Part shown: piece by piece, positions 1 to 49,551 of the stretch | Position numbering within the stretch: the stretch's first letter is position 1 | Layout: each line of letters opens with the position of its first letter | Source: Candidatus Obscuribacterales bacterium | GTDB lineage: Bacteria; Cyanobacteriota; Vampirovibrionia; Obscuribacterales; Obscuribacteraceae | Reading direction: 5' to 3' | Length of the DNA: 49,551 nucleotides | Assembly (NCBI GenBank): GCA_021732025.1 | Contig: JAKFVU010000041.1 | Location: 1 to 49,551, forward strand | Translations under genes and position numbers: made by a program | The notes under the pieces: model-generated | Seen by the model: the letters and a program-made list of their open reading frames with translations, nothing else | Databases searched by the model: none | Told to the model about the DNA's origin: nothing

Positions 1-2741
1 ACTTCACGGTGAACAGTCATCGATGAAGCTTCTTTTTCATACATTTCATCGAATGGTGGCACTTCGTAGCGCTGGTTGGTGAGCATTGCTGCCAAACCAA
101 GCAGAGTTTCGAAAGTTTGACCAACGTTCATACGAGAAGGTACGCCCAGTGGATTCAATACGATGTCGACTGGTGTGCCATCTGGCAAGAAAGGCATGTC
201 TTCGGTTGGCAGAATCTTAGCGACGATCCCTTTGTTACCGTGACGTCCGGCTACTTTATCGCCGACAGAAACCTTACGTTTCTGAGCGATGTAGACGCGC
301 ACCACTTTGTTAGCAACAGGAGGCAGTTCATCGCCTTTTTCGCGGTCGAAGACTTTAACGTCTACAACCCGGCCGCCTTCGCCGTGAGGAACTCTTAGCG
401 AGTTATCACGAACGTCGCGTGCTTTTTCGCCGAAGATGGCGCGAAGCAGTTTCTCTTCTGGTGGGTGTTCAGATTCACCTTTAGGGGTGATCTTGCCGAC
501 CAAAATGTCATCTGGATAGACTCTTGAACCGATGCGAACAATGCCGTTTTCATCTAAGTGACGAAGAGATTCTTCAGAGACGTTTGGAACTTCTCTAGTG
601 ATTTCTTCAGGACCAAGCTTGGTAGAACGAGCATCGATTTCAAGTTTCTCGATGTGAATTGAAGTCAAAACGTCTTCAAAGACAAGGCGTTGGCTGATCA
701 AGATGGCATCTTCAAAGTTGTAGCCTTCCCATGGCATAAAGGCCACGAGCAAGTTACGACCTACGGATAGCTCACCAGAATTGGTGGCAGCACCGTCGGC
801 GATGACATCACCAGGCTTGCAGTTGTCGCCAACACGCAAGATTGGTTTTTGGTTCAAGCAAGTATCTTGGTTTGAACGTTGGAACTTAGACAGTCTGTAT
901 TTGACTAGACGTTTATCTTTAGTGCGAACGTGTATAGATGTAGCCGAAACATATTCAGCCACGCCTTCTACGTCGGCCACAATCACCATCCCTGAATCTC
1001 GAGCTGATTGACGCTCAATACCAGTTGTGACTAGTGGACGCTCAGTGCGTACCAACGGTACAGACTGACGTTGCATGTTTGAACCCATCAAGGCGCGGTT
1101 AGCGTCATCGTGCTCAAGGAACGGAATTAAGGCCGTTCCCACAGAAACGATTTGAATAGGGCTGACGCCGACATAGTCGACTTGCTCTGGTCCAGTCTCG
1201 ATGAACTCAGCGCGGTAACGCACTGGTACTAGAGGATGGACGAAAGTACCGTCATCGTTAACAGGAGCATCACCCGGAGCTACTCTGAAGTTATCTTCTT
1301 CGTCAGCTGTTAGGTAGTGAATCTGGTCGGTAACGAGTCCGCCTTCAACACGGCGATATGGAGTTTCAATGAAACCGTAAGCGTTAACACGAGCATGGGT
1401 AGCTAGTGAGCCAATCAGACCAGCGTTAGGTCCTTCCGGAGTTTCTACAGGACAAATACGTCCGTAGTGGCTAGGGTGAATGTCTCGAACAGCGAAACCG
1501 GCTCTTTCTCTCGACAAACCGCCAGGTCCTAGGGCTGAAAGTCTGCGCTTGTGCGTTAGTTCAGCAAGAGGATTGGTTTGGTCCATGAACTGAGACAACT
1601 GCGATGATCCGAAGAATTCGCGGATGGCTGCAACCAATGGTTTGGTGTTGAGCAAGTTAGCTGGAGTGAGAGTATCGGCGTCTTGCAAAGTCATGCGCTC
1701 GCGCACAATTCTCTCAAGGCGAGTAAGACCGATTCTGAATTGGTTCTGCAGTAGTTCGCCAACTGATCTAATACGACGGTTGCCGAGGTGGTCGATATCA
1801 TCGACGTGGCCTTCGTCGTAGTGCAAGCCGATTAGATAATCAACTGCTGCAACGATGTCTTCTCTAGTCAGTGTGCGCTGTGCTTCTGGCACCGACAAGC
1901 TGAGCTTCTTATTCAACTTATAGCGACCAACGCGACCGAGGTCATAACGTTTGTCATCGAAGAAGCGGCTGTCAAGAATGCTTTGACCACCAGCAACCGA
2001 GGGCGGGTCGCCTGGACGAAGCTTGCGATAGACTTCGATTAACGAATCTTCACGAGTCTTGTTGGAGTCTTTATCAAGAGTTTTCTTGAGGAATTCTTTG
2101 TGACGGAAAATACCTTCCATTTCACTATCTGAATAGCCCAGGGCTCTCAAGAGGGTGGTGGCAGGTAATTTTCTGTTTTTATCTATCTTTACATAGATGA
2201 TGTCGTTGACGTCAGTTTCAAACTTCAGCCAAGCGCCACGGTTAGGTATAAGGGTAGCGGAGAAGGTTCTCTTACCGTTAGTGTCGACTTCCCTTTTATA
2301 GTAGATGCCAGGGGAGCGGACGATCTGAGAAACGATTACACGCTCAGCGCCATTAATAATGAAGGTACCGCGGTCGGTCATCATTGGAATGTCGCCGACG
2401 TAGATCTCTTGCTCTTTGATCTCACCCATCTCGCGATTGACAAGACGCATCTGAATACGCAGCTTCTTGGTGTAGCTGGCATCTAGGGCCCTTGCATCTT
2501 CAGGAGTCTTGGGCTTGTTAGGCTCAGTATGATCCTCAAAATTGTAATTAGTCAGGAAGTGGAGCTCCAACCTTCCCGTGTAGTCCTTGATAGGACTGAA
2601 AGCCCGCAGTTCCTCTGCTAGACCTTCTTCGATAAACCATTTGAACGAACTTTTCTGAATTTCAGCGAGATCAGGTAAATCCGCGATGCGCGAACTTCCC
2701 GCCCCGAAGGTTCGGACGCGCTCAGACAACTCTAAAGCCAT
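1..2741 (-). CDS. rpoB: DNA-directed RNA polymerase subunit beta (partial, C-terminus beyond left edge)
   Basis: Core RNA polymerase beta subunit. The reverse-strand frame is open from ATG at 2741 to the left edge, about 913 codons, so roughly the last fifth of a usual 1,100-1,200 residue protein is missing. It begins [13 protein letters not shown]. Family landmarks are clear: [13 protein letters not shown], the rifampicin-pocket segment [20 protein letters not shown], then [39 protein letters not shown], and [17 protein letters not shown] towards the edge. The Rif-pocket residues look like the ordinary sensitive type. A GAGG Shine-Dalgarno lies a few bases before the ATG. The gene is not preceded by rplJ-rplL as in many bacteria. 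Upstream lie its own promoter and then the divergent tRNA-Sec gene, an arrangement compatible with cyanobacterial relatives, where rpoB/rpoC1/rpoC2 are separate from rplL. Short open frames on the plus strand here are shadows of rpoB. Confidence 0.97.
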
Positions 2742-2767
2742 CGGTTACCTCTGTTGAGTGGCTGCTC

Positions 2768-2818
2768 ATATGCGAAAGCATATCTGTGCACGAAACCGCA
2801 GTTGCCGAGGGCAATTGC
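2768..2818 (-). promoter_or_regulatory. Two hairpins in the rpoB leader; rest of intergenic region
   Basis: The rpoB leader holds two adjacent inverted repeats. One (2768-2783) is a 6-bp ATATGC/GCATAT stem with a 4-nt loop. The other (2798-2818) is a 9-bp stem with one A-C mismatch and a 3-nt loop. No U-tract follows either, so they are not simple terminators. They could set mRNA stability or be a regulatory target; that is inference. The rest of the 339-bp gap (2864-3080) is A+T-rich, presumably includes the tRNA-Sec promoter, and shows no other feature I can support. Confidence 0.4.
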
Positions 2819-2833
2819 AGGCACAGGGATGGA

Positions 2834-2863
2834 ACTATACGTATCTATCTATAATATTGTCAA
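2834..2863 (-). promoter_or_regulatory. rpoB promoter
   Basis: On the minus strand there is a perfect -35 TTGACA (2863-2858), an 18-nt spacer and a -10 TATAGT (2839-2834). Transcription would start near 2827, giving a leader of about 85 nt before the rpoB ATG. The match is by eye. Confidence 0.65.
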
Positions 2864-3080
2864 TGCAAATGTAGGGAACTGTGACGATCTCGGGCTCCTT
2901 ACAACCCTTATTAGAAGTTTTACACGATCCCCGATCAACTGGCCGGATGAGCGATAGCGAATCTTCATAAAATTTCATTAATATCTTTTGTTTTTCTTAA
3001 TGACTATGAAACTTACCTAAGTTACTAAGATCGACAGTTCACCAAGGTTTGAATGAAGTAGGCTAAATCGATTGAGACCT

Positions 3081-3176
3081 GGGGATGGAGCATCGCTGGT
3101 GTGGTGTGCGGTCTTCAAAATCGTTGCGGGGTAGATTTACGCTGCCCTGGGTGGGTTCGATTCCCACGCATCCCCG
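3081..3176 (+). tRNA. selC: tRNA-Sec (anticodon TCA)
   Basis: A 96-nt tRNA with selenocysteine hallmarks. The acceptor stem GGGGATG/CATCCCC (3081-3087 with 3169-3175) is extended to an eighth position that is a G-G mismatch. The T arm is GTGGG-TTCGATT-CCCAC (3151-3167). The anticodon loop CTTCAAA (3113-3119) has anticodon TCA at 3115-3117. A long variable arm has a 6-bp GGGTAG/CTGCCC stem (3129-3134, 3142-3147). The discriminator base is G (3176). CCA is not encoded. The D stem CATC/GGTG is short but pairs. Length, TCA anticodon, long variable arm and G73 together separate it from a Ser or suppressor tRNA. No selA, selB or selD is in the window, so selenocysteine use must be confirmed elsewhere in the genome. 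Confidence 0.9.
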
Positions 3177-3205
3177 AATTCTAGTAGCTTTGCGCCACCA
3201 TCTGT

Positions 3206-3233
3206 AGCACCGCTTTTTTGTCAAAGCAGTGCT
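3206..3233 (+). other. Hairpin between tRNA-Sec and xerC
   Basis: AGCACCGCTTT and AAAGCAGTGCT form an 11-bp stem with one C-A mismatch and a 6-nt loop. It lies 30 nt downstream of the tRNA and has no U-tract on the plus strand. It may end or process the tRNA transcript; this is uncertain. Confidence 0.4.
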
Positions 3234-3391
3234 GATAAACGCGATCGTATTTGCCTCATGACTACTCGGATACTGACTATTGGGGTCTTTACAAAGCTTT
3301 CAAAGTTCTCATAATTAGTAATTGTGGTGCACATCAATTACTAAATCTAGAAAGACGGTTAATAGTGACATTTCAAAACGGAACAAATAAC

Positions 3392-4564
3392 ATGCATGGA
3401 ACGCACGGAGCACAGTCTGGAGGTCTGATAAATGGCTTGCCAGAAGCCATTCCAGGCATGCACACTGCTCTTGAGAAAAGTGTCGACGGCCTAGAAAATG
3501 GCCAAGCAAACGCTCATAAAATTTGGCTCGATCAATTCGCAGGCTACTTAGAAGTAGAGCGCAATTATTCCTCCCATACAATTCGCGCTTACATGAATGA
3601 CCTCAAACAGCTGATTGGCAGCGACGTTAGCGCTTCTGGTGAAACTCCAGCGGACGCAGTTAAGAGTGAACAGCAGAATTCTTACAATGGCCATACAACA
3701 GTTAACACAACTACCGGTAGTGCCCCAATATCTACAACTAATTCATCTACTGATACCAGCGTTAACTCAACAGAGCAAACAACTACATCAGCTACAACTG
3801 GCTCAGGCTGGCTTGAAGCTGAGGGACTGCGCGCCTACATCAGACAAATTCAAGAGCAATATTCAAGACCAACAGTTGCCCGCAAAATTTCGGCAATCAG
3901 ATCTTTCTATCGCTACTTGAGAAGAGAACAACTGATCGACGAAGATCCTTCAAAACAAGTACGCGGACCAAAACTAACCCGTAGACTGCCTGCCTGCTTA
4001 GATAAAGAAGAAATCGTGCGCTTGTTAATGTCACCTGATACCAATTCAGTTTTAGGTGCACGTGACCGCGCCTTGATGGAAGTTTTGTATGCCACCGGTA
4101 TGCGCGTCAGCGAACTTTGTGGTCTCAGAGTTCAAGACTACAACCAAGAAGGCATGGAAATGCGCGTTCTCGGTAAGGGCGGCAAAGAGAGAGTGGTACT
4201 ACTCAATCAAAGCGCTCACAACTGGCTGAAAAAATATCTCAGCGAAACCTGGACCAAGTTAGCCGAAGGTCGCACACCTCAAGCAGAGCATCCTCTGTTT
4301 GTCAGCCGCCAAGCAACCCGCTTATCGTCAAGATCTGTGCACCGCATCGTCATGAAGTATGCCCTCAAAGCTGGTATCAACAAACCAATCACTCCCCACA
4401 CTTTGAGACATACCTTCGCTACTCACTTGCTTGAAGGTGGCGCTGATCTGCGTGTAGTTCAAGACCTTCTAGGTCACACCACTATCAACACCACCCAGAT
4501 TTACACACACGTAAGCCTGGACCGCTTGAGACGGGTCTACATGAACACTCATCCCAGAGCATAA
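3392..4564 (+). CDS. xerC: Tyrosine recombinase XerC/XerD family
   Basis: Site-specific recombinase of the type that resolves chromosome dimers at dif. The C-terminal catalytic domain carries the full set in order (numbered from ATG 3392): R238 in ATGMRVSEL, K262 in GKGGKERVV, H336 and R339 in TPHTLRHTFATH, H362 in LLGHTT, and nucleophile Y371 in QIYTHVS. The N-terminal core-binding domain (WLDQFAGYLEVERNYSSHT; TVARKISAIRSFYRYLRRE) is split by about 65 residues rich in Thr/Ser/Asn (about 77-141), which the family normally lacks. An upstream TTG (3251) would add 47 residues, but the extension does not resemble Xer proteins, so I prefer ATG 3392 with a weak GGAAC before it. There are no phage genes or att repeats nearby, so a housekeeping Xer is likelier than an integrase. 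XerC versus XerD cannot be decided here. Confidence 0.88.
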   Translation: MHGTHGAQSGGLINGLPEAIPGMHTALEKSVDGLENGQANAHKIWLDQFAGYLEVERNYSSHTIRAYMNDLKQLIGSDVSASGETPADAVKSEQQNSYNGHTTVNTTTGSAPISTTNSSTDTSVNSTEQTTTSATTGSGWLEAEGLRAYIRQIQEQYSRPTVARKISAIRSFYRYLRREQLIDEDPSKQVRGPKLTRRLPACLDKEEIVRLLMSPDTNSVLGARDRALMEVLYATGMRVSELCGLRVQDYNQEGMEMRVLGKGGKERVVLLNQSAHNWLKKYLSETWTKLAEGRTPQAEHPLFVSRQATRLSSRSVHRIVMKYALKAGINKPITPHTLRHTFATHLLEGGADLRVVQDLLGHTTINTTQIYTHVSLDRLRRVYMNTHPRA

Positions 4565-4592
4565 ACAACTAACTAAACCATAGTTAATGAGA

Positions 4593-4636
4593 ACGTAAAG
4601 GCAAGAGGGCGAGCAGTCGCTCTCTTTTCTTTACGT
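4593..4636 (+). terminator. Long bipartite hairpin after the Xer gene
   Basis: The outer stem ACGTAAAG/CTTTACGT (4593-4600 with 4629-4636) encloses an inner 10-bp stem AAGAGGGCGA/TCGCTCTCTT (4603-4612 with 4617-4626, one G-U) and loop GCAG. No U-run follows the outer stem, though TTTT lies inside its 3' side. It could be a terminator of the xer transcript or an mRNA-stability element. Confidence 0.5.
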
Positions 4637-4720
4637 GAATTTGACGGAGGAAGCGCGGCAGCACCTTAATATATATAATGTCAGGGGTGCTCTAACTATT
4701 GAGAATTGAGAAAGTAAAGC

Positions 4721-7045
4721 GTGGCCAACCGAAGATCTGTAGCCAGACGCAAGAACAAAGGGGTTTTAGGAAACGCCGGTGTCTTTGCCCGCCGCTCTAT
4801 CACCATTGGCCTGATAGTGGGGGCCCTAGGGTTTGGTTATGTCGGTGCTTCTATGTGGAAGCAAATTCAAGAACTACCAGACGTTACTATGGTGGAACGC
4901 TTCGAACCAATCGAAGCGATTCAAATTCTGGATAAACAAGACCATTTGATTTGCACAGTAGAAGGCGACGAAGACAGACGTGTCGTTCCTCTCAATCAAA
5001 TTTCTACAAAGATGCAGCAGGCCATTCTAGCCGCTGAAGATCACCACTTCTACGAACACAACGGCATTAATTTCTTTAGTATCTTCCGCGCCTCCATGGC
5101 CAACATGGTTGCCGGACACGTTAAAGAGGGTGGCTCAACCATCACCCAACAGCTAGCCAAAAATTTGTTCTTTGCCGATGCCGGAAGAACTTATGATCGC
5201 AAAATCAAAGAAGCCTATGTCGCCTGGGACTTAGAGAGACGCTACAGCAAAGAGCGTATTCTCAATATGTATCTCAACCAAGTCTACTTCGGCAACAATG
5301 CCTATGGCATTGAGCGTGCCGCTTCTCGTTATTTTGATCGCAGTGCCGCACAATTGTCGCTGGCTCAAGCAGCTTTTCTAGCCGGTCTCGTCAAAGCACC
5401 GTCAGAACTGGGATTACCGCAAAATCGAGCATCAGCCTACAGCAGACAAAAAGAAATCATCGACAAGATGGTTGAATATGGCTACATCACTGAGCCTCAA
5501 GCGAAGGAAGCCAAAGCGCAGAAATTGGCCTTCAAAAAAGGCACCAACTCGCTGCAGAAATATCCTTACTACATAAGTTATGTTCTACAAGTTTTGCGTG
5601 AGCGCTTTAGCCAGGCTGAACTACGCAGGCAGGGTCTGCGTGTCTACACAAACCTCGACCCTGTGGCCCAAGAGTTAGCTGAAAAGTCACTCAATGATGG
5701 CATCAAGAAAGCGCCAAAAGGTGTCACTCAAGGTGCTCTAGTTTCAGTTTCAGTCAGTGGCGGAGAAGTAATTGCCTTAGTTGGTGGCGTTGGTAATTTC
5801 TGGAAAAACCAATTCAATCGTGCCACCAATCCTCACACTGTCGGCTCTTCCTTTAAGCCTTTCGTCTACCTAACAGCCTTCTGCAAGAACGTCTTAGGCC
5901 CCGACAGCATGATTGATGACAGCCCATTAGTAATCAAATCACCATGGGGCCAAGCCCCCTATGCTCCTAAAAACTTTGACCACAAATTCTACGGTCGGAT
6001 TCAGATACGTCGTGCCCTAGCATTATCGCGCAACGTGCCTGCTGTCAAAGTCGGTCAGCAAGTGGGCATGGAAAGCGTAATTGAAACCGCTCGTTTGGCA
6101 GGCGTTACAGCCAAGCTTGACCCGAACCTATCGCTTGCTCTGGGTAGCTCAGCTGCTTCACCTCTAGAGATGGCCGGCGCCTACTCAACCTTTGCCAGAT
6201 TTGGTATCGCCATAAAACCTCAGGTTATTCGCAAAATCGAAAACAACCGAGGCCAAGTAATAGAAGTGTTTGATCCAAGAGCTGATCGTGCCTTCCAGGT
6301 CGAGCCAGTTGCCCGCCTGGTTGAGTGTATGCAAGACTGCGTACGCTGGGGAACAGGCACTCAGGCTAAGTTAGCAGACCGTCCAGTGGCCGGAAAAACA
6401 GGCACCGCTGATGAAGGCAAAGATATTTGGTTCATTGGCTTCACACCAGATATGGTGACTGCAGTCTGGGGCGGCAACGACGAAAACAAAGCAATCGAAG
6501 GCAAGAACGTCACCGGCGGCGTAATCATGGCTAAGATTTGGCACGATTACAACGAAGCTTTCTATAAAGCCCGCCCTACCGCCCCTGGCAGCTTTATGGC
6601 GCCGACTCAGTTTGTACCAGACGAGAAGAAGGGTGGCGATCAGTTAGCGAAAAACCCAGATTCATCTACCAGCAAAGATGAGACCAGCGCTAGCAACACG
6701 AGCGACAACAGCTCAGAGTTAAAAGCTGAAGCACAGTCACTATCCCCAACCAACGAAAGCGCCCCCACTCCAGGTACTCCGATACAGCCTGAAACTACCG
6801 TGGCTAACCCTAGCTCCTCGTCTTCTTCTTCATCTTCATCTTCGTCAACTTCGACTTCTACAGCAACTTCTTCATCTTCATCAACTACTCCGGCACTGGC
6901 TCCACAAATCGGCAACTCAACTGCTGAGCCAGCAGTTGCCCCCGAACCGGCAAAAGAAAAACCAGAATCAGAAAAGCGCCTAATGCCTTATGCTGCACCA
7001 ACCTTGTGGATGCCAGCCACACCCAAAGAAGGCGCTACAAGGTGA
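4721..7045 (+). CDS. Class A penicillin-binding protein (PBP1A-like) with polyserine tail
   Basis: Bifunctional peptidoglycan synthase anchored in the cytoplasmic membrane. The GTG start at 4721 gives 774 residues. One N-terminal TM helix (RRSITIGLIVGALGFGYVG) is followed by a GT51 glycosyltransferase domain (catalytic Glu in AAEDHHFYEHNG; GGSTITQQLAKNLFF; NMYLNQVYFGNNAYGIERAA). The transpeptidase has its three motifs: SxxK in GSSFKPF, SxN in LSRNVPAV and KTG in GKTGTADE. After the catalytic core (about residue 630) comes a 140-residue disordered tail, Ser/Thr/Pro/Ala-rich, with a near-pure Ser run. Such a tail should lie outside the membrane. The next gene overlaps the stop codon (GTGA), so the two are probably cotranscribed. 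Catalytic identity is clear; the exact PBP class name (1A versus 2A) is less so. Confidence 0.95.
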   Translation: MANRRSVARRKNKGVLGNAGVFARRSITIGLIVGALGFGYVGASMWKQIQELPDVTMVERFEPIEAIQILDKQDHLICTVEGDEDRRVVPLNQISTKMQQAILAAEDHHFYEHNGINFFSIFRASMANMVAGHVKEGGSTITQQLAKNLFFADAGRTYDRKIKEAYVAWDLERRYSKERILNMYLNQVYFGNNAYGIERAASRYFDRSAAQLSLAQAAFLAGLVKAPSELGLPQNRASAYSRQKEIIDKMVEYGYITEPQAKEAKAQKLAFKKGTNSLQKYPYYISYVLQVLRERFSQAELRRQGLRVYTNLDPVAQELAEKSLNDGIKKAPKGVTQGALVSVSVSGGEVIALVGGVGNFWKNQFNRATNPHTVGSSFKPFVYLTAFCKNVLGPDSMIDDSPLVIKSPWGQAPYAPKNFDHKFYGRIQIRRALALSRNVPAVKVGQQVGMESVIETARLAGVTAKLDPNLSLALGSSAASPLEMAGAYSTFARFGIAIKPQVIRKIENNRGQVIEVFDPRADRAFQVEPVARLVECMQDCVRWGTGTQAKLADRPVAGKTGTADEGKDIWFIGFTPDMVTAVWGGNDENKAIEGKNVTGGVIMAKIWHDYNEAFYKARPTAPGSFMAPTQFVPDEKKGGDQLAKNPDSSTSKDETSASNTSDNSSELKAEAQSLSPTNESAPTPGTPIQPETTVANPSSSSSSSSSSSSTSTSTATSSSSSTTPALAPQIGNSTAEPAVAPEPAKEKPESEKRLMPYAAPTLWMPATPKEGATR
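6812..6889 (+). repeat. Low-complexity TCN tract encoding polyserine in the PBP tail
   Basis: 26 codons made almost entirely of Ser (TCN/AGC), with a few Thr and Ala. The DNA is a degenerate trinucleotide repeat of tct/tca/tcg that could vary in length by slippage. The opposite strand shows an acidic open frame here that is only a shadow. Confidence 0.8.
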
Positions 7046-7416
7046 CCTCTTCAGGTATTAGTACAACCACAGAGCAATACTTACCAAAGCGCTCTCAAGC
7101 GCCTAGGCTGTGGTTAACTGTTGCTGCCATCGTCTTGGCCATACTATTTGCCGAGACAAGAACCAGCGGCCAGTGCAATTCGAATCTGTTTCTTAATGGC
7201 GACTCTGAATCGGTGGGCGGCATTGTCTATGTAGATGGTACAAGTCTGGGCAAAATCTCCTCTGCCAATAACTCAGGACTGAGCGGAGGGGCATTCTGGT
7301 GTCACCTTAGCAATGGTTATCACTTGCTCGAAATTAAGAAACCGGGCTATAAAACATTTTCTAAATGGCTCGACTTCAAACGCCAAGACTATCTCGGTGT
7401 CACCTTAGAACACTAG
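7042..7416 (+). CDS. Small membrane-anchored PEGA-like protein
   Basis: About 124 residues from a GTG at 7042 that overlaps the preceding stop (GTGA), which argues for translational coupling. An upstream ATG at 7006 is also in frame. One hydrophobic segment (LWLTVAAIVLAILFA) is followed by an extracytoplasmic part with a PEGA-like beta fold: GIVYVDGTSLGKIS, then GYHLLEIKKPGYKTFSKWLDF. PEGA domains are small surface-associated beta domains, often near cell-wall or sugar-binding proteins. Its place directly after a peptidoglycan synthase suggests a cell-envelope role; that is inference. Confidence 0.65.
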   Translation: MTSSGISTTTEQYLPKRSQAPRLWLTVAAIVLAILFAETRTSGQCNSNLFLNGDSESVGGIVYVDGTSLGKISSANNSGLSGGAFWCHLSNGYHLLEIKKPGYKTFSKWLDFKRQDYLGVTLEH

Positions 7417-7537
7417 AGAACGGGCAACCGTGGCTGTAGCTTGTAGCCTTAACGAAATTTATTAGCTGTTCTTGATATCTTTGCTATCTAAGGTTGTAAG
7501 CTTGTAGTTGGATTCGAACAACAAAATACAACTTACA

Positions 7538-8695
7538 ATGATCTCTGAAACAAAAAGACAAGTCAAAGACGTGGACTTAGAAGCAACTGCTGAAGCTGAA
7601 ACCTTCAACACTGAGCAATCTGACAATTATGTCTCACCCTACGGCAAGACTTTCACAAAAAACATGTGGTACTTTGCCTCTCATTCTGGCGCGCTCAAGC
7701 GCGGAGAGAAAGTAGCAAAGGTAATGTTGAATCAACCGATACTGGTTGGCCGAGACAGCGATGGCAAAGTCTTTGCTATGCGTGATATTTGCCCTCACCA
7801 AGCGGTACCGCTATCAGCGGGTCACTTCGATGGCAAAGAAGTAGAGTGTCCATTTCATGGTTGGAAATTTGACACCAGCGGTGTCTGCACAGCTATTCCC
7901 TCACTTTGCTCTGATCAAAAACTCAATCTTTGTGGCATAAAAAGCCGCACTTATCCATGTCGTGAAGTATTAGACAGCATCTGGGTATACTTCGGGGACA
8001 AGCCAGTTGCTGAAGCCGACTTACCAGAAGTGCCTCATGCACCCGGTTTAGAAGGTTGTACATATGCTAAGACAACCACAACTTTGCTTCTGCCAACTCA
8101 TATTGATTATGCAGTTGCCGCGCTGATAGACACCGCCCATGTGCCTTTTGTGCACAACGCTTGGTGGTGGCGCTCACAAAAAGTTTTGAAAGAAAAAGCC
8201 AAAACTTATGTGCCAGCTGGTACAGGCTGGACAATGGTGAAGCACAAACCATCGCAGGGCTCACTGCTATTCAAGCTCATTGGCAAATACATAGAAACAG
8301 AAATCAGCTTCCGCTTGCCTGGCTGTCGTCGTGAATATTTCACTTACCACGACAGTACTAAAATGTCTGGTATCACTACGCTGACACCAATCGACGATAC
8401 TCATACAGAACTCAATCACACCACTTACTGGACCTGGGCACCACCGCTAACCCAGATGTTTTCACCGATAGTTGATTACTTTGTTACGGCCTTCCTTATG
8501 CAAGATCAAACTCTAGCCCTGATGCAAGAGAAGATCATCAACAAATACAATCCAAGATTGATCATGACTATCAAAGATGCTGGCACTCCAGGCCACTGGT
8601 ATTTCATGCTGAAGAAAGAATGGAACGATGCCTACGACCAAGGTCGTGCTTTTATCAATCCGATCAAAGAGAAAGTATTGCGCTGGCGTACATAG
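7538..8695 (+). CDS. Rieske non-heme iron oxygenase, PAO/Tic55-like
   Basis: Ring-hydroxylating-type oxygenase subunit of 385 residues from ATG 7538 (a TTG at 7508 would add ten). The Rieske [2Fe-2S] motif is complete: C85-x-H87, 16 residues, C104-x-x-H107 in CPFHGWKFD. The mononuclear iron site follows: D198, H201 and H206 in LIDTAHVPFVHNAWWW. The layout (Rieske near the N-terminus, D-x2-H-x4-H motif, aromatic WWW) is that of pheophorbide a oxygenase, Tic55 and related cyanobacterial and plant enzymes, and of VanA-like demethylases. The substrate cannot be read from sequence. No dedicated ferredoxin reductase is adjacent, so electrons probably come from a general donor. Confidence 0.85.
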   Translation: MISETKRQVKDVDLEATAEAETFNTEQSDNYVSPYGKTFTKNMWYFASHSGALKRGEKVAKVMLNQPILVGRDSDGKVFAMRDICPHQAVPLSAGHFDGKEVECPFHGWKFDTSGVCTAIPSLCSDQKLNLCGIKSRTYPCREVLDSIWVYFGDKPVAEADLPEVPHAPGLEGCTYAKTTTTLLLPTHIDYAVAALIDTAHVPFVHNAWWWRSQKVLKEKAKTYVPAGTGWTMVKHKPSQGSLLFKLIGKYIETEISFRLPGCRREYFTYHDSTKMSGITTLTPIDDTHTELNHTTYWTWAPPLTQMFSPIVDYFVTAFLMQDQTLALMQEKIINKYNPRLIMTIKDAGTPGHWYFMLKKEWNDAYDQGRAFINPIKEKVLRWRT

Positions 8696-8768
8696 CTCGA
8701 ACGCTACATTTCACTTGACAACAGCCGCCTAACCCTTAAGCTTGCATCAGGTTGGGGTTAGTAGAAAA

Positions 8769-11222
8769 ATGAAACTGCAAGCTTTCCGCCGTCGGTCGGC
8801 TCAAATCAAGCTGTCTTCCGTAGCGCCTGCCCTGGTAGAGTTCGAGGACCAGCAGAGCTTGAAAACAAACGTGCCTGCTGAAGCTCTACAGGAAAGAACT
8901 GAACCCCTAGTTGAAACAGCCTCTCTTGATACTAGCTTTTTTAAATCGGGCGTCAGCGATGCCCCCTTTTCTGATCAAGCAGAAACGCGCCTGCAAGCCC
9001 GCTTTGAAAGACTCGTCAATGAGATAAGCCAAGACAAATATGAACTGTGGCGTTGGGTTCTTGCCACCAGCCTAGTCACCATAGCTCTGCACATACCGTC
9101 ATGGATAGTCACTTTCTCTGTGATCGCTGCGCTCTCGGCAGCCTGTTGGTTTGCTTACAAACAGCCAGAGGCCTTTGTCAGACAGGGCAGTCGCTGGTGC
9201 CGCATCATCTTTAATTGGGAGACCCTCATTAAAGCGGCCATTGCTTATTTTGCCTCGATCTTATTGGGCTACACCGTCAGCACCCTACCTCATGCACTAG
9301 ACTGGCTGCCGCGCGACAGGCCTCTAATCGATACACATTTTCTGTGGCAAAAGTTAGCAATACTAACGGCCGGGCTTGGCACCACATTTCTCGCCTATAA
9401 GCAATTTGCCCATCGTCTCAGCACCTCCGCACGCCTAAACTTGACTTACAGTCTAGTACTTCTCATGGGCGGCCTAATCTGCATCTTTGTGGCAGGAATT
9501 CCTTTCACTACTTTTGGTATCGCAGACTTGGTCATCAATTGGCTCTGCGCCAGTGTGCGCGATGCTAATATCGACCTGAGCTCTGACTACAGCCAAGCTT
9601 GGGCCCCCTTCAAAATATTTATTGCTTTGCTTCTCTACTATGCATTTTCAAAGCCGATTACATTCATTGCTATGAACTTAGCTATAGAGCTGGAAAACAG
9701 AAACTACAAGAAATACGCCAAGGGAGCTCTACAATCAGCCTCCCAAAGCGTCAACTGCACCAATCTAGACCTAACAATAAAGGCAGCTCACCCGACCATC
9801 AAGCACAGCTTCCAGACTGCCCTCTGGCTTGCAATCTGTTACGGCTTTCTCTATACACTCTTGGCTCACTGCCCTGGTGCTCTCGGCCAGACTCTAACTC
9901 AATTTCTCCAAGAGAGTTTGCAATCGGTCAACGAAAAATCTAGTGTGTTCAGTACTATCGACGTTTCTAGCACTCCTAAATTGCGAGAGTTTTTGGCCAG
10001 CTTTGTCGCTCTGATTGGTGCTGCACCACTAGCAATAATGACGACAGCTTTCCTCCCTCCGACTAAGTCAGGACAGCTCCAGGTAAGGCCTTGGGGCCTT
10101 TTTCGCAAGCGCTTTCAAGCTAGTCTACCCTTTACCAAACCAATTCATCTCTGGCAAGATCTCAAATCGGTATCTATCAAAGGGAAAGTGGATAGCTCTG
10201 CTACCGGCACCGTTGTGCTCAGGTTCGGCGATGGAGAAATATATAAATTTGCGCCCCAGCAAGTCGACCCGAGTCAAATGCAGATTCTGCTTGAAACCAT
10301 AGACGAATGCGCGCCTAACTGCCAAATTGAGCCAGCCGTGTTGCTCTACCGTTCAAACTTGCAGGCACGACTGCAAGCAAGTGCCAAAGAAGAAGAAAAA
10401 CCGACCAGGCTTAGCCAGCGAAAATTCAACGCCACGGTATTCACGCCCTACAATCAAGGAGAGATTGTAGATAACACTCTGAGAATCGTGCGCATGCTTA
10501 GCAGCAAGCCGCTCTCGGCAGTCTATCTAGTGCGAACTGCCGCAGGCCAACTCGCCGTTCTCAAACAATTTTCTCTGGCCGTGCAAAGCGAGAGCTTAGA
10601 GAAGTTAGTGAGCGACTTTGAGCGCGAATGCAAACTACTTGAATCTCTAGATGTAAGCGGCATAAGCAAGGTCTATAAGACATTCAGGGTGGATAATTCG
10701 CAATTTCTGCTGCTTGAATATAAAGTCGGCAAAGACCTCTTTCATCTAGTCAACGAGGGCGAAACTCTGAGCGAAGATTCGCTGTACCAAATTGCCAAAG
10801 ATATTGCCAAACTGATGCTCACGTTGCACAACAATAAACCGGCAATCATCCATCGCGATCTCACCCCTGACAATATAGTTCTTACACCAGAAGGGACAAT
10901 TGCCTTAATAGATTTCGGCTCGGCTCATCAGTTTGCCGAAGGCATCACCGGCACACTGGTAGGCAAACAGGCTTACATCGCCCCCGAGCAGCTGCGCGGC
11001 AAAGCAACCCTACAGAGCGACATCTATAGCTTCGGGTGTTGTCTAAACTATCTCTTCACGGGCAAAGAACCTAAGGCACTGAGCCAGTCAGATCCTGGCA
11101 AAGGCGCCTTCGCCATATCACATAAATTGAACGACCTGATCAAGCGCTGCACCGAATATGATGCTGAGCAGAGGCCAGCATCTTTCGAAGAAATTCTAAC
11201 AAGCCTGGAGGATGCCAACTAA
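8769..11222 (+). CDS. Polytopic membrane Ser/Thr protein kinase
   Basis: About 817 residues from ATG 8769 (a TTG at 8742 is alternative). The N-terminal half holds several hydrophobic segments (WVLATSLVTIALHIPSWIV; IAYFASILLGYTVSTL; LVLLMGGLICIFVAGI; LALFLASFVALIGAAPL-like region near 415-430). A soluble beta-rich linker (WQDLKSVSIKGKV to YKFAPQQVD) precedes a C-terminal kinase domain (about 570-817). The kinase keeps the ATP lysine in LAVLKQF (about K599), catalytic loop HRDLTPDN (from about 695), DFG in LIDFGSAHQF (from about 715) and APEQLRG. The glycine loop is degenerate (RMLSSKPLSAVYLV). The next gene starts within its stop codon (TAATG) and has the same architecture, so the pair is a duplicated, coupled unit. 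Confidence 0.85.
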   Translation: MKLQAFRRRSAQIKLSSVAPALVEFEDQQSLKTNVPAEALQERTEPLVETASLDTSFFKSGVSDAPFSDQAETRLQARFERLVNEISQDKYELWRWVLATSLVTIALHIPSWIVTFSVIAALSAACWFAYKQPEAFVRQGSRWCRIIFNWETLIKAAIAYFASILLGYTVSTLPHALDWLPRDRPLIDTHFLWQKLAILTAGLGTTFLAYKQFAHRLSTSARLNLTYSLVLLMGGLICIFVAGIPFTTFGIADLVINWLCASVRDANIDLSSDYSQAWAPFKIFIALLLYYAFSKPITFIAMNLAIELENRNYKKYAKGALQSASQSVNCTNLDLTIKAAHPTIKHSFQTALWLAICYGFLYTLLAHCPGALGQTLTQFLQESLQSVNEKSSVFSTIDVSSTPKLREFLASFVALIGAAPLAIMTTAFLPPTKSGQLQVRPWGLFRKRFQASLPFTKPIHLWQDLKSVSIKGKVDSSATGTVVLRFGDGEIYKFAPQQVDPSQMQILLETIDECAPNCQIEPAVLLYRSNLQARLQASAKEEEKPTRLSQRKFNATVFTPYNQGEIVDNTLRIVRMLSSKPLSAVYLVRTAAGQLAVLKQFSLAVQSESLEKLVSDFERECKLLESLDVSGISKVYKTFRVDNSQFLLLEYKVGKDLFHLVNEGETLSEDSLYQIAKDIAKLMLTLHNNKPAIIHRDLTPDNIVLTPEGTIALIDFGSAHQFAEGITGTLVGKQAYIAPEQLRGKATLQSDIYSFGCCLNYLFTGKEPKALSQSDPGKGAFAISHKLNDLIKRCTEYDAEQRPASFEEILTSLEDAN

Positions 11223-13570
11223 TGCAACCAGAGCGCGGCGATTACTTTTTACCTAGCAAACTGAAAGATGCAATCAGCATGGTTGGCAATGAAAATTTCC
11301 GTTCACCCCCTTTACCATTGCAAGAAGGAGAACGAGTACAAGAAGAGACAAAAAAAATAAAGGCTTCACTCAAGCATTACAAGCTAGCCGATCGCATCGG
11401 CTCCTCCATCTCTCTATATTGCCAAAGCAAGCTCTACCTCTTAAAGCTAAAGGTAGTAGCAGACTGTTTCAGTACATATAGAAAAGTACTAAAGCCCGGT
11501 CAAACCAATCAGTACGACTACGAGTGGAGTGGGCAGCAGGCCTTTGACAAAGAAAGGCTCAATTTTCAAGACTATCTAATCGATGTTCAGGCTGAAGGTT
11601 ATGGCACCGACGTGCTTTATCGTGCATTACCGGCAGTGCTTCTCTTGTTACTCTTAGCTGTCTCAGCAAAGCTGGCAGTTGCTGCTGTACTTTTCACTCT
11701 GCTTATTTGGTCGTCTTATAAAGTCTGTGACTGCCTTTTGCCTGCGGCTCTCACAAAGAAGTTAGAGCCTACAGTCTTCGGCAAAATATGCCGCAACCCA
11801 GCAGCTCAGCAATGGGCCATAGTTTTAAAGAACATTGCTCCCTTCCTCACAATGGGCCTATATGCCATTCCCCCGATTGCTCTAGTTATGATTGTTGGCC
11901 ATTGGCTAGCCAGGACAACTGGCTTTGAGAAATACCTTGAGACTCGACAACAGCAAGAAAAGAGCAAGAACGCTCTAGTACTTAGACAGAACCTAGATGT
12001 TCAAGATAAGCACGAAGAAGGCTTCATACACTCACGCGCCTTCGCTGTTACTCTCACGACCATATTCGCCAGTGGCTTGCCCGCTTTTATCTCTTATTAT
12101 TTGTATTGCATCGGCGGTGTAGATGCCATCTTTGGCAATCCTTCGCGAGATCCAGAATTCCTCAAAATAATGTTCATTAATCTCTATCTTGGCTCAGTGG
12201 CAAGCTGTCTGTCAGTACTATTTTTCAGAGCCTGGTTTACCTTCCCACTTAATTTTCTCAGTGCTGAATACGATATCGATCTGACTGAAGTAAAAATAGA
12301 AAAGCAGAACGCCAAAGGTTGGTTTTCAGTATGCATGTTTTGGGGCTGGCAAAGCAACCTATTCTCCTCCGAATTATTCTGGAAAGATGTCCGTGACGTG
12401 GATTTTAAGGTCGGCAATAGCTTCCGACTCTATCCGCTACCGCCAATGTTTTTTAGAGAGCAAAGCGCGCTCTATAAAATGCTAAACAGATTGGCTGCGC
12501 TGACTGATGCGATTTCAATGAACAAGGCAAATGGCAATCGCCTCGAGATAAGCGGTAAGCACGGCGACATTATTGAAATCAAATTAGATGAGCTTGATAG
12601 CGAACAGAAGAAAAACGTATTTTTCTACATCCGCAAATACGCACCACAAGCCACCATCTCAGAAAGAGCACAAAAGGCACTGGTTGGCTCGACAGTACTG
12701 CGCGATCCCAAACACACCGAACTTTGGTTTGACCTACTGCTTGATCAGGCCAACAGAGCACATACTGGCTCTAAAAATTCGAATATCAGTCTACGCAACG
12801 GCAAGTACATGTTTTTAAATAAGCTAGCTAGCGGCGGCCAAGCAAGCGTCTACCTGGCAAACGACCACGAGGGTAAATCATTCATTCTCAAAGAGTTTGT
12901 GCTGCCAGAAGGCCGGGTAGAAAACCAGCTTGAATCAATGGTCGAATTTGAAAACGAGAGTCTCATTTTAAGCCGACTCGATCACCCTCAGATTGTCCGT
13001 CTGCACGATCAGTTTATTGAAAACGGCCGAGCTTACCTAGTGATTGAATATGTGGAAGGTAAAACTCTGCGTCAGTTGGTGAGTGATGAGGGTGCTCTAA
13101 AAGAAGAGCAGGTACGTTCGCTAGCCGAGCAGATGGTGGCAATTTTAAGTTATTTAGAAGAGCAAAATCCTCAAGTGGTGCACCGCGATTTCACGCCCGA
13201 TAATCTTATCCTTGAGCCGAATGGTAAATTGAAACTAATTGACTTCAGCATTTCACACTTATACAAAGCAGGTGAGAGTGCCGAGTGCGCCGGCAAACAC
13301 TCTTACACGCCGCCGGAGCAGTATCGCGGCGAAGCCACACCGCAGAGCGATATCTATGCCTTTGGTGCAACCCTAGCTTTTCTTATCACCGGCAAAGACC
13401 CTCAACCAATTGCCAGCAGCCACCCCAAAGAAAGCCACCCTGAAATAAGCCAGCAGCTAGATACATTAATTGCCCGCGCAACAGCAATACCCCTAGGCGA
13501 GCGTTACGAAAACTGCCAATGGATGAAATTGGATTTGGACCTTGCCCCCATTGCGGTGAGCGAAGATTAG
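11222..13570 (+). CDS. Polytopic membrane protein kinase, DFG changed to DFS
   Basis: 782 residues. ATG 11222 overlaps the preceding TAA (TAATG). It is a paralogue of the previous protein: several TM helices (LLLLLLAVSAKLAVAAVL; FLTMGLYAIPPIALVMIVG; AVTLTTIFASGLPAFISYYLY), a beta-rich soluble linker (ELFWKDVRDVDFKV; EISGKHGDIIEIKLDEL), then a kinase domain from about residue 530. Kinase motifs: good glycine loop LASGGQASVYLAN, ATP lysine in FILKEF, HRDFTPDN (from about 654), but the magnesium motif reads DFS (GAC TTC AGC, 674-676) where DFG is expected. The metal-binding Asp is kept, so activity may be retained but tuned. The pair could act as a hetero-oligomer; that is inference. Confidence 0.83.
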   Translation: MQPERGDYFLPSKLKDAISMVGNENFRSPPLPLQEGERVQEETKKIKASLKHYKLADRIGSSISLYCQSKLYLLKLKVVADCFSTYRKVLKPGQTNQYDYEWSGQQAFDKERLNFQDYLIDVQAEGYGTDVLYRALPAVLLLLLLAVSAKLAVAAVLFTLLIWSSYKVCDCLLPAALTKKLEPTVFGKICRNPAAQQWAIVLKNIAPFLTMGLYAIPPIALVMIVGHWLARTTGFEKYLETRQQQEKSKNALVLRQNLDVQDKHEEGFIHSRAFAVTLTTIFASGLPAFISYYLYCIGGVDAIFGNPSRDPEFLKIMFINLYLGSVASCLSVLFFRAWFTFPLNFLSAEYDIDLTEVKIEKQNAKGWFSVCMFWGWQSNLFSSELFWKDVRDVDFKVGNSFRLYPLPPMFFREQSALYKMLNRLAALTDAISMNKANGNRLEISGKHGDIIEIKLDELDSEQKKNVFFYIRKYAPQATISERAQKALVGSTVLRDPKHTELWFDLLLDQANRAHTGSKNSNISLRNGKYMFLNKLASGGQASVYLANDHEGKSFILKEFVLPEGRVENQLESMVEFENESLILSRLDHPQIVRLHDQFIENGRAYLVIEYVEGKTLRQLVSDEGALKEEQVRSLAEQMVAILSYLEEQNPQVVHRDFTPDNLILEPNGKLKLIDFSISHLYKAGESAECAGKHSYTPPEQYRGEATPQSDIYAFGATLAFLITGKDPQPIASSHPKESHPEISQQLDTLIARATAIPLGERYENCQWMKLDLDLAPIAVSED

Positions 13571-13670
13571 AGAATTTAGCGACAAAATTCGCTATCCAAG
13601 TAAATAAAAACGACTAACCGAGCAGAGCTAACCATTCATTGCTAATCGGTGCCATTCGCCGGCGGACAAT

Positions 13671-14900
13671 TTATTGCGACGCTATAACCTTCGCCAATAT
13701 TCCAATTGCCTCATTGATCTCATCATCGCTTACTGTCAGAGGCGGCAAAAGTCGTATGACATTTTCGCCGGCACCAACAAGCAATAGCCCTTCTGCCGCG
13801 CACTTCTGAATAATTGGTTTCACCGGGATATCAAACTCAATACCAAGCATCAGGCCCAGTCCACGAATTGCTTTGATTGATGGGCACTTAGACTTGAGAT
13901 CGACCAGCTCTGCTAATAGCAGCTCACTTTTAGTCTTTACAGACCCTAAAAACTGCTGATCGCGAATGATACTGACGCAGGCCAATGCCGCAGTTGCAGC
14001 CAGCGGATTACCGCCAAAAGTCGAGCCATGGTCACCCGGATTAAATGCGCAGGCAATACTTTCTTTCGCCAGAATAGCCCCGATAGGGAAGCCGCCACCT
14101 AGACCTTTGGCTAACGCTACTACATCTGGGGCAAGGGCAAAATTGTCGCTGGCAAAGAAGCTGCCACTGCGACCGACACCACACTGAATTTCATCAAATA
14201 TCAAAACAATCTTGTGCTCGTCGCAGAGCGCTCTCACTTTCTTGAGAAAACCGATATCGGCCAAATGCACGCCGCCTTCACCTTGGACTGGCTCGACGAT
14301 TATGGCTGCGACCTCAGCTAAGTTATGCGCTAGTATCGAATCAATATTATTGAACTCCACCACACTAACGTCTGGCACCAGTGGGTGGTAGCCTTCTTGG
14401 TACTTAGTTTGCGCCGTGGCTGAAAGGGCACCGTAGGTGCGTCCATGAAAAGAATTGCTCATGGTAAGAATTTTCGTGCAGTTCTCGCCTTTGTTCTTCT
14501 TTGCGTATTTGCGACTGAGCTTGAGAGCACCCTCTATAGCCTCAGCACCGCTGTTGCAAAAGAAGGCGCGGTCAAAAGCACTATTGGCCACAAGCTTCTC
14601 GGCAAGCTCAATAGCCGGCTGGTTGTAATAGAGATTAGAGCAATGACTCAGTTTACTTAGTTGCTGAGTCAACGCTTCTACATAGGCAGGATGACAGTGA
14701 CCAAGGGCATTAACAGCAATGCCTGAGGCAAAATCAAGATAGTCTTTACCGTCAACATCCCTAACATAGCTGCCCTTTCCCTCGGATAGAACCATGGGCT
14801 GGGTGGCATAAGTTTGCATCAGCACTTTCTTGCCGCGCTCCACCCAATCGCTTTGGGTTGAGGTTGACTGGGAAGATTCGGCGCATACACTAATGGTCAT
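13671..14900 (-). CDS. argD: Acetylornithine aminotransferase
   Basis: PLP enzyme converting N-acetylglutamate semialdehyde to N-acetylornithine; 409 residues, normal for the family. The class III aminotransferase signature is present: the Asp that holds the pyridine ring in LIFDEIQCGVGRSG, Schiff-base Lys in VALAKGLGGGFPIGAIL, plus NSFHGRTYGALSAT and HGSTFGGNPLA. The start ATG (14900) overlaps the argB stop by 11 nt, so it is the last gene of the argJBD unit. The strand ends convergent with the kinase gene. Expression should follow the attenuator ahead of argJ. Confidence 0.93.
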   Translation of the reverse strand: MTISVCAESSQSTSTQSDWVERGKKVLMQTYATQPMVLSEGKGSYVRDVDGKDYLDFASGIAVNALGHCHPAYVEALTQQLSKLSHCSNLYYNQPAIELAEKLVANSAFDRAFFCNSGAEAIEGALKLSRKYAKKNKGENCTKILTMSNSFHGRTYGALSATAQTKYQEGYHPLVPDVSVVEFNNIDSILAHNLAEVAAIIVEPVQGEGGVHLADIGFLKKVRALCDEHKIVLIFDEIQCGVGRSGSFFASDNFALAPDVVALAKGLGGGFPIGAILAKESIACAFNPGDHGSTFGGNPLAATAALACVSIIRDQQFLGSVKTKSELLLAELVDLKSKCPSIKAIRGLGLMLGIEFDIPVKPIIQKCAAEGLLLVGAGENVIRLLPPLTVSDDEINEAIGILAKVIASQ

Positions 14901-15786
14901 ATTTATCTCTATCTCCGGTAATAAGTGTGCCTGTCTCTTGCGGCGCTAAAAAGCCACTGACCAGAGCGTTTGGTGCAAAGCTATTAATTATGGCGATGCG
15001 TCTGATGCCATTCTTGATGCCCCTAACGCAACTTTTGATCTTGGGCAGCATGCCACCGCTCACGGTACCATCGTCAATAAGCTCTTGGGCACTGCTTGGC
15101 GTAACGTGACCAATCCTAGACTGTGGCACTTTGAAATCTTTGAGCACACCGGGTACATCAGTCATGAAGATCAGACCATCGGCTTCCAGGCTAGTTGCTA
15201 GAGCCAGTGCGGCATGATCGGCATTGATGTTATAAAACTGACCGCTACTGTCAAGGCCAAGGGGCGAAACAATTGGCGTCCAGCCCGCCCACATCCAGCT
15301 GTCAATGCCTTTAGAGTGAACATCTACTATTTCACCTACCCAGCCAAGATCCGCCGACATTTGTTCGGTTTGAAAAGGTATTGCCGACTTAGAGCAAAAG
15401 CTCAAGGCGCTGATACCTCTTTGCCGAAATTTCTCAGTCAGTTTGTTATTAATATCACTAAATACTTTAACTGCAATAGATAGGGTCTCCTCATCAGTTA
15501 CCCGCAGTCCGTCTATCTTTTTAGTCTCTTTACCGATAGATGCCAAAGCATCGTTGACTGCATTACCACCACCATGGACAACGATGACATGTATGCCGGC
15601 TTTGATCAGGACAACGGCTTCATCGATAAGTGCATCCAGCACCACCTCATTGCCTATAGCATTGCCTCCGAATTTCAAGACGACAACTTCGTAGGCGTTT
15701 TGTTTTAGTGTCTCTTTAGCCAGTGAGATATCAAAGGGCATCGCTGCCACAGATTTTAAATTCATTGAAGCTACCATTGTTGCCAC
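14890..15786 (-). CDS. argB: Acetylglutamate kinase
   Basis: Phosphorylates N-acetylglutamate, usually the feedback-controlled step of the pathway; 298 residues. Amino-acid kinase motifs: VVLKFGGNAIGN near the N-terminus, VHGGGNAVNDAL for substrate, and the C-terminal DGTVSGGMLPKIKSC typical of NAGK. The start is GTG 15786 directly after the argJ stop (TAG at 15789-15787), with AGGA 5 nt upstream. An ATG at 15777 with AGGTGG before it is equally possible. Cotranscribed with argJ and argD. Confidence 0.94.
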   Translation of the reverse strand: MATMVASMNLKSVAAMPFDISLAKETLKQNAYEVVVLKFGGNAIGNEVVLDALIDEAVVLIKAGIHVIVVHGGGNAVNDALASIGKETKKIDGLRVTDEETLSIAVKVFSDINNKLTEKFRQRGISALSFCSKSAIPFQTEQMSADLGWVGEIVDVHSKGIDSWMWAGWTPIVSPLGLDSSGQFYNINADHAALALATSLEADGLIFMTDVPGVLKDFKVPQSRIGHVTPSSAQELIDDGTVSGGMLPKIKSCVRGIKNGIRRIAIINSFAPNALVSGFLAPQETGTLITGDRDKYDH

Positions 15787-17148
15787 CTATGTCCTGTAAG
15801 AGCCGTTGATACGCACATATTCATAACTGAGGTCACAGCCCCAGGCGGTTGCTTCACTGAAGCCCTCTTTCATGTCAATGTGGATAGTGATGTTTTTCTC
15901 TGCCAATACAGCTTTACCGAGAATCTCGTTAACGACGGCAGGTTCGCCTTCGTGCATAAGCTCTAGCCGTCCTGCGGCACTTTCTATGGCAATTGAGACA
16001 GTTTCTGGTTTGAACTTAACGCCACTGTAGCCCATAGCACAGATGATCCTGCCCCAATTGGCGTCTTCACCAAAGAAGGCTGTTTTTACCAAGCTGGAAG
16101 AAACAATGGAGCGACCCAACTTACGGGCCTCTTCAATGCTGTCTGCGTGCTTGACTTGAACCTCGAGAAACTTGGTGGCGCCTTCGCCATCTTGCACTAT
16201 TGCTTTGGCAAGGTCGGTGTTGATAGTCTTGAGCGCCTGACAGAAGGTGAAATAGTCTTTGCCGACGCTGTCAATTAGTGTGTTTCCGGCCTTACCGTTG
16301 GCTAGGATAGCAACCATGTCATTGGTGCTGGTATCACCATCAACGCTAATCATGTTGTAGGTTTCAGCAGTACTTTCTTTCAGAGCTTTGTTTAAAAGTG
16401 CTGGAGAAATATTTAGATCAGTAGTGAGAAAACTAAGCATGGTAGCCATATTTGGGTGAATCATGCCGCTACCCTTGGCCATGGCACCGATAGTGACTTT
16501 CTTACCATCGACTTCAAATTCTAGCGAAGTTTGCTTGACGTAGGTGTCGGTGGTCATAATCGCCTGCGCAGCGCTCAAACCGGCTGCAGGCGATGGGTCC
16601 AACTGCTCACAGGTACTCACTATGCCTTGCTTGATCAGTTGAATTGGCAGTTGCACGCCAATCACTCCGGTAGAAGCGATGATGATTTCCTCTTTGCTTA
16701 CGCCCATGCTTTCAGCATAGGTAGCGGCCATAACTTCAGCATTGACCATGCCTAGCTCGCCAGTGCAGGCATTGGCATTACCACTGTTAACCACAATGCC
16801 ACGCACAGTCTTACCGCCCGCAACCACCTTTTCATTCCAAAGAATCGGTGCAGCTCTCATGACATTGGTAGTAAAAGCCGCTGCCAGATGGGCCGGAACT
16901 TCACTCCAAATCAAAGAGAGATCTTTGCGTTTGCGCTTGACGCCGATGTGAGCGCCAGCTGCCATAAAGCCCTGGGGGCTAGTGACACCGCCAGTGAAGC
17001 CGTCTACATCTACGGCTGGGCTGACTTTTGTCTTCTGGGCAGTAGTAACAACGGCCGCTGCTAATGCTTCACCAGCTATAGCTTCAGCAGCTATGGCTGC
17101 TGAATTGGCTGAATTGCGGGTTGATTGGAGTCTAGCTATTGAGTTCAA
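15787..17148 (-). CDS. argJ: Bifunctional ornithine acetyltransferase / N-acetylglutamate synthase
   Basis: Recycles the acetyl group from N-acetylornithine to glutamate. The self-cleavage site is visible as MATML (cleavage before Thr, the nucleophile of the beta chain), with GMIHPNMATMLSF and SVDGDTSTNDM around the active site and the ArgJ C-terminus WGCDLSYEYVRINGSY. The frame is open from an ATG at 17217, but that ATG lies inside the intrinsic terminator (17188-17224), so it cannot be the start of the productive message. I choose TTG 17148, preceded by AGGGAAG with good spacing, giving about 453 residues. The first 45 residues are Ala-rich and poorly conserved in appearance. An argJ of this type makes the pathway cyclic and argA/argE dispensable. 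Confidence 0.93.
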   Translation of the reverse strand: MNSIARLQSTRNSANSAAIAAEAIAGEALAAAVVTTAQKTKVSPAVDVDGFTGGVTSPQGFMAAGAHIGVKRKRKDLSLIWSEVPAHLAAAFTTNVMRAAPILWNEKVVAGGKTVRGIVVNSGNANACTGELGMVNAEVMAATYAESMGVSKEEIIIASTGVIGVQLPIQLIKQGIVSTCEQLDPSPAAGLSAAQAIMTTDTYVKQTSLEFEVDGKKVTIGAMAKGSGMIHPNMATMLSFLTTDLNISPALLNKALKESTAETYNMISVDGDTSTNDMVAILANGKAGNTLIDSVGKDYFTFCQALKTINTDLAKAIVQDGEGATKFLEVQVKHADSIEEARKLGRSIVSSSLVKTAFFGEDANWGRIICAMGYSGVKFKPETVSIAIESAAGRLELMHEGEPAVVNEILGKAVLAEKNITIHIDMKEGFSEATAWGCDLSYEYVRINGSYRT

Positions 17149-17187
17149 TTTTGTCTTCCCTTTTCGTGTATCTATGGGCGAATGCGT

Positions 17188-17224
17188 AAAAAAAATCCCT
17201 GAATGCTTGCCTTGCACTCAGGGA
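17188..17224 (-). terminator. Intrinsic terminator (attenuator) before argJ
   Basis: On the minus strand TCCCTGAGTGC and GCATTCAGGGA (17224-17214 with 17206-17196) form an 11-bp stem with one G-U and a 7-nt loop, followed at once by eight Ts (17195-17188). It lies between the Arg-rich leader peptide and the argJ start, where only conditional termination makes sense. Confidence 0.9.
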
Positions 17225-17273
17225 TAAAAAATTTAGTTGTTGATCAAATCAACACAACCAAACTAAACCCGAG
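17217..17273 (-). promoter_or_regulatory. Antiterminator fold of the argJ leader
   Basis: CTCGGG (17273-17268), inside the leader peptide just after its last Arg codon, pairs with CCTGAG of the terminator 5' arm (17222-17217; one G-U). The next block TTTAGTT (17267-17261) pairs perfectly with AACTAAA (17238-17232), and GTTGAT/ATCAAC (17253-17248 with 17244-17239) closes an inner hairpin. This fold of about 19 bp with bulges excludes the terminator. A ribosome that finishes the leader peptide (stop at 17251-17249) would sit on it and let the terminator form. Confidence 0.75.
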
Positions 17274-17350
17274 CGCGCTAAACGGCGTCGCGAGCTTCTT
17301 CGGCTGTCTGTGTGGTTATTGGTGTGGTGGGTTGCGCCAGAAGCGAACAT
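17249..17350 (-). CDS. Arginine-rich leader peptide of argJ (33 aa)
   Basis: A short frame ATG 17350 to TGA 17249. Residues 16-26 read SRRSSRRRLAR, so six of ten residues from 17 to 26 are Arg, encoded by CGA, AGA, CGA, CGC, CGT and CGC. A GAGG Shine-Dalgarno lies 9 nt before the ATG (17363-17360). The peptide sits between its own promoter and the terminator before argJ. Such control peptides work by sensing charged tRNA: when Arg-tRNA is short the ribosome stalls in the Arg cluster and leaves the antiterminator segment free. The whole design is repeated before argC. The peptide itself is probably non-functional. Confidence 0.82.
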   Translation of the reverse strand: MFASGATHHTNNHTDSRRSSRRRLARSGLVWLC

Positions 17351-17377
17351 TGAAAATTGCCTCACTAACTTTTGGAC

Positions 17378-17406
17378 AGGTTACGATCGTTTCGCGTCGA
17401 TGTCAA
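17378..17406 (-). promoter_or_regulatory. argJ leader promoter
   Basis: Perfect TTGACA (17406-17401), a 17-nt spacer and TAACCT (17383-17378, three of six matches). It starts only 18 nt after the argC stop, so argJBD can be transcribed separately from argC. The argC promoter has the same -35 and the same spacer length. Confidence 0.65.
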
Positions 17407-17423
17407 CGATTTCTAAAAAAACA

Positions 17424-18533
17424 TCACGAAGGAAAAATTGGCGATTGATTTAGCCCAGTAGATTCGGGCCAGTCAAAAAGTATATTCATGTTCTGTATAG
17501 CCTGTCCCGCTGCGCCTTTGACTAAATTGTCTAAAGCACCAACGGCAATCACGCGGTTAGTTCTTTGATCAATTGTCATACCAATATCGCAGAAATTTGC
17601 CCCTTTAACAAAACGTGTTTCAGGCATCTTATACTCCTCGGCATCGGGAGAGAAGAGCCTGATGAATAGCTCATTTTCGTAGAACGATTCGTATAAACTA
17701 TATAACTCTTTATTAGATATATTACTTATAAGCGAGGCGTAAGCAGTAACCAGAATACCTCTATTCATTGGCACCAGATGCGGTGTAAATGAGGTGCAAA
17801 AAGACGTACTTGTGAAAGCCGCAAGCTGTTCTTCAATCTCTGGGGTGTGCCTGTGGCAGCCAACATTGTAGGCTTTTATCGACTCATTGCATTCGTTAAA
17901 ATGCGTACCTAGAGCTGCCGCTCTACCGGCACCAGAAACTCCTGATTTGGCGTCTATGATTATAGACTTAGCGTCGATTATGCCGGCCTGCAAAAGTGGT
18001 GCCAATGTCAGTATCGAGCAAGTGGCATAACATCCAGGATTGGCAACCAGAGAGGCCTGACTAATAGCTTTGCGATTGAGTTCAGGTAGGCCGTAGACAG
18101 CTTGAGCGAGAAGCTCTGGTTGTGGATGTTTGAATTTGTACCAAGTTTCGTAGTCAGCCGCGCTCTTCAAACGAAAATCAGCGCCGAGATCAATCACCTT
18201 ACACTTGGCCAAAATACTCTTGCTCACTTTACCAGCGGCGTTGCCGTGCGGTAGTGCTAGAAACAGCAAATCGACTTTCTCTGCAAGCTCTTCGAGATCT
18301 TCGTTCTTGCAAACAAGGTCGGTATGCTTTTGCAAGCCGGGATAGACTGAAGCGAGTTTCTTTCCGTCACTGCTCTGCGACACGGCAGTGTGCAGCTGCG
18401 CTCTATCATGCTGTAGTAATAGACGTACAAGTTCTTGACCGGTGTAGCCCGTGGCACCGACAACAGCCACTTTTTTAGTGTCTTTGCTAGAAAAGCCTTC
18501 AACCGTCTTCATTTGTTCTAATTGCACTGCCAT
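17424..18533 (-). CDS. argC: N-acetyl-gamma-glutamyl-phosphate reductase
   Basis: NADPH-dependent third step of arginine synthesis; 369 residues including a short N-terminal extension (start ATG 18533). Nucleotide-binding VVGATGYTGQELVRLL, the catalytic Cys in NPGCYATCSILTLAPL, and KSGVSGAGR and the CHRHTPEIE segment match the family. A Shine-Dalgarno AGGA begins immediately after the U-tract of the upstream terminator, so read-through directly exposes the start. The stop at 17424 is followed by the second arg promoter and leader. Order on the strand is argC, then argJ-argB-argD. Confidence 0.94.
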   Translation of the reverse strand: MAVQLEQMKTVEGFSSKDTKKVAVVGATGYTGQELVRLLLQHDRAQLHTAVSQSSDGKKLASVYPGLQKHTDLVCKNEDLEELAEKVDLLFLALPHGNAAGKVSKSILAKCKVIDLGADFRLKSAADYETWYKFKHPQPELLAQAVYGLPELNRKAISQASLVANPGCYATCSILTLAPLLQAGIIDAKSIIIDAKSGVSGAGRAAALGTHFNECNESIKAYNVGCHRHTPEIEEQLAAFTSTSFCTSFTPHLVPMNRGILVTAYASLISNISNKELYSLYESFYENELFIRLFSPDAEEYKMPETRFVKGANFCDIGMTIDQRTNRVIAVGALDNLVKGAAGQAIQNMNILFDWPESTGLNQSPIFPS

Positions 18534-18545
18534 GATACTTTTCCT

Positions 18546-18578
18546 AAAAAAAATCCCCGGGTCATATAAACCCGGGGA
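18546..18578 (-). terminator. Intrinsic terminator (attenuator) before argC
   Basis: TCCCCGGGT and ACCCGGGGA (18578-18570 with 18562-18554) form a perfect 9-bp stem with a 7-nt loop, followed by eight Ts (18553-18546). It ends 12 nt before the argC ATG. Loop size and U-tract length match the terminator before argJ, but the sequences differ. Confidence 0.92.
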
Positions 18579-18627
18579 GACAAATTCGATAATGGTGCTA
18601 AATATCAGCTACGCTATCGACCCCGAG
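18571..18627 (-). promoter_or_regulatory. Antiterminator fold of the argC leader
   Basis: CTCGGGG (18627-18621) pairs with CCCCGGG of the terminator 5' arm (18577-18571; one U-G). The adjoining TCGATA (18620-18615) pairs perfectly with TATCGA (18591-18586). The 13 bp are interrupted only by an 8-nt bulge. The 5' half lies in codons 20-24 of the leader peptide, 14 nt or more past the Arg run, so it is free when a ribosome stalls on Arg codons and covered when it reaches the stop. Confidence 0.78.
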
Positions 18628-18686
18628 TTCACTAGGAATTCGCGGCGTCGGCGGTTTGTAGTTGTAGTGATATTGAACGAAAACAT
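18609..18686 (-). CDS. Arginine leader peptide of argC (25 aa)
   Basis: A short frame ATG 18686 to TAG 18609. Residues 12-15 are four consecutive Arg (CGC CGA CGC CGC), preceded by four Thr and Asn. An AAGGG lies 13 nt before the ATG, a rather long spacing. It lies between a TTGACA promoter and the terminator that abuts argC. The four-Arg run, its distance from the antiterminator segment and the stop codon placed so that a terminating ribosome covers that segment are what transcription attenuation by arginyl-tRNA supply requires. The role is inferred from this geometry and from the parallel leader before argJ. Confidence 0.84.
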   Translation of the reverse strand: MFSFNITTTTNRRRREFLVNSGSIA

Positions 18687-18716
18687 TTTGCTGGTTGCAC
18701 CCTTAATCTTATATCG

Positions 18717-18745
18717 ACATTACAGGGCAACCCAAACAATGTCAA
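18717..18745 (-). promoter_or_regulatory. argC leader promoter
   Basis: Perfect TTGACA (18745-18740), a 17-nt spacer and TAATGT (18722-18717). Transcription would start about 24 nt before the leader peptide ATG. No obvious ArgR/AhrC-type palindrome was seen around it. Confidence 0.65.
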
Positions 18746-18919
18746 CAGCAGTCTTTAATTTGCCTACACATTTCCAGACCTAAAGATGACAATTGCTCAG
18801 CGCCGGTTTTTAAGCCTTCGCTCAAGCCGACCATAAAATGGGAATTCCACCCTTCTCAGAATCTGGACACAGAGGTACTCTTGTCAAGTAGCAAATTCCT
18901 GTTATCTGAGGCATTACCC

Positions 18920-19750
18920 ATGGCCCATCGCCCAGAATCAGACCTGTCAGCCAAAGTTGTTGCTGAGCCTTTGTCTTCAATAGATGCATTGCAAAAGGAG
19001 GCGCACGACCTCCGAGGGTCAAAAGTCGAGAAACCCGAACTGATTAAGGTTGCAGACACGGTAACCGACAAACCAGCTCAACCGAAAGAAGATGCAATCA
19101 CTTATCTGGCTAAGATCAATCCAGATCAGCTAGGCCCCGGGATGAAACAAGCCAGAGAAGCTGCTGTGCAATTAGCTGGTGAAAAAGACATGAAAGGCGC
19201 AGCGGCAAGCTATGAGCCTAAGTTCGAAGCGGCCGTGAAACAGTCAGACAAAGACTATGCTGATTCGGTGGCTGAAAACTGGGGCAAACTCGGTCTTGCC
19301 CGCAGAGATGTAATGTTCAAAGGTTCAGCTTTTATGGGTTCGGTACAGTCGCTCAACGCCAATATACAAGAACTGCCAGAAGAAAAGAGAAAAGAAGTAT
19401 CGACCATGGTCAACCTCATGCAGAGCGATACCTTAAGCCCGTCACTTGCAGCAGAGCTGCGCAAAGAGGTGGGAAAATATCCAGACGTTCTGAAGAGCTT
19501 TGATGTAGCCAAAGCCTCAGAAAATCAATTGAAGGCAGCCTCTGAAGCCTTGGTTAAAGCCCAAGAGCCTTTGCTCAAAGCCGCCGGCGAGCAGGCCATG
19601 GCCCGCTACACCCTAGCCGAAGTCAAAGGTCTACAGGGGGAAACATCCCTCGCTGTACTAATGAAACAAGAAGCCCGAGAGCTGTTCAACAAGACCCAAG
19701 GACAAATTATTGGCAAAGCGGTTGAAAGTAAACCGCCTTTGCAAGCCTAG
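18920..19750 (+). CDS. Hypothetical helical protein
   Basis: 276 residues from ATG 18920, preceded by GAGG with an 8-nt spacer (an in-frame TTG at 18881 is less likely). I do not recognise a family. The sequence is charged and Ala/Lys/Glu-rich with long predicted helices, no signal peptide and no TM segment. Segments such as EELPEEKRKEVSTMVNLMQ-like stretches and LVKAQEPLLKAAGEQAMARY suggest a helical bundle. It lies divergent from the arg cluster and about 90 nt before the nucleoside transporter. Confidence 0.6.
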   Translation: MAHRPESDLSAKVVAEPLSSIDALQKEAHDLRGSKVEKPELIKVADTVTDKPAQPKEDAITYLAKINPDQLGPGMKQAREAAVQLAGEKDMKGAAASYEPKFEAAVKQSDKDYADSVAENWGKLGLARRDVMFKGSAFMGSVQSLNANIQELPEEKRKEVSTMVNLMQSDTLSPSLAAELRKEVGKYPDVLKSFDVAKASENQLKAASEALVKAQEPLLKAAGEQAMARYTLAEVKGLQGETSLAVLMKQEARELFNKTQGQIIGKAVESKPPLQA

Positions 19751-19837
19751 AAAAATTTTCTAAGCTGAGACCTAGCAGGCGCTCGTGGGTTATAGTGGCG
19801 TGAATTATTGCAGCCCTATACAAACGCGGATGTGAGC

Positions 19838-21130
19838 ATGACTTCCAAAGCAATGGGACTGGTAGGCTTCGTGCTCATCTTAGGCACCGCCTATTTGATG
19901 TCAAATAACCGCTCAAAGATAAACTATCGCTTGGTAATATCAGGCTTAGTTCTACAACTGCTCTTAGCAATATTCGTTTTAAAAGTTGAGTTTGGTCAAA
20001 TGCTCTTTCGCAATTTAGGCGATGGCATCACCCAGCTGTTGCACTTCTCCGACAAAGGCGCTGGTTTTGTTTTTGGCCCACTAGTGCAGAACCCTGAAAA
20101 TCTTGTCAAAGTATTTGGCCCTGGTGCCGACTACATTTTTGCCTTCCGCGTTGTGCCAACAATCATATTTGTCTCTAGCCTTGTCAGCATCTCCTATTTT
20201 CTTGGCATCATGCAAAAGTTTGTGCAGATTGTCGCCAAGATCGTCTCGGTAACAATGGGCGCCAGTGGTGCCGAAGCATTATCAAATGCTGGTTCAGTTT
20301 TTGTCGGACAAGTCGAGGCCCAGCTTCTCATAAAGCCCTATGTGCCGACCATGACAATGTCTGAACTTCTGGCTTCGATGGCTGGTTCTATGGCTTGTGT
20401 AGCCGGAGGTGTGCTAGCTGTTTATATCGGCCTCGGCATCAAAGCCTCTTACCTACTTACGGCCAGCATCATGGCCGCTCCTGGTGCTCTGGTTATTGCC
20501 AAAATTGTCTGGCCTGAAACAGAAGTTTCTGACACTAAAGGCGAAGTAAAAGTTGAGGTCAAGAAAAGCCAGGCCAACATTATTGATGCCGCCGCCCATG
20601 GTGCCTCTGAAGGTTTGCGCATTGGCCTCAACGTAGTTGGAATGCTTATAGCCTTTATCGCTCTGATAGCCCTCTGTGATGCAGTTATTGGTTGGGCCGG
20701 CAATTGGTTATATATTTGGGGAATGCGTCTTGATGGCGTCGGCATCGATTTGGCGCACTTAGAACTAAAAAGTATTTTTGGTGCCTTGTTCGCCCCAGTA
20801 GCTTTTGTATTAGGGGTACCGTGGGTAGACGCTCACACCGTGGGCCGACTCATGGGCGAAAAACTAGTTATCAACGAGTTCGTTGCCTACACTGACTTGT
20901 CAAACATGCTCAAAGACCCAGCCAATACACTTTCTGCCCAGGCCGAAACTATTGCCACATTTGCTCTTTGCGGCTTCGCTAATTTCTCATCGATAGCCAT
21001 CCAAATTGGTGGCATCGGTGAAATTGCACCGAATAGACGCGAAGACTTGGCTAGACTAGGAGTAAAAGCACTAATCTGTGGCACCCTTGCCTCTTACCTT
21101 TCAGCAACCCTAGCGGGCTTGCTAACATAA
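19838..21130 (+). CDS. Concentrative nucleoside transporter (CNT/NupC family)
   Basis: Cation-coupled nucleoside uptake at the cytoplasmic membrane; about 430 residues from ATG 19838 (TTG 19808 would add ten). The family signatures are present: a nucleoside gate SVFVGQVEAQLLIKPYV (usual form VGQTEAPL; here the Pro is Gln), SELLASMAGSMACVAGGVLA, and CGFANFSSIAIQIGGIGEIAP near the C-terminus. Ten or so hydrophobic helices fill the rest. It ends 27 nt before cstA, so the two are probably one transcript: nucleoside uptake next to a peptide/pyruvate-type transporter, fitting scavenging of carbon and nitrogen. Confidence 0.9.
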   Translation: MTSKAMGLVGFVLILGTAYLMSNNRSKINYRLVISGLVLQLLLAIFVLKVEFGQMLFRNLGDGITQLLHFSDKGAGFVFGPLVQNPENLVKVFGPGADYIFAFRVVPTIIFVSSLVSISYFLGIMQKFVQIVAKIVSVTMGASGAEALSNAGSVFVGQVEAQLLIKPYVPTMTMSELLASMAGSMACVAGGVLAVYIGLGIKASYLLTASIMAAPGALVIAKIVWPETEVSDTKGEVKVEVKKSQANIIDAAAHGASEGLRIGLNVVGMLIAFIALIALCDAVIGWAGNWLYIWGMRLDGVGIDLAHLELKSIFGALFAPVAFVLGVPWVDAHTVGRLMGEKLVINEFVAYTDLSNMLKDPANTLSAQAETIATFALCGFANFSSIAIQIGGIGEIAPNRREDLARLGVKALICGTLASYLSATLAGLLT

Positions 21131-21157
21131 CCATTGCAATAAAGAAAAGGAACCATA

Positions 21158-23341
21158 ATGAGCGCAACCGCGAGCGGCAAACTAAAGGGCATGGCAATAT
21201 GGCTCCCCATCGCATTGATAGCACTCTTTTCGCTCTACACCATGGCCTCTTCGCGAGGCGAAAAAGTCAACGCTGTTTGGCTGATATTGGCCAGCTCTTG
21301 TACTTTTGCTGTCGCTTACCGCTTTTATAGTAAGTTTTTGGCAGAAAAAGTTTTTGCCCTACAAGATGCCCATGAAACGCCAGCATCAATTGTTGATGAC
21401 GGCAAAGACTATGTACCAACCCACAAATGGGTTCTATTTGGCCACCACTTTGCCGCCATAGCCGGAGCAGGGCCCCTAGTCGGGCCAATTCTCGCGTCGC
21501 AGTTTGGTTTTCTACCGGGCACGATCTGGATTATTGTCGGTGCCGTGCTCGCTGGCGCCGTTCAAGACTTTGTCATCTTGGCCGCATCAATGCGTCGTGG
21601 TGGCAAATCGCTAGGCCAAATGGCGCGCGATGAAATTAGTCCGCTGGCAGGAACGGTGGCACTAATCGCCATTCTATTAATCATGATGATACTAATGGCA
21701 GTTCTTGCCCTAGTTATAGTCAACGCCCTGAAAGCTAGCCCCTGGGGCGCGTTTACTCTACTCATGACTGTGCCGATTGCCATGATAATTGGCGTCTATA
21801 TGAAAGTTTTGCGCCCTCATAAAATTATGGAAGGCTCAACTATAGGGGTGCTACTAACGATACTAGCTGTAGTGGCAGGCAAATGGGTCGGTCAAGACCC
21901 AACTTGGGCGCCGATTTTCACACTGAGCGGCACACAATTGGCCGTAAGCGTCATGATTTACGGCTTCGTTGCTTCTGTTTTACCCGTATGGATTTTACTA
22001 GCGCCCCGCGATTATCTTTCAGCATTTCTCAAAATTGGTGTCATTTCGCTGTTAGCAATCGGCATTCTTGTGCTGCGCCCTGACTTAGAAATGCCTGCGC
22101 TGACAGTCTTTATCAATGGCCAGGGGCCACTCTTTAGCGGCAATATATTTCCATTTTGCTTCATTACCATTGCTTGCGGTGCCATCTCTGGCTTCCACTC
22201 ACTGGTCTCATCCGGCACCACTCCCAAAATGATTGCCAAAGAAACCCATGCTCGTCCAATTGGCTATGCCAGTATGTTGTGCGAAGCTGCGGTGGCCATC
22301 ATGGCCATTATCTCGGCCTGCGTTCTAGCGCCTGGTACTTACTTTGCCATTAACTCACCCAAGGGTGTGGTCGGCACCGACCATGTAGCGGCAGCGGCCA
22401 CAATCAGCTCGTGGGGCTATCCGGTCAGTGACACAGGGCCAAGCGGCATGCAAGAACTAGCCAAAGAAATGGGCGAAGATAGCCTCTGGGGTCGCACCGG
22501 CGGCGGACCGACTCTGGCTGTGGGCATGGCCCAAATTTTTGCCCGGGTGCTGGCCTCAGCTCCAATCAAAGGGCTTTCAGAAGTAACCATTTCATTCTGG
22601 TATCACTTCGCCATTATGTTTGAAGCACTGTTCATTCTCACCTGTTTAGATGCAGGAACTAGGGTGGGCCGATTTCTACTACAAGATTTTCTTGGCCTTC
22701 TCTATAAACCCTTAGGCAAAACTGACTGGTATCCTGCTGTGGCACTAAGCTCAGCACTAGTTGTAGGAGGCTGGGGCTATTTTCTCTATCAAGGGGTAAT
22801 AGATCCACTTGGCGGTATTAATAGTCTCTGGCCTCTCTTTGGCATTAGCAATCAGCTACTGTCTGTAGTGGCACTATGTGTCGCTACTTCGTGCTTGATA
22901 GCCATGGGTAAACGCTCATACGCCTGGGTAACTCTAGGCCCACTCTGTTGGCTCCTGACAGTCACCTTTACGGCTGGCTATCTAAAAATCTTTTCGCCCG
23001 ATGCCAAACTTGGATTTTTAGCCCATGCCCACATGCTAGAGGCGAAGCTTCATTCGGCCGCTGGACTATCTGCTACAGAAAGCGCCACCACTAAGATTTT
23101 GATCTTTAACGATTATCTTGATGCAGCTCTGGGCAGTCTCTTTATAGTGCTGGTTTTGATAATTCTATTTGAATCGATACGCAACTGGCTTAAGCCAGAC
23201 CGAGCACGGATGGCTAATCTTGACACAAGCACGACCAAGAACGAAACTGGAGAGCAGACCTTTGTAGGCGGAGATGACCGGTTGAGCAAAGAAAACATCA
23301 TTGCCGAATGCCAGTCAGGCCCGCCATTGCGCTGCTGTTAA
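21158..23341 (+). CDS. cstA: Carbon starvation protein A family transporter
   Basis: CstA-type membrane transporter, in other bacteria linked to peptide or pyruvate uptake on starvation; 727 residues with many TM helices. Signature N-terminal block: [20 protein letters not shown], then [20 protein letters not shown] and [20 protein letters not shown]. Later [19 protein letters not shown] and the C-terminal [17 protein letters not shown] match the family. AAGGAA precedes ATG 21158. A hydrophilic tail follows the last helix. The next small gene begins 3 nt after its stop, so this is an operon of at least four genes. Confidence 0.94.
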
Positions 23342-23344
23342 ATC

Positions 23345-23770
23345 ATGGCGAAGCTCAGTCAAAGCAAGCAACTAATAGAGCGCATTGCCGCCCTCGAACA
23401 ATTTGTCTGCGTCGTCAAAGAGGCGCAAGCTGCTGCTGACTATCACCAAAACGAAGCAGTTGACTTATCAATTATCAACGCTGAATCAGCCCTCTCAGAG
23501 GCAGTCAAAAGCCTGGCTCAATACGACCGCCCTAACACAGCTAAACTCTTGAATGTGGCTTGGTTTTATGCCAAATTTGCCCAGGATATTTTAGCGGCAG
23601 AAGCGACTGAGCACATTCTCGGACAGGGCACATACTTAGACTTGGTTGAAACGCCGAAGCAAGTTCAAACTTGGTTCGAGGACACTGCTATTCGCTTAGA
23701 AAAAAGATTGCTCAGTTACGAAGGAGAGCTGCTGGACGCAGCTTCGAGCGACGAAGAAGATGGCAAATGA
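23345..23770 (+). CDS. Hypothetical helical protein after cstA
   Basis: 141 residues starting 3 nt after the cstA stop. Not recognised. It is Ala/Leu/Glu-rich, all-helical in appearance, without signal or TM segment, and ends in an acidic tail (SSDEEDGK). Its last codons overlap the next start (ATGA at 23767), so the two hypothetical proteins are translationally coupled and may form a complex. Confidence 0.65.
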   Translation: MAKLSQSKQLIERIAALEQFVCVVKEAQAAADYHQNEAVDLSIINAESALSEAVKSLAQYDRPNTAKLLNVAWFYAKFAQDILAAEATEHILGQGTYLDLVETPKQVQTWFEDTAIRLEKRLLSYEGELLDAASSDEEDGK

Positions 23771-24954
23771 TCGACAAACACAATTTCGATTTTGATAAAG
23801 CATTGAAGCAGACACCGCAAGTGGCTGAAGAACTTCTGGCCTTGCTCTCAGAGAGTATTGCTGAGAGCAGCATCAACTGTCATGAATCGGCTCAGTACGA
23901 AAAAGATCAAAATGAAACCGACAGCAGTCGAAACGAGACTAGCAACGAGGGAGTACACAGAAGACTTTCATTAATGAGGCTAGCCAAGGCTCGCCGTGCC
24001 TATCACAAAGCAAAAAATGCAATTACCGACGACGAGCACGAAGATGCCATTGAGCACGCCAGGCGCGGCTTGCTGCATGTCGATTTAGCAAAACGACATT
24101 TCAACAGCAACAAAATAGAGCTATCACAACTAACCGCTCCCACCCCTCAATTTGCTGAAGGCTCTTGCGAAGAAAGCATTCAAACGCTGATTGAAGCAAT
24201 AACCCAAATAAAATTGGTGGTCGAATACAAAAAAATCGTCTTGAACCGCAGACTGAAAGAGCGACTATTAGAAGTCGTGCAGACTCTTCAAGATGCAATA
24301 GAGAACTATGGCCAGTCTGGAGTTAGTAACATAGAGGCGACAAAACTTGCCGAGAGCGGTCTTGTGTGGGCTCAGTTTATCTATGGCCACCTGACTAACG
24401 ATGAACTTTACGCCAAAAAGCATTCCAACAAAGCGATTCGCTCTCTCAATGGCTTTGCCTGGCAAATCACAACCAAGTTTTCGCGGCTCTCCGCAGCGCC
24501 AGCTTTGAACCAGCTCAACCAAGTTCGTTCGCAAATGCATTCACTCGAGAAGAGCTTACAATCAGCCTTAGATGCCTATATGAAAGGCGACACTAACGAC
24601 TTAGAAAAATTCTTGCGCTTAGGTCAAATCGAAACACAAGCCCTAATGAAATATGAGGTTCATGCCGAACGTCGCGGACAGACAGATAAAGATGATCAGG
24701 CCGTCAATTTTAATCTTTCGTCTAGTGAGTCGACCAGTTTACGAGAAGATTTGGCAAGAATGGCCAGCCTGCTGAAAAAGCACCATCCCAATGCCACCAA
24801 GGCGCAAGCCTCATTAGAAAAGCTGCGGCAGACCTTGCCCCAACTGAAACGCGCCCTGAAAGAAGCAGAATGGCAACAGGCTGCCATCTTGCTCGATTTA
24901 TGTCAATCGAACTCGGCCACCTTGAAATCTGAGATAGCAAAACTAGATATTTAG
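23767..24954 (+). CDS. Hypothetical helical protein, coupled to the previous gene
   Basis: 395 residues from ATG 23767 inside an ATGA overlap with the previous stop. No family recognised. Long amphipathic helices dominate, with repeated patterns such as KARRAYHKAKNAI, EDAIEHARRGLLHVDLAKRH and ALKEAEWQQAAILLDLCQS that resemble a TPR-like or spectrin-like helical array. The helix style is like that of the preceding 141-residue protein. No membrane segment. Position suggests a cytosolic partner or regulator of the transport operon; there is no direct evidence. Confidence 0.62.
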   Translation: MIDKHNFDFDKALKQTPQVAEELLALLSESIAESSINCHESAQYEKDQNETDSSRNETSNEGVHRRLSLMRLAKARRAYHKAKNAITDDEHEDAIEHARRGLLHVDLAKRHFNSNKIELSQLTAPTPQFAEGSCEESIQTLIEAITQIKLVVEYKKIVLNRRLKERLLEVVQTLQDAIENYGQSGVSNIEATKLAESGLVWAQFIYGHLTNDELYAKKHSNKAIRSLNGFAWQITTKFSRLSAAPALNQLNQVRSQMHSLEKSLQSALDAYMKGDTNDLEKFLRLGQIETQALMKYEVHAERRGQTDKDDQAVNFNLSSSESTSLREDLARMASLLKKHHPNATKAQASLEKLRQTLPQLKRALKEAEWQQAAILLDLCQSNSATLKSEIAKLDI

Positions 24955-25034
24955 CAAGGGTATTGCAATACAGTTTTTTCTATACAAAAGCTATATAACT
25001 AGTGTGGCAATTTGGCATCCCGGAATCCTAAAAC

Positions 25035-27245
25035 ATGAATCCACACGACCAATCCCAGAGCTATTCTGGCGTTAATACAGACCCAGGTCCAAACCTGAGT
25101 GTAGAATGCCAGGACAGCACAAGATTAACCAACAGCCCCATATTAGGGCTGCCAGATTCAAGTATTACAATGGCCCCGGCCCAGCTAAATGACGGCAAAC
25201 TTCATGCCCTCGATTTGGTGGGCGAAAACTATGAAATTATTTCGCTCATCGGTGTGGGCGGAATGGGTTATGTCTACCGGGTTCGTCATCGCATTTTGCA
25301 AAAGCTCTATGCCATGAAAACTCTCAGCTCTCAGCATGTCAGCGAAATTGCCTGGCGTCGGTTGCAGGTAGAAGCTCAAGCTATCGCCCGCATGAACCAC
25401 CCCAATATTGTTGGTATACACAACCTTGGGTTGCACGAAGATCGGCTGCCATACTATGTTATGGATCTCCTTGATGGAGAAGCTTTGGCCGATCGTTTAA
25501 AGCGCGGCAGCCTCACCCTAAGCCAAGCTCTGCCGATTTTTATTGAAGTTTGCAGAGGTCTCGGCTACGCCCACAAGAAAGGCATTATTCACCGCGATAT
25601 AAAACCTGGCAATATCATCTTACTGAAAGAGCCTGATAGCTCCGGCGCCACAGTAAAAATAGTCGACTTCGGCATAGCTAAGCTATCTGGTGCCAGCGAT
25701 CCGAGCAACCAGAATCTTACTTGCGTAGGCGAAGTTTTCGGCAGCCCATATTACATGAGCCCAGAGCAGTGCGAAGGCAAGCGCATCGACGCCCGCTCTG
25801 ATATCTACTCAGTCGGTTGTACTCTTTTTGAAGCTTTAGTGGGCCATCCTCCATTTAGAGGAAACAACCCCGTGCAGACTATGGTCATGCACCAAAGTCA
25901 CGAGCCACCATCAATGAGTGCCGCTGCCGGCAAGAAGTTTCCTGACGAGATTGAAGAACTTGTAGCTCAGCTCTTGGCCAAGGCGCCAATGGATCGCTAT
26001 CAGAGTTTAGACAAAGTTGCTGAAGACTTGCAATCGATTGCCTCAGGAAGAGAGATACAAACAAAAGCACTCTTTGATACTCACACATTTTTCGAAGCAG
26101 AAGACGACGAAGAAAAGACTCCAAACAAAAACCTTGCCCTGGGCGTGACGCTATCTCTAGCCGCCACTATAGCCGTGCTCATAGGAGCAGCAGTATGGTT
26201 CATTCAAGCGAAACAAAGCGAGCGACCAAGCAGCAAAAAAGTTGCAGAAGTAAAAGTTGCAGACGCCAAGAAAGTTGGCATCGCCAGTAGTACCAAGCTC
26301 GCCCCAACAGCCATAGGACTACCGCAACCTTTCAGTCATGCCACTGTAGATAAAGACGGCAAAGCAGTCAAACAATTTGACTTCCCCAGCGACAATTATC
26401 TCGGCCGCATAATCATCAACGACAGTACTGAATACTGGGAAGCGAAAGGCACAAAACAGTTTCCAGCATCCGCCAAGCTTGAACTAGTAGCGTCGCCTCA
26501 ACTGATGGCTCAACTCGACAATTTTGATCGCTTCCGCCCTGACGACCTGTACGGCGTGCGTTTGTTCCAGCAAGCCATGCCCACTCCAAAGGCAGGTACT
26601 ACCAATGCCAACACTAGTTCCGGCAACGACTTCCTGCTGCCTGAAAGTTATGACAGTGACATTCCAGCCGCGCTCAAACACTTACAGCACATAACCAGTT
26701 TACGAAAACTTGATTTGATTGACTGTCCCAATGCCAATGATAAGGCAATTGCTTCAATCAATAAGTTACCCAATATTATCGATCTGCGGGCCAGCGACAC
26801 CAGCATCACGGGTGAGGGTCTGAGCAATTTGAGTAGACTAAAAGAATTAGAGAGTTTGACTTACACCAAAGGTACAAAAGTAAGTGCACTGCTCAAGGCA
26901 CTGGCTGGCTCAAAAAAACTAACCAGCCTAGGCATAGACCGACCTAGCAGCAGAGCCTTGACTGAAAGCGACCTCAAAAATATTGCTAGCTGCAAAAACC
27001 TGACGCGCCTCGATCTAGACGACTGCGCTATCGACAATAATGGCCTAGCTATCATCGCTACCCTGCCTCACCTCAAAGAGCTTTATACTGAATACAACAG
27101 GCTCGACGAAAATTGCTTGCTAAGCATGCAAAAAATGAAGAAACTTGAGTTTCTCGACCTCTCCTCTCCGACCTGGACACCGCGCCGCCAAGCCCTGTTG
27201 AAACAGCAATTCCCCAGATTAAGCACAGTGGTGTTTAACGACTAA
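25035..27245 (+). CDS. Ser/Thr kinase-TM-LRR protein, array member 1
   Basis: 736 residues; a TAA in the same frame lies one codon before ATG 25035, which fixes the start. Order: short variable N-terminus; Hanks-type kinase (about 60-335) with GVGGMGYVYRVRH, ATP Lys in YAMKTL, HRDIKPGN (from 186), VDFGIAKLSG (from 211), and SPEQCEGKRIDARSDIYS; acidic juxtamembrane stretch; one TM helix (about 366-388, LAATIAVLIGAAVWF); then outside the membrane a module with FDFPSDNYLGRI and FRPDDLYGVRLF, and six or so leucine-rich repeats (LRKLDLIDC, LTSLGIDRP, LTRLDLDDC). All catalytic residues are kept. First of four tandem paralogues. Confidence 0.92.
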   Translation: MNPHDQSQSYSGVNTDPGPNLSVECQDSTRLTNSPILGLPDSSITMAPAQLNDGKLHALDLVGENYEIISLIGVGGMGYVYRVRHRILQKLYAMKTLSSQHVSEIAWRRLQVEAQAIARMNHPNIVGIHNLGLHEDRLPYYVMDLLDGEALADRLKRGSLTLSQALPIFIEVCRGLGYAHKKGIIHRDIKPGNIILLKEPDSSGATVKIVDFGIAKLSGASDPSNQNLTCVGEVFGSPYYMSPEQCEGKRIDARSDIYSVGCTLFEALVGHPPFRGNNPVQTMVMHQSHEPPSMSAAAGKKFPDEIEELVAQLLAKAPMDRYQSLDKVAEDLQSIASGREIQTKALFDTHTFFEAEDDEEKTPNKNLALGVTLSLAATIAVLIGAAVWFIQAKQSERPSSKKVAEVKVADAKKVGIASSTKLAPTAIGLPQPFSHATVDKDGKAVKQFDFPSDNYLGRIIINDSTEYWEAKGTKQFPASAKLELVASPQLMAQLDNFDRFRPDDLYGVRLFQQAMPTPKAGTTNANTSSGNDFLLPESYDSDIPAALKHLQHITSLRKLDLIDCPNANDKAIASINKLPNIIDLRASDTSITGEGLSNLSRLKELESLTYTKGTKVSALLKALAGSKKLTSLGIDRPSSRALTESDLKNIASCKNLTRLDLDDCAIDNNGLAIIATLPHLKELYTEYNRLDENCLLSMQKMKKLEFLDLSSPTWTPRRQALLKQQFPRLSTVVFND

Positions 27246-27272
27246 TTGTCGTTCCAGTCTGCCGTGAACCCC

Positions 27273-29348
27273 ATGGACAATAACAACACTGACGACCATG
27301 ACGATGACGCCGTAACTCGGCGAAGCATCAGCAATCAGCCAGATTTTGCATTCAATGATAATTATGAGCTCAGCGCTGGCGACATGGTAGGCGACTATGA
27401 AGTGATTAGCCTTCTTGGCGTCGGCGGCATGGGCTATGTCTATGAAGCCCGCCACCAGGTTCTCAATAAAGTCTATGCCATCAAAACAATAAGAGCTGAT
27501 TGTCTCAGCGAAACTATCTGGCGCCGCATGCAGATTGAGGCCCAGGCTATTGCTCGAATGAATCATCCCAATATTGTCGGCATTCACAACTTTGGCGTGC
27601 ATGAGGGTCGGCCATTCTATGTCATGGACTTATTGAGGGGAACCAGTCTAGCTGAAAAACTAAAATCACAAGGACCACTATCTATATCAGAGGCTCTGAC
27701 GATTTTTCGCGAAGTCGCTACTGGCCTCAATTATGCTCACAAAAAGGGGATTATTCACCGCGACATAAAGCCCGGCAATATTATTCTCTTAAAGAAAGCA
27801 GACTCATCTGGTGCCAAAGTAAAAATTGTCGATTTTGGCATCGCAAAGCTAGCCGGCACAAGCGATCCCAACAATCAAAACCTCACATCAATGGGTGAGA
27901 TTTTCGGCAGTCCTTTGTACATGAGCCCTGAGCAGTGCTTGGCAGAGCGCACCGACGCCCGCTCTGATGTCTATGCTTTGGGCTGCACCATGTTTGAGGC
28001 ACTTACTGGCCAACCGCCCTTTCGCGGCAACAACCAAGTGCAAACAATGATGTTGCATCAAGGGGCACCAATACCCACCTTGGCAGAAAAGAGCAAGAAA
28101 AAAACTGAATTTCCTGAGGCACTAGAGCTGGTGCTAACAAAAATGCTAGCGAAAAAGCCAATGGAGCGCTATCAGAATCTCGCTGCTGTAGTCGAAGACC
28201 TAGACAAAATAACCGCTTTATTAGAGTTACCCGAAGAAAATGATCAGTCAAATCAGCTCAAACGAAATGTCGCAGTTGCTGTGGTGGCGATTGCACTTTG
28301 CACAATAGTCGTTGGCAGCCTAGCTTTTCTCGCTGTGGGCGGCAGCGCCAACATACCGGCTTTAACTAGACTATTTGTAGGCCAGCAAGACTTTAGTACA
28401 AGCAAAGTTGAAAGCAAAATAAACGAAGAAACTGCTACCAAAGTCAGATACGAGAAATTAGACAAAGATAGGCTTGTGGGGCCAATCTGTAAATACGAAA
28501 AGCGCAACCAAAAGCTAGTGAAAGTTTTCACTTTTCCCAAAATAGTTTTTGGCACGATCTACAGCGAAGGTGCCGAAAAGAAAGAGTGGTTAGCATCCGG
28601 CACCAAAGAATATGCGGCCGACGATGAGCTACTTTTCGCATCACACGGACATATGATGACCCATCCAGAAAACTTCAAAGCCTTTCGTAACGGCGACTTC
28701 TGGGGAATTCGGCTGCGCTACCTTGGCGAAGGTAAACCAGCAAAAAGCGATTCATTCTTCCCCACCCCGGAACCAACCTTTGCCGACCTGCGAGGCGCAC
28801 TGTTGCAAATGGCACACTTAGACAAGTTATCGAACCTGAGCTTAGCTCACTGCAGTCAACTCACAGACAATGACATTGTGCTGCTTAACCAGTTTCCAAA
28901 ACTCACGCATCTTGACTTGACCAATACCAATGCCAATGGCTATGAGGTGGCAAAACTACCGGTTTTGAAGCGTCTAAAGAATCTTGACTTCTCCACTTGT
29001 CCCCACATCACACCAGTGTTGCGGGCCCTGGCGGGGAGTAAAAACATGCTCTGGCTCAAAATCAATAGTGTCAGCGGTGGCCACCTGACCAAGGAAGACA
29101 TCAGAAACATCGCCACTCTGCCTAATCTTAAAATACTCGAGCTAGATGACAACGCAATCACCAACGACGACATTGAAATACTATCCAGCTTGCCGAAACT
29201 AACAAAATTATCAGCCCAAAATGGCACAGTCGATGAAAATGCAATTAAATCATTCAAAAAGATGAAAGCCATCGAAGAAGTAACTGTGAAGAATAAGCAC
29301 TGGACGGTCGTTTGCGAGAAAAAGCTGAAAGCAGTCTTGAAGAGATAA
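27273..29348 (+). CDS. Ser/Thr kinase-TM-LRR protein, array member 2
   Basis: 691 residues from ATG 27273, chosen by homology with the first member; a TTG at 27246 directly after the previous stop would add nine. The kinase is complete: GVGGMGYVYEARH, YAIKTI, HRDIKPGNIILL, VDFGIAKLAG, SPEQCLAERTDARSDVYAL. A TM helix (VAVVAIALCTIVVGSLAFLA) leads to the shared outside module (FTFPKIVFGTIY; HPENFKAFRNGDFWGIRL) and leucine-rich repeats (LSNLSLAHC, LTHLDLTNT, LKILELDDN). It is the most diverged in the activation segment (LAERT in place of EGKRI) and lacks the C-terminal FGGE motif of members 3 and 4. Only 27 nt separate it from member 1, so they are cotranscribed. Confidence 0.91.
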   Translation: MDNNNTDDHDDDAVTRRSISNQPDFAFNDNYELSAGDMVGDYEVISLLGVGGMGYVYEARHQVLNKVYAIKTIRADCLSETIWRRMQIEAQAIARMNHPNIVGIHNFGVHEGRPFYVMDLLRGTSLAEKLKSQGPLSISEALTIFREVATGLNYAHKKGIIHRDIKPGNIILLKKADSSGAKVKIVDFGIAKLAGTSDPNNQNLTSMGEIFGSPLYMSPEQCLAERTDARSDVYALGCTMFEALTGQPPFRGNNQVQTMMLHQGAPIPTLAEKSKKKTEFPEALELVLTKMLAKKPMERYQNLAAVVEDLDKITALLELPEENDQSNQLKRNVAVAVVAIALCTIVVGSLAFLAVGGSANIPALTRLFVGQQDFSTSKVESKINEETATKVRYEKLDKDRLVGPICKYEKRNQKLVKVFTFPKIVFGTIYSEGAEKKEWLASGTKEYAADDELLFASHGHMMTHPENFKAFRNGDFWGIRLRYLGEGKPAKSDSFFPTPEPTFADLRGALLQMAHLDKLSNLSLAHCSQLTDNDIVLLNQFPKLTHLDLTNTNANGYEVAKLPVLKRLKNLDFSTCPHITPVLRALAGSKNMLWLKINSVSGGHLTKEDIRNIATLPNLKILELDDNAITNDDIEILSSLPKLTKLSAQNGTVDENAIKSFKKMKAIEEVTVKNKHWTVVCEKKLKAVLKR

Positions 29349-29368
29349 AGCCGATTCTTCGTAGTAAT

Positions 29369-29379
29369 GGGCATAATGC
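29369..29379 (+). promoter_or_regulatory. Shared upstream element of kinase 3 (candidate -10)
   Basis: GGGCATAATGC 27 nt before the start of kinase 3 recurs at the same distance before kinase 4 (31567-31577), with CGGTTAC between element and start in both. CATAAT would serve as a -10. No good -35 is seen. Because the same bases can be read as in-frame codons with an ATG, conservation could instead reflect translation. Confidence 0.35.
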
Positions 29380-29405
29380 TTAGGCACATTACGGTTACTA
29401 GCAAT

Positions 29406-31517
29406 ATGGAACCACACGAATCTCAGAATTCATTTGATGCTGGTGACCCAGATGGTCAGGGCAACACGCGCTTAACCTCTGGCCAAGGCCAGACCGATTC
29501 AATCGCCAAACCATATATCTCAGACGACAAACTGCAACCTGGTGATATCGTCGGCGAAAATTACGTGATCATAGAGTTGCTTGGCGTAGGCGGCATGGGC
29601 TATGTCTACAAAGTGCGCCACCTTATTCTCGAAAAAATCTACGCCATGAAAACAATTGGCTCTGATCAAGTCTCTGAAATGGCTTGGCGTCGATTGCAGG
29701 TTGAAGCACAAGCGATCGCCCGCATCAATCATCCCAATATCGTCGGTATCCATAATTTAGGAGTTCACAACGGCGCTCAGCAAAACAGAATTCCGTACTA
29801 CGTTATGGACTATCTCAAAGGAGAAAACCTAGCCGAGATCTTGCGACGAAAACGACACCTGAGCTTAGAGGCTAGCTTGCCACTCTTCATTGAGATCTGC
29901 AAAGGTCTTGGCTATGCTCACAAAAAAGGCATAGTTCATCGCGACATAAAACCAGGAAATATAGTCATTCTGGATCAACCAGACTTTAGTGGTGCCAGAG
30001 TAAAATTAGTAGACTTTGGTATTGCCAAACTAGCCGGCACCGTAGATCCAGAAAATCAAAAACTGACCACCATTGGTGAAGTCTTCGGTAGTCCTCTCTA
30101 CATGAGCCCCGAACAATGCGAAGGCAAGCGCATTGATGCTCGCTCTGACATATATTCACTCGGCTGCACCTTCTTCGAAACACTAACTGGAGACGCTCCA
30201 TTTCATGGAGAAAATCCAGTAGCAACGATGCTAATGCACACGCAAGCCGAGCCACCAACACTGTACGAAGGATGCGGCATAGAATTTCCCGAATCTATGG
30301 AAAAGCTTGTTGCAACGATGCTTGCGAAAGCTCCAATGAACCGCTATCCAAATCTCGAGCGAGTAGCAGAAGATCTACAAAAAATAATGGAAGGTGGAGA
30401 GATAGATGAATCTCCCTTTGCTGGACCCACCGGCAGCCACAGGCGCGGTGGCAACAACCTCAACAATCAATCAAACACTGTAGCAGACACAAAAGCAATC
30501 AAGGCGATAGCAAGCATCACACCAATAAAGATTGCCGCGCTAGCCGCTCTATTGGTAGTATCACTAGTATCAATAACTCTCTACTTTACTAACCAGCGCA
30601 CCATAGATACAACAACAGCTGTAGCCACTAAAGCACTAGTTAAAACGGCTCCCTCTGCCCCTGTCGAAAAATATTCGCAGTTACTAAGCGACGGCTACGT
30701 AAGGTTCAACTTTCCAGAGAAGCAGTCACTAGGTACAATTTCAACGCATTTCAACGACAAGAAGGGCGTGCAGGCTCAATCTAGTGTAAGCTTTCGCAAA
30801 GATGACAAACTATACTTCATGGCCAATGACTATGCTATTGCCCATCCTGAAATTTTTGACTCATTCAGAGCCGATGACTTACATGCCATAACGGCACCCC
30901 AGAACTCAATGGTGACTGACGTAAACAAAGGCGCTCAAGACACCGACGTAAACATAGCGCTAGCTCACATTGGCAATCTAACTGGTCTAAAACATCTTGG
31001 CCTCGATGTCACCAACGCCTCTGATTCAGCAATAGAAGATCTCAATAAGCTTGTTAATTTGAGAGTTCTAAAACTCAACAACACCGATATGAGCGGCGCT
31101 GGACTGAGCAAACTAAAAAGACTGAAAAACCTTACATCTCTTTCGTTCAGCCACAACAATGACTGCAAGGACATGCTCAAGGCCCTAGCTGGCTCAACTG
31201 AAATTGACTCGTTATATTTGGAAGGACAAAATATTGACGAAGAAGCTGCAAAACTGTTAGCTAGCTGCAAGAATCTAAGACATTTAGATATAGAAGCATC
31301 GAGTGCCAACGACAGAGTGCTAGAGATATTGGCAGACATGCCACATATTGATTTTATCGGCATCACAGCCTGCCCAATATCTCAAGCTTGCATTGACAAA
31401 GTGAAAAAAGTTCATGCAGGAAAAAGGCTAGATTTGGCCCGTGCTAAAAACGTCCGCACGACCTTAGACAAGTCGTTCGGCGGTGAAAATCCAGCTGATT
31501 GGTTCTTGACGAAATAG
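29406..31517 (+). CDS. Ser/Thr kinase-TM-LRR protein, array member 3
   Basis: 703 residues from ATG 29406 (MEPHESQ, aligning with MNPHDQS of member 1). In-frame ATGs at 29367 and 29376 are alternatives, and the segment they add resembles that of member 4. Kinase motifs are intact (GVGGMGYVYKVRH, YAMKTI, HRDIKPGNIVIL, VDFGIAKLAG, EGKRIDARSDIYSLGC). TM helix IAALAALLVVSLVSITLYF. The outside module has FNFPEKQSLGTIS and HPEIFDSFRADDLHAI, followed by leucine-rich repeats (LKHLGLDVT, LRVLKLNNT, LRHLDIEAS) and a C-terminal FGGENPADWFL that recurs in member 4. Confidence 0.91.
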   Translation: MEPHESQNSFDAGDPDGQGNTRLTSGQGQTDSIAKPYISDDKLQPGDIVGENYVIIELLGVGGMGYVYKVRHLILEKIYAMKTIGSDQVSEMAWRRLQVEAQAIARINHPNIVGIHNLGVHNGAQQNRIPYYVMDYLKGENLAEILRRKRHLSLEASLPLFIEICKGLGYAHKKGIVHRDIKPGNIVILDQPDFSGARVKLVDFGIAKLAGTVDPENQKLTTIGEVFGSPLYMSPEQCEGKRIDARSDIYSLGCTFFETLTGDAPFHGENPVATMLMHTQAEPPTLYEGCGIEFPESMEKLVATMLAKAPMNRYPNLERVAEDLQKIMEGGEIDESPFAGPTGSHRRGGNNLNNQSNTVADTKAIKAIASITPIKIAALAALLVVSLVSITLYFTNQRTIDTTTAVATKALVKTAPSAPVEKYSQLLSDGYVRFNFPEKQSLGTISTHFNDKKGVQAQSSVSFRKDDKLYFMANDYAIAHPEIFDSFRADDLHAITAPQNSMVTDVNKGAQDTDVNIALAHIGNLTGLKHLGLDVTNASDSAIEDLNKLVNLRVLKLNNTDMSGAGLSKLKRLKNLTSLSFSHNNDCKDMLKALAGSTEIDSLYLEGQNIDEEAAKLLASCKNLRHLDIEASSANDRVLEILADMPHIDFIGITACPISQACIDKVKKVHAGKRLDLARAKNVRTTLDKSFGGENPADWFLTK

Positions 31518-31566
31518 CTTATCTCGACTTTCTAAGTCTAGATTAAGCCCACTATGCTTCAATACT

Positions 31567-31577
31567 GGGCATAATGC
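31567..31577 (+). promoter_or_regulatory. Shared upstream element of kinase 4 (candidate -10)
   Basis: Same GGGCATAATGC and spacing as before kinase 3. A similar GGGCATAAG lies some 50 nt before the AAA+ gene at 37706. Candidate promoter; the alternative is that it is part of the coding region starting at ATG 31574. Confidence 0.35.
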
Positions 31578-31603
31578 ATAGGCGGAAAGCGGTTACCAAA
31601 TTA

Positions 31604-33772
31604 ATGGACCCAGAAGAGACTGAACGCACGGTAAAACAGGTTGACCCTGATGGTCAAACCGAAACAGACTTGATGGCAGCAAAAACTGTGCCATCAGGTC
31701 TGAGGTCAGAAGCCCTTGCCAAGCCTTTTCTTTCAGACAGCAAATTTCAGCCTGGTGATACAGTCGGTGATAACTACACCATCATCGACTTAATTGGTGT
31801 TGGTGGCATGGGATATGTCTATAAAGTACGCCACCGCATTCTCAACAAAATTTATGCCATGAAGACCATAGACAGTGAGCAGATGTCAGAAATGGCCTGG
31901 CGCAGGCTGCAAGTTGAAGCTCAAGCAATCGCTCGCATTAACCATCCAAACATCGTCTTCATTCACAATTTTGGTATGCACAATGGCACTGTTCCATATT
32001 ATGTTATGGATTTTCTCGAAGGCAGCAACCTGGCCCAGCATTTAAAACGCTCAAAGCGATTAACCCTTGAACAAAGCCTTCCAATATTTATTGAAATCTG
32101 TGACGGCCTCGGTTTCGCTCACAAAAAAGGTATTGTGCACCGCGATATCAAACCAGGCAACATTGTGATTCTGGACGAAGTCGACGTCAATGGTGCCACA
32201 GTAAAAATCGTAGACTTTGGCATAGCAAAATTGGCTGGAACGATCGATCCAAACAATCAGAAACTTACCAATGTTGGCGAGGTTTTCGGCAGCCCACTTT
32301 ACATGAGCCCAGAGCAATGCGAAGGCAAAAGAATTGACGCCCGCTCAGATATTTACTCTCTCGGCTGCACATTCTTCGAAATTCTTACCGGTAAAACGCC
32401 CTTCCGTGGCGAGAACAAAGTAGCAACAATGCTATTGCACAGCCAAGCCGATCCGCCAACGCTTAAACAAGCCAGCGGTATCGATTTTCCTGATTCAATT
32501 GAACATCTGATCGCTACTATGCTGGCCAAAGCACCTATGAATCGCTATCCAAACCTCGAGAGGGTTGGCAGTGATTTAGAGAAAATTCTAGCCGGCGAAG
32601 AAATTAGCACTTCACCATTCGCGAACAAAGTCAATCTTAATAGAGACGGCAACTACGAAGACGTTATCGATGAAGAAGAAGAAATACAAATAGTTCAATC
32701 GTCCCAACTAAAACAAAAAACTTTTGCCATTACCGGCTCTATACTCATACTTGGTGCTATCGCTGCCGTTGTAGCGGGCGTGCAAATCTATGAAGCGAAA
32801 AAGGCAGAAAAGGCAGCCAAAGCGAGAATAATTAAGCCTGGATCGGCTGCCGCAGTAGAAAAAGCTGTAAAAAACCTGCAAAAAAACGAAACCACAGCGA
32901 CATCGCCTATAGTGGCACAACAAAATTCTACTGTCGACAACGCGCACCCTGCCTTCTACTCCACCATCTTTAATGATGGCCAATCAATTCAGTTTGACTT
33001 TCCTATAGATCAATCGCTTGGTCAAATTGGCAACTACTACATGAACAAGCGCATGGATGCAAAAGGAAAAACAATACTCAAAATCAAAGGTCGCGTATCA
33101 CTTTATGCGAATGAATTTCTTTGTGCACATCCGAGCTTGTTAGATTTATTTAGGCCCACCGATTTGTGGGCCTTCACCACTCCAGAAGTGATTGGCAGTG
33201 ACAACGACTGCAAAGTTCTAATGCCACACTTGGCAAAGCTTACAGGACTTCAAGCACTGCACCTCAAAGGCAGCAAAGCAGACAATTCAATAATTCCATA
33301 TTTAGAAAAATTGCCTAATCTAGTAATCTTGAATGTGGGCACCACAGATGTAACCGGCAGTGGCTTGGCCAAATATTCAGGTCTAAAAAATCTGAACGAG
33401 TTATATTTTGGCTATAACAAAGAGGTTCCTGCTCTACTTTTGGCTCTCAAAGGCTCACAAAAATTAGACAGACTGGCCCTAGATAATCCCAGTGACACCT
33501 TTACGATGGAGCACGCCAAGCTACTAGCCGACTGCAAGAACTTGGAAATTCTCAATCTCGAAGCAAGCAGACTAGACGACGAAACCCTAGAATTTCTCTG
33601 CAAACTTCCGAAGCTGAAAAAAATTGATGTGAGCAACTGTGCCATCTCACGTGAAACTATCAAACGAATACATGCCACATACCCTGGCAGAAAACTAAAG
33701 ATTGAGATGAGAAGCATGATACAAGATGCCAATGCTTTCGGTGGTGAGTCACCAGTCGATTGGCTAAAGTAA
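31604..33772 (+). CDS. Ser/Thr kinase-TM-LRR protein, array member 4
   Basis: 722 residues from ATG 31604 (MDPEETE); an upstream ATG at 31574 adds ten. Kinase GVGGMGYVYKVRH, YAMKTI, HRDIKPGNIVIL, VDFGIAKLAG, EGKRIDARSDIYSLGC. An acidic DEEEE stretch precedes the TM helix (ITGSILILGAIAAVVAGVQI). Outside: FDFPIDQSLGQIGN, HPSLLDLFRPTDLWAF, leucine-rich repeats (LQALHLKGS, LVILNVGTT, LEILNLEAS) and FGGESPVDWLK at the end. Kinase domain and tail make it the closest relative of member 3. Its stop codon overlaps the next gene start (TAATG), so a small secreted protein is made together with this kinase. Confidence 0.91.
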   Translation: MDPEETERTVKQVDPDGQTETDLMAAKTVPSGLRSEALAKPFLSDSKFQPGDTVGDNYTIIDLIGVGGMGYVYKVRHRILNKIYAMKTIDSEQMSEMAWRRLQVEAQAIARINHPNIVFIHNFGMHNGTVPYYVMDFLEGSNLAQHLKRSKRLTLEQSLPIFIEICDGLGFAHKKGIVHRDIKPGNIVILDEVDVNGATVKIVDFGIAKLAGTIDPNNQKLTNVGEVFGSPLYMSPEQCEGKRIDARSDIYSLGCTFFEILTGKTPFRGENKVATMLLHSQADPPTLKQASGIDFPDSIEHLIATMLAKAPMNRYPNLERVGSDLEKILAGEEISTSPFANKVNLNRDGNYEDVIDEEEEIQIVQSSQLKQKTFAITGSILILGAIAAVVAGVQIYEAKKAEKAAKARIIKPGSAAAVEKAVKNLQKNETTATSPIVAQQNSTVDNAHPAFYSTIFNDGQSIQFDFPIDQSLGQIGNYYMNKRMDAKGKTILKIKGRVSLYANEFLCAHPSLLDLFRPTDLWAFTTPEVIGSDNDCKVLMPHLAKLTGLQALHLKGSKADNSIIPYLEKLPNLVILNVGTTDVTGSGLAKYSGLKNLNELYFGYNKEVPALLLALKGSQKLDRLALDNPSDTFTMEHAKLLADCKNLEILNLEASRLDDETLEFLCKLPKLKKIDVSNCAISRETIKRIHATYPGRKLKIEMRSMIQDANAFGGESPVDWLK

Positions 33773-34503
33773 TGAAAATCCCCTTTATATTATTAGTCGC
33801 CACCCTATACTTTCAACAATCGGCTTGGGCTACGCCTAGAGATGAAATTGGCCTAGTTCTGGAGCAGAGTTCATTGACACTAGGTTCGCAGGTAAAAGTT
33901 GAGATTGCTACAGACTGGTTTAAGGTAAACGTACCAAAACAAGGATACCTAGTTATTAGCAAAGCTCCAGACTGGAACACTTATTTTTACCGCCCTGACA
34001 AGCGACTCTACAAAATGATGACTTACGCAGAAGTCTTGAAGAAATCGTCTTTGATAGGCGCGATGGGCGCTTTTTCACCCACAACCGAAATTAAATTACC
34101 GTCTAAGCACAGAGAAATTCACCGAAATGGCCGGGTATGGTACGAATATGAACTAGAGAACACCACCAGTAAGACCTCATTTCTGAATGAGAAAATGGAT
34201 CGCGAAGTCATTGTGGTTAAAGACTATAAGCTCATCATTCTCCAAACTAATCTACAGAAGCAAGGTTCGCAAATACTGAGTCGACTTAATAGCCTGCCAT
34301 GTTCGCTCGGGATTCCATACAGCTTAATTGGTTTGCGCAGTGACAACTCTTATGGTGCGGCCCTCACCACAGGAAAAATACGGGTACAAAAACTAGCAAT
34401 GCCAGATTTCGCTAGCGTCTTAAAATATAAAAAGGCGACCAAAATAGAAGATATTCTCTATATCAGCTCACCATCTCAGATGTTTGTTGATTTGGTGCAG
34501 TGA
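33772..34503 (+). CDS. Secreted protein of unknown function, coupled to kinase 4
   Basis: 243 residues from ATG 33772, which overlaps the stop of kinase 4 (TAATG). A clear signal peptide (MKIPFILLVATLYFQQSAWA, cleavage after AWA) precedes a soluble domain of about 220 residues with alternating beta-type segments: WFKVNVPKQGYLVISKAPDW, NTYFYRPDKRLYKMM and RVWYEYELENTT. The opening of the mature part is vaguely like periplasmic LolA/DUF-type beta proteins, but I cannot name a family. Translational coupling to a kinase with an extracytoplasmic sensor suggests it may bind or tune that sensor; inference. Confidence 0.7.
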   Translation: MKIPFILLVATLYFQQSAWATPRDEIGLVLEQSSLTLGSQVKVEIATDWFKVNVPKQGYLVISKAPDWNTYFYRPDKRLYKMMTYAEVLKKSSLIGAMGAFSPTTEIKLPSKHREIHRNGRVWYEYELENTTSKTSFLNEKMDREVIVVKDYKLIILQTNLQKQGSQILSRLNSLPCSLGIPYSLIGLRSDNSYGAALTTGKIRVQKLAMPDFASVLKYKKATKIEDILYISSPSQMFVDLVQ

Positions 34504-34618
34504 GCCTGTTTTCTTACATCATGCAACACACACTTCGCAATTTAGTCTCACCTTAACCCGAAAGCTGCTACAAATAGTCTCGTACAGGCTCAGTTCAGTC
34601 AACGTTCAAGGTATCCCA

Positions 34619-35173
34619 ATGTTCGAAGGCAACCACGAGTATGCCGCCAGAGACCGCTTAAAAGACGGCACAGCAGTAATTGTGCGGGCCATACGGGCCG
34701 ACGACAAAGAGCTGCTACAGCAGATTATGAAAGATGTAAGCGCCGAATCGCGATATTATCGATTCTTTTGCGCCAAGAAGCTATTGACCCTCCAAGAACT
34801 CAAATATTTCACTGAAATTGACTTCGATAGCCATATCGCCTTGATTGTAAGCCTCTGTGATGAGCGAGAAACACCCATAGCCGTGGGCCGCTACATCACC
34901 CAACCCGAAGGCGAAGATAAAGCCGGTGCCGAGCTTGCCTTGCTGGTAGGCGAAGAATATCAAAGACACGGCATCGGAAACATTTTGCTCGATCACCTAG
35001 CTCAAATTGCAGTGACTAAGGGCGTATCTCAGTTTGTTTGCTACATCATGCCTGAAAATAGCAAGATGCAGAACTTTCTCCGTCACTCCAAATATCCAAT
35101 CAAAAAGCTTCAGCGCTCTTCTTCAGTAGTGAGAATGACTGTTGATTTGTTGAGTGTGAATAAGACAGCCTGA
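34619..35173 (+). CDS. GNAT-family N-acetyltransferase
   Basis: 184 residues from ATG 34619, preceded by AAGG with 8-nt spacing; frames upstream lack coding character. Acetyl-CoA fold motifs: substrate-side VIVRAIRADDKELLQQIM and SAESRYYRFFCAKK, then ELALLVGEEYQRHGIGNILLDHL, where QRHGIG is the pyrophosphate-binding loop. The RAIRADD and SRYxRFF pattern matches the acetyltransferase domain of Pat-type protein lysine acetyltransferases, but the protein stands alone, without the ADP-forming acyl-CoA synthetase or cNMP domain. The target is unknown. Next to a large kinase array, a role in protein modification is possible but unproven. Confidence 0.8.
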   Translation: MFEGNHEYAARDRLKDGTAVIVRAIRADDKELLQQIMKDVSAESRYYRFFCAKKLLTLQELKYFTEIDFDSHIALIVSLCDERETPIAVGRYITQPEGEDKAGAELALLVGEEYQRHGIGNILLDHLAQIAVTKGVSQFVCYIMPENSKMQNFLRHSKYPIKKLQRSSSVVRMTVDLLSVNKTA

Positions 35174-35229
35174 AGCAGACTTGGTCCTTCCAAGTGATGA
35201 AGAACCGCATTGAGAGGCCACTAAACTCG

Positions 35230-36087
35230 CTACAAAGCTTCAGCCCTTTCAAGCAAATGCAGTGAGACTATCTCAGCGGCCTCGATATTATGAGTCAACC
35301 TGGCATCGTCAACAATCTGATGAAGTCTCTCGTCAGAAAGTGAAGATAGACATTCAGGAGAGAGTGACTGGAGATGAAGGCGCTGCTGCGCACGTCCGCA
35401 GGCTAAACTTGAAGACAAACTCGAGTTACTTGTAAAAGCTACCATCATACCCATCACAGAAAGAGGAACTGCCGAGAAAGCAACTCCCACTCTAAATAGA
35501 TCTTTTGTAAGGTCTAGATTACCGGGCAAGACACCGATAGCCACCAATGTGGCTTGGGTGAGAGGAACAATCCAAAAAGCTAAACAGATAAAAGCCATGC
35601 AGGAAAACATGAATCTCGTTGGAGTGCCAGGACCCTCAACTGAGACGAATTGACCCTTTCGATTTCTCAATGCTTGCACTAAGGCAAACAGCGGCAATAC
35701 ATCCAAAATTGAAATGGCTACCGCCCAAATCATATTGGGTATACAGCGAACGAGTAAGCTATGAAAAGAATCTCCAAGCAGAATGTCATAGTTTAGCTGC
35801 GAAACAAAAAAGGCTGCCTGTGCGCTGGCAAGAATAAGACAATACAAGTAAAGATCAAGCCGCTTTATGACAAATGCAATGCGACCATCATCGACTTGTG
35901 ATACATCGGTCTGCGCTTCATTAACCCCAAATGCAGTTATGGACTTGCAACGCGACTCTAATGCCCAGTAGCGTTTCTTCAATGTGGCAGCATAGACAAG
36001 AAAGGCAAGAAGAAGGGCTGGAAGCATGATGGCTATAGTAGTAGCATCAAAAAAGTGAAAGTAGTGGGGATTGTAGAAGGTATTCAT
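35230..36087 (-). CDS. Integral membrane protein, unknown family
   Basis: 285 residues, start ATG 36087. About five to six hydrophobic segments: IAIMLPALLLAFLVYAATL, CLILASAQAAFFVSQL, MIWAVAISILDVLPLFALV, FMFSCMAFICLAFWIVPL and VAFSAVPLSVMGMMVAF. A hydrophilic C-terminal tail (CLSSLSDERLHQIVDDARL) is probably cytosolic. I do not recognise the family and see no catalytic motif. It is divergent from the TPR gene and convergent with the acetyltransferase gene. Confidence 0.7.
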   Translation of the reverse strand: MNTFYNPHYFHFFDATTIAIMLPALLLAFLVYAATLKKRYWALESRCKSITAFGVNEAQTDVSQVDDGRIAFVIKRLDLYLYCLILASAQAAFFVSQLNYDILLGDSFHSLLVRCIPNMIWAVAISILDVLPLFALVQALRNRKGQFVSVEGPGTPTRFMFSCMAFICLAFWIVPLTQATLVAIGVLPGNLDLTKDLFRVGVAFSAVPLSVMGMMVAFTSNSSLSSSLACGRAQQRLHLQSLSPECLSSLSDERLHQIVDDARLTHNIEAAEIVSLHLLERAEAL

Positions 36088-36231
36088 CGATGTTAGAACG
36101 GCTCTTCGTTATGTCTTGCCCTCTTACATTTATATCTTAGGTTAGTAGGCAGTATGCTGTCTATCGCTGAAGTGGCAATGAGGGATGAAACTCCCATTGG
36201 CGCTGCCACCAGTTGGGTATATTCTCATAGT

Positions 36232-37056
36232 ATGAGCAGCCACCACACACTAGCCCAAGTAGTCTCGTTCGTTCTAATCATTGCGCCGTTCATTTTCAGT
36301 GCGGCAGCTTTTGCTGAGTGCGAAGGACCTTGCGCAGGTCAGACCAATATTGCTGCTTCAAACAAACTGAATAGGCTAGGGCACAGGGAATACGACCGCC
36401 GCAATTTTAAAAGCGCTGTGGACTACTACACGCGAGCAATACGGCTAAACCCGAAACTTACACTAGCTTACGCATGCCGCGGAGATTGCTTTGAGAAATT
36501 GGGCGACTGTTCCAAGGCTCTAGATGATTACAAGCAAGCGTTAAAACTAAATCCTCGTGACTCCTTCGTTCTCGGATTAAGAGGAGAAGAAAAACTCCAT
36601 TTAAATGACAAGGCAGGTGCGCTCGCCGACTTTGATGCGGCAATCTTGATGGGGCCAACCTATTTCTTCATGTATTCAGGCAGAGCCAAATTACGAGCTG
36701 AGTTAAAAGACTTTGCTGGCGCCATTGCGGATTGCAATAAAGCACTGCTGATGTGTCCAATTGCTTCAGACCTCTATGTGTGCAGAGGAAAAGCATTTGA
36801 GGCCATAGGCAATTTGGCAGAGGCTCATCGTGACCTTAGCAAAGCAATTCAACTGCATCCAAATGATTTGTACAGCTACGAAAGACGAGCCTACATAAAT
36901 TTCAAACTGGGCAATATTGCTGGTGCCACTAGCGACTACATTCGAGCTCATGCGGACTATTTTTCTGAAATACCAGCAGCAATTCTGATTTTGCTTGGCA
37001 TTAAGATACTCCAGTCTCCACTTGCGGTCATCAATACAAGATCATGCCTGCGCTGA
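36232..37056 (+). CDS. TPR-repeat protein with signal peptide or anchor
   Basis: 274 residues from ATG 36232 (an ATG at 36154 would add 26). An N-terminal hydrophobic stretch (VVSFVLIIAPFIFSAAAFA) looks like a signal peptide. Five or so tetratricopeptide repeats follow, each with the A-G-Y-A-P spacing: YDRRNFKSAVDYYTRAIRLN, CFEKLGDCSKALDDYKQALK, DKAGALADFDAAI, DFAGAIADCNKALL and GNLAEAHRDLSKAIQL. TPR arrays are protein-binding scaffolds. The last segment (AAILILLGIKILQSPL) is hydrophobic, which could anchor the C-terminus. Confidence 0.8.
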   Translation: MSSHHTLAQVVSFVLIIAPFIFSAAAFAECEGPCAGQTNIAASNKLNRLGHREYDRRNFKSAVDYYTRAIRLNPKLTLAYACRGDCFEKLGDCSKALDDYKQALKLNPRDSFVLGLRGEEKLHLNDKAGALADFDAAILMGPTYFFMYSGRAKLRAELKDFAGAIADCNKALLMCPIASDLYVCRGKAFEAIGNLAEAHRDLSKAIQLHPNDLYSYERRAYINFKLGNIAGATSDYIRAHADYFSEIPAAILILLGIKILQSPLAVINTRSCLR

Positions 37057-37080
37057 CAAGCGAACCATTTGCTTTCATCC

Positions 37081-37530
37081 TTATCTGCGACTTCTCAAAA
37101 TCATCCCGTCTGGCTTACCTTTAGGGGGTTGAGAAGTATATGAGCGCAATTCTAACTCAACCTCCAAAGGTGCTGGCAGTTCCGGCGGAACAGCCTTAAA
37201 GGGCATTGCTAGTCTAACTGCATTTAGAACAGCCTCGTCACTGGCAGTAATTCCAGAGCTAAAACGAAGCGACAAATTAGAGACCTCACCGCTGCGGTTC
37301 AAAGTAAAGCGGAGCACTCCACCTCTACCATCTTTAGGCGGAAACCAACATCTCTTAATCTTCCTACTTAGATCCGTCCTGTAATTTCCTAAGATTTTAT
37401 TGTAGGAATTGCTCGCAACGTTGGTCGTGTTAGCACTTTGCTCAACCAGTTCGTAAATCTTTCCAGAATCTTCACTGTCAGCGCCAAAGCAGTAGGGCTG
37501 GATACTCAATAAAGCCCCTATAGCAAACAT
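37081..37530 (-). CDS. TonB C-terminal-domain protein, exported
   Basis: At least 149 residues. The C-terminal 100 residues match the TonB/TolA-like C domain: YRTDLSRKIKRCWFPPKDGR, GVLRFTLNRSGEVSNLSL and ASDEAVLNAVRLAMPFKAVP. The annotated ATG (37530) yields a signal-like start (MFAIGALLSIQPYCFGA) without a positively charged n-region. Upstream, the frame stays open for 14 more codons to ATT codons placed 1-7 nt after a perfect AAGGAG (37585-37580), which would add SRSTAPFLAV and complete a normal signal peptide. There is no ExbB/ExbD nearby, so it may act as an envelope-spanning or sorting domain rather than a classical TonB. Confidence 0.8.
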   Translation of the reverse strand: MFAIGALLSIQPYCFGADSEDSGKIYELVEQSANTTNVASNSYNKILGNYRTDLSRKIKRCWFPPKDGRGGVLRFTLNRSGEVSNLSLRFSSGITASDEAVLNAVRLAMPFKAVPPELPAPLEVELELRSYTSQPPKGKPDGMILRSRR

Positions 37531-37705
37531 AACGGCCAGAAAAGGAGCTGTGCTTCTTGAATAGGGAAAAATAATAATACTCCTTCGCCTTATGACAATA
37601 TTTTGCCACTCGATTACAAGAAATGCTTAGGGTTGGTCGATAATTTCAAAATGGGCATAAGTTCAAAATGCAGTTTGATAACGCAGCAAAATACGAAGGT
37701 CAAAG

Positions 37706-39061
37706 ATGACAAAAAAGCAAAAGCGTGACCCCAGCACTTTAATTAAGACTGCTCTGATCAAACACTTTGGTAAAACAACACTAGCAGATCTAATTACTTC
37801 AACTAGGCAATTTCCAATTACAGCCAGAGTAGATTTGCAACGCGCAGTAGATCAAATCTTCGCTACGAAATTTGAGGCAAAAGCCTATGGGGCACACAGA
37901 AGTTATGGCATTTCGGCACTAAGTTTCGCTGACTGCATGTCCGATGGCCACGATCCCGTTCTCGTTGGCCCATTGCAATACGACGAAGTCGAAATAGGTG
38001 ATGAATTTCCAGCTCGTTGCATGAGGCAGTCACTGTGGACCTGCCGTGACGGAAAAACACTCTTTTCTGTAATTCTAGCTTTTCCAGAGAGGCATTCTGA
38101 AGAAGGCATATCACTCACTATCGCCGTTCCGCCCGGCGAGGCGGGGTTAGATCTTTCAAGAAAATTCCTTCATGAACTAGAGCAGTTGGTCAACAAAAAT
38201 AGTTCATTTAGAGGGAAGGTGATATCACTTGAGCAGACAGCCCGTTATTCAGGCAAATCAGGCGCAGTAAGGGTCCACAAGCTAAGGCAAGTAGTGCGAG
38301 AAGACGTGATTTTGCCGAGCAAGACTCTGCAACTGCTAGAGCGCAACGTCACCGAGTTCATTCAGTGTCGCGCAAAACTGCGTGAGCTAGGAATGCCTGT
38401 GAAAAAAGGGTTACTTTTTTATGGACCTCCTGGAACAGGGAAGACTCACACGATTCATTATTTGGCCAGTCAACTGCCAGACCATACCACTTTGCTTATA
38501 ACAGCCAATCAGGTTGGTCTGCTTGAAGAGTATTGTGCACTGGCAAGGTTCTTACAGCCAGCGATGCTCGTTATCGAAGACGCTGACCTTATTGCCCGAA
38601 ATCGCGATGATATGGATAGCCCGTGCGAAGAAAGCTTGCTCAATCAGCTTCTAAACGAAATGGACGGCCTTCGCGAAGATGCGGAGGTACTATTTGTTCT
38701 AACAACAAATAGGCCCGAACAACTAGAAACTGCACTATCTTCACGACCTGGGCGAATCGATCAATCAATTGAGTTCCCGTTGCCAGATGCAGATGGAAGA
38801 CGCAAGCTAGTGAAATTATATGGACGGGGCTTAAGCGTCAATGAAAAACTTTCAGACCTAATCGTAACGAAAACTGAGCAGGCAAGTCCTGCATTCATAA
38901 AAGAACTGATGCGACGCTCGGCTCAACATCTGCTTCAATCGGGCGGCAAAGACGCTCTAAGAGAAGAGCATGTCACTCTCGCACTTGAAGATATGCTCTT
39001 CAATGGTGGCAGCCTCAACCTCAAGCTTCTTGGTGGTGCTATCAATGGTGCCGGTGAATAA
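37706..39061 (+). CDS. AAA+ ATPase with novel N-domain
   Basis: 451 residues from ATG 37706 with AAGG upstream. The C-terminal half is a classical AAA module close to the FtsH/Cdc48 type: Walker A GPPGTGKT (from 240), Walker B MLVIEDADLIA (about 287-297), sensor-1 LFVLTTNRPEQLE and the Arg-finger-bearing SSRPGRIDQSIEFPLPD. The first 220 residues are a separate domain with no motif I recognise (LWTCRDGKTLFSVILAFPER; SGAVRVHKL), probably substrate recognition. No protease domain or TM helix is attached. A lone AAA+ of this layout could be an unfoldase or disassembly chaperone. Its 3' end lies 12 nt from the convergent TldE-like gene. Confidence 0.88.
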   Translation: MTKKQKRDPSTLIKTALIKHFGKTTLADLITSTRQFPITARVDLQRAVDQIFATKFEAKAYGAHRSYGISALSFADCMSDGHDPVLVGPLQYDEVEIGDEFPARCMRQSLWTCRDGKTLFSVILAFPERHSEEGISLTIAVPPGEAGLDLSRKFLHELEQLVNKNSSFRGKVISLEQTARYSGKSGAVRVHKLRQVVREDVILPSKTLQLLERNVTEFIQCRAKLRELGMPVKKGLLFYGPPGTGKTHTIHYLASQLPDHTTLLITANQVGLLEEYCALARFLQPAMLVIEDADLIARNRDDMDSPCEESLLNQLLNEMDGLREDAEVLFVLTTNRPEQLETALSSRPGRIDQSIEFPLPDADGRRKLVKLYGRGLSVNEKLSDLIVTKTEQASPAFIKELMRRSAQHLLQSGGKDALREEHVTLALEDMLFNGGSLNLKLLGGAINGAGE

Positions 39062-39073
39062 AGAAAGCGATTT

Positions 39074-40861
39074 TTACTTCTGCTCGAAATACGGATTCTT
39101 CAAAATCGGCAGCAAGTCTGTTTGCTTCGAGGGCTTCTGTAATTCAATTTCTTTCACCAATATCGATGGTGTCACAATCGTGCATTCTGCGCCACCAACT
39201 AACGAGCCAAAACCGCCAGTAGCAGCTGAGCTAGCACGGTAGACTTTGGCGTCATCGCCAGCGGCATCAATATCTCGCAAAACACGCATAGTTAGATTAC
39301 TAAACTGTCCACCGCGTACCAGCTCTTCATGACCATCAGCAACAGATACTCGCACCAATTCGACTGGTGCCGAGAGCTTCACTTCGCCCGACTTTCCAAA
39401 CATCCCAAGCATGCTCGACAAAATAGACTGCGGAGAAAGTGCACCACTAATTGAGTTAGCTAGGCGCCGAACAATCAAGACATCTTTCAAACCTTCTTCT
39501 TTACCAAGAACGATCAAGCGCTCTTTCAGCTGTTCTGGTGTCATTTTCACGTCAGATGTAATATAGACATTCTGGGCGTTGCCATTGCCGTTGCCACCAT
39601 TTCCATGTCCATTGCTATGCTTGATCGTTTTCGATGGCACGCGGCCCATGGCAAATGTCTTTAGTATGCCTTTGTCAATTAAGGTAATTCGTTCCGCTTT
39701 GACGCCTTCATCATCAACAAGATAGCTGCCTAACATCTTGGTGTTACCAAACTTCTTACTGAGCGGATCGTCCACTACTGAGAGAAATGCAGGCATTACT
39801 CGGGTACCAATTTTTTCCGCCAAAGGATTGGCACTTTGACCATCTAAGGCGCTAAATTTACTCAGTGGTGGCGCGCTATAACCAAGATGGGGCTGTAAAA
39901 CATCTGCGAAGAATGAAGCGGCAGCTCCCCCTTCAAATAAAATTGGGCCATGATACTCTTCTATTTCAGGGGCATTGACGAGTTTAGTTACACGCTCAGC
40001 TAGCTTATTGACTCGCGCTTCCAGCTCCGCAGGCAGTGGCAGTTCATTGCTGTTTTCAAAATTTATTTTCTCGGCATCAGCAATAATAGAACCATCCGAA
40101 CTCTGTCCACTGGCTGCTATAACCAGATGACACTCGTTGTGAGGTACGCGATGGTAAAATCCTTCGCTGTTCACAAACCAGCGGGTATAAGCATCTTCAT
40201 CGAGTTTGACGAATGACTTTTGTACCTGTGGATATTTGCGGAAAATTGAAGACAAATGAGTTACAAGGTCGCTTACCTTCTTGTCGTCACCGCTCAACTT
40301 CGCTATTTCATCAACTATAACTATTGGCTCTTCTTTGGACATCGACTCAGGCATGTCTTTGACATTGTTCTCGACTAAATATGCTTTTTTAGCGGCCAGG
40401 TCTTCAATTGCTTTCTTGTAAGCCTCATCAGTTTTGAGCCAGGCTTCATGACGAATAGCATCATAATTATCATCGCAAGTGATAGAACTGCCCGTTGGCA
40501 TTTTGCCAAGCAAGGCCGAAAGTGCACCACCTGAGCCCATCCCTGAGCTATCTAAAGCATAGCTTCCTTCACGCATCACGACCGACAGTGAACGAGTACG
40601 CGATCTGTAGTCAGAATTGAGCGCGCCAAATGACGCTGCCACATGATGGGTGTCAAACTGTTCGATGGTGTAAGAGCCAAAATACGGCCCTTTGTACTGG
40701 TCGAGATGAAGGCGACTAATGCTCCGCTTCATTTCGTCTTTTAAGGCCAGCCCAACAATATCGTCGTCAGCGGCACTCGCACTCGGTAGTACCAGAATAA
40801 GAGAGGCGAGACAGACAGTCAGGGCTAATCGAATCGATTTACTTTGCAATCTGATTTTCAT
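39074..40861 (-). CDS. TldE/PmbA-like protein, exported, lacking the zinc motif
   Basis: 595 residues with a signal peptide (RLALTVCLASLILVLPSASA). It shares the TldD/PmbA fold pattern with the next gene: GPILFEGGAAASFFADVLQPH aligns with AGVFFHEIFGHRIEGH of its partner, so the HExxxH zinc ligands are absent, as in the TldE/PmbA subunit. Later blocks align too: RVMPAFLSVVDDP, GSYLVDDEGVKAERITLIDK and GILKTFAMGRVPSK. Start ATG 40861 overlaps the stop of the TldD-like gene (TAATG), so the two are made together, as expected for a heterodimer. TldD/TldE are normally cytosolic; here both carry export signals. Confidence 0.85.
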   Translation of the reverse strand: MKIRLQSKSIRLALTVCLASLILVLPSASAADDDIVGLALKDEMKRSISRLHLDQYKGPYFGSYTIEQFDTHHVAASFGALNSDYRSRTRSLSVVMREGSYALDSSGMGSGGALSALLGKMPTGSSITCDDNYDAIRHEAWLKTDEAYKKAIEDLAAKKAYLVENNVKDMPESMSKEEPIVIVDEIAKLSGDDKKVSDLVTHLSSIFRKYPQVQKSFVKLDEDAYTRWFVNSEGFYHRVPHNECHLVIAASGQSSDGSIIADAEKINFENSNELPLPAELEARVNKLAERVTKLVNAPEIEEYHGPILFEGGAAASFFADVLQPHLGYSAPPLSKFSALDGQSANPLAEKIGTRVMPAFLSVVDDPLSKKFGNTKMLGSYLVDDEGVKAERITLIDKGILKTFAMGRVPSKTIKHSNGHGNGGNGNGNAQNVYITSDVKMTPEQLKERLIVLGKEEGLKDVLIVRRLANSISGALSPQSILSSMLGMFGKSGEVKLSAPVELVRVSVADGHEELVRGGQFSNLTMRVLRDIDAAGDDAKVYRASSAATGGFGSLVGGAECTIVTPSILVKEIELQKPSKQTDLLPILKNPYFEQK

Positions 40862-42732
40862 TATTTGACCTCCTCCTTATCAAAGAGTGGGGAGGGCAAA
40901 AGTGGCGGTTTCTCTTGGGCTTTGGATTGCAGCTCGACCTCAATAGTTCCCACTAACAGACTTGGAGAAGTGGCCGACACCGGCACCCAGCCTGACTCTG
41001 CACCGCAGGTACCATTGAAAGTATCGTCATCATCGGCAGCACACAATATGCGCTCTAATGACGAAAGTGGAGTTCCCACCAAATCAACGCCACGCAATAA
41101 CTCATCGGGGCGGCCATCGGTAAAGACTTTCCAAACACGCAGAGGCAGCAACTTAAATGATTGTGGCATGAATGTTTGAGTCATCGTAAAGCCACCAGCT
41201 ATCTCATCGAATAATAATCCGTAAGGCTTGCCTTGCTTTTTAGCCTCGGCCACTAGCATCTGTCTCAACTCAGCCATGGGCACTCGCTTTGATGAGTCTA
41301 CAATCAAGTTGCCCTGACGAGCCACCACAGCATGACCTCTCGAGGAACGGCCATGGCCGTTAGAGCGAGCGAAGCCTTTAACCGGCGAGCGCGCCATCAA
41401 GAAACTTTTCAAAATGCCGTGATCAACCAATACGACTTTCTCGGCCGGCACACCCTCGTCGTCGTACTTGTAGTAACCATTCAACGGCTTAGTGCCGAAG
41501 CGTTGAAGAGTTGGATCATCGATCACCGAAACAAATGGTGGCATAATCAGCTGACCAACTTTCTTGGTGAAAGTGCGGCCCTCTGATTCGTCTTTTTGTC
41601 TATGCCCTTCAATTCTGTGACCAAAGATCTCATGGAAGAATACGCCGGCTGCCTTGGCGCGCAAAATGGCAGGGCCAGCGAATGGCTCAGCTCGCTGAGC
41701 TGTTTTTAAATTCGTTAAATCTTCGGCCAGCTTGCGCACCATTTTTTCTAGTGCAGCATCATTAGGTATTTCGGCGGGGCTACTGGCTTCAACTCCGTCA
41801 AAAAGCCAAAGCTTCATACCATCGCTGGCGGTGGCGGTCACCGTTGTAGATATTCGGTACTGAATGCGCTCATCGACTATGTTGGTGCCTTCACTGTTGA
41901 CCAAATAGTGCTTGGTTTTTGACGCCGAGAAAGAAATATTTGAATCTTGCACAGAGGGATAGAGTTTGTAGATAGCGGATAGTCTACGCACGCGTTCTTC
42001 CCATGCGCTTCTATCAGGAGCAAAAGCAGTTGATGGCAAAGTCTCTGAGTGTGGGCTTTCGAGGGAAAAGTCGTCAGACGTATCGTCTTCCTCGACCTTG
42101 ACTCCTTTATTGGTTACGACTTTTCGATATTTTTTCTGAGCCTTCTTAAAGGCAGTATCGGTGCGCAACCAAAGAGCAGTGCGAATAGCTGCCTGATCAT
42201 CACCAAGAGGAAAAGCCGGGCCAGAACTAGCAAAGTCCATCGAATCTAGCCCTAAGTCGTTGTCTCTCAACTTGTGACTACTGTCTACTTTTGGACTACC
42301 AACGCGTAAATCAATATCGAGACTACGAGAGTGATCGTTGTTTTCTTGCGAATAGAGCGCACCATAATCGGCTTGCACAGTAAGCGATTCGACATCGTAA
42401 AGCGAATAAGAGAGAAAATAGAGTGGTGCCTCACCAGCATTTTTCAAACTGGCAAATGATCGGTCAAGCTCAATGCGCATGGCATCCAAAACAGCAGAAT
42501 GAGCCGCCTTGGCGGAGTTTTTCCCGTGAGACTGATTAACTTTGTGACCATTTGCATGTTCAGCCTTAAGGTCAGCTTTATGTTCGGGCTTATGTTCTGC
42601 TTTATGCTCAGGCTTAGCTGCAGCCGCTAAAAGGTTTGAGCTTAAACTTAGGCCTAAACTTACACTAAGTAGGCAGGCAAGAAACGGTAGATAAAGGAAA
42701 CGGTTCCTTTGATATCTATTGTGGGGAGGCAA
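40861..42732 (-). CDS. TldD-like metallopeptidase, exported
   Basis: About 623 residues from TTG 42732. I choose this start because a promoter lies 30-60 nt upstream and because the residues between it and a longer frame start at 43053 overlap the divergent gene. The N-terminus is a signal peptide (FLYLPFLACLLSVSLGLSLS). A Glu/His/Lys-rich linker follows (EHKAEHKPEHKADLKAEH, plus plain His/Lys residues). The catalytic domain has the TldD zinc motif HEIFGHRIEGH (HExxxH) and the downstream PPFVSVIDDPTLQRFGTKP and KSFLMARSPVKGFARSNGHG blocks. TldD/TldE pairs cleave unstructured peptides. Export points to a periplasmic or surface peptide-processing role. The adjacent TldE-like gene overlaps the stop. 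Confidence 0.87.
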   Translation of the reverse strand: MPPHNRYQRNRFLYLPFLACLLSVSLGLSLSSNLLAAAAKPEHKAEHKPEHKADLKAEHANGHKVNQSHGKNSAKAAHSAVLDAMRIELDRSFASLKNAGEAPLYFLSYSLYDVESLTVQADYGALYSQENNDHSRSLDIDLRVGSPKVDSSHKLRDNDLGLDSMDFASSGPAFPLGDDQAAIRTALWLRTDTAFKKAQKKYRKVVTNKGVKVEEDDTSDDFSLESPHSETLPSTAFAPDRSAWEERVRRLSAIYKLYPSVQDSNISFSASKTKHYLVNSEGTNIVDERIQYRISTTVTATASDGMKLWLFDGVEASSPAEIPNDAALEKMVRKLAEDLTNLKTAQRAEPFAGPAILRAKAAGVFFHEIFGHRIEGHRQKDESEGRTFTKKVGQLIMPPFVSVIDDPTLQRFGTKPLNGYYKYDDEGVPAEKVVLVDHGILKSFLMARSPVKGFARSNGHGRSSRGHAVVARQGNLIVDSSKRVPMAELRQMLVAEAKKQGKPYGLLFDEIAGGFTMTQTFMPQSFKLLPLRVWKVFTDGRPDELLRGVDLVGTPLSSLERILCAADDDDTFNGTCGAESGWVPVSATSPSLLVGTIEVELQSKAQEKPPLLPSPLFDKEEVK

Positions 42733-42760
42733 AAGGTAACTCTCTCTAGTAAGTAGAAAA

Positions 42761-42789
42761 ATTATCGAGCCTGCACATCTAGATTGCAA
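42761..42789 (-). promoter_or_regulatory. Promoter of the TldD/TldE-like operon
   Basis: TTGCAA (42789-42784), 17-nt spacer, GATAAT (42766-42761) on the minus strand. It predicts a start near 42754, consistent with a TTG start at 42732. Confidence 0.55.
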
Positions 42790-42924
42790 GCACTTACAGG
42801 CAATTAGAGGCAATTGCGCGATCCAGCCAATGGCGACAAGCCAATCAATCTTCACGAAATACTCCCATTCAATGCTTAAACTGCCCCTGAAAGGCAAGCT
42901 TACAAAGCAAAAAGAGGTCGAGAA

Positions 42925-43893
42925 ATGGGCAGTAATTTCGGTAGTTTTCTTAACGGAAGCGCTTTTGCATGTAGTCACTTCAAGACCGCGATGCTTACAG
43001 CGGCAACTCTCATGGCCATTTCTATCAATCTGACCGCAATAAATCCAGCCCACTGTAGCGACGCTTGCGATTCAAAGCCAAGCGCTAACACAACCAAAGT
43101 CGGCTATTTCGGTGCTGAATTGAGCCGTAACGTTGTACTGCGGGTGCGCAAATATTCGCCTGCTGGAGCTGCTGGGTTGGCTGACCAAGATGTAATTAAG
43201 TCAATCGACAATATTGACGTAAGCAACCTCGATGCTGCCGACATTCTCTTTCTTTTGCAAGGGCGCGCCGGTGACACATCAGAGTTGAAGATTAAACGTG
43301 ATGATAGGACGCTAAGTTTGCTGCTAAAACGCACTGAGTGCCCCGAAAAGATTGTGCCTGATGGCCTTAACGCTGAGCAGTATTGGATTTTGGGCACGCA
43401 AATGCTAGATATGGGTTGGCCCGATGCTGCCCGAAAGGCACTGCAGAAAGTCATAGCTCAAAAACCTAATAGTGGGTTGGCGCGGAAGGCCAAGCGCACA
43501 ATCGCCACAGAGTTACCTTTGACCGATCCGCCGGCACGGGCTCTAGAGCTAAACAACCAGGCTTGGAACCTTTGCCACTTAGGCCGCAACGCCGAAGCCC
43601 AGACCCTTCTTGAGGAATGTATCAAGGAGTACCCGGGCTTTGAATGGCCTTATCAGAACCTATCGGCCATCTATTCTGAATTGGGCCTGACCAGTGATGC
43701 CGAGTCGACCACGCGAACTTTACTTGAGAAAAATCCCAAAGACGTTGCTAGTTGGTGCAATCTAGCAAGTTTCCAGATTCAACAAGGGCACAACCAGGCC
43801 GCTCAAAAGAGCTACAAAGTAGCGCATAACCTTGACCCGGAAAATGAGCGTGTAACCCTGCTGGCGCAATGGTTGAAGGAACACAAGCTCTAA
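42925..43893 (+). CDS. PDZ-TPR exported protein
   Basis: 322 residues; signal peptide from ATG 42925 (AMLTAATLMAISINLTAINP region) with a purine-rich AAAGAGGTCGAGAA before the start. A PDZ domain follows: VGYFGAELSRNVVLRVRKYS, PAGAAGLADQDVIKSID, DAADILFLLQGRAGD. Then TPR-like repeats: DMGWPDAARKALQKVIAQKP, LCHLGRNAEAQTLLEECIKE, LGLTSDAESTTRTLLEKNP, QGHNQAAQKSYKVAHNLDP. PDZ domains bind C-termini or peptides, and the TPR part offers a second binding surface. It is divergent from the TldD/TldE pair, so a joint envelope function is plausible but inferred. Confidence 0.87.
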   Translation: MGSNFGSFLNGSAFACSHFKTAMLTAATLMAISINLTAINPAHCSDACDSKPSANTTKVGYFGAELSRNVVLRVRKYSPAGAAGLADQDVIKSIDNIDVSNLDAADILFLLQGRAGDTSELKIKRDDRTLSLLLKRTECPEKIVPDGLNAEQYWILGTQMLDMGWPDAARKALQKVIAQKPNSGLARKAKRTIATELPLTDPPARALELNNQAWNLCHLGRNAEAQTLLEECIKEYPGFEWPYQNLSAIYSELGLTSDAESTTRTLLEKNPKDVASWCNLASFQIQQGHNQAAQKSYKVAHNLDPENERVTLLAQWLKEHKL

Positions 43894-43903
43894 AATCAAA
43901 CGC

Positions 43904-43930
43904 TTGACAACGGCGGTTTGCATGTATAAT
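43904..43930 (+). promoter_or_regulatory. Strong promoter before the TPR gene
   Basis: Perfect TTGACA (43904-43909) and perfect TATAAT (43925-43930) with a short 15-nt spacer and TG just before the -10. It begins 11 nt after the previous stop. Transcription would start near 43937, which rules out an upstream ATG at 43904. Confidence 0.75.
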
Positions 43931-43951
43931 AGGTCATCCCCATTAGTAACC

Positions 43952-45181
43952 ATGATGACGATTTATAGACGCCTTTGCGCAGTACTAGCATCCGCAATTA
44001 CACTGTCAGTTATCAGTGGAACAGCGGCCTGGGCTGATTCTGTAGCCATGGTTCCGCCTATGGTTGCAACCCCTTCAGCTCTAACACCAGCTTCAGGCCT
44101 GGGACCAAGCAGCGCAAACTCTTCTAACAATGAAAAGCTCAGTGTTCTTGAATCTCACTACTTCGGCCATGGCTTCACCACTGAAAGTGAGCCCAAAAGA
44201 TTACGCCGCCTTGAATACTTGGTCTTCGGTCAGGCCAATGAGACGCTAGAGAATAATGTCCGCATAGGCAAGATTGAACAGGTACTAGAGGCACTGGCCC
44301 AAAAGAAAGCCGACGACAAAGCTAAAGCGATTGCAGCTGAACAAGCGGCATTGGCGGCGCTTAAGGCTGACAAATCCAAAGCAAGAAAACCTGAAAAACT
44401 GACATTCAACAAAGCTTATGCCTTGGCGGCGCAAGAATTAAAACAAAAGAGATACCACGCAGCAGCAGACGCCTATCTCAAGGTGATTAACATAAACCCT
44501 CGCTATTCGCCTGCCTATGCTTATCTTGGCGATATTTTAGTTAAACTGAAAGACTACGAAGGTGCCAAAGAAGCTTATAGAGCTGGTTTCGAGGTTGATC
44601 CATTCGGTCAATATGGCCGCTATGGCAAGGCTAAACTGCTGGGCTTGGCTAAACGTGACTCATACATTCGCACCCAGCCACAAGACTCTCCGCTTATAGT
44701 AGAGCGCACCATTAAACTCATCAACAAACAATCTAATGACTTGAGCAACTTACACGCTGCAGAAGGTCAGAGATGGTCACGTTGGCGTACTGACCTCGCT
44801 AACATTCAGTTGCGCCGCATTGCCCAAGACAATCACACCAGCGTAAGTTTACTCAATCGGCGCGGCTACCAAGGTTACGACGATACTGAACAGTCTAATC
44901 TAGCCAACCTTCGCACTAACTATGTACGCAATGATGCTGCTGTGCAGGCTACAAAGATACGGGCCGAGGCCGCACGCAAAGCTGCATTTGTCGCCCAAAG
45001 TGCCGCCAATCTCAAAGCCCAAATGATGCAACCAGTTAGACCAGGTAATGCTAAATTGCGTGCGCTGGGTACAAACCTTTATGTACGCTATTATGGCAGC
45101 GACACACCGAGCTTCAACGATGACCCAGTGGCCGATGACGCACCAGTTGAGCTAGCTGCCAAAGCGCACAAACTTCGGTAA
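43952..45181 (+). CDS. Secreted TPR protein with N-terminal LESHYFGH/YLVFGQ domain
   Basis: About 409 residues from ATG 43952 (an ATG at 43955 is also possible), a start supported by the promoter ending at 43930. Signal peptide RLCAVLASAITLSVISGTAAWA. Next comes a short domain (LSVLESHYFGHGFTTESEPK; RLRRLEYLVFGQANETLENN) of a kind I associate with many secreted proteins of this lineage. A helical linker (KKADDKAKAIAAEQAALAAL) and TPR-like repeats (AYALAAQELKQKRYHAAADAYLKV; LVKLKDYEGAKEAYRAGFEVD) follow. The remaining 150 residues are basic and helical with no known motif. Confidence 0.75.
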   Translation: MMTIYRRLCAVLASAITLSVISGTAAWADSVAMVPPMVATPSALTPASGLGPSSANSSNNEKLSVLESHYFGHGFTTESEPKRLRRLEYLVFGQANETLENNVRIGKIEQVLEALAQKKADDKAKAIAAEQAALAALKADKSKARKPEKLTFNKAYALAAQELKQKRYHAAADAYLKVININPRYSPAYAYLGDILVKLKDYEGAKEAYRAGFEVDPFGQYGRYGKAKLLGLAKRDSYIRTQPQDSPLIVERTIKLINKQSNDLSNLHAAEGQRWSRWRTDLANIQLRRIAQDNHTSVSLLNRRGYQGYDDTEQSNLANLRTNYVRNDAAVQATKIRAEAARKAAFVAQSAANLKAQMMQPVRPGNAKLRALGTNLYVRYYGSDTPSFNDDPVADDAPVELAAKAHKLR

Positions 45182-45197
45182 TATCCAGGAAAAAAGA

Positions 45198-46070
45198 ATG
45201 GAAAGCAAATCAAACAGACTGAGCCGAGTAGCCGCCGCTGCTCTTGTGTTCTCATCTGCGGCCGCAATATCCCTCACATTAGCGGCTCGAGCCGATTCTA
45301 GCAAATACATAAATAAAGAGAGCACTGGTAAAACATGTTCGAGCAAGTGTTCTAGCAAAACAATTCCAGACGAATTGTGTACCCAGCCAGGAAGGGTAGA
45401 GTCAGCCCGTGAGCTAATTGCCGAAGGCAAAGACTTTCGTTTGAACGCTTCTCAGTCAACAGTAAATATGCGCGATGCCATTCGCAACGCCAGAGGCCTC
45501 ACCGGCGGTGCCAATAAACTAACAAAAATGTCGCCTGCCAACCTCGACCAATATAAGAGCGATCTTAGTGCTTTCAGAGATCACGTCAATAGCTACAAGG
45601 CACACCTTGACCAAGTAGAGCGCGACATTGGCCACTGCAAAGAAGCAGAGAGGCTCTACAAAGAGCACGCTAAAAAATATACTATGCACGTTGACCAATA
45701 TCACCTGCCACCAATACCGCCACCACATCTTTGCCCTGGTATGATGATCTCTGAGGCAGAAAATGCCAAGCTCTCTCATCAAATGCAAGCAGACCAAGAA
45801 CGGCTAGCTCGGGCTGAACTAGACCTCTCCAATGCAGAAGGTCGACTGGCTAATGCCAAGCGCGAGAGCGCCAATGCCGATGGCGAATTATTGAAGCGCA
45901 GTAAAATTGTAGAAGCCGAACGCAACCTAGCAGGCGAATTTGAATCGTTGAAAACGGAGTTGTCGCTTCTCAATACACAACACAAAGCGCTATTGTCGGG
46001 CGGAAAGCTCGCCAATCCTAGCCTTGGTGTATCAAAAGTATCTGGCACAGTGAAAGGAAAGGGCAAATAG
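45198..46070 (+). CDS. Secreted coiled-coil protein, unknown
   Basis: 290 residues from ATG 45198 with AGGA upstream. Signal peptide (RVAAAALVFSSAAAISLTLAARA), several Cys in the early mature part (KTCSSKCSSK, DELC), then long helical stretches: SAFRDHVNSYKAHLDQVERD, AEDQERLARAELDLSNAEGR-type (actual Q-A-D-Q-E-R-L), NAKRESANADGELLKRSK. A Pro-rich break PPIPPPHLCPG lies in the middle. The tail is Gly/Lys-rich. No family recognised. It is followed directly by a methyltransferase-like gene (ATG right after its stop), implying cotranscription. Confidence 0.68.
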   Translation: MESKSNRLSRVAAAALVFSSAAAISLTLAARADSSKYINKESTGKTCSSKCSSKTIPDELCTQPGRVESARELIAEGKDFRLNASQSTVNMRDAIRNARGLTGGANKLTKMSPANLDQYKSDLSAFRDHVNSYKAHLDQVERDIGHCKEAERLYKEHAKKYTMHVDQYHLPPIPPPHLCPGMMISEAENAKLSHQMQADQERLARAELDLSNAEGRLANAKRESANADGELLKRSKIVEAERNLAGEFESLKTELSLLNTQHKALLSGGKLANPSLGVSKVSGTVKGKGK

Positions 46071-46775
46071 ATGCCTGAAGATCTTCAACATCCGTATTGG
46101 GATATCTATTCCAAACTAGTTGCTCTGCGAACAGCAAACATCAAAGAGTCATCAAAACAAATCGTAGAACTGGCTAATCTAGCCGATCTAGACCAAATAA
46201 AGAAAGCTTCAATAAAAGTGCTTTCTCTTCTGCCGTTTTACAATGCCAAAGCCGTAGAAGAGATTTTCTTTGAGTCTCTAAGAGAAAAGTATTCATACTC
46301 AGTGCTATCAAGGCAAGTGCTCGACCAAATTGCTGAACATGGCCCCTTAGTAGAGCTAGGCGCCGGCAACGGCTACAATGCCTGGCTCTTGCAGCAATTG
46401 GGAGTTGAGACAATTGCACTAGATGCCTTTCCCGTAGAAGAAGGGAAGAATTGGTTTTTCAGCACTAGCATTGTTGGTTTGCCAACCACCAACGGCAAGA
46501 GTTGGACACGAATAGAAAAAGGAGACAGCAGCTCAGTTGTAGACTATCCGAACTACACCCTGCTGATGTGCTGGCCACCACAAAACACCATGGCCTTTAA
46601 GGCACTAAGTGAATACAAAGGGCAAAAAATTATTGTTATTGGGGAGAAAAGTTGTTGCGCCAGTAAGGCCTTCTATCAAAAGATCGCTAAAGAATGGAAG
46701 CTCTTACACAATGGCCTTACAGGTAGCTGGGACGCCAACCACAAAGAGTATCTAGAGATATACTCTCGCTCCTAG
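46071..46775 (+). CDS. SAM-binding (methyltransferase-like) protein
   Basis: 234 residues; ATG 46071 follows the preceding TAG with no gap. A class I SAM motif is visible: LVELGAGNGYNAWLLQQLG followed by VETIALDAFP. Later YTLLMCWPPQN may be the motif IV (substrate/catalytic) loop and QKIIVIGEKSCC a beta-4/5 strand. The first 100 residues are helical with no known match. The substrate is unknown. Because it is cytosolic and its upstream neighbour is exported, the two need not act together. Confidence 0.62.
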   Translation: MPEDLQHPYWDIYSKLVALRTANIKESSKQIVELANLADLDQIKKASIKVLSLLPFYNAKAVEEIFFESLREKYSYSVLSRQVLDQIAEHGPLVELGAGNGYNAWLLQQLGVETIALDAFPVEEGKNWFFSTSIVGLPTTNGKSWTRIEKGDSSSVVDYPNYTLLMCWPPQNTMAFKALSEYKGQKIIVIGEKSCCASKAFYQKIAKEWKLLHNGLTGSWDANHKEYLEIYSRS

Positions 46776-46801
46776 ACAAATCTCAACTAAATTTTCAGAG
46801 C

Positions 46802-47815
46802 CTATTTCTTCTTTAGTTCATCGGGATTAGCGACAAAATGCATGGCCCGCGCTGGGCTCAAGCCGTAGCTTCTGGCAAAGTGCTTGATTAGCCAGATCAA
46901 AGTGCCAGAAATCATGGCGCAGCCTAAGACTATAGCCAAGCTAATATAAATGCATATATCAAGCAAAGACTTTCGCAGATCTTTCATTTCACCAGATAAA
47001 GATGCCACCTGAGTTTGCAGAACGTCTACAGAGCTAGATAATTTGCTCACTGGTGGTGCCAATTTGCGCACGCTTGGTTCAAGATTGCTCAATGGTTCGG
47101 CAATACCGTCTAGCGGTTTTCGCAGTTGATCTAGTGGTTGAACTAAGCTTTCTAATGGTCGGGGCAGCGAATTCATACTGCGCTGCAAATGGCTAATTGG
47201 TACATTCAACTCATGGATTGGCTTGGACAAATCGGCGATGGGCTTACGCAGGTCGGCAATAGGTTGCTTCAAGGCACCGATAGGCTTACGTAGTTCAACA
47301 ATAGGTTGCTTAATTTCAGCCATTGGCTTTTGCAAATCTTGAAGCGGAGTCTTCAGTTCTCCGACCGATGTTTTGATACCAGTGAGCGGCTCTTCTAGAT
47401 TGCGCAGAGGGCTCTGCAGTGCGCGCAAATTATCTTCAGTTGCCTTAAGGGGTGCTCCAACGTTCTCTAAAAGAGGGGTGAGAATTACCTTACTGTCATG
47501 GGCAATGCGCTTAAACGGATTGAGATAAAAGGGTTTCTTCTCTTTGACAATTTTCTTCGGCACCACAGTATCTTTAGAAGCGCTGCCGACCACTATCGAC
47601 TTTGAGTCTTTTTCGACTTTTGAAATTTTGCCAACTTTTGCTTGAGTAGTGGTTTTCTCGGTAACCGCAGTTGATTCAACGCTTACAGAAGCTGTCGCAA
47701 CAGGTGTAACAGTTGGCGCAGAATTTGGCTGATCGCTCACAAGCTCTCCAGCCCAGGCTGGGAGAATTGAGGTGAGCAGTATGCTGCCAAGCAAAATGTG
47801 TTTGTAAAAACTCAT
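46802..47815 (-). CDS. Exported membrane-anchored protein with proline heptads
   Basis: 337 residues from ATG 47815, with GGAG 5 nt upstream (a longer frame starts at 47890 but its first 25 residues are not signal-like). Signal peptide or anchor: MSFYKHILLGSILLTSILPA. A Thr/Val/Lys-rich stretch is followed at residues 135-288 by 22 unbroken heptads of the form x-P-[L/I/V/M]-x-x-[L/I]-x, fifteen with Pro at position two (KPIGALK, QPIADLR, KPIADLS). A TM helix (CIYISLAIVLGCAMISGTLI) lies near the end, with a short basic tail. I know no family with this pattern. It resembles a surface rod or coiled coil that tolerates prolines. Confidence 0.8.
   Translation of the reverse strand: MSFYKHILLGSILLTSILPAWAGELVSDQPNSAPTVTPVATASVSVESTAVTEKTTTQAKVGKISKVEKDSKSIVVGSASKDTVVPKKIVKEKKPFYLNPFKRIAHDSKVILTPLLENVGAPLKATEDNLRALQSPLRNLEEPLTGIKTSVGELKTPLQDLQKPMAEIKQPIVELRKPIGALKQPIADLRKPIADLSKPIHELNVPISHLQRSMNSLPRPLESLVQPLDQLRKPLDGIAEPLSNLEPSVRKLAPPVSKLSSSVDVLQTQVASLSGEMKDLRKSLLDICIYISLAIVLGCAMISGTLIWLIKHFARSYGLSPARAMHFVANPDELKKK
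46952..47413 (-). repeat. 22 heptad repeats in the coding sequence
   Basis: Tandem 21-nt units, diverged at the DNA level, coding for x-P-L/I-x-x-L-x. Period and phase are constant from residue 135 to 288 of the protein. Confidence 0.85.
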
Positions 47816-47977
47816 GGGTCTCCAGAATGTAACTGTCACAGTTGACCTAGAAGCCAATGTCGTCAAGAGAAGTATAGACCATGAATGCACGGCCTGTATT
47901 AAAACCTCTTCTTTAATGTTGATTTCACCGCATTGGGCTAAATTAACGATGCTTCCTACCGCGAGAAATTGAAACGC

Positions 47978-49551
47978 ATGTCAACTTTCCTCAATCGCCG
48001 TCCTGATGGTTCTCTTGCCCTCTTTATCGACGGCGATCTGCAATTTGATGAACATGACGAAAGAATTTATCACGAAGGGCTTGCCGGACCAGCTCTTAAG
48101 CTAGCAGAGAAGCGCTTACAAACAAAAGCCGACAAGCAAGGTAGCAATCTTGGCTTGAAAGCGCTCATCATTGGTGGCGGAGATGGTCTCACTGCAAGAG
48201 AATTATTAGCTTCAGACAAGATAGATACCATTGATTTGGTCGACTACGACCCCGAAGTCTTAGACCTGGCAAAGGCTGAATTGAGCCAGTTAAACGGCGA
48301 TAGCTTGAGCAATGAGCGCACTACTGTTCATGTCACAGATGCCTGGCAGTATGTGCAGAATTGTCAGAGTGCAAACAAACAATATGACTTAATTATCATT
48401 GACCTGACTGTAGCAAAAGATGCAGCTGGAGCCAAGTTTCATAGTGTCGAATGGTACCGCTCAATTGCCGCTCTCTTAGGCGAAGCAGGAGTTCTAGCTA
48501 GCAACGCCGTATCGCCGTCAGCCACTCCCAGTGCCTATTGGAGTATCTTCAACGCCATGCGGGCAGCCGGTCTCGATAGCCGCCCTTACCGAGTGAGCAT
48601 CCCCTCATTCAGTGCTTTAGGTTATGGTCCTGATTGGGGATTTTTACTCGCTAGCTCGAAACAAAACACAATTTCGGCACAAGATGTTATCGACTTCGAG
48701 CATCTCTTTTTGTTCCCGCTTGGCTTTGAAAAAATACAAACAATAGCAATACCAGAGCAGCACGGAAACTCAATTTTTCTTGCCTATTTAGAGACAGATT
48801 CTCCCCTAGCCAATTCATCCATAGCAATCGATTGCACGGCTCTCGATTGCACTGTAGATGGTGACAGCATTAATGACCATAACAATAACAACAAGTACTG
48901 GAATGCACTTACTGCTAACTATGATGAAATGCCAGAAGCAGCAGAAACGTTAGCTGCCACACAAGATCAGAGCAAACGAGAACAAGAATTATTTGACGAC
49001 GTAATCAACCTGATGCCAGGCTTACAGCCCCAAAGAACCAAACTTTTGTTGTCACGGTTCATGGTTGATCCTGCGACATTCCTCGAAGCGCTCGACCTCA
49101 AGAGTCTAGTAGATACACTACTAAGACGTGCTTCAGAACTACCACTGCGCATTGTCAACGAACTAAATTTATTGAAAGAAAAATTGGTTGACTGGAGTGG
49201 CGATTGGGAAACCTTACTCAACCTAGGCAAACGTGTAATTACCACCTTAGCTGTGGTGGTTATTCTCGCTAACTTCATCTTCCCAGATTCCGCTTACGGA
49301 AAGGGCGGCGGTGGCGGAGGCGGCCATGAAGGCGGACGTGGAGGTGGCGGTAGAGGAGAGGGAGGTAGAGGAGAAGGCGGTAGAGGCGAGGGCGGCCGCG
49401 GTGGCGATAGAGGCGATGGTCGCGGAGACCGCGGTTTCGACCGTGGCAACCGAGGCTGGAACGGTGGCTGGGGTAGAGATCGCGGTCATTGGGGCGGTTG
49501 GGCTCGCGCTGACCACTGGAACCACTGGGGTTACCACGGTTGGGGCGGTGG
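47978..49551 (+). CDS. Spermidine synthase-like domain fused to TM segment and Gly/Arg-rich tail (partial)
   Basis: ATG 47978 opens a frame that stays open to the right edge (524 full codons), so it is truncated there. Residues about 1-280 are spermidine/spermine synthase-like: SLALFIDGDLQFDEHDERIY, ALIIGGGDGLTARELL (the GGGDG SAM-binding loop) and DLVDYDPEVLDLA. The catalytic-loop region reads IIDLTVAKDAAGAKFHSVEW, where SpeE has D(S/V)TDP; the Asp is kept but the rest differs. A helical middle part follows, then one TM segment (VITTLAVVVILANFIF) ending in a signal-type AYG, and from residue 443 a Gly/Arg/Asp-rich tail. An enzyme acting on polyamines or methyl groups joined to a surface tail is unusual; the SpeE activity itself is not certain. 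Confidence 0.75.
   Translation, partial: MSTFLNRRPDGSLALFIDGDLQFDEHDERIYHEGLAGPALKLAEKRLQTKADKQGSNLGLKALIIGGGDGLTARELLASDKIDTIDLVDYDPEVLDLAKAELSQLNGDSLSNERTTVHVTDAWQYVQNCQSANKQYDLIIIDLTVAKDAAGAKFHSVEWYRSIAALLGEAGVLASNAVSPSATPSAYWSIFNAMRAAGLDSRPYRVSIPSFSALGYGPDWGFLLASSKQNTISAQDVIDFEHLFLFPLGFEKIQTIAIPEQHGNSIFLAYLETDSPLANSSIAIDCTALDCTVDGDSINDHNNNNKYWNALTANYDEMPEAAETLAATQDQSKREQELFDDVINLMPGLQPQRTKLLLSRFMVDPATFLEALDLKSLVDTLLRRASELPLRIVNELNLLKEKLVDWSGDWETLLNLGKRVITTLAVVVILANFIFPDSAYGKGGGGGGGHEGGRGGGGRGEGGRGEGGRGEGGRGGDRGDGRGDRGFDRGNRGWNGGWGRDRGHWGGWARADHWNHWGYHGWGG
49304..49551 (+). repeat. Gly/Arg-rich low-complexity tail
   Basis: Repeats of GGRGEGGRGEG-type codons (GGC/GGT/AGA/GAG), then RGDGRGDRG and Trp/His-rich segments (WGGWARADHWNHWGYH). 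The tail continues past the right edge. Confidence 0.85.

Follow-up and report, generated by a model that had tools for sequence, protein, structure and literature searches.

Predicted arginine-codon leader-peptide attenuators ahead of arginine biosynthesis genes in the Obscuribacteraceae

In a stretch of 49,551 nucleotides of DNA from a Candidatus Obscuribacterales bacterium (GenBank assembly GCA_021732025.1, contig JAKFVU010000041.1, positions 1 to 49,551; hereafter the window), a member of a non-photosynthetic, uncultured group, the arginine biosynthesis genes argC and argJ are each preceded by a leader that, judging from its sequence and modelled folding, is very probably a ribosome-mediated transcription attenuator sensing charged tRNA-Arg. 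The features of an attenuator found here are a leader open reading frame (ORF) with start and stop codons, a cluster of Arg codons, a predicted intrinsic terminator, and an antiterminator that uses the 5' arm of that terminator. At the sequence level, support comes from the ORFs and repeats themselves, from how they are spaced, and from finding them again ahead of argC, argJ, argF, argG, and argB in related genomes, while the dependence on ribosome position (antitermination on Arg codons, termination at the stop codon) is a result of folding only. Folding predicts that strand 2 of the leader pairs with the 5' arm of the terminator while Arg codons occupy the A site; once the ribosome has reached the stop codon, strand 2 is predicted to be masked and the terminator to form. 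Scarce arginine would stall the ribosome on the Arg codons and let RNA polymerase enter the arg genes, and with plentiful arginine transcription would end ahead of the first gene.

The argC gene and the elements of its leader are as follows.

18717..18745, minus strand: promoter-like site, TTGACA at 18745-18740, 17-nt spacer, TAATGT at 18722-18717 (from sequence)
18609..18686, minus strand: argC leader ORF of 25 codons, MFSFNITTTTNRRRREFLVNSGSIA, with ATG at 18686 and stop TAG at 18611-18609 (from sequence)
18642..18653, minus strand: regulatory codons CGC CGA CGC CGC (four Arg), codons 12-15 of the leader ORF
18618..18650, minus strand: protector (1:2) hairpin, 18650-18637 with 18630-18618 (RNAalifold and pair counts)
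18566..18632, minus strand: predicted antiterminator (2:3), core 18632-18621 with 18577-18566, 12 bp
18546..18578, minus strand: predicted intrinsic terminator (3:4), 18578-18569 with 18563-18554, T8 at 18553-18546
17424..18533, minus strand: argC, N-acetyl-gamma-glutamyl-phosphate reductase (TIGR01850, 447.1 bits, cut-off 233.6)

The initial annotation of this region had described an arginine attenuator ahead of argC, composed of a TTGACA/TAATGT promoter, an ORF of 25 codons that holds a run of four Arg codons, a 13-bp antiterminator, and a 9-bp terminator whose U8 ends 12 nt upstream of argC, and each element was found where it had been placed or no more than two bases away. The argC start codon from which the 12 nt are counted is the ATG at 18533. 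The Arg run extends over 18653-18642 rather than 18651-18642, and the terminator is counted here as 10 bp, being nine standard pairs and one U-G. The pairs of the 13-bp antiterminator exist as two helices (18627-18621 with 18577-18571 and 18620-18615 with 18591-18586); four pairs of the second were followed across 13 leaders, where three are kept in 12 or 13 and one in 3, and none of the four is changed on both sides. The reading as an arginine attenuator is thus supported, but it proved too narrow, having missed both the second attenuator, ahead of argJ in the same window, and the regulon.

A Shine-Dalgarno-like AAGGGUG lies 5' of the argC leader ORF, whose stop codon is 75 nt upstream of argC; relatives of this leader keep the Arg run and a stop codon ahead of the terminator. 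The 5' arm of the protector hairpin contains Arg codons 2-4. The TTGACA box is found upstream of 12 of 13 aligned argC leaders (the same stretch consists of N in leader L021) and was not seen upstream of the argC leader of genus g8 (L029). The folding z-score of the 155-nt leader piece is -2.7. When the window was scanned for short ORFs with at least four Arg codons in seven and a terminator 75-130 nt downstream, criteria chosen after the leaders had been seen, exactly two matches were obtained, upstream of argC and of argJ; the same scan on 60 dinucleotide shuffles of the window gave a mean of 0.07 and a maximum of 1.

Model R2 found, at 17189-17305 (E 1.1e-7), the second complete predicted Arg attenuator, which occupies the interval between argC and argJ (17406-17188, minus strand) and has a promoter-like site of its own. 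The gene order on the minus strand, assigned with NCBIfam, is argC followed by argJ, argB, and argD.

17378..17406, minus strand: promoter-like site of the argJ unit, TTGACA at 17406-17401, 17-nt spacer, TAACCT at 17383-17378 (from sequence)
17249..17350, minus strand: argJ leader ORF of 33 codons, MFASGATHHTNNHTDSRRSSRRRLARSGLVWLC, with six Arg codons (model R2, then sequence)
17273..17302, minus strand: Arg codons CGA AGA .. CGA CGC CGT .. CGC of the argJ leader (RRSSRRRLAR)
17214..17276, minus strand: argJ leader antiterminator, 17276-17268 with 17222-17214 (predicted, ribosome walk)
17188..17225, minus strand: predicted argJ leader terminator, 17225-17214 with 17206-17195, 12 bp, T8 at 17195-17188
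15787..17148, minus strand: argJ (TIGR00120, 494.6 bits, scored on a longer frame)
14890..15786, minus strand: argB, acetylglutamate kinase (TIGR00761)
13671..14900, minus strand: argD, acetylornithine transaminase (TIGR00707)

The argJ start given by the mechanical ORF list, GTG 17217, falls within the argJ leader terminator. When argJ was aligned with 13 relatives, three started at TTG 17148 and the other ten at residue 39-53 of that frame; because three relatives align from TTG 17148 onward, this codon, downstream of the leader, is the likely argJ start rather than GTG 17217. A third Arg attenuator of the same genome lies elsewhere, upstream of argFG. Each of argC, argJBD, and argFG would have its own attenuator in this genome, and a transcript begun at the argC promoter would meet two gates in series on its way to argJBD. 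Also near the arg operon are three large ORFs (826, 782, and 736 aa; 8742-13570 and 25035-27245, plus strand), the translations of which we take to resemble serine/threonine protein kinases.

Recurrence in relatives had been proposed in the initial annotation as a check on its reading, and Arg codons, terminator, and competing antiterminator do recur in 14 argC leaders, as they likewise do in leaders of argJ, argF, argG, and argB. In total, we found 52 Arg leaders in 28 genomes and 11 genera of one family, 14 of them ahead of argC, 19 ahead of argF, 14 ahead of argJ, three ahead of argB, and two ahead of argG. The argF count includes two leaders (G001 and G043) assigned by likeness, the contig ending before the gene, and one argF-type leader (L174) with the contig end inside its terminator, which was counted among the 52 and left out of folding; on the argJ side of L042 the available sequence was too short for a reading, and it was left out. 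The argC leaders with Arg codons came from a search of argC in 53 genomes of the order, and occur in genera g1, g22, g21, and g8. The g8 leader L029 was missed by both models described below and was recognised by reading alone.

Model R1, trained on 13 argC leaders alone and run over the same 53 genomes, returned 18 matches outside its training set at E ≤ 0.0078, all of them Arg-codon leaders (15 argF, two argG, one argB); 17 of these sites sit ahead of argF, argG, or argB, the positions of argF and argG having been set by family searches, and in G001 the gene would lie beyond the contig end. At E ≤ 1e-3 there were 15 matches other than argC (13 argF-type and two argG), again all Arg-codon leaders. 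Three more argF leaders (G030, G039, and G026) and two more argB leaders came from reading the regions before argF and after argC. Two further R1 matches, in G009 (E 0.011) and G016 (E 0.018), the only ones read above E 0.008, proved to hold no Arg leader. Leaders of argJ lie downstream of argC in all 12 argC loci examined, and also occur in G040 and G046; compared with the window's genes, the 13 that follow argJ leaders elsewhere match argJ at 50-89%, and the three that follow the argB leaders of genus g19 match argB at 64-65%. One frame of 576 aa in another genome (G022:C191:2035-3570) combines an argG match with an N-terminal argF match, and is either a fused gene or an assembly artefact.

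Over 382 genomes of the class, model R2 gave 44 matches at E ≤ 1.1e-7, of which 43 are Arg leaders of the window's family and 28 are R2's own training set. Of the 14 argJ leaders, all absent from its training set, it picked up 13 at E ≤ 0.01, seven of them already counted in the 44. Weaker R2 matches in G296, G256, G111, and G177, and a second site in G029, the only ones that were read, hold no Arg leader. Among 386 genomes of the phylum at E ≤ 1e-4, only the three leaders of the window's genome and one partial match were found; as no other known leader-bearing genome was among the matches, the phylum draw would have contained few or no other family members. Both the class and the phylum scans used only models of known leaders. 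The one remaining R2 match of the 44 belongs to a different family of the class (L171, G063:C2:411760-411876), and has a short ORF, MLSRSIIILTVVVLVLIGSTG, followed by a terminator-like hairpin; the next gene does not resemble an arg gene, reading in another frame gives an ORF rich in Ile, Val, and Leu, and this could be a branched-chain amino acid leader.

Arg clusters are present in all 37 leaders analysed, and in 31 of 34 the matched Arg motif begins 94-109 nt ahead of the approximate start of the U-tract. The Arg leaders are probably paralogous copies of one device.

We then considered whether the competing helices are kept among relatives. Alignment A1 comprises 13 argC leaders, the g8 leader being left out, and 93.8% of its cells are paired in the terminator, 87.9% in the antiterminator, and 96.2% in the protector hairpin, in which two pairs are changed on both sides in 6 of the 13 leaders. 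Column 108 of strand 2 covaries with its protector partner, column 98 (CG in 7, UA in 6), and with its antiterminator partner, column 170 (GC in 7, AU in 6), and column 170 pairs with terminator column 176 (CG in 7, UG in 4, UA in 2). This is the pattern that mutually exclusive helices would be expected to produce, and it is mostly one split between two clades. In a shuffle control for the three argC helices, the covariation scores of terminator, antiterminator, and protector were each reached by 0 of 500 shuffles; by the two measures based on numbers of pairs or types, the real alignment is no better than the shuffles, the number of pairs changed on both sides being reached by 231, 357, and 300 of 500 for the three structures. 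As double-sided changes in the argC set mainly separate g1 and g22 from g21, they amount to few independent covariation events. A comparison of two argJ leaders of one genus (L026 and L023) shows a local compensatory change, G to A in strand 3 paired with C to U in strand 4.

The core of the antiterminator varies in sequence with its pairing kept (AACUCGGGG/CCCCGGGUU, GGCCCGG/CCGGGUC, AACCCGGGG/CCCUGGGUU, GAACUCGGG/CCCGAGUUC, and CGCUCGGGGA/UCCCCGAGCG). Its duplex is stronger than in shuffled sequences (p < 0.05) in 29 of 37 leaders and no better than shuffles at this level in the other eight, namely L006, L020, L023, L025, L095, and the three argB leaders, where testing started past the last Arg codon. 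Several leaders are less regular: terminators of the g21 argC leaders (7 of the 13 in the set) have an internal mismatch, the three g19 argB terminators have a poor U-tract, and the weakest case, the g23 argJ leader (G046), has a TTG start and scattered Arg codons (RR.....R..R...R).

The initial annotation had also called for folding of the leader in two states, and the outcome agrees with its reading: folding predicts antitermination for a ribosome on the Arg codons and termination for one at the stop. In the ribosome walk, RNA upstream of and beneath the ribosome was removed and pairing was computed before and after strand 4 had been made; since the core helix was chosen by duplex prediction, the walk tests position more than existence. 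Across 37 leaders with the A site on an Arg codon, the antiterminator core had a probability of at least 0.9 in 34 and of 0.84 in the other three. From five codons beyond the last Arg, it was at most 0.1 in every leader, and once the ribosome stood at the stop codon, a probability of at least 0.8 was reached by the terminator in all 37. The last permissive codon was 1 to 3 codons beyond the last Arg in 32 of the 37, coincided with it in one, and preceded it by 2 or 3 codons in four (three argB and one argG). The 14 argJ leaders behaved similarly, with antiterminator probabilities on Arg codons of at least 0.77 in all 14 and at least 0.9 in 10, and, at the stop codon, an antiterminator of 0 and a terminator of at least 0.93 throughout; their transition falls inside or just beyond the Arg cluster, and the last Arg codons are often past it. 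Because many codons upstream of the cluster are also permissive, specificity for arginine rests on Arg being the clustered and final codon before the switch. A general S3-sequestration measure, blurred by other pairings of the terminator arm, gave at least 0.8 on Arg in 24 of the 37 leaders and at most 0.2 afterwards in 13, with two undefined, and the helix-specific walk was used instead.

In equilibrium folds, the fully made leader behaves differently: even with a stalled ribosome, the terminator still wins in five of the six argC leaders of g1 and g22 (P34 of 0.89-0.97 in the window), so the switch would require co-transcriptional folding and its timing. With no ribosome, the window's argC antiterminator is predicted at about 0.87-0.97, and the antiterminator exceeds 0.5 in 16 of 37 leaders. 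Since the antiterminator forms there without a ribosome, folding does not predict that the protector hairpin would impose termination on untranslated argC RNA of the window.

A CG-rich repeat could be kept only as RNA that binds a protein or small molecule, the Arg codons being a by-product of the CGCCGACGCCGC strand; the 5' arm of the protector hairpin is indeed made by the Arg run, and a CG-rich repeat has one frame that encodes Arg. We regard this as very unlikely, given that the Arg frame has an upstream ATG or GTG in 36 of 37 leaders (the exception, L082, is cut by a contig end) and a stop codon ahead of the terminator in all 37, that Arg is kept despite differences in the DNA (RRTRR in g21 argF, RRSSRRRLAR with AGA in the window's argJ, RHTLRRRVR in g19 argB), and that the permissive stretch of the walk ends close to the Arg codons. 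Another reading takes the leader peptide for an arrest peptide, which would stall the ribosome on free arginine, as in the fungal arginine attenuator peptide, rather than on missing Arg-tRNA; poly-basic nascent chains can slow ribosomes. A stall at the Arg run frees the antiterminator, however, so that high arginine would turn synthesis on, and the residues beyond the run vary widely among the leaders, unlike arrest motifs, which makes an arrest peptide highly improbable.

Within their seven-codon Arg clusters, the 37 leaders together use CGC 92 times, CGA 33, CGT 16, and AGA once, with a few AGA, AGG, and CGG codons outside the clusters and in argJ leaders; the Arg codons of 11 reading frames of the window are CGC 74, AGA 36, CGT 26, CGA 20, AGG 17, and CGG 12. 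As CGN thus makes up 141 of 142 cluster codons versus 132 of 185 in the window's frames, the comparison suggests that the sensor is a tRNA reading CGN, with the qualification that the related sequences are non-independent and the strand must also pair.

Control of argC by a T-box or another known Rfam riboswitch or leader family has precedent in that, according to the accessible part of PMC1262725, some bacteria control arg genes by T-box; that part describes no conserved RNA structure ahead of arginine operons in Actinobacteria, and T-boxes elsewhere. Within the window, only a tRNA-Sec gene matched Rfam above the gathering threshold, and no family matched in the leaders. Permissive filters added seven matches of 15.8-23.2 bits against gathering thresholds of 39-80 bits, six placed at the two terminators and one within argC, with no T-box or amino acid leader among them, leaving this explanation with next to no likelihood. 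The tRNA-Sec gene itself (3081-3175, plus strand; RF01852, 71.3 bits) suggests that the lineage uses selenocysteine.

ArgR/AhrC, which targets arg biosynthesis genes with arginine as the signal, is a DNA-binding protein, unlike the RNA leaders described here, and in 24 of the 28 leader-bearing genomes no match to its N-terminal domain (PF01316) was found. Matches occur in 8 of the 53 genomes of the order, in g7 (three), g15, g19 (three), and g23. Four of these also carry leaders, namely those of g19 (argB leaders) and g23 (an argJ leader), and a strict rule of either ArgR or attenuator was dropped for this reason. In the four ArgR genomes of g7 and g15, no leader was found in the scanned regions upstream of argC, argF, and argG, and no R2 match at E ≤ 0.01. 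In the g7 genome of loci L008 and L030, argR lies ~0.5 kb upstream of argC; an RRRRR frame upstream of argC there has no terminator behind it and was counted as chance. At least two genomes (G008 and G022) have arg genes with neither ArgR nor leader found, several assemblies being incomplete. The ArgR genomes of the order, half of them with leaders, are what could favour an ArgR-type repressor at the promoter, with the terminator as a constitutive attenuator; set against this, PF01316 was not found in the window's genome (G000, assembly 84% complete) or in any g1, g21, or g22 genome, and we consider such a repressor exceedingly improbable.

On balance, we favour the broader view that in Obscuribacteraceae paralogous cis attenuators have replaced ArgR, with argC, argJBD, and argFG each gated by tRNA-Arg charging and two gates in series on argC-argJBD. 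If true, arginine joins the amino acids whose synthesis is under leader-peptide attenuation, through a regulon built of repeated cis attenuators, apparently without a repressor, and one family would offer a natural comparison of ArgR-only, attenuator-only, and mixed control.

The remark in the initial annotation that arginine synthesis has no well-studied leader-peptide attenuator agrees with our searches: none for arginine-synthesis genes was recognised among the matches listed from the open literature, and an older or paywalled prediction is possible. The accessible part of a 2010 study (PMC2965389) gives, for leader-peptide systems outside Proteobacteria and Actinobacteria, only its own find ahead of Firmicutes his-tRNA synthetase genes. 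Three known systems come close, each described here from the accessible part of its source. In the Salmonella speF leader, two consecutive Arg codons of orf34 likewise sense arginine through ribosome pausing, but they control ornithine decarboxylase via Rho, access to the ribosome-binding site, and RNase G, and that study found no Rho-independent terminator in the leader (PMC6386406), whereas the window's leaders have a predicted intrinsic one. In Staphylococcus aureus rbfL, Arg codons of a leader peptide also report arginine supply; here the codons are the rare AGA/AGG, the mode is translational occlusion of the next ribosome-binding site, and low arginine represses a biofilm regulator (PMC13009471). 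Pseudomonas carAB has a leader peptide ahead of a gene that also feeds arginine synthesis, but its attenuation is ascribed to pyrimidines and its arginine control to the transcriptional level (PMC4997734). In design the leaders also resemble the trp, his, leu, thr, phe, and ilv attenuators, which, in the accessible parts of PMC1183508 and PMC1262725, likewise have a run of end-product codons in a short ORF, protector, antiterminator, and terminator helices that share strands, and a U-tract ahead of the first gene. The class of mechanism is already known, while its specificity for arginine, the scale of the regulon, with five different arg genes, and the lineage, Obscuribacterales, appear to be new.
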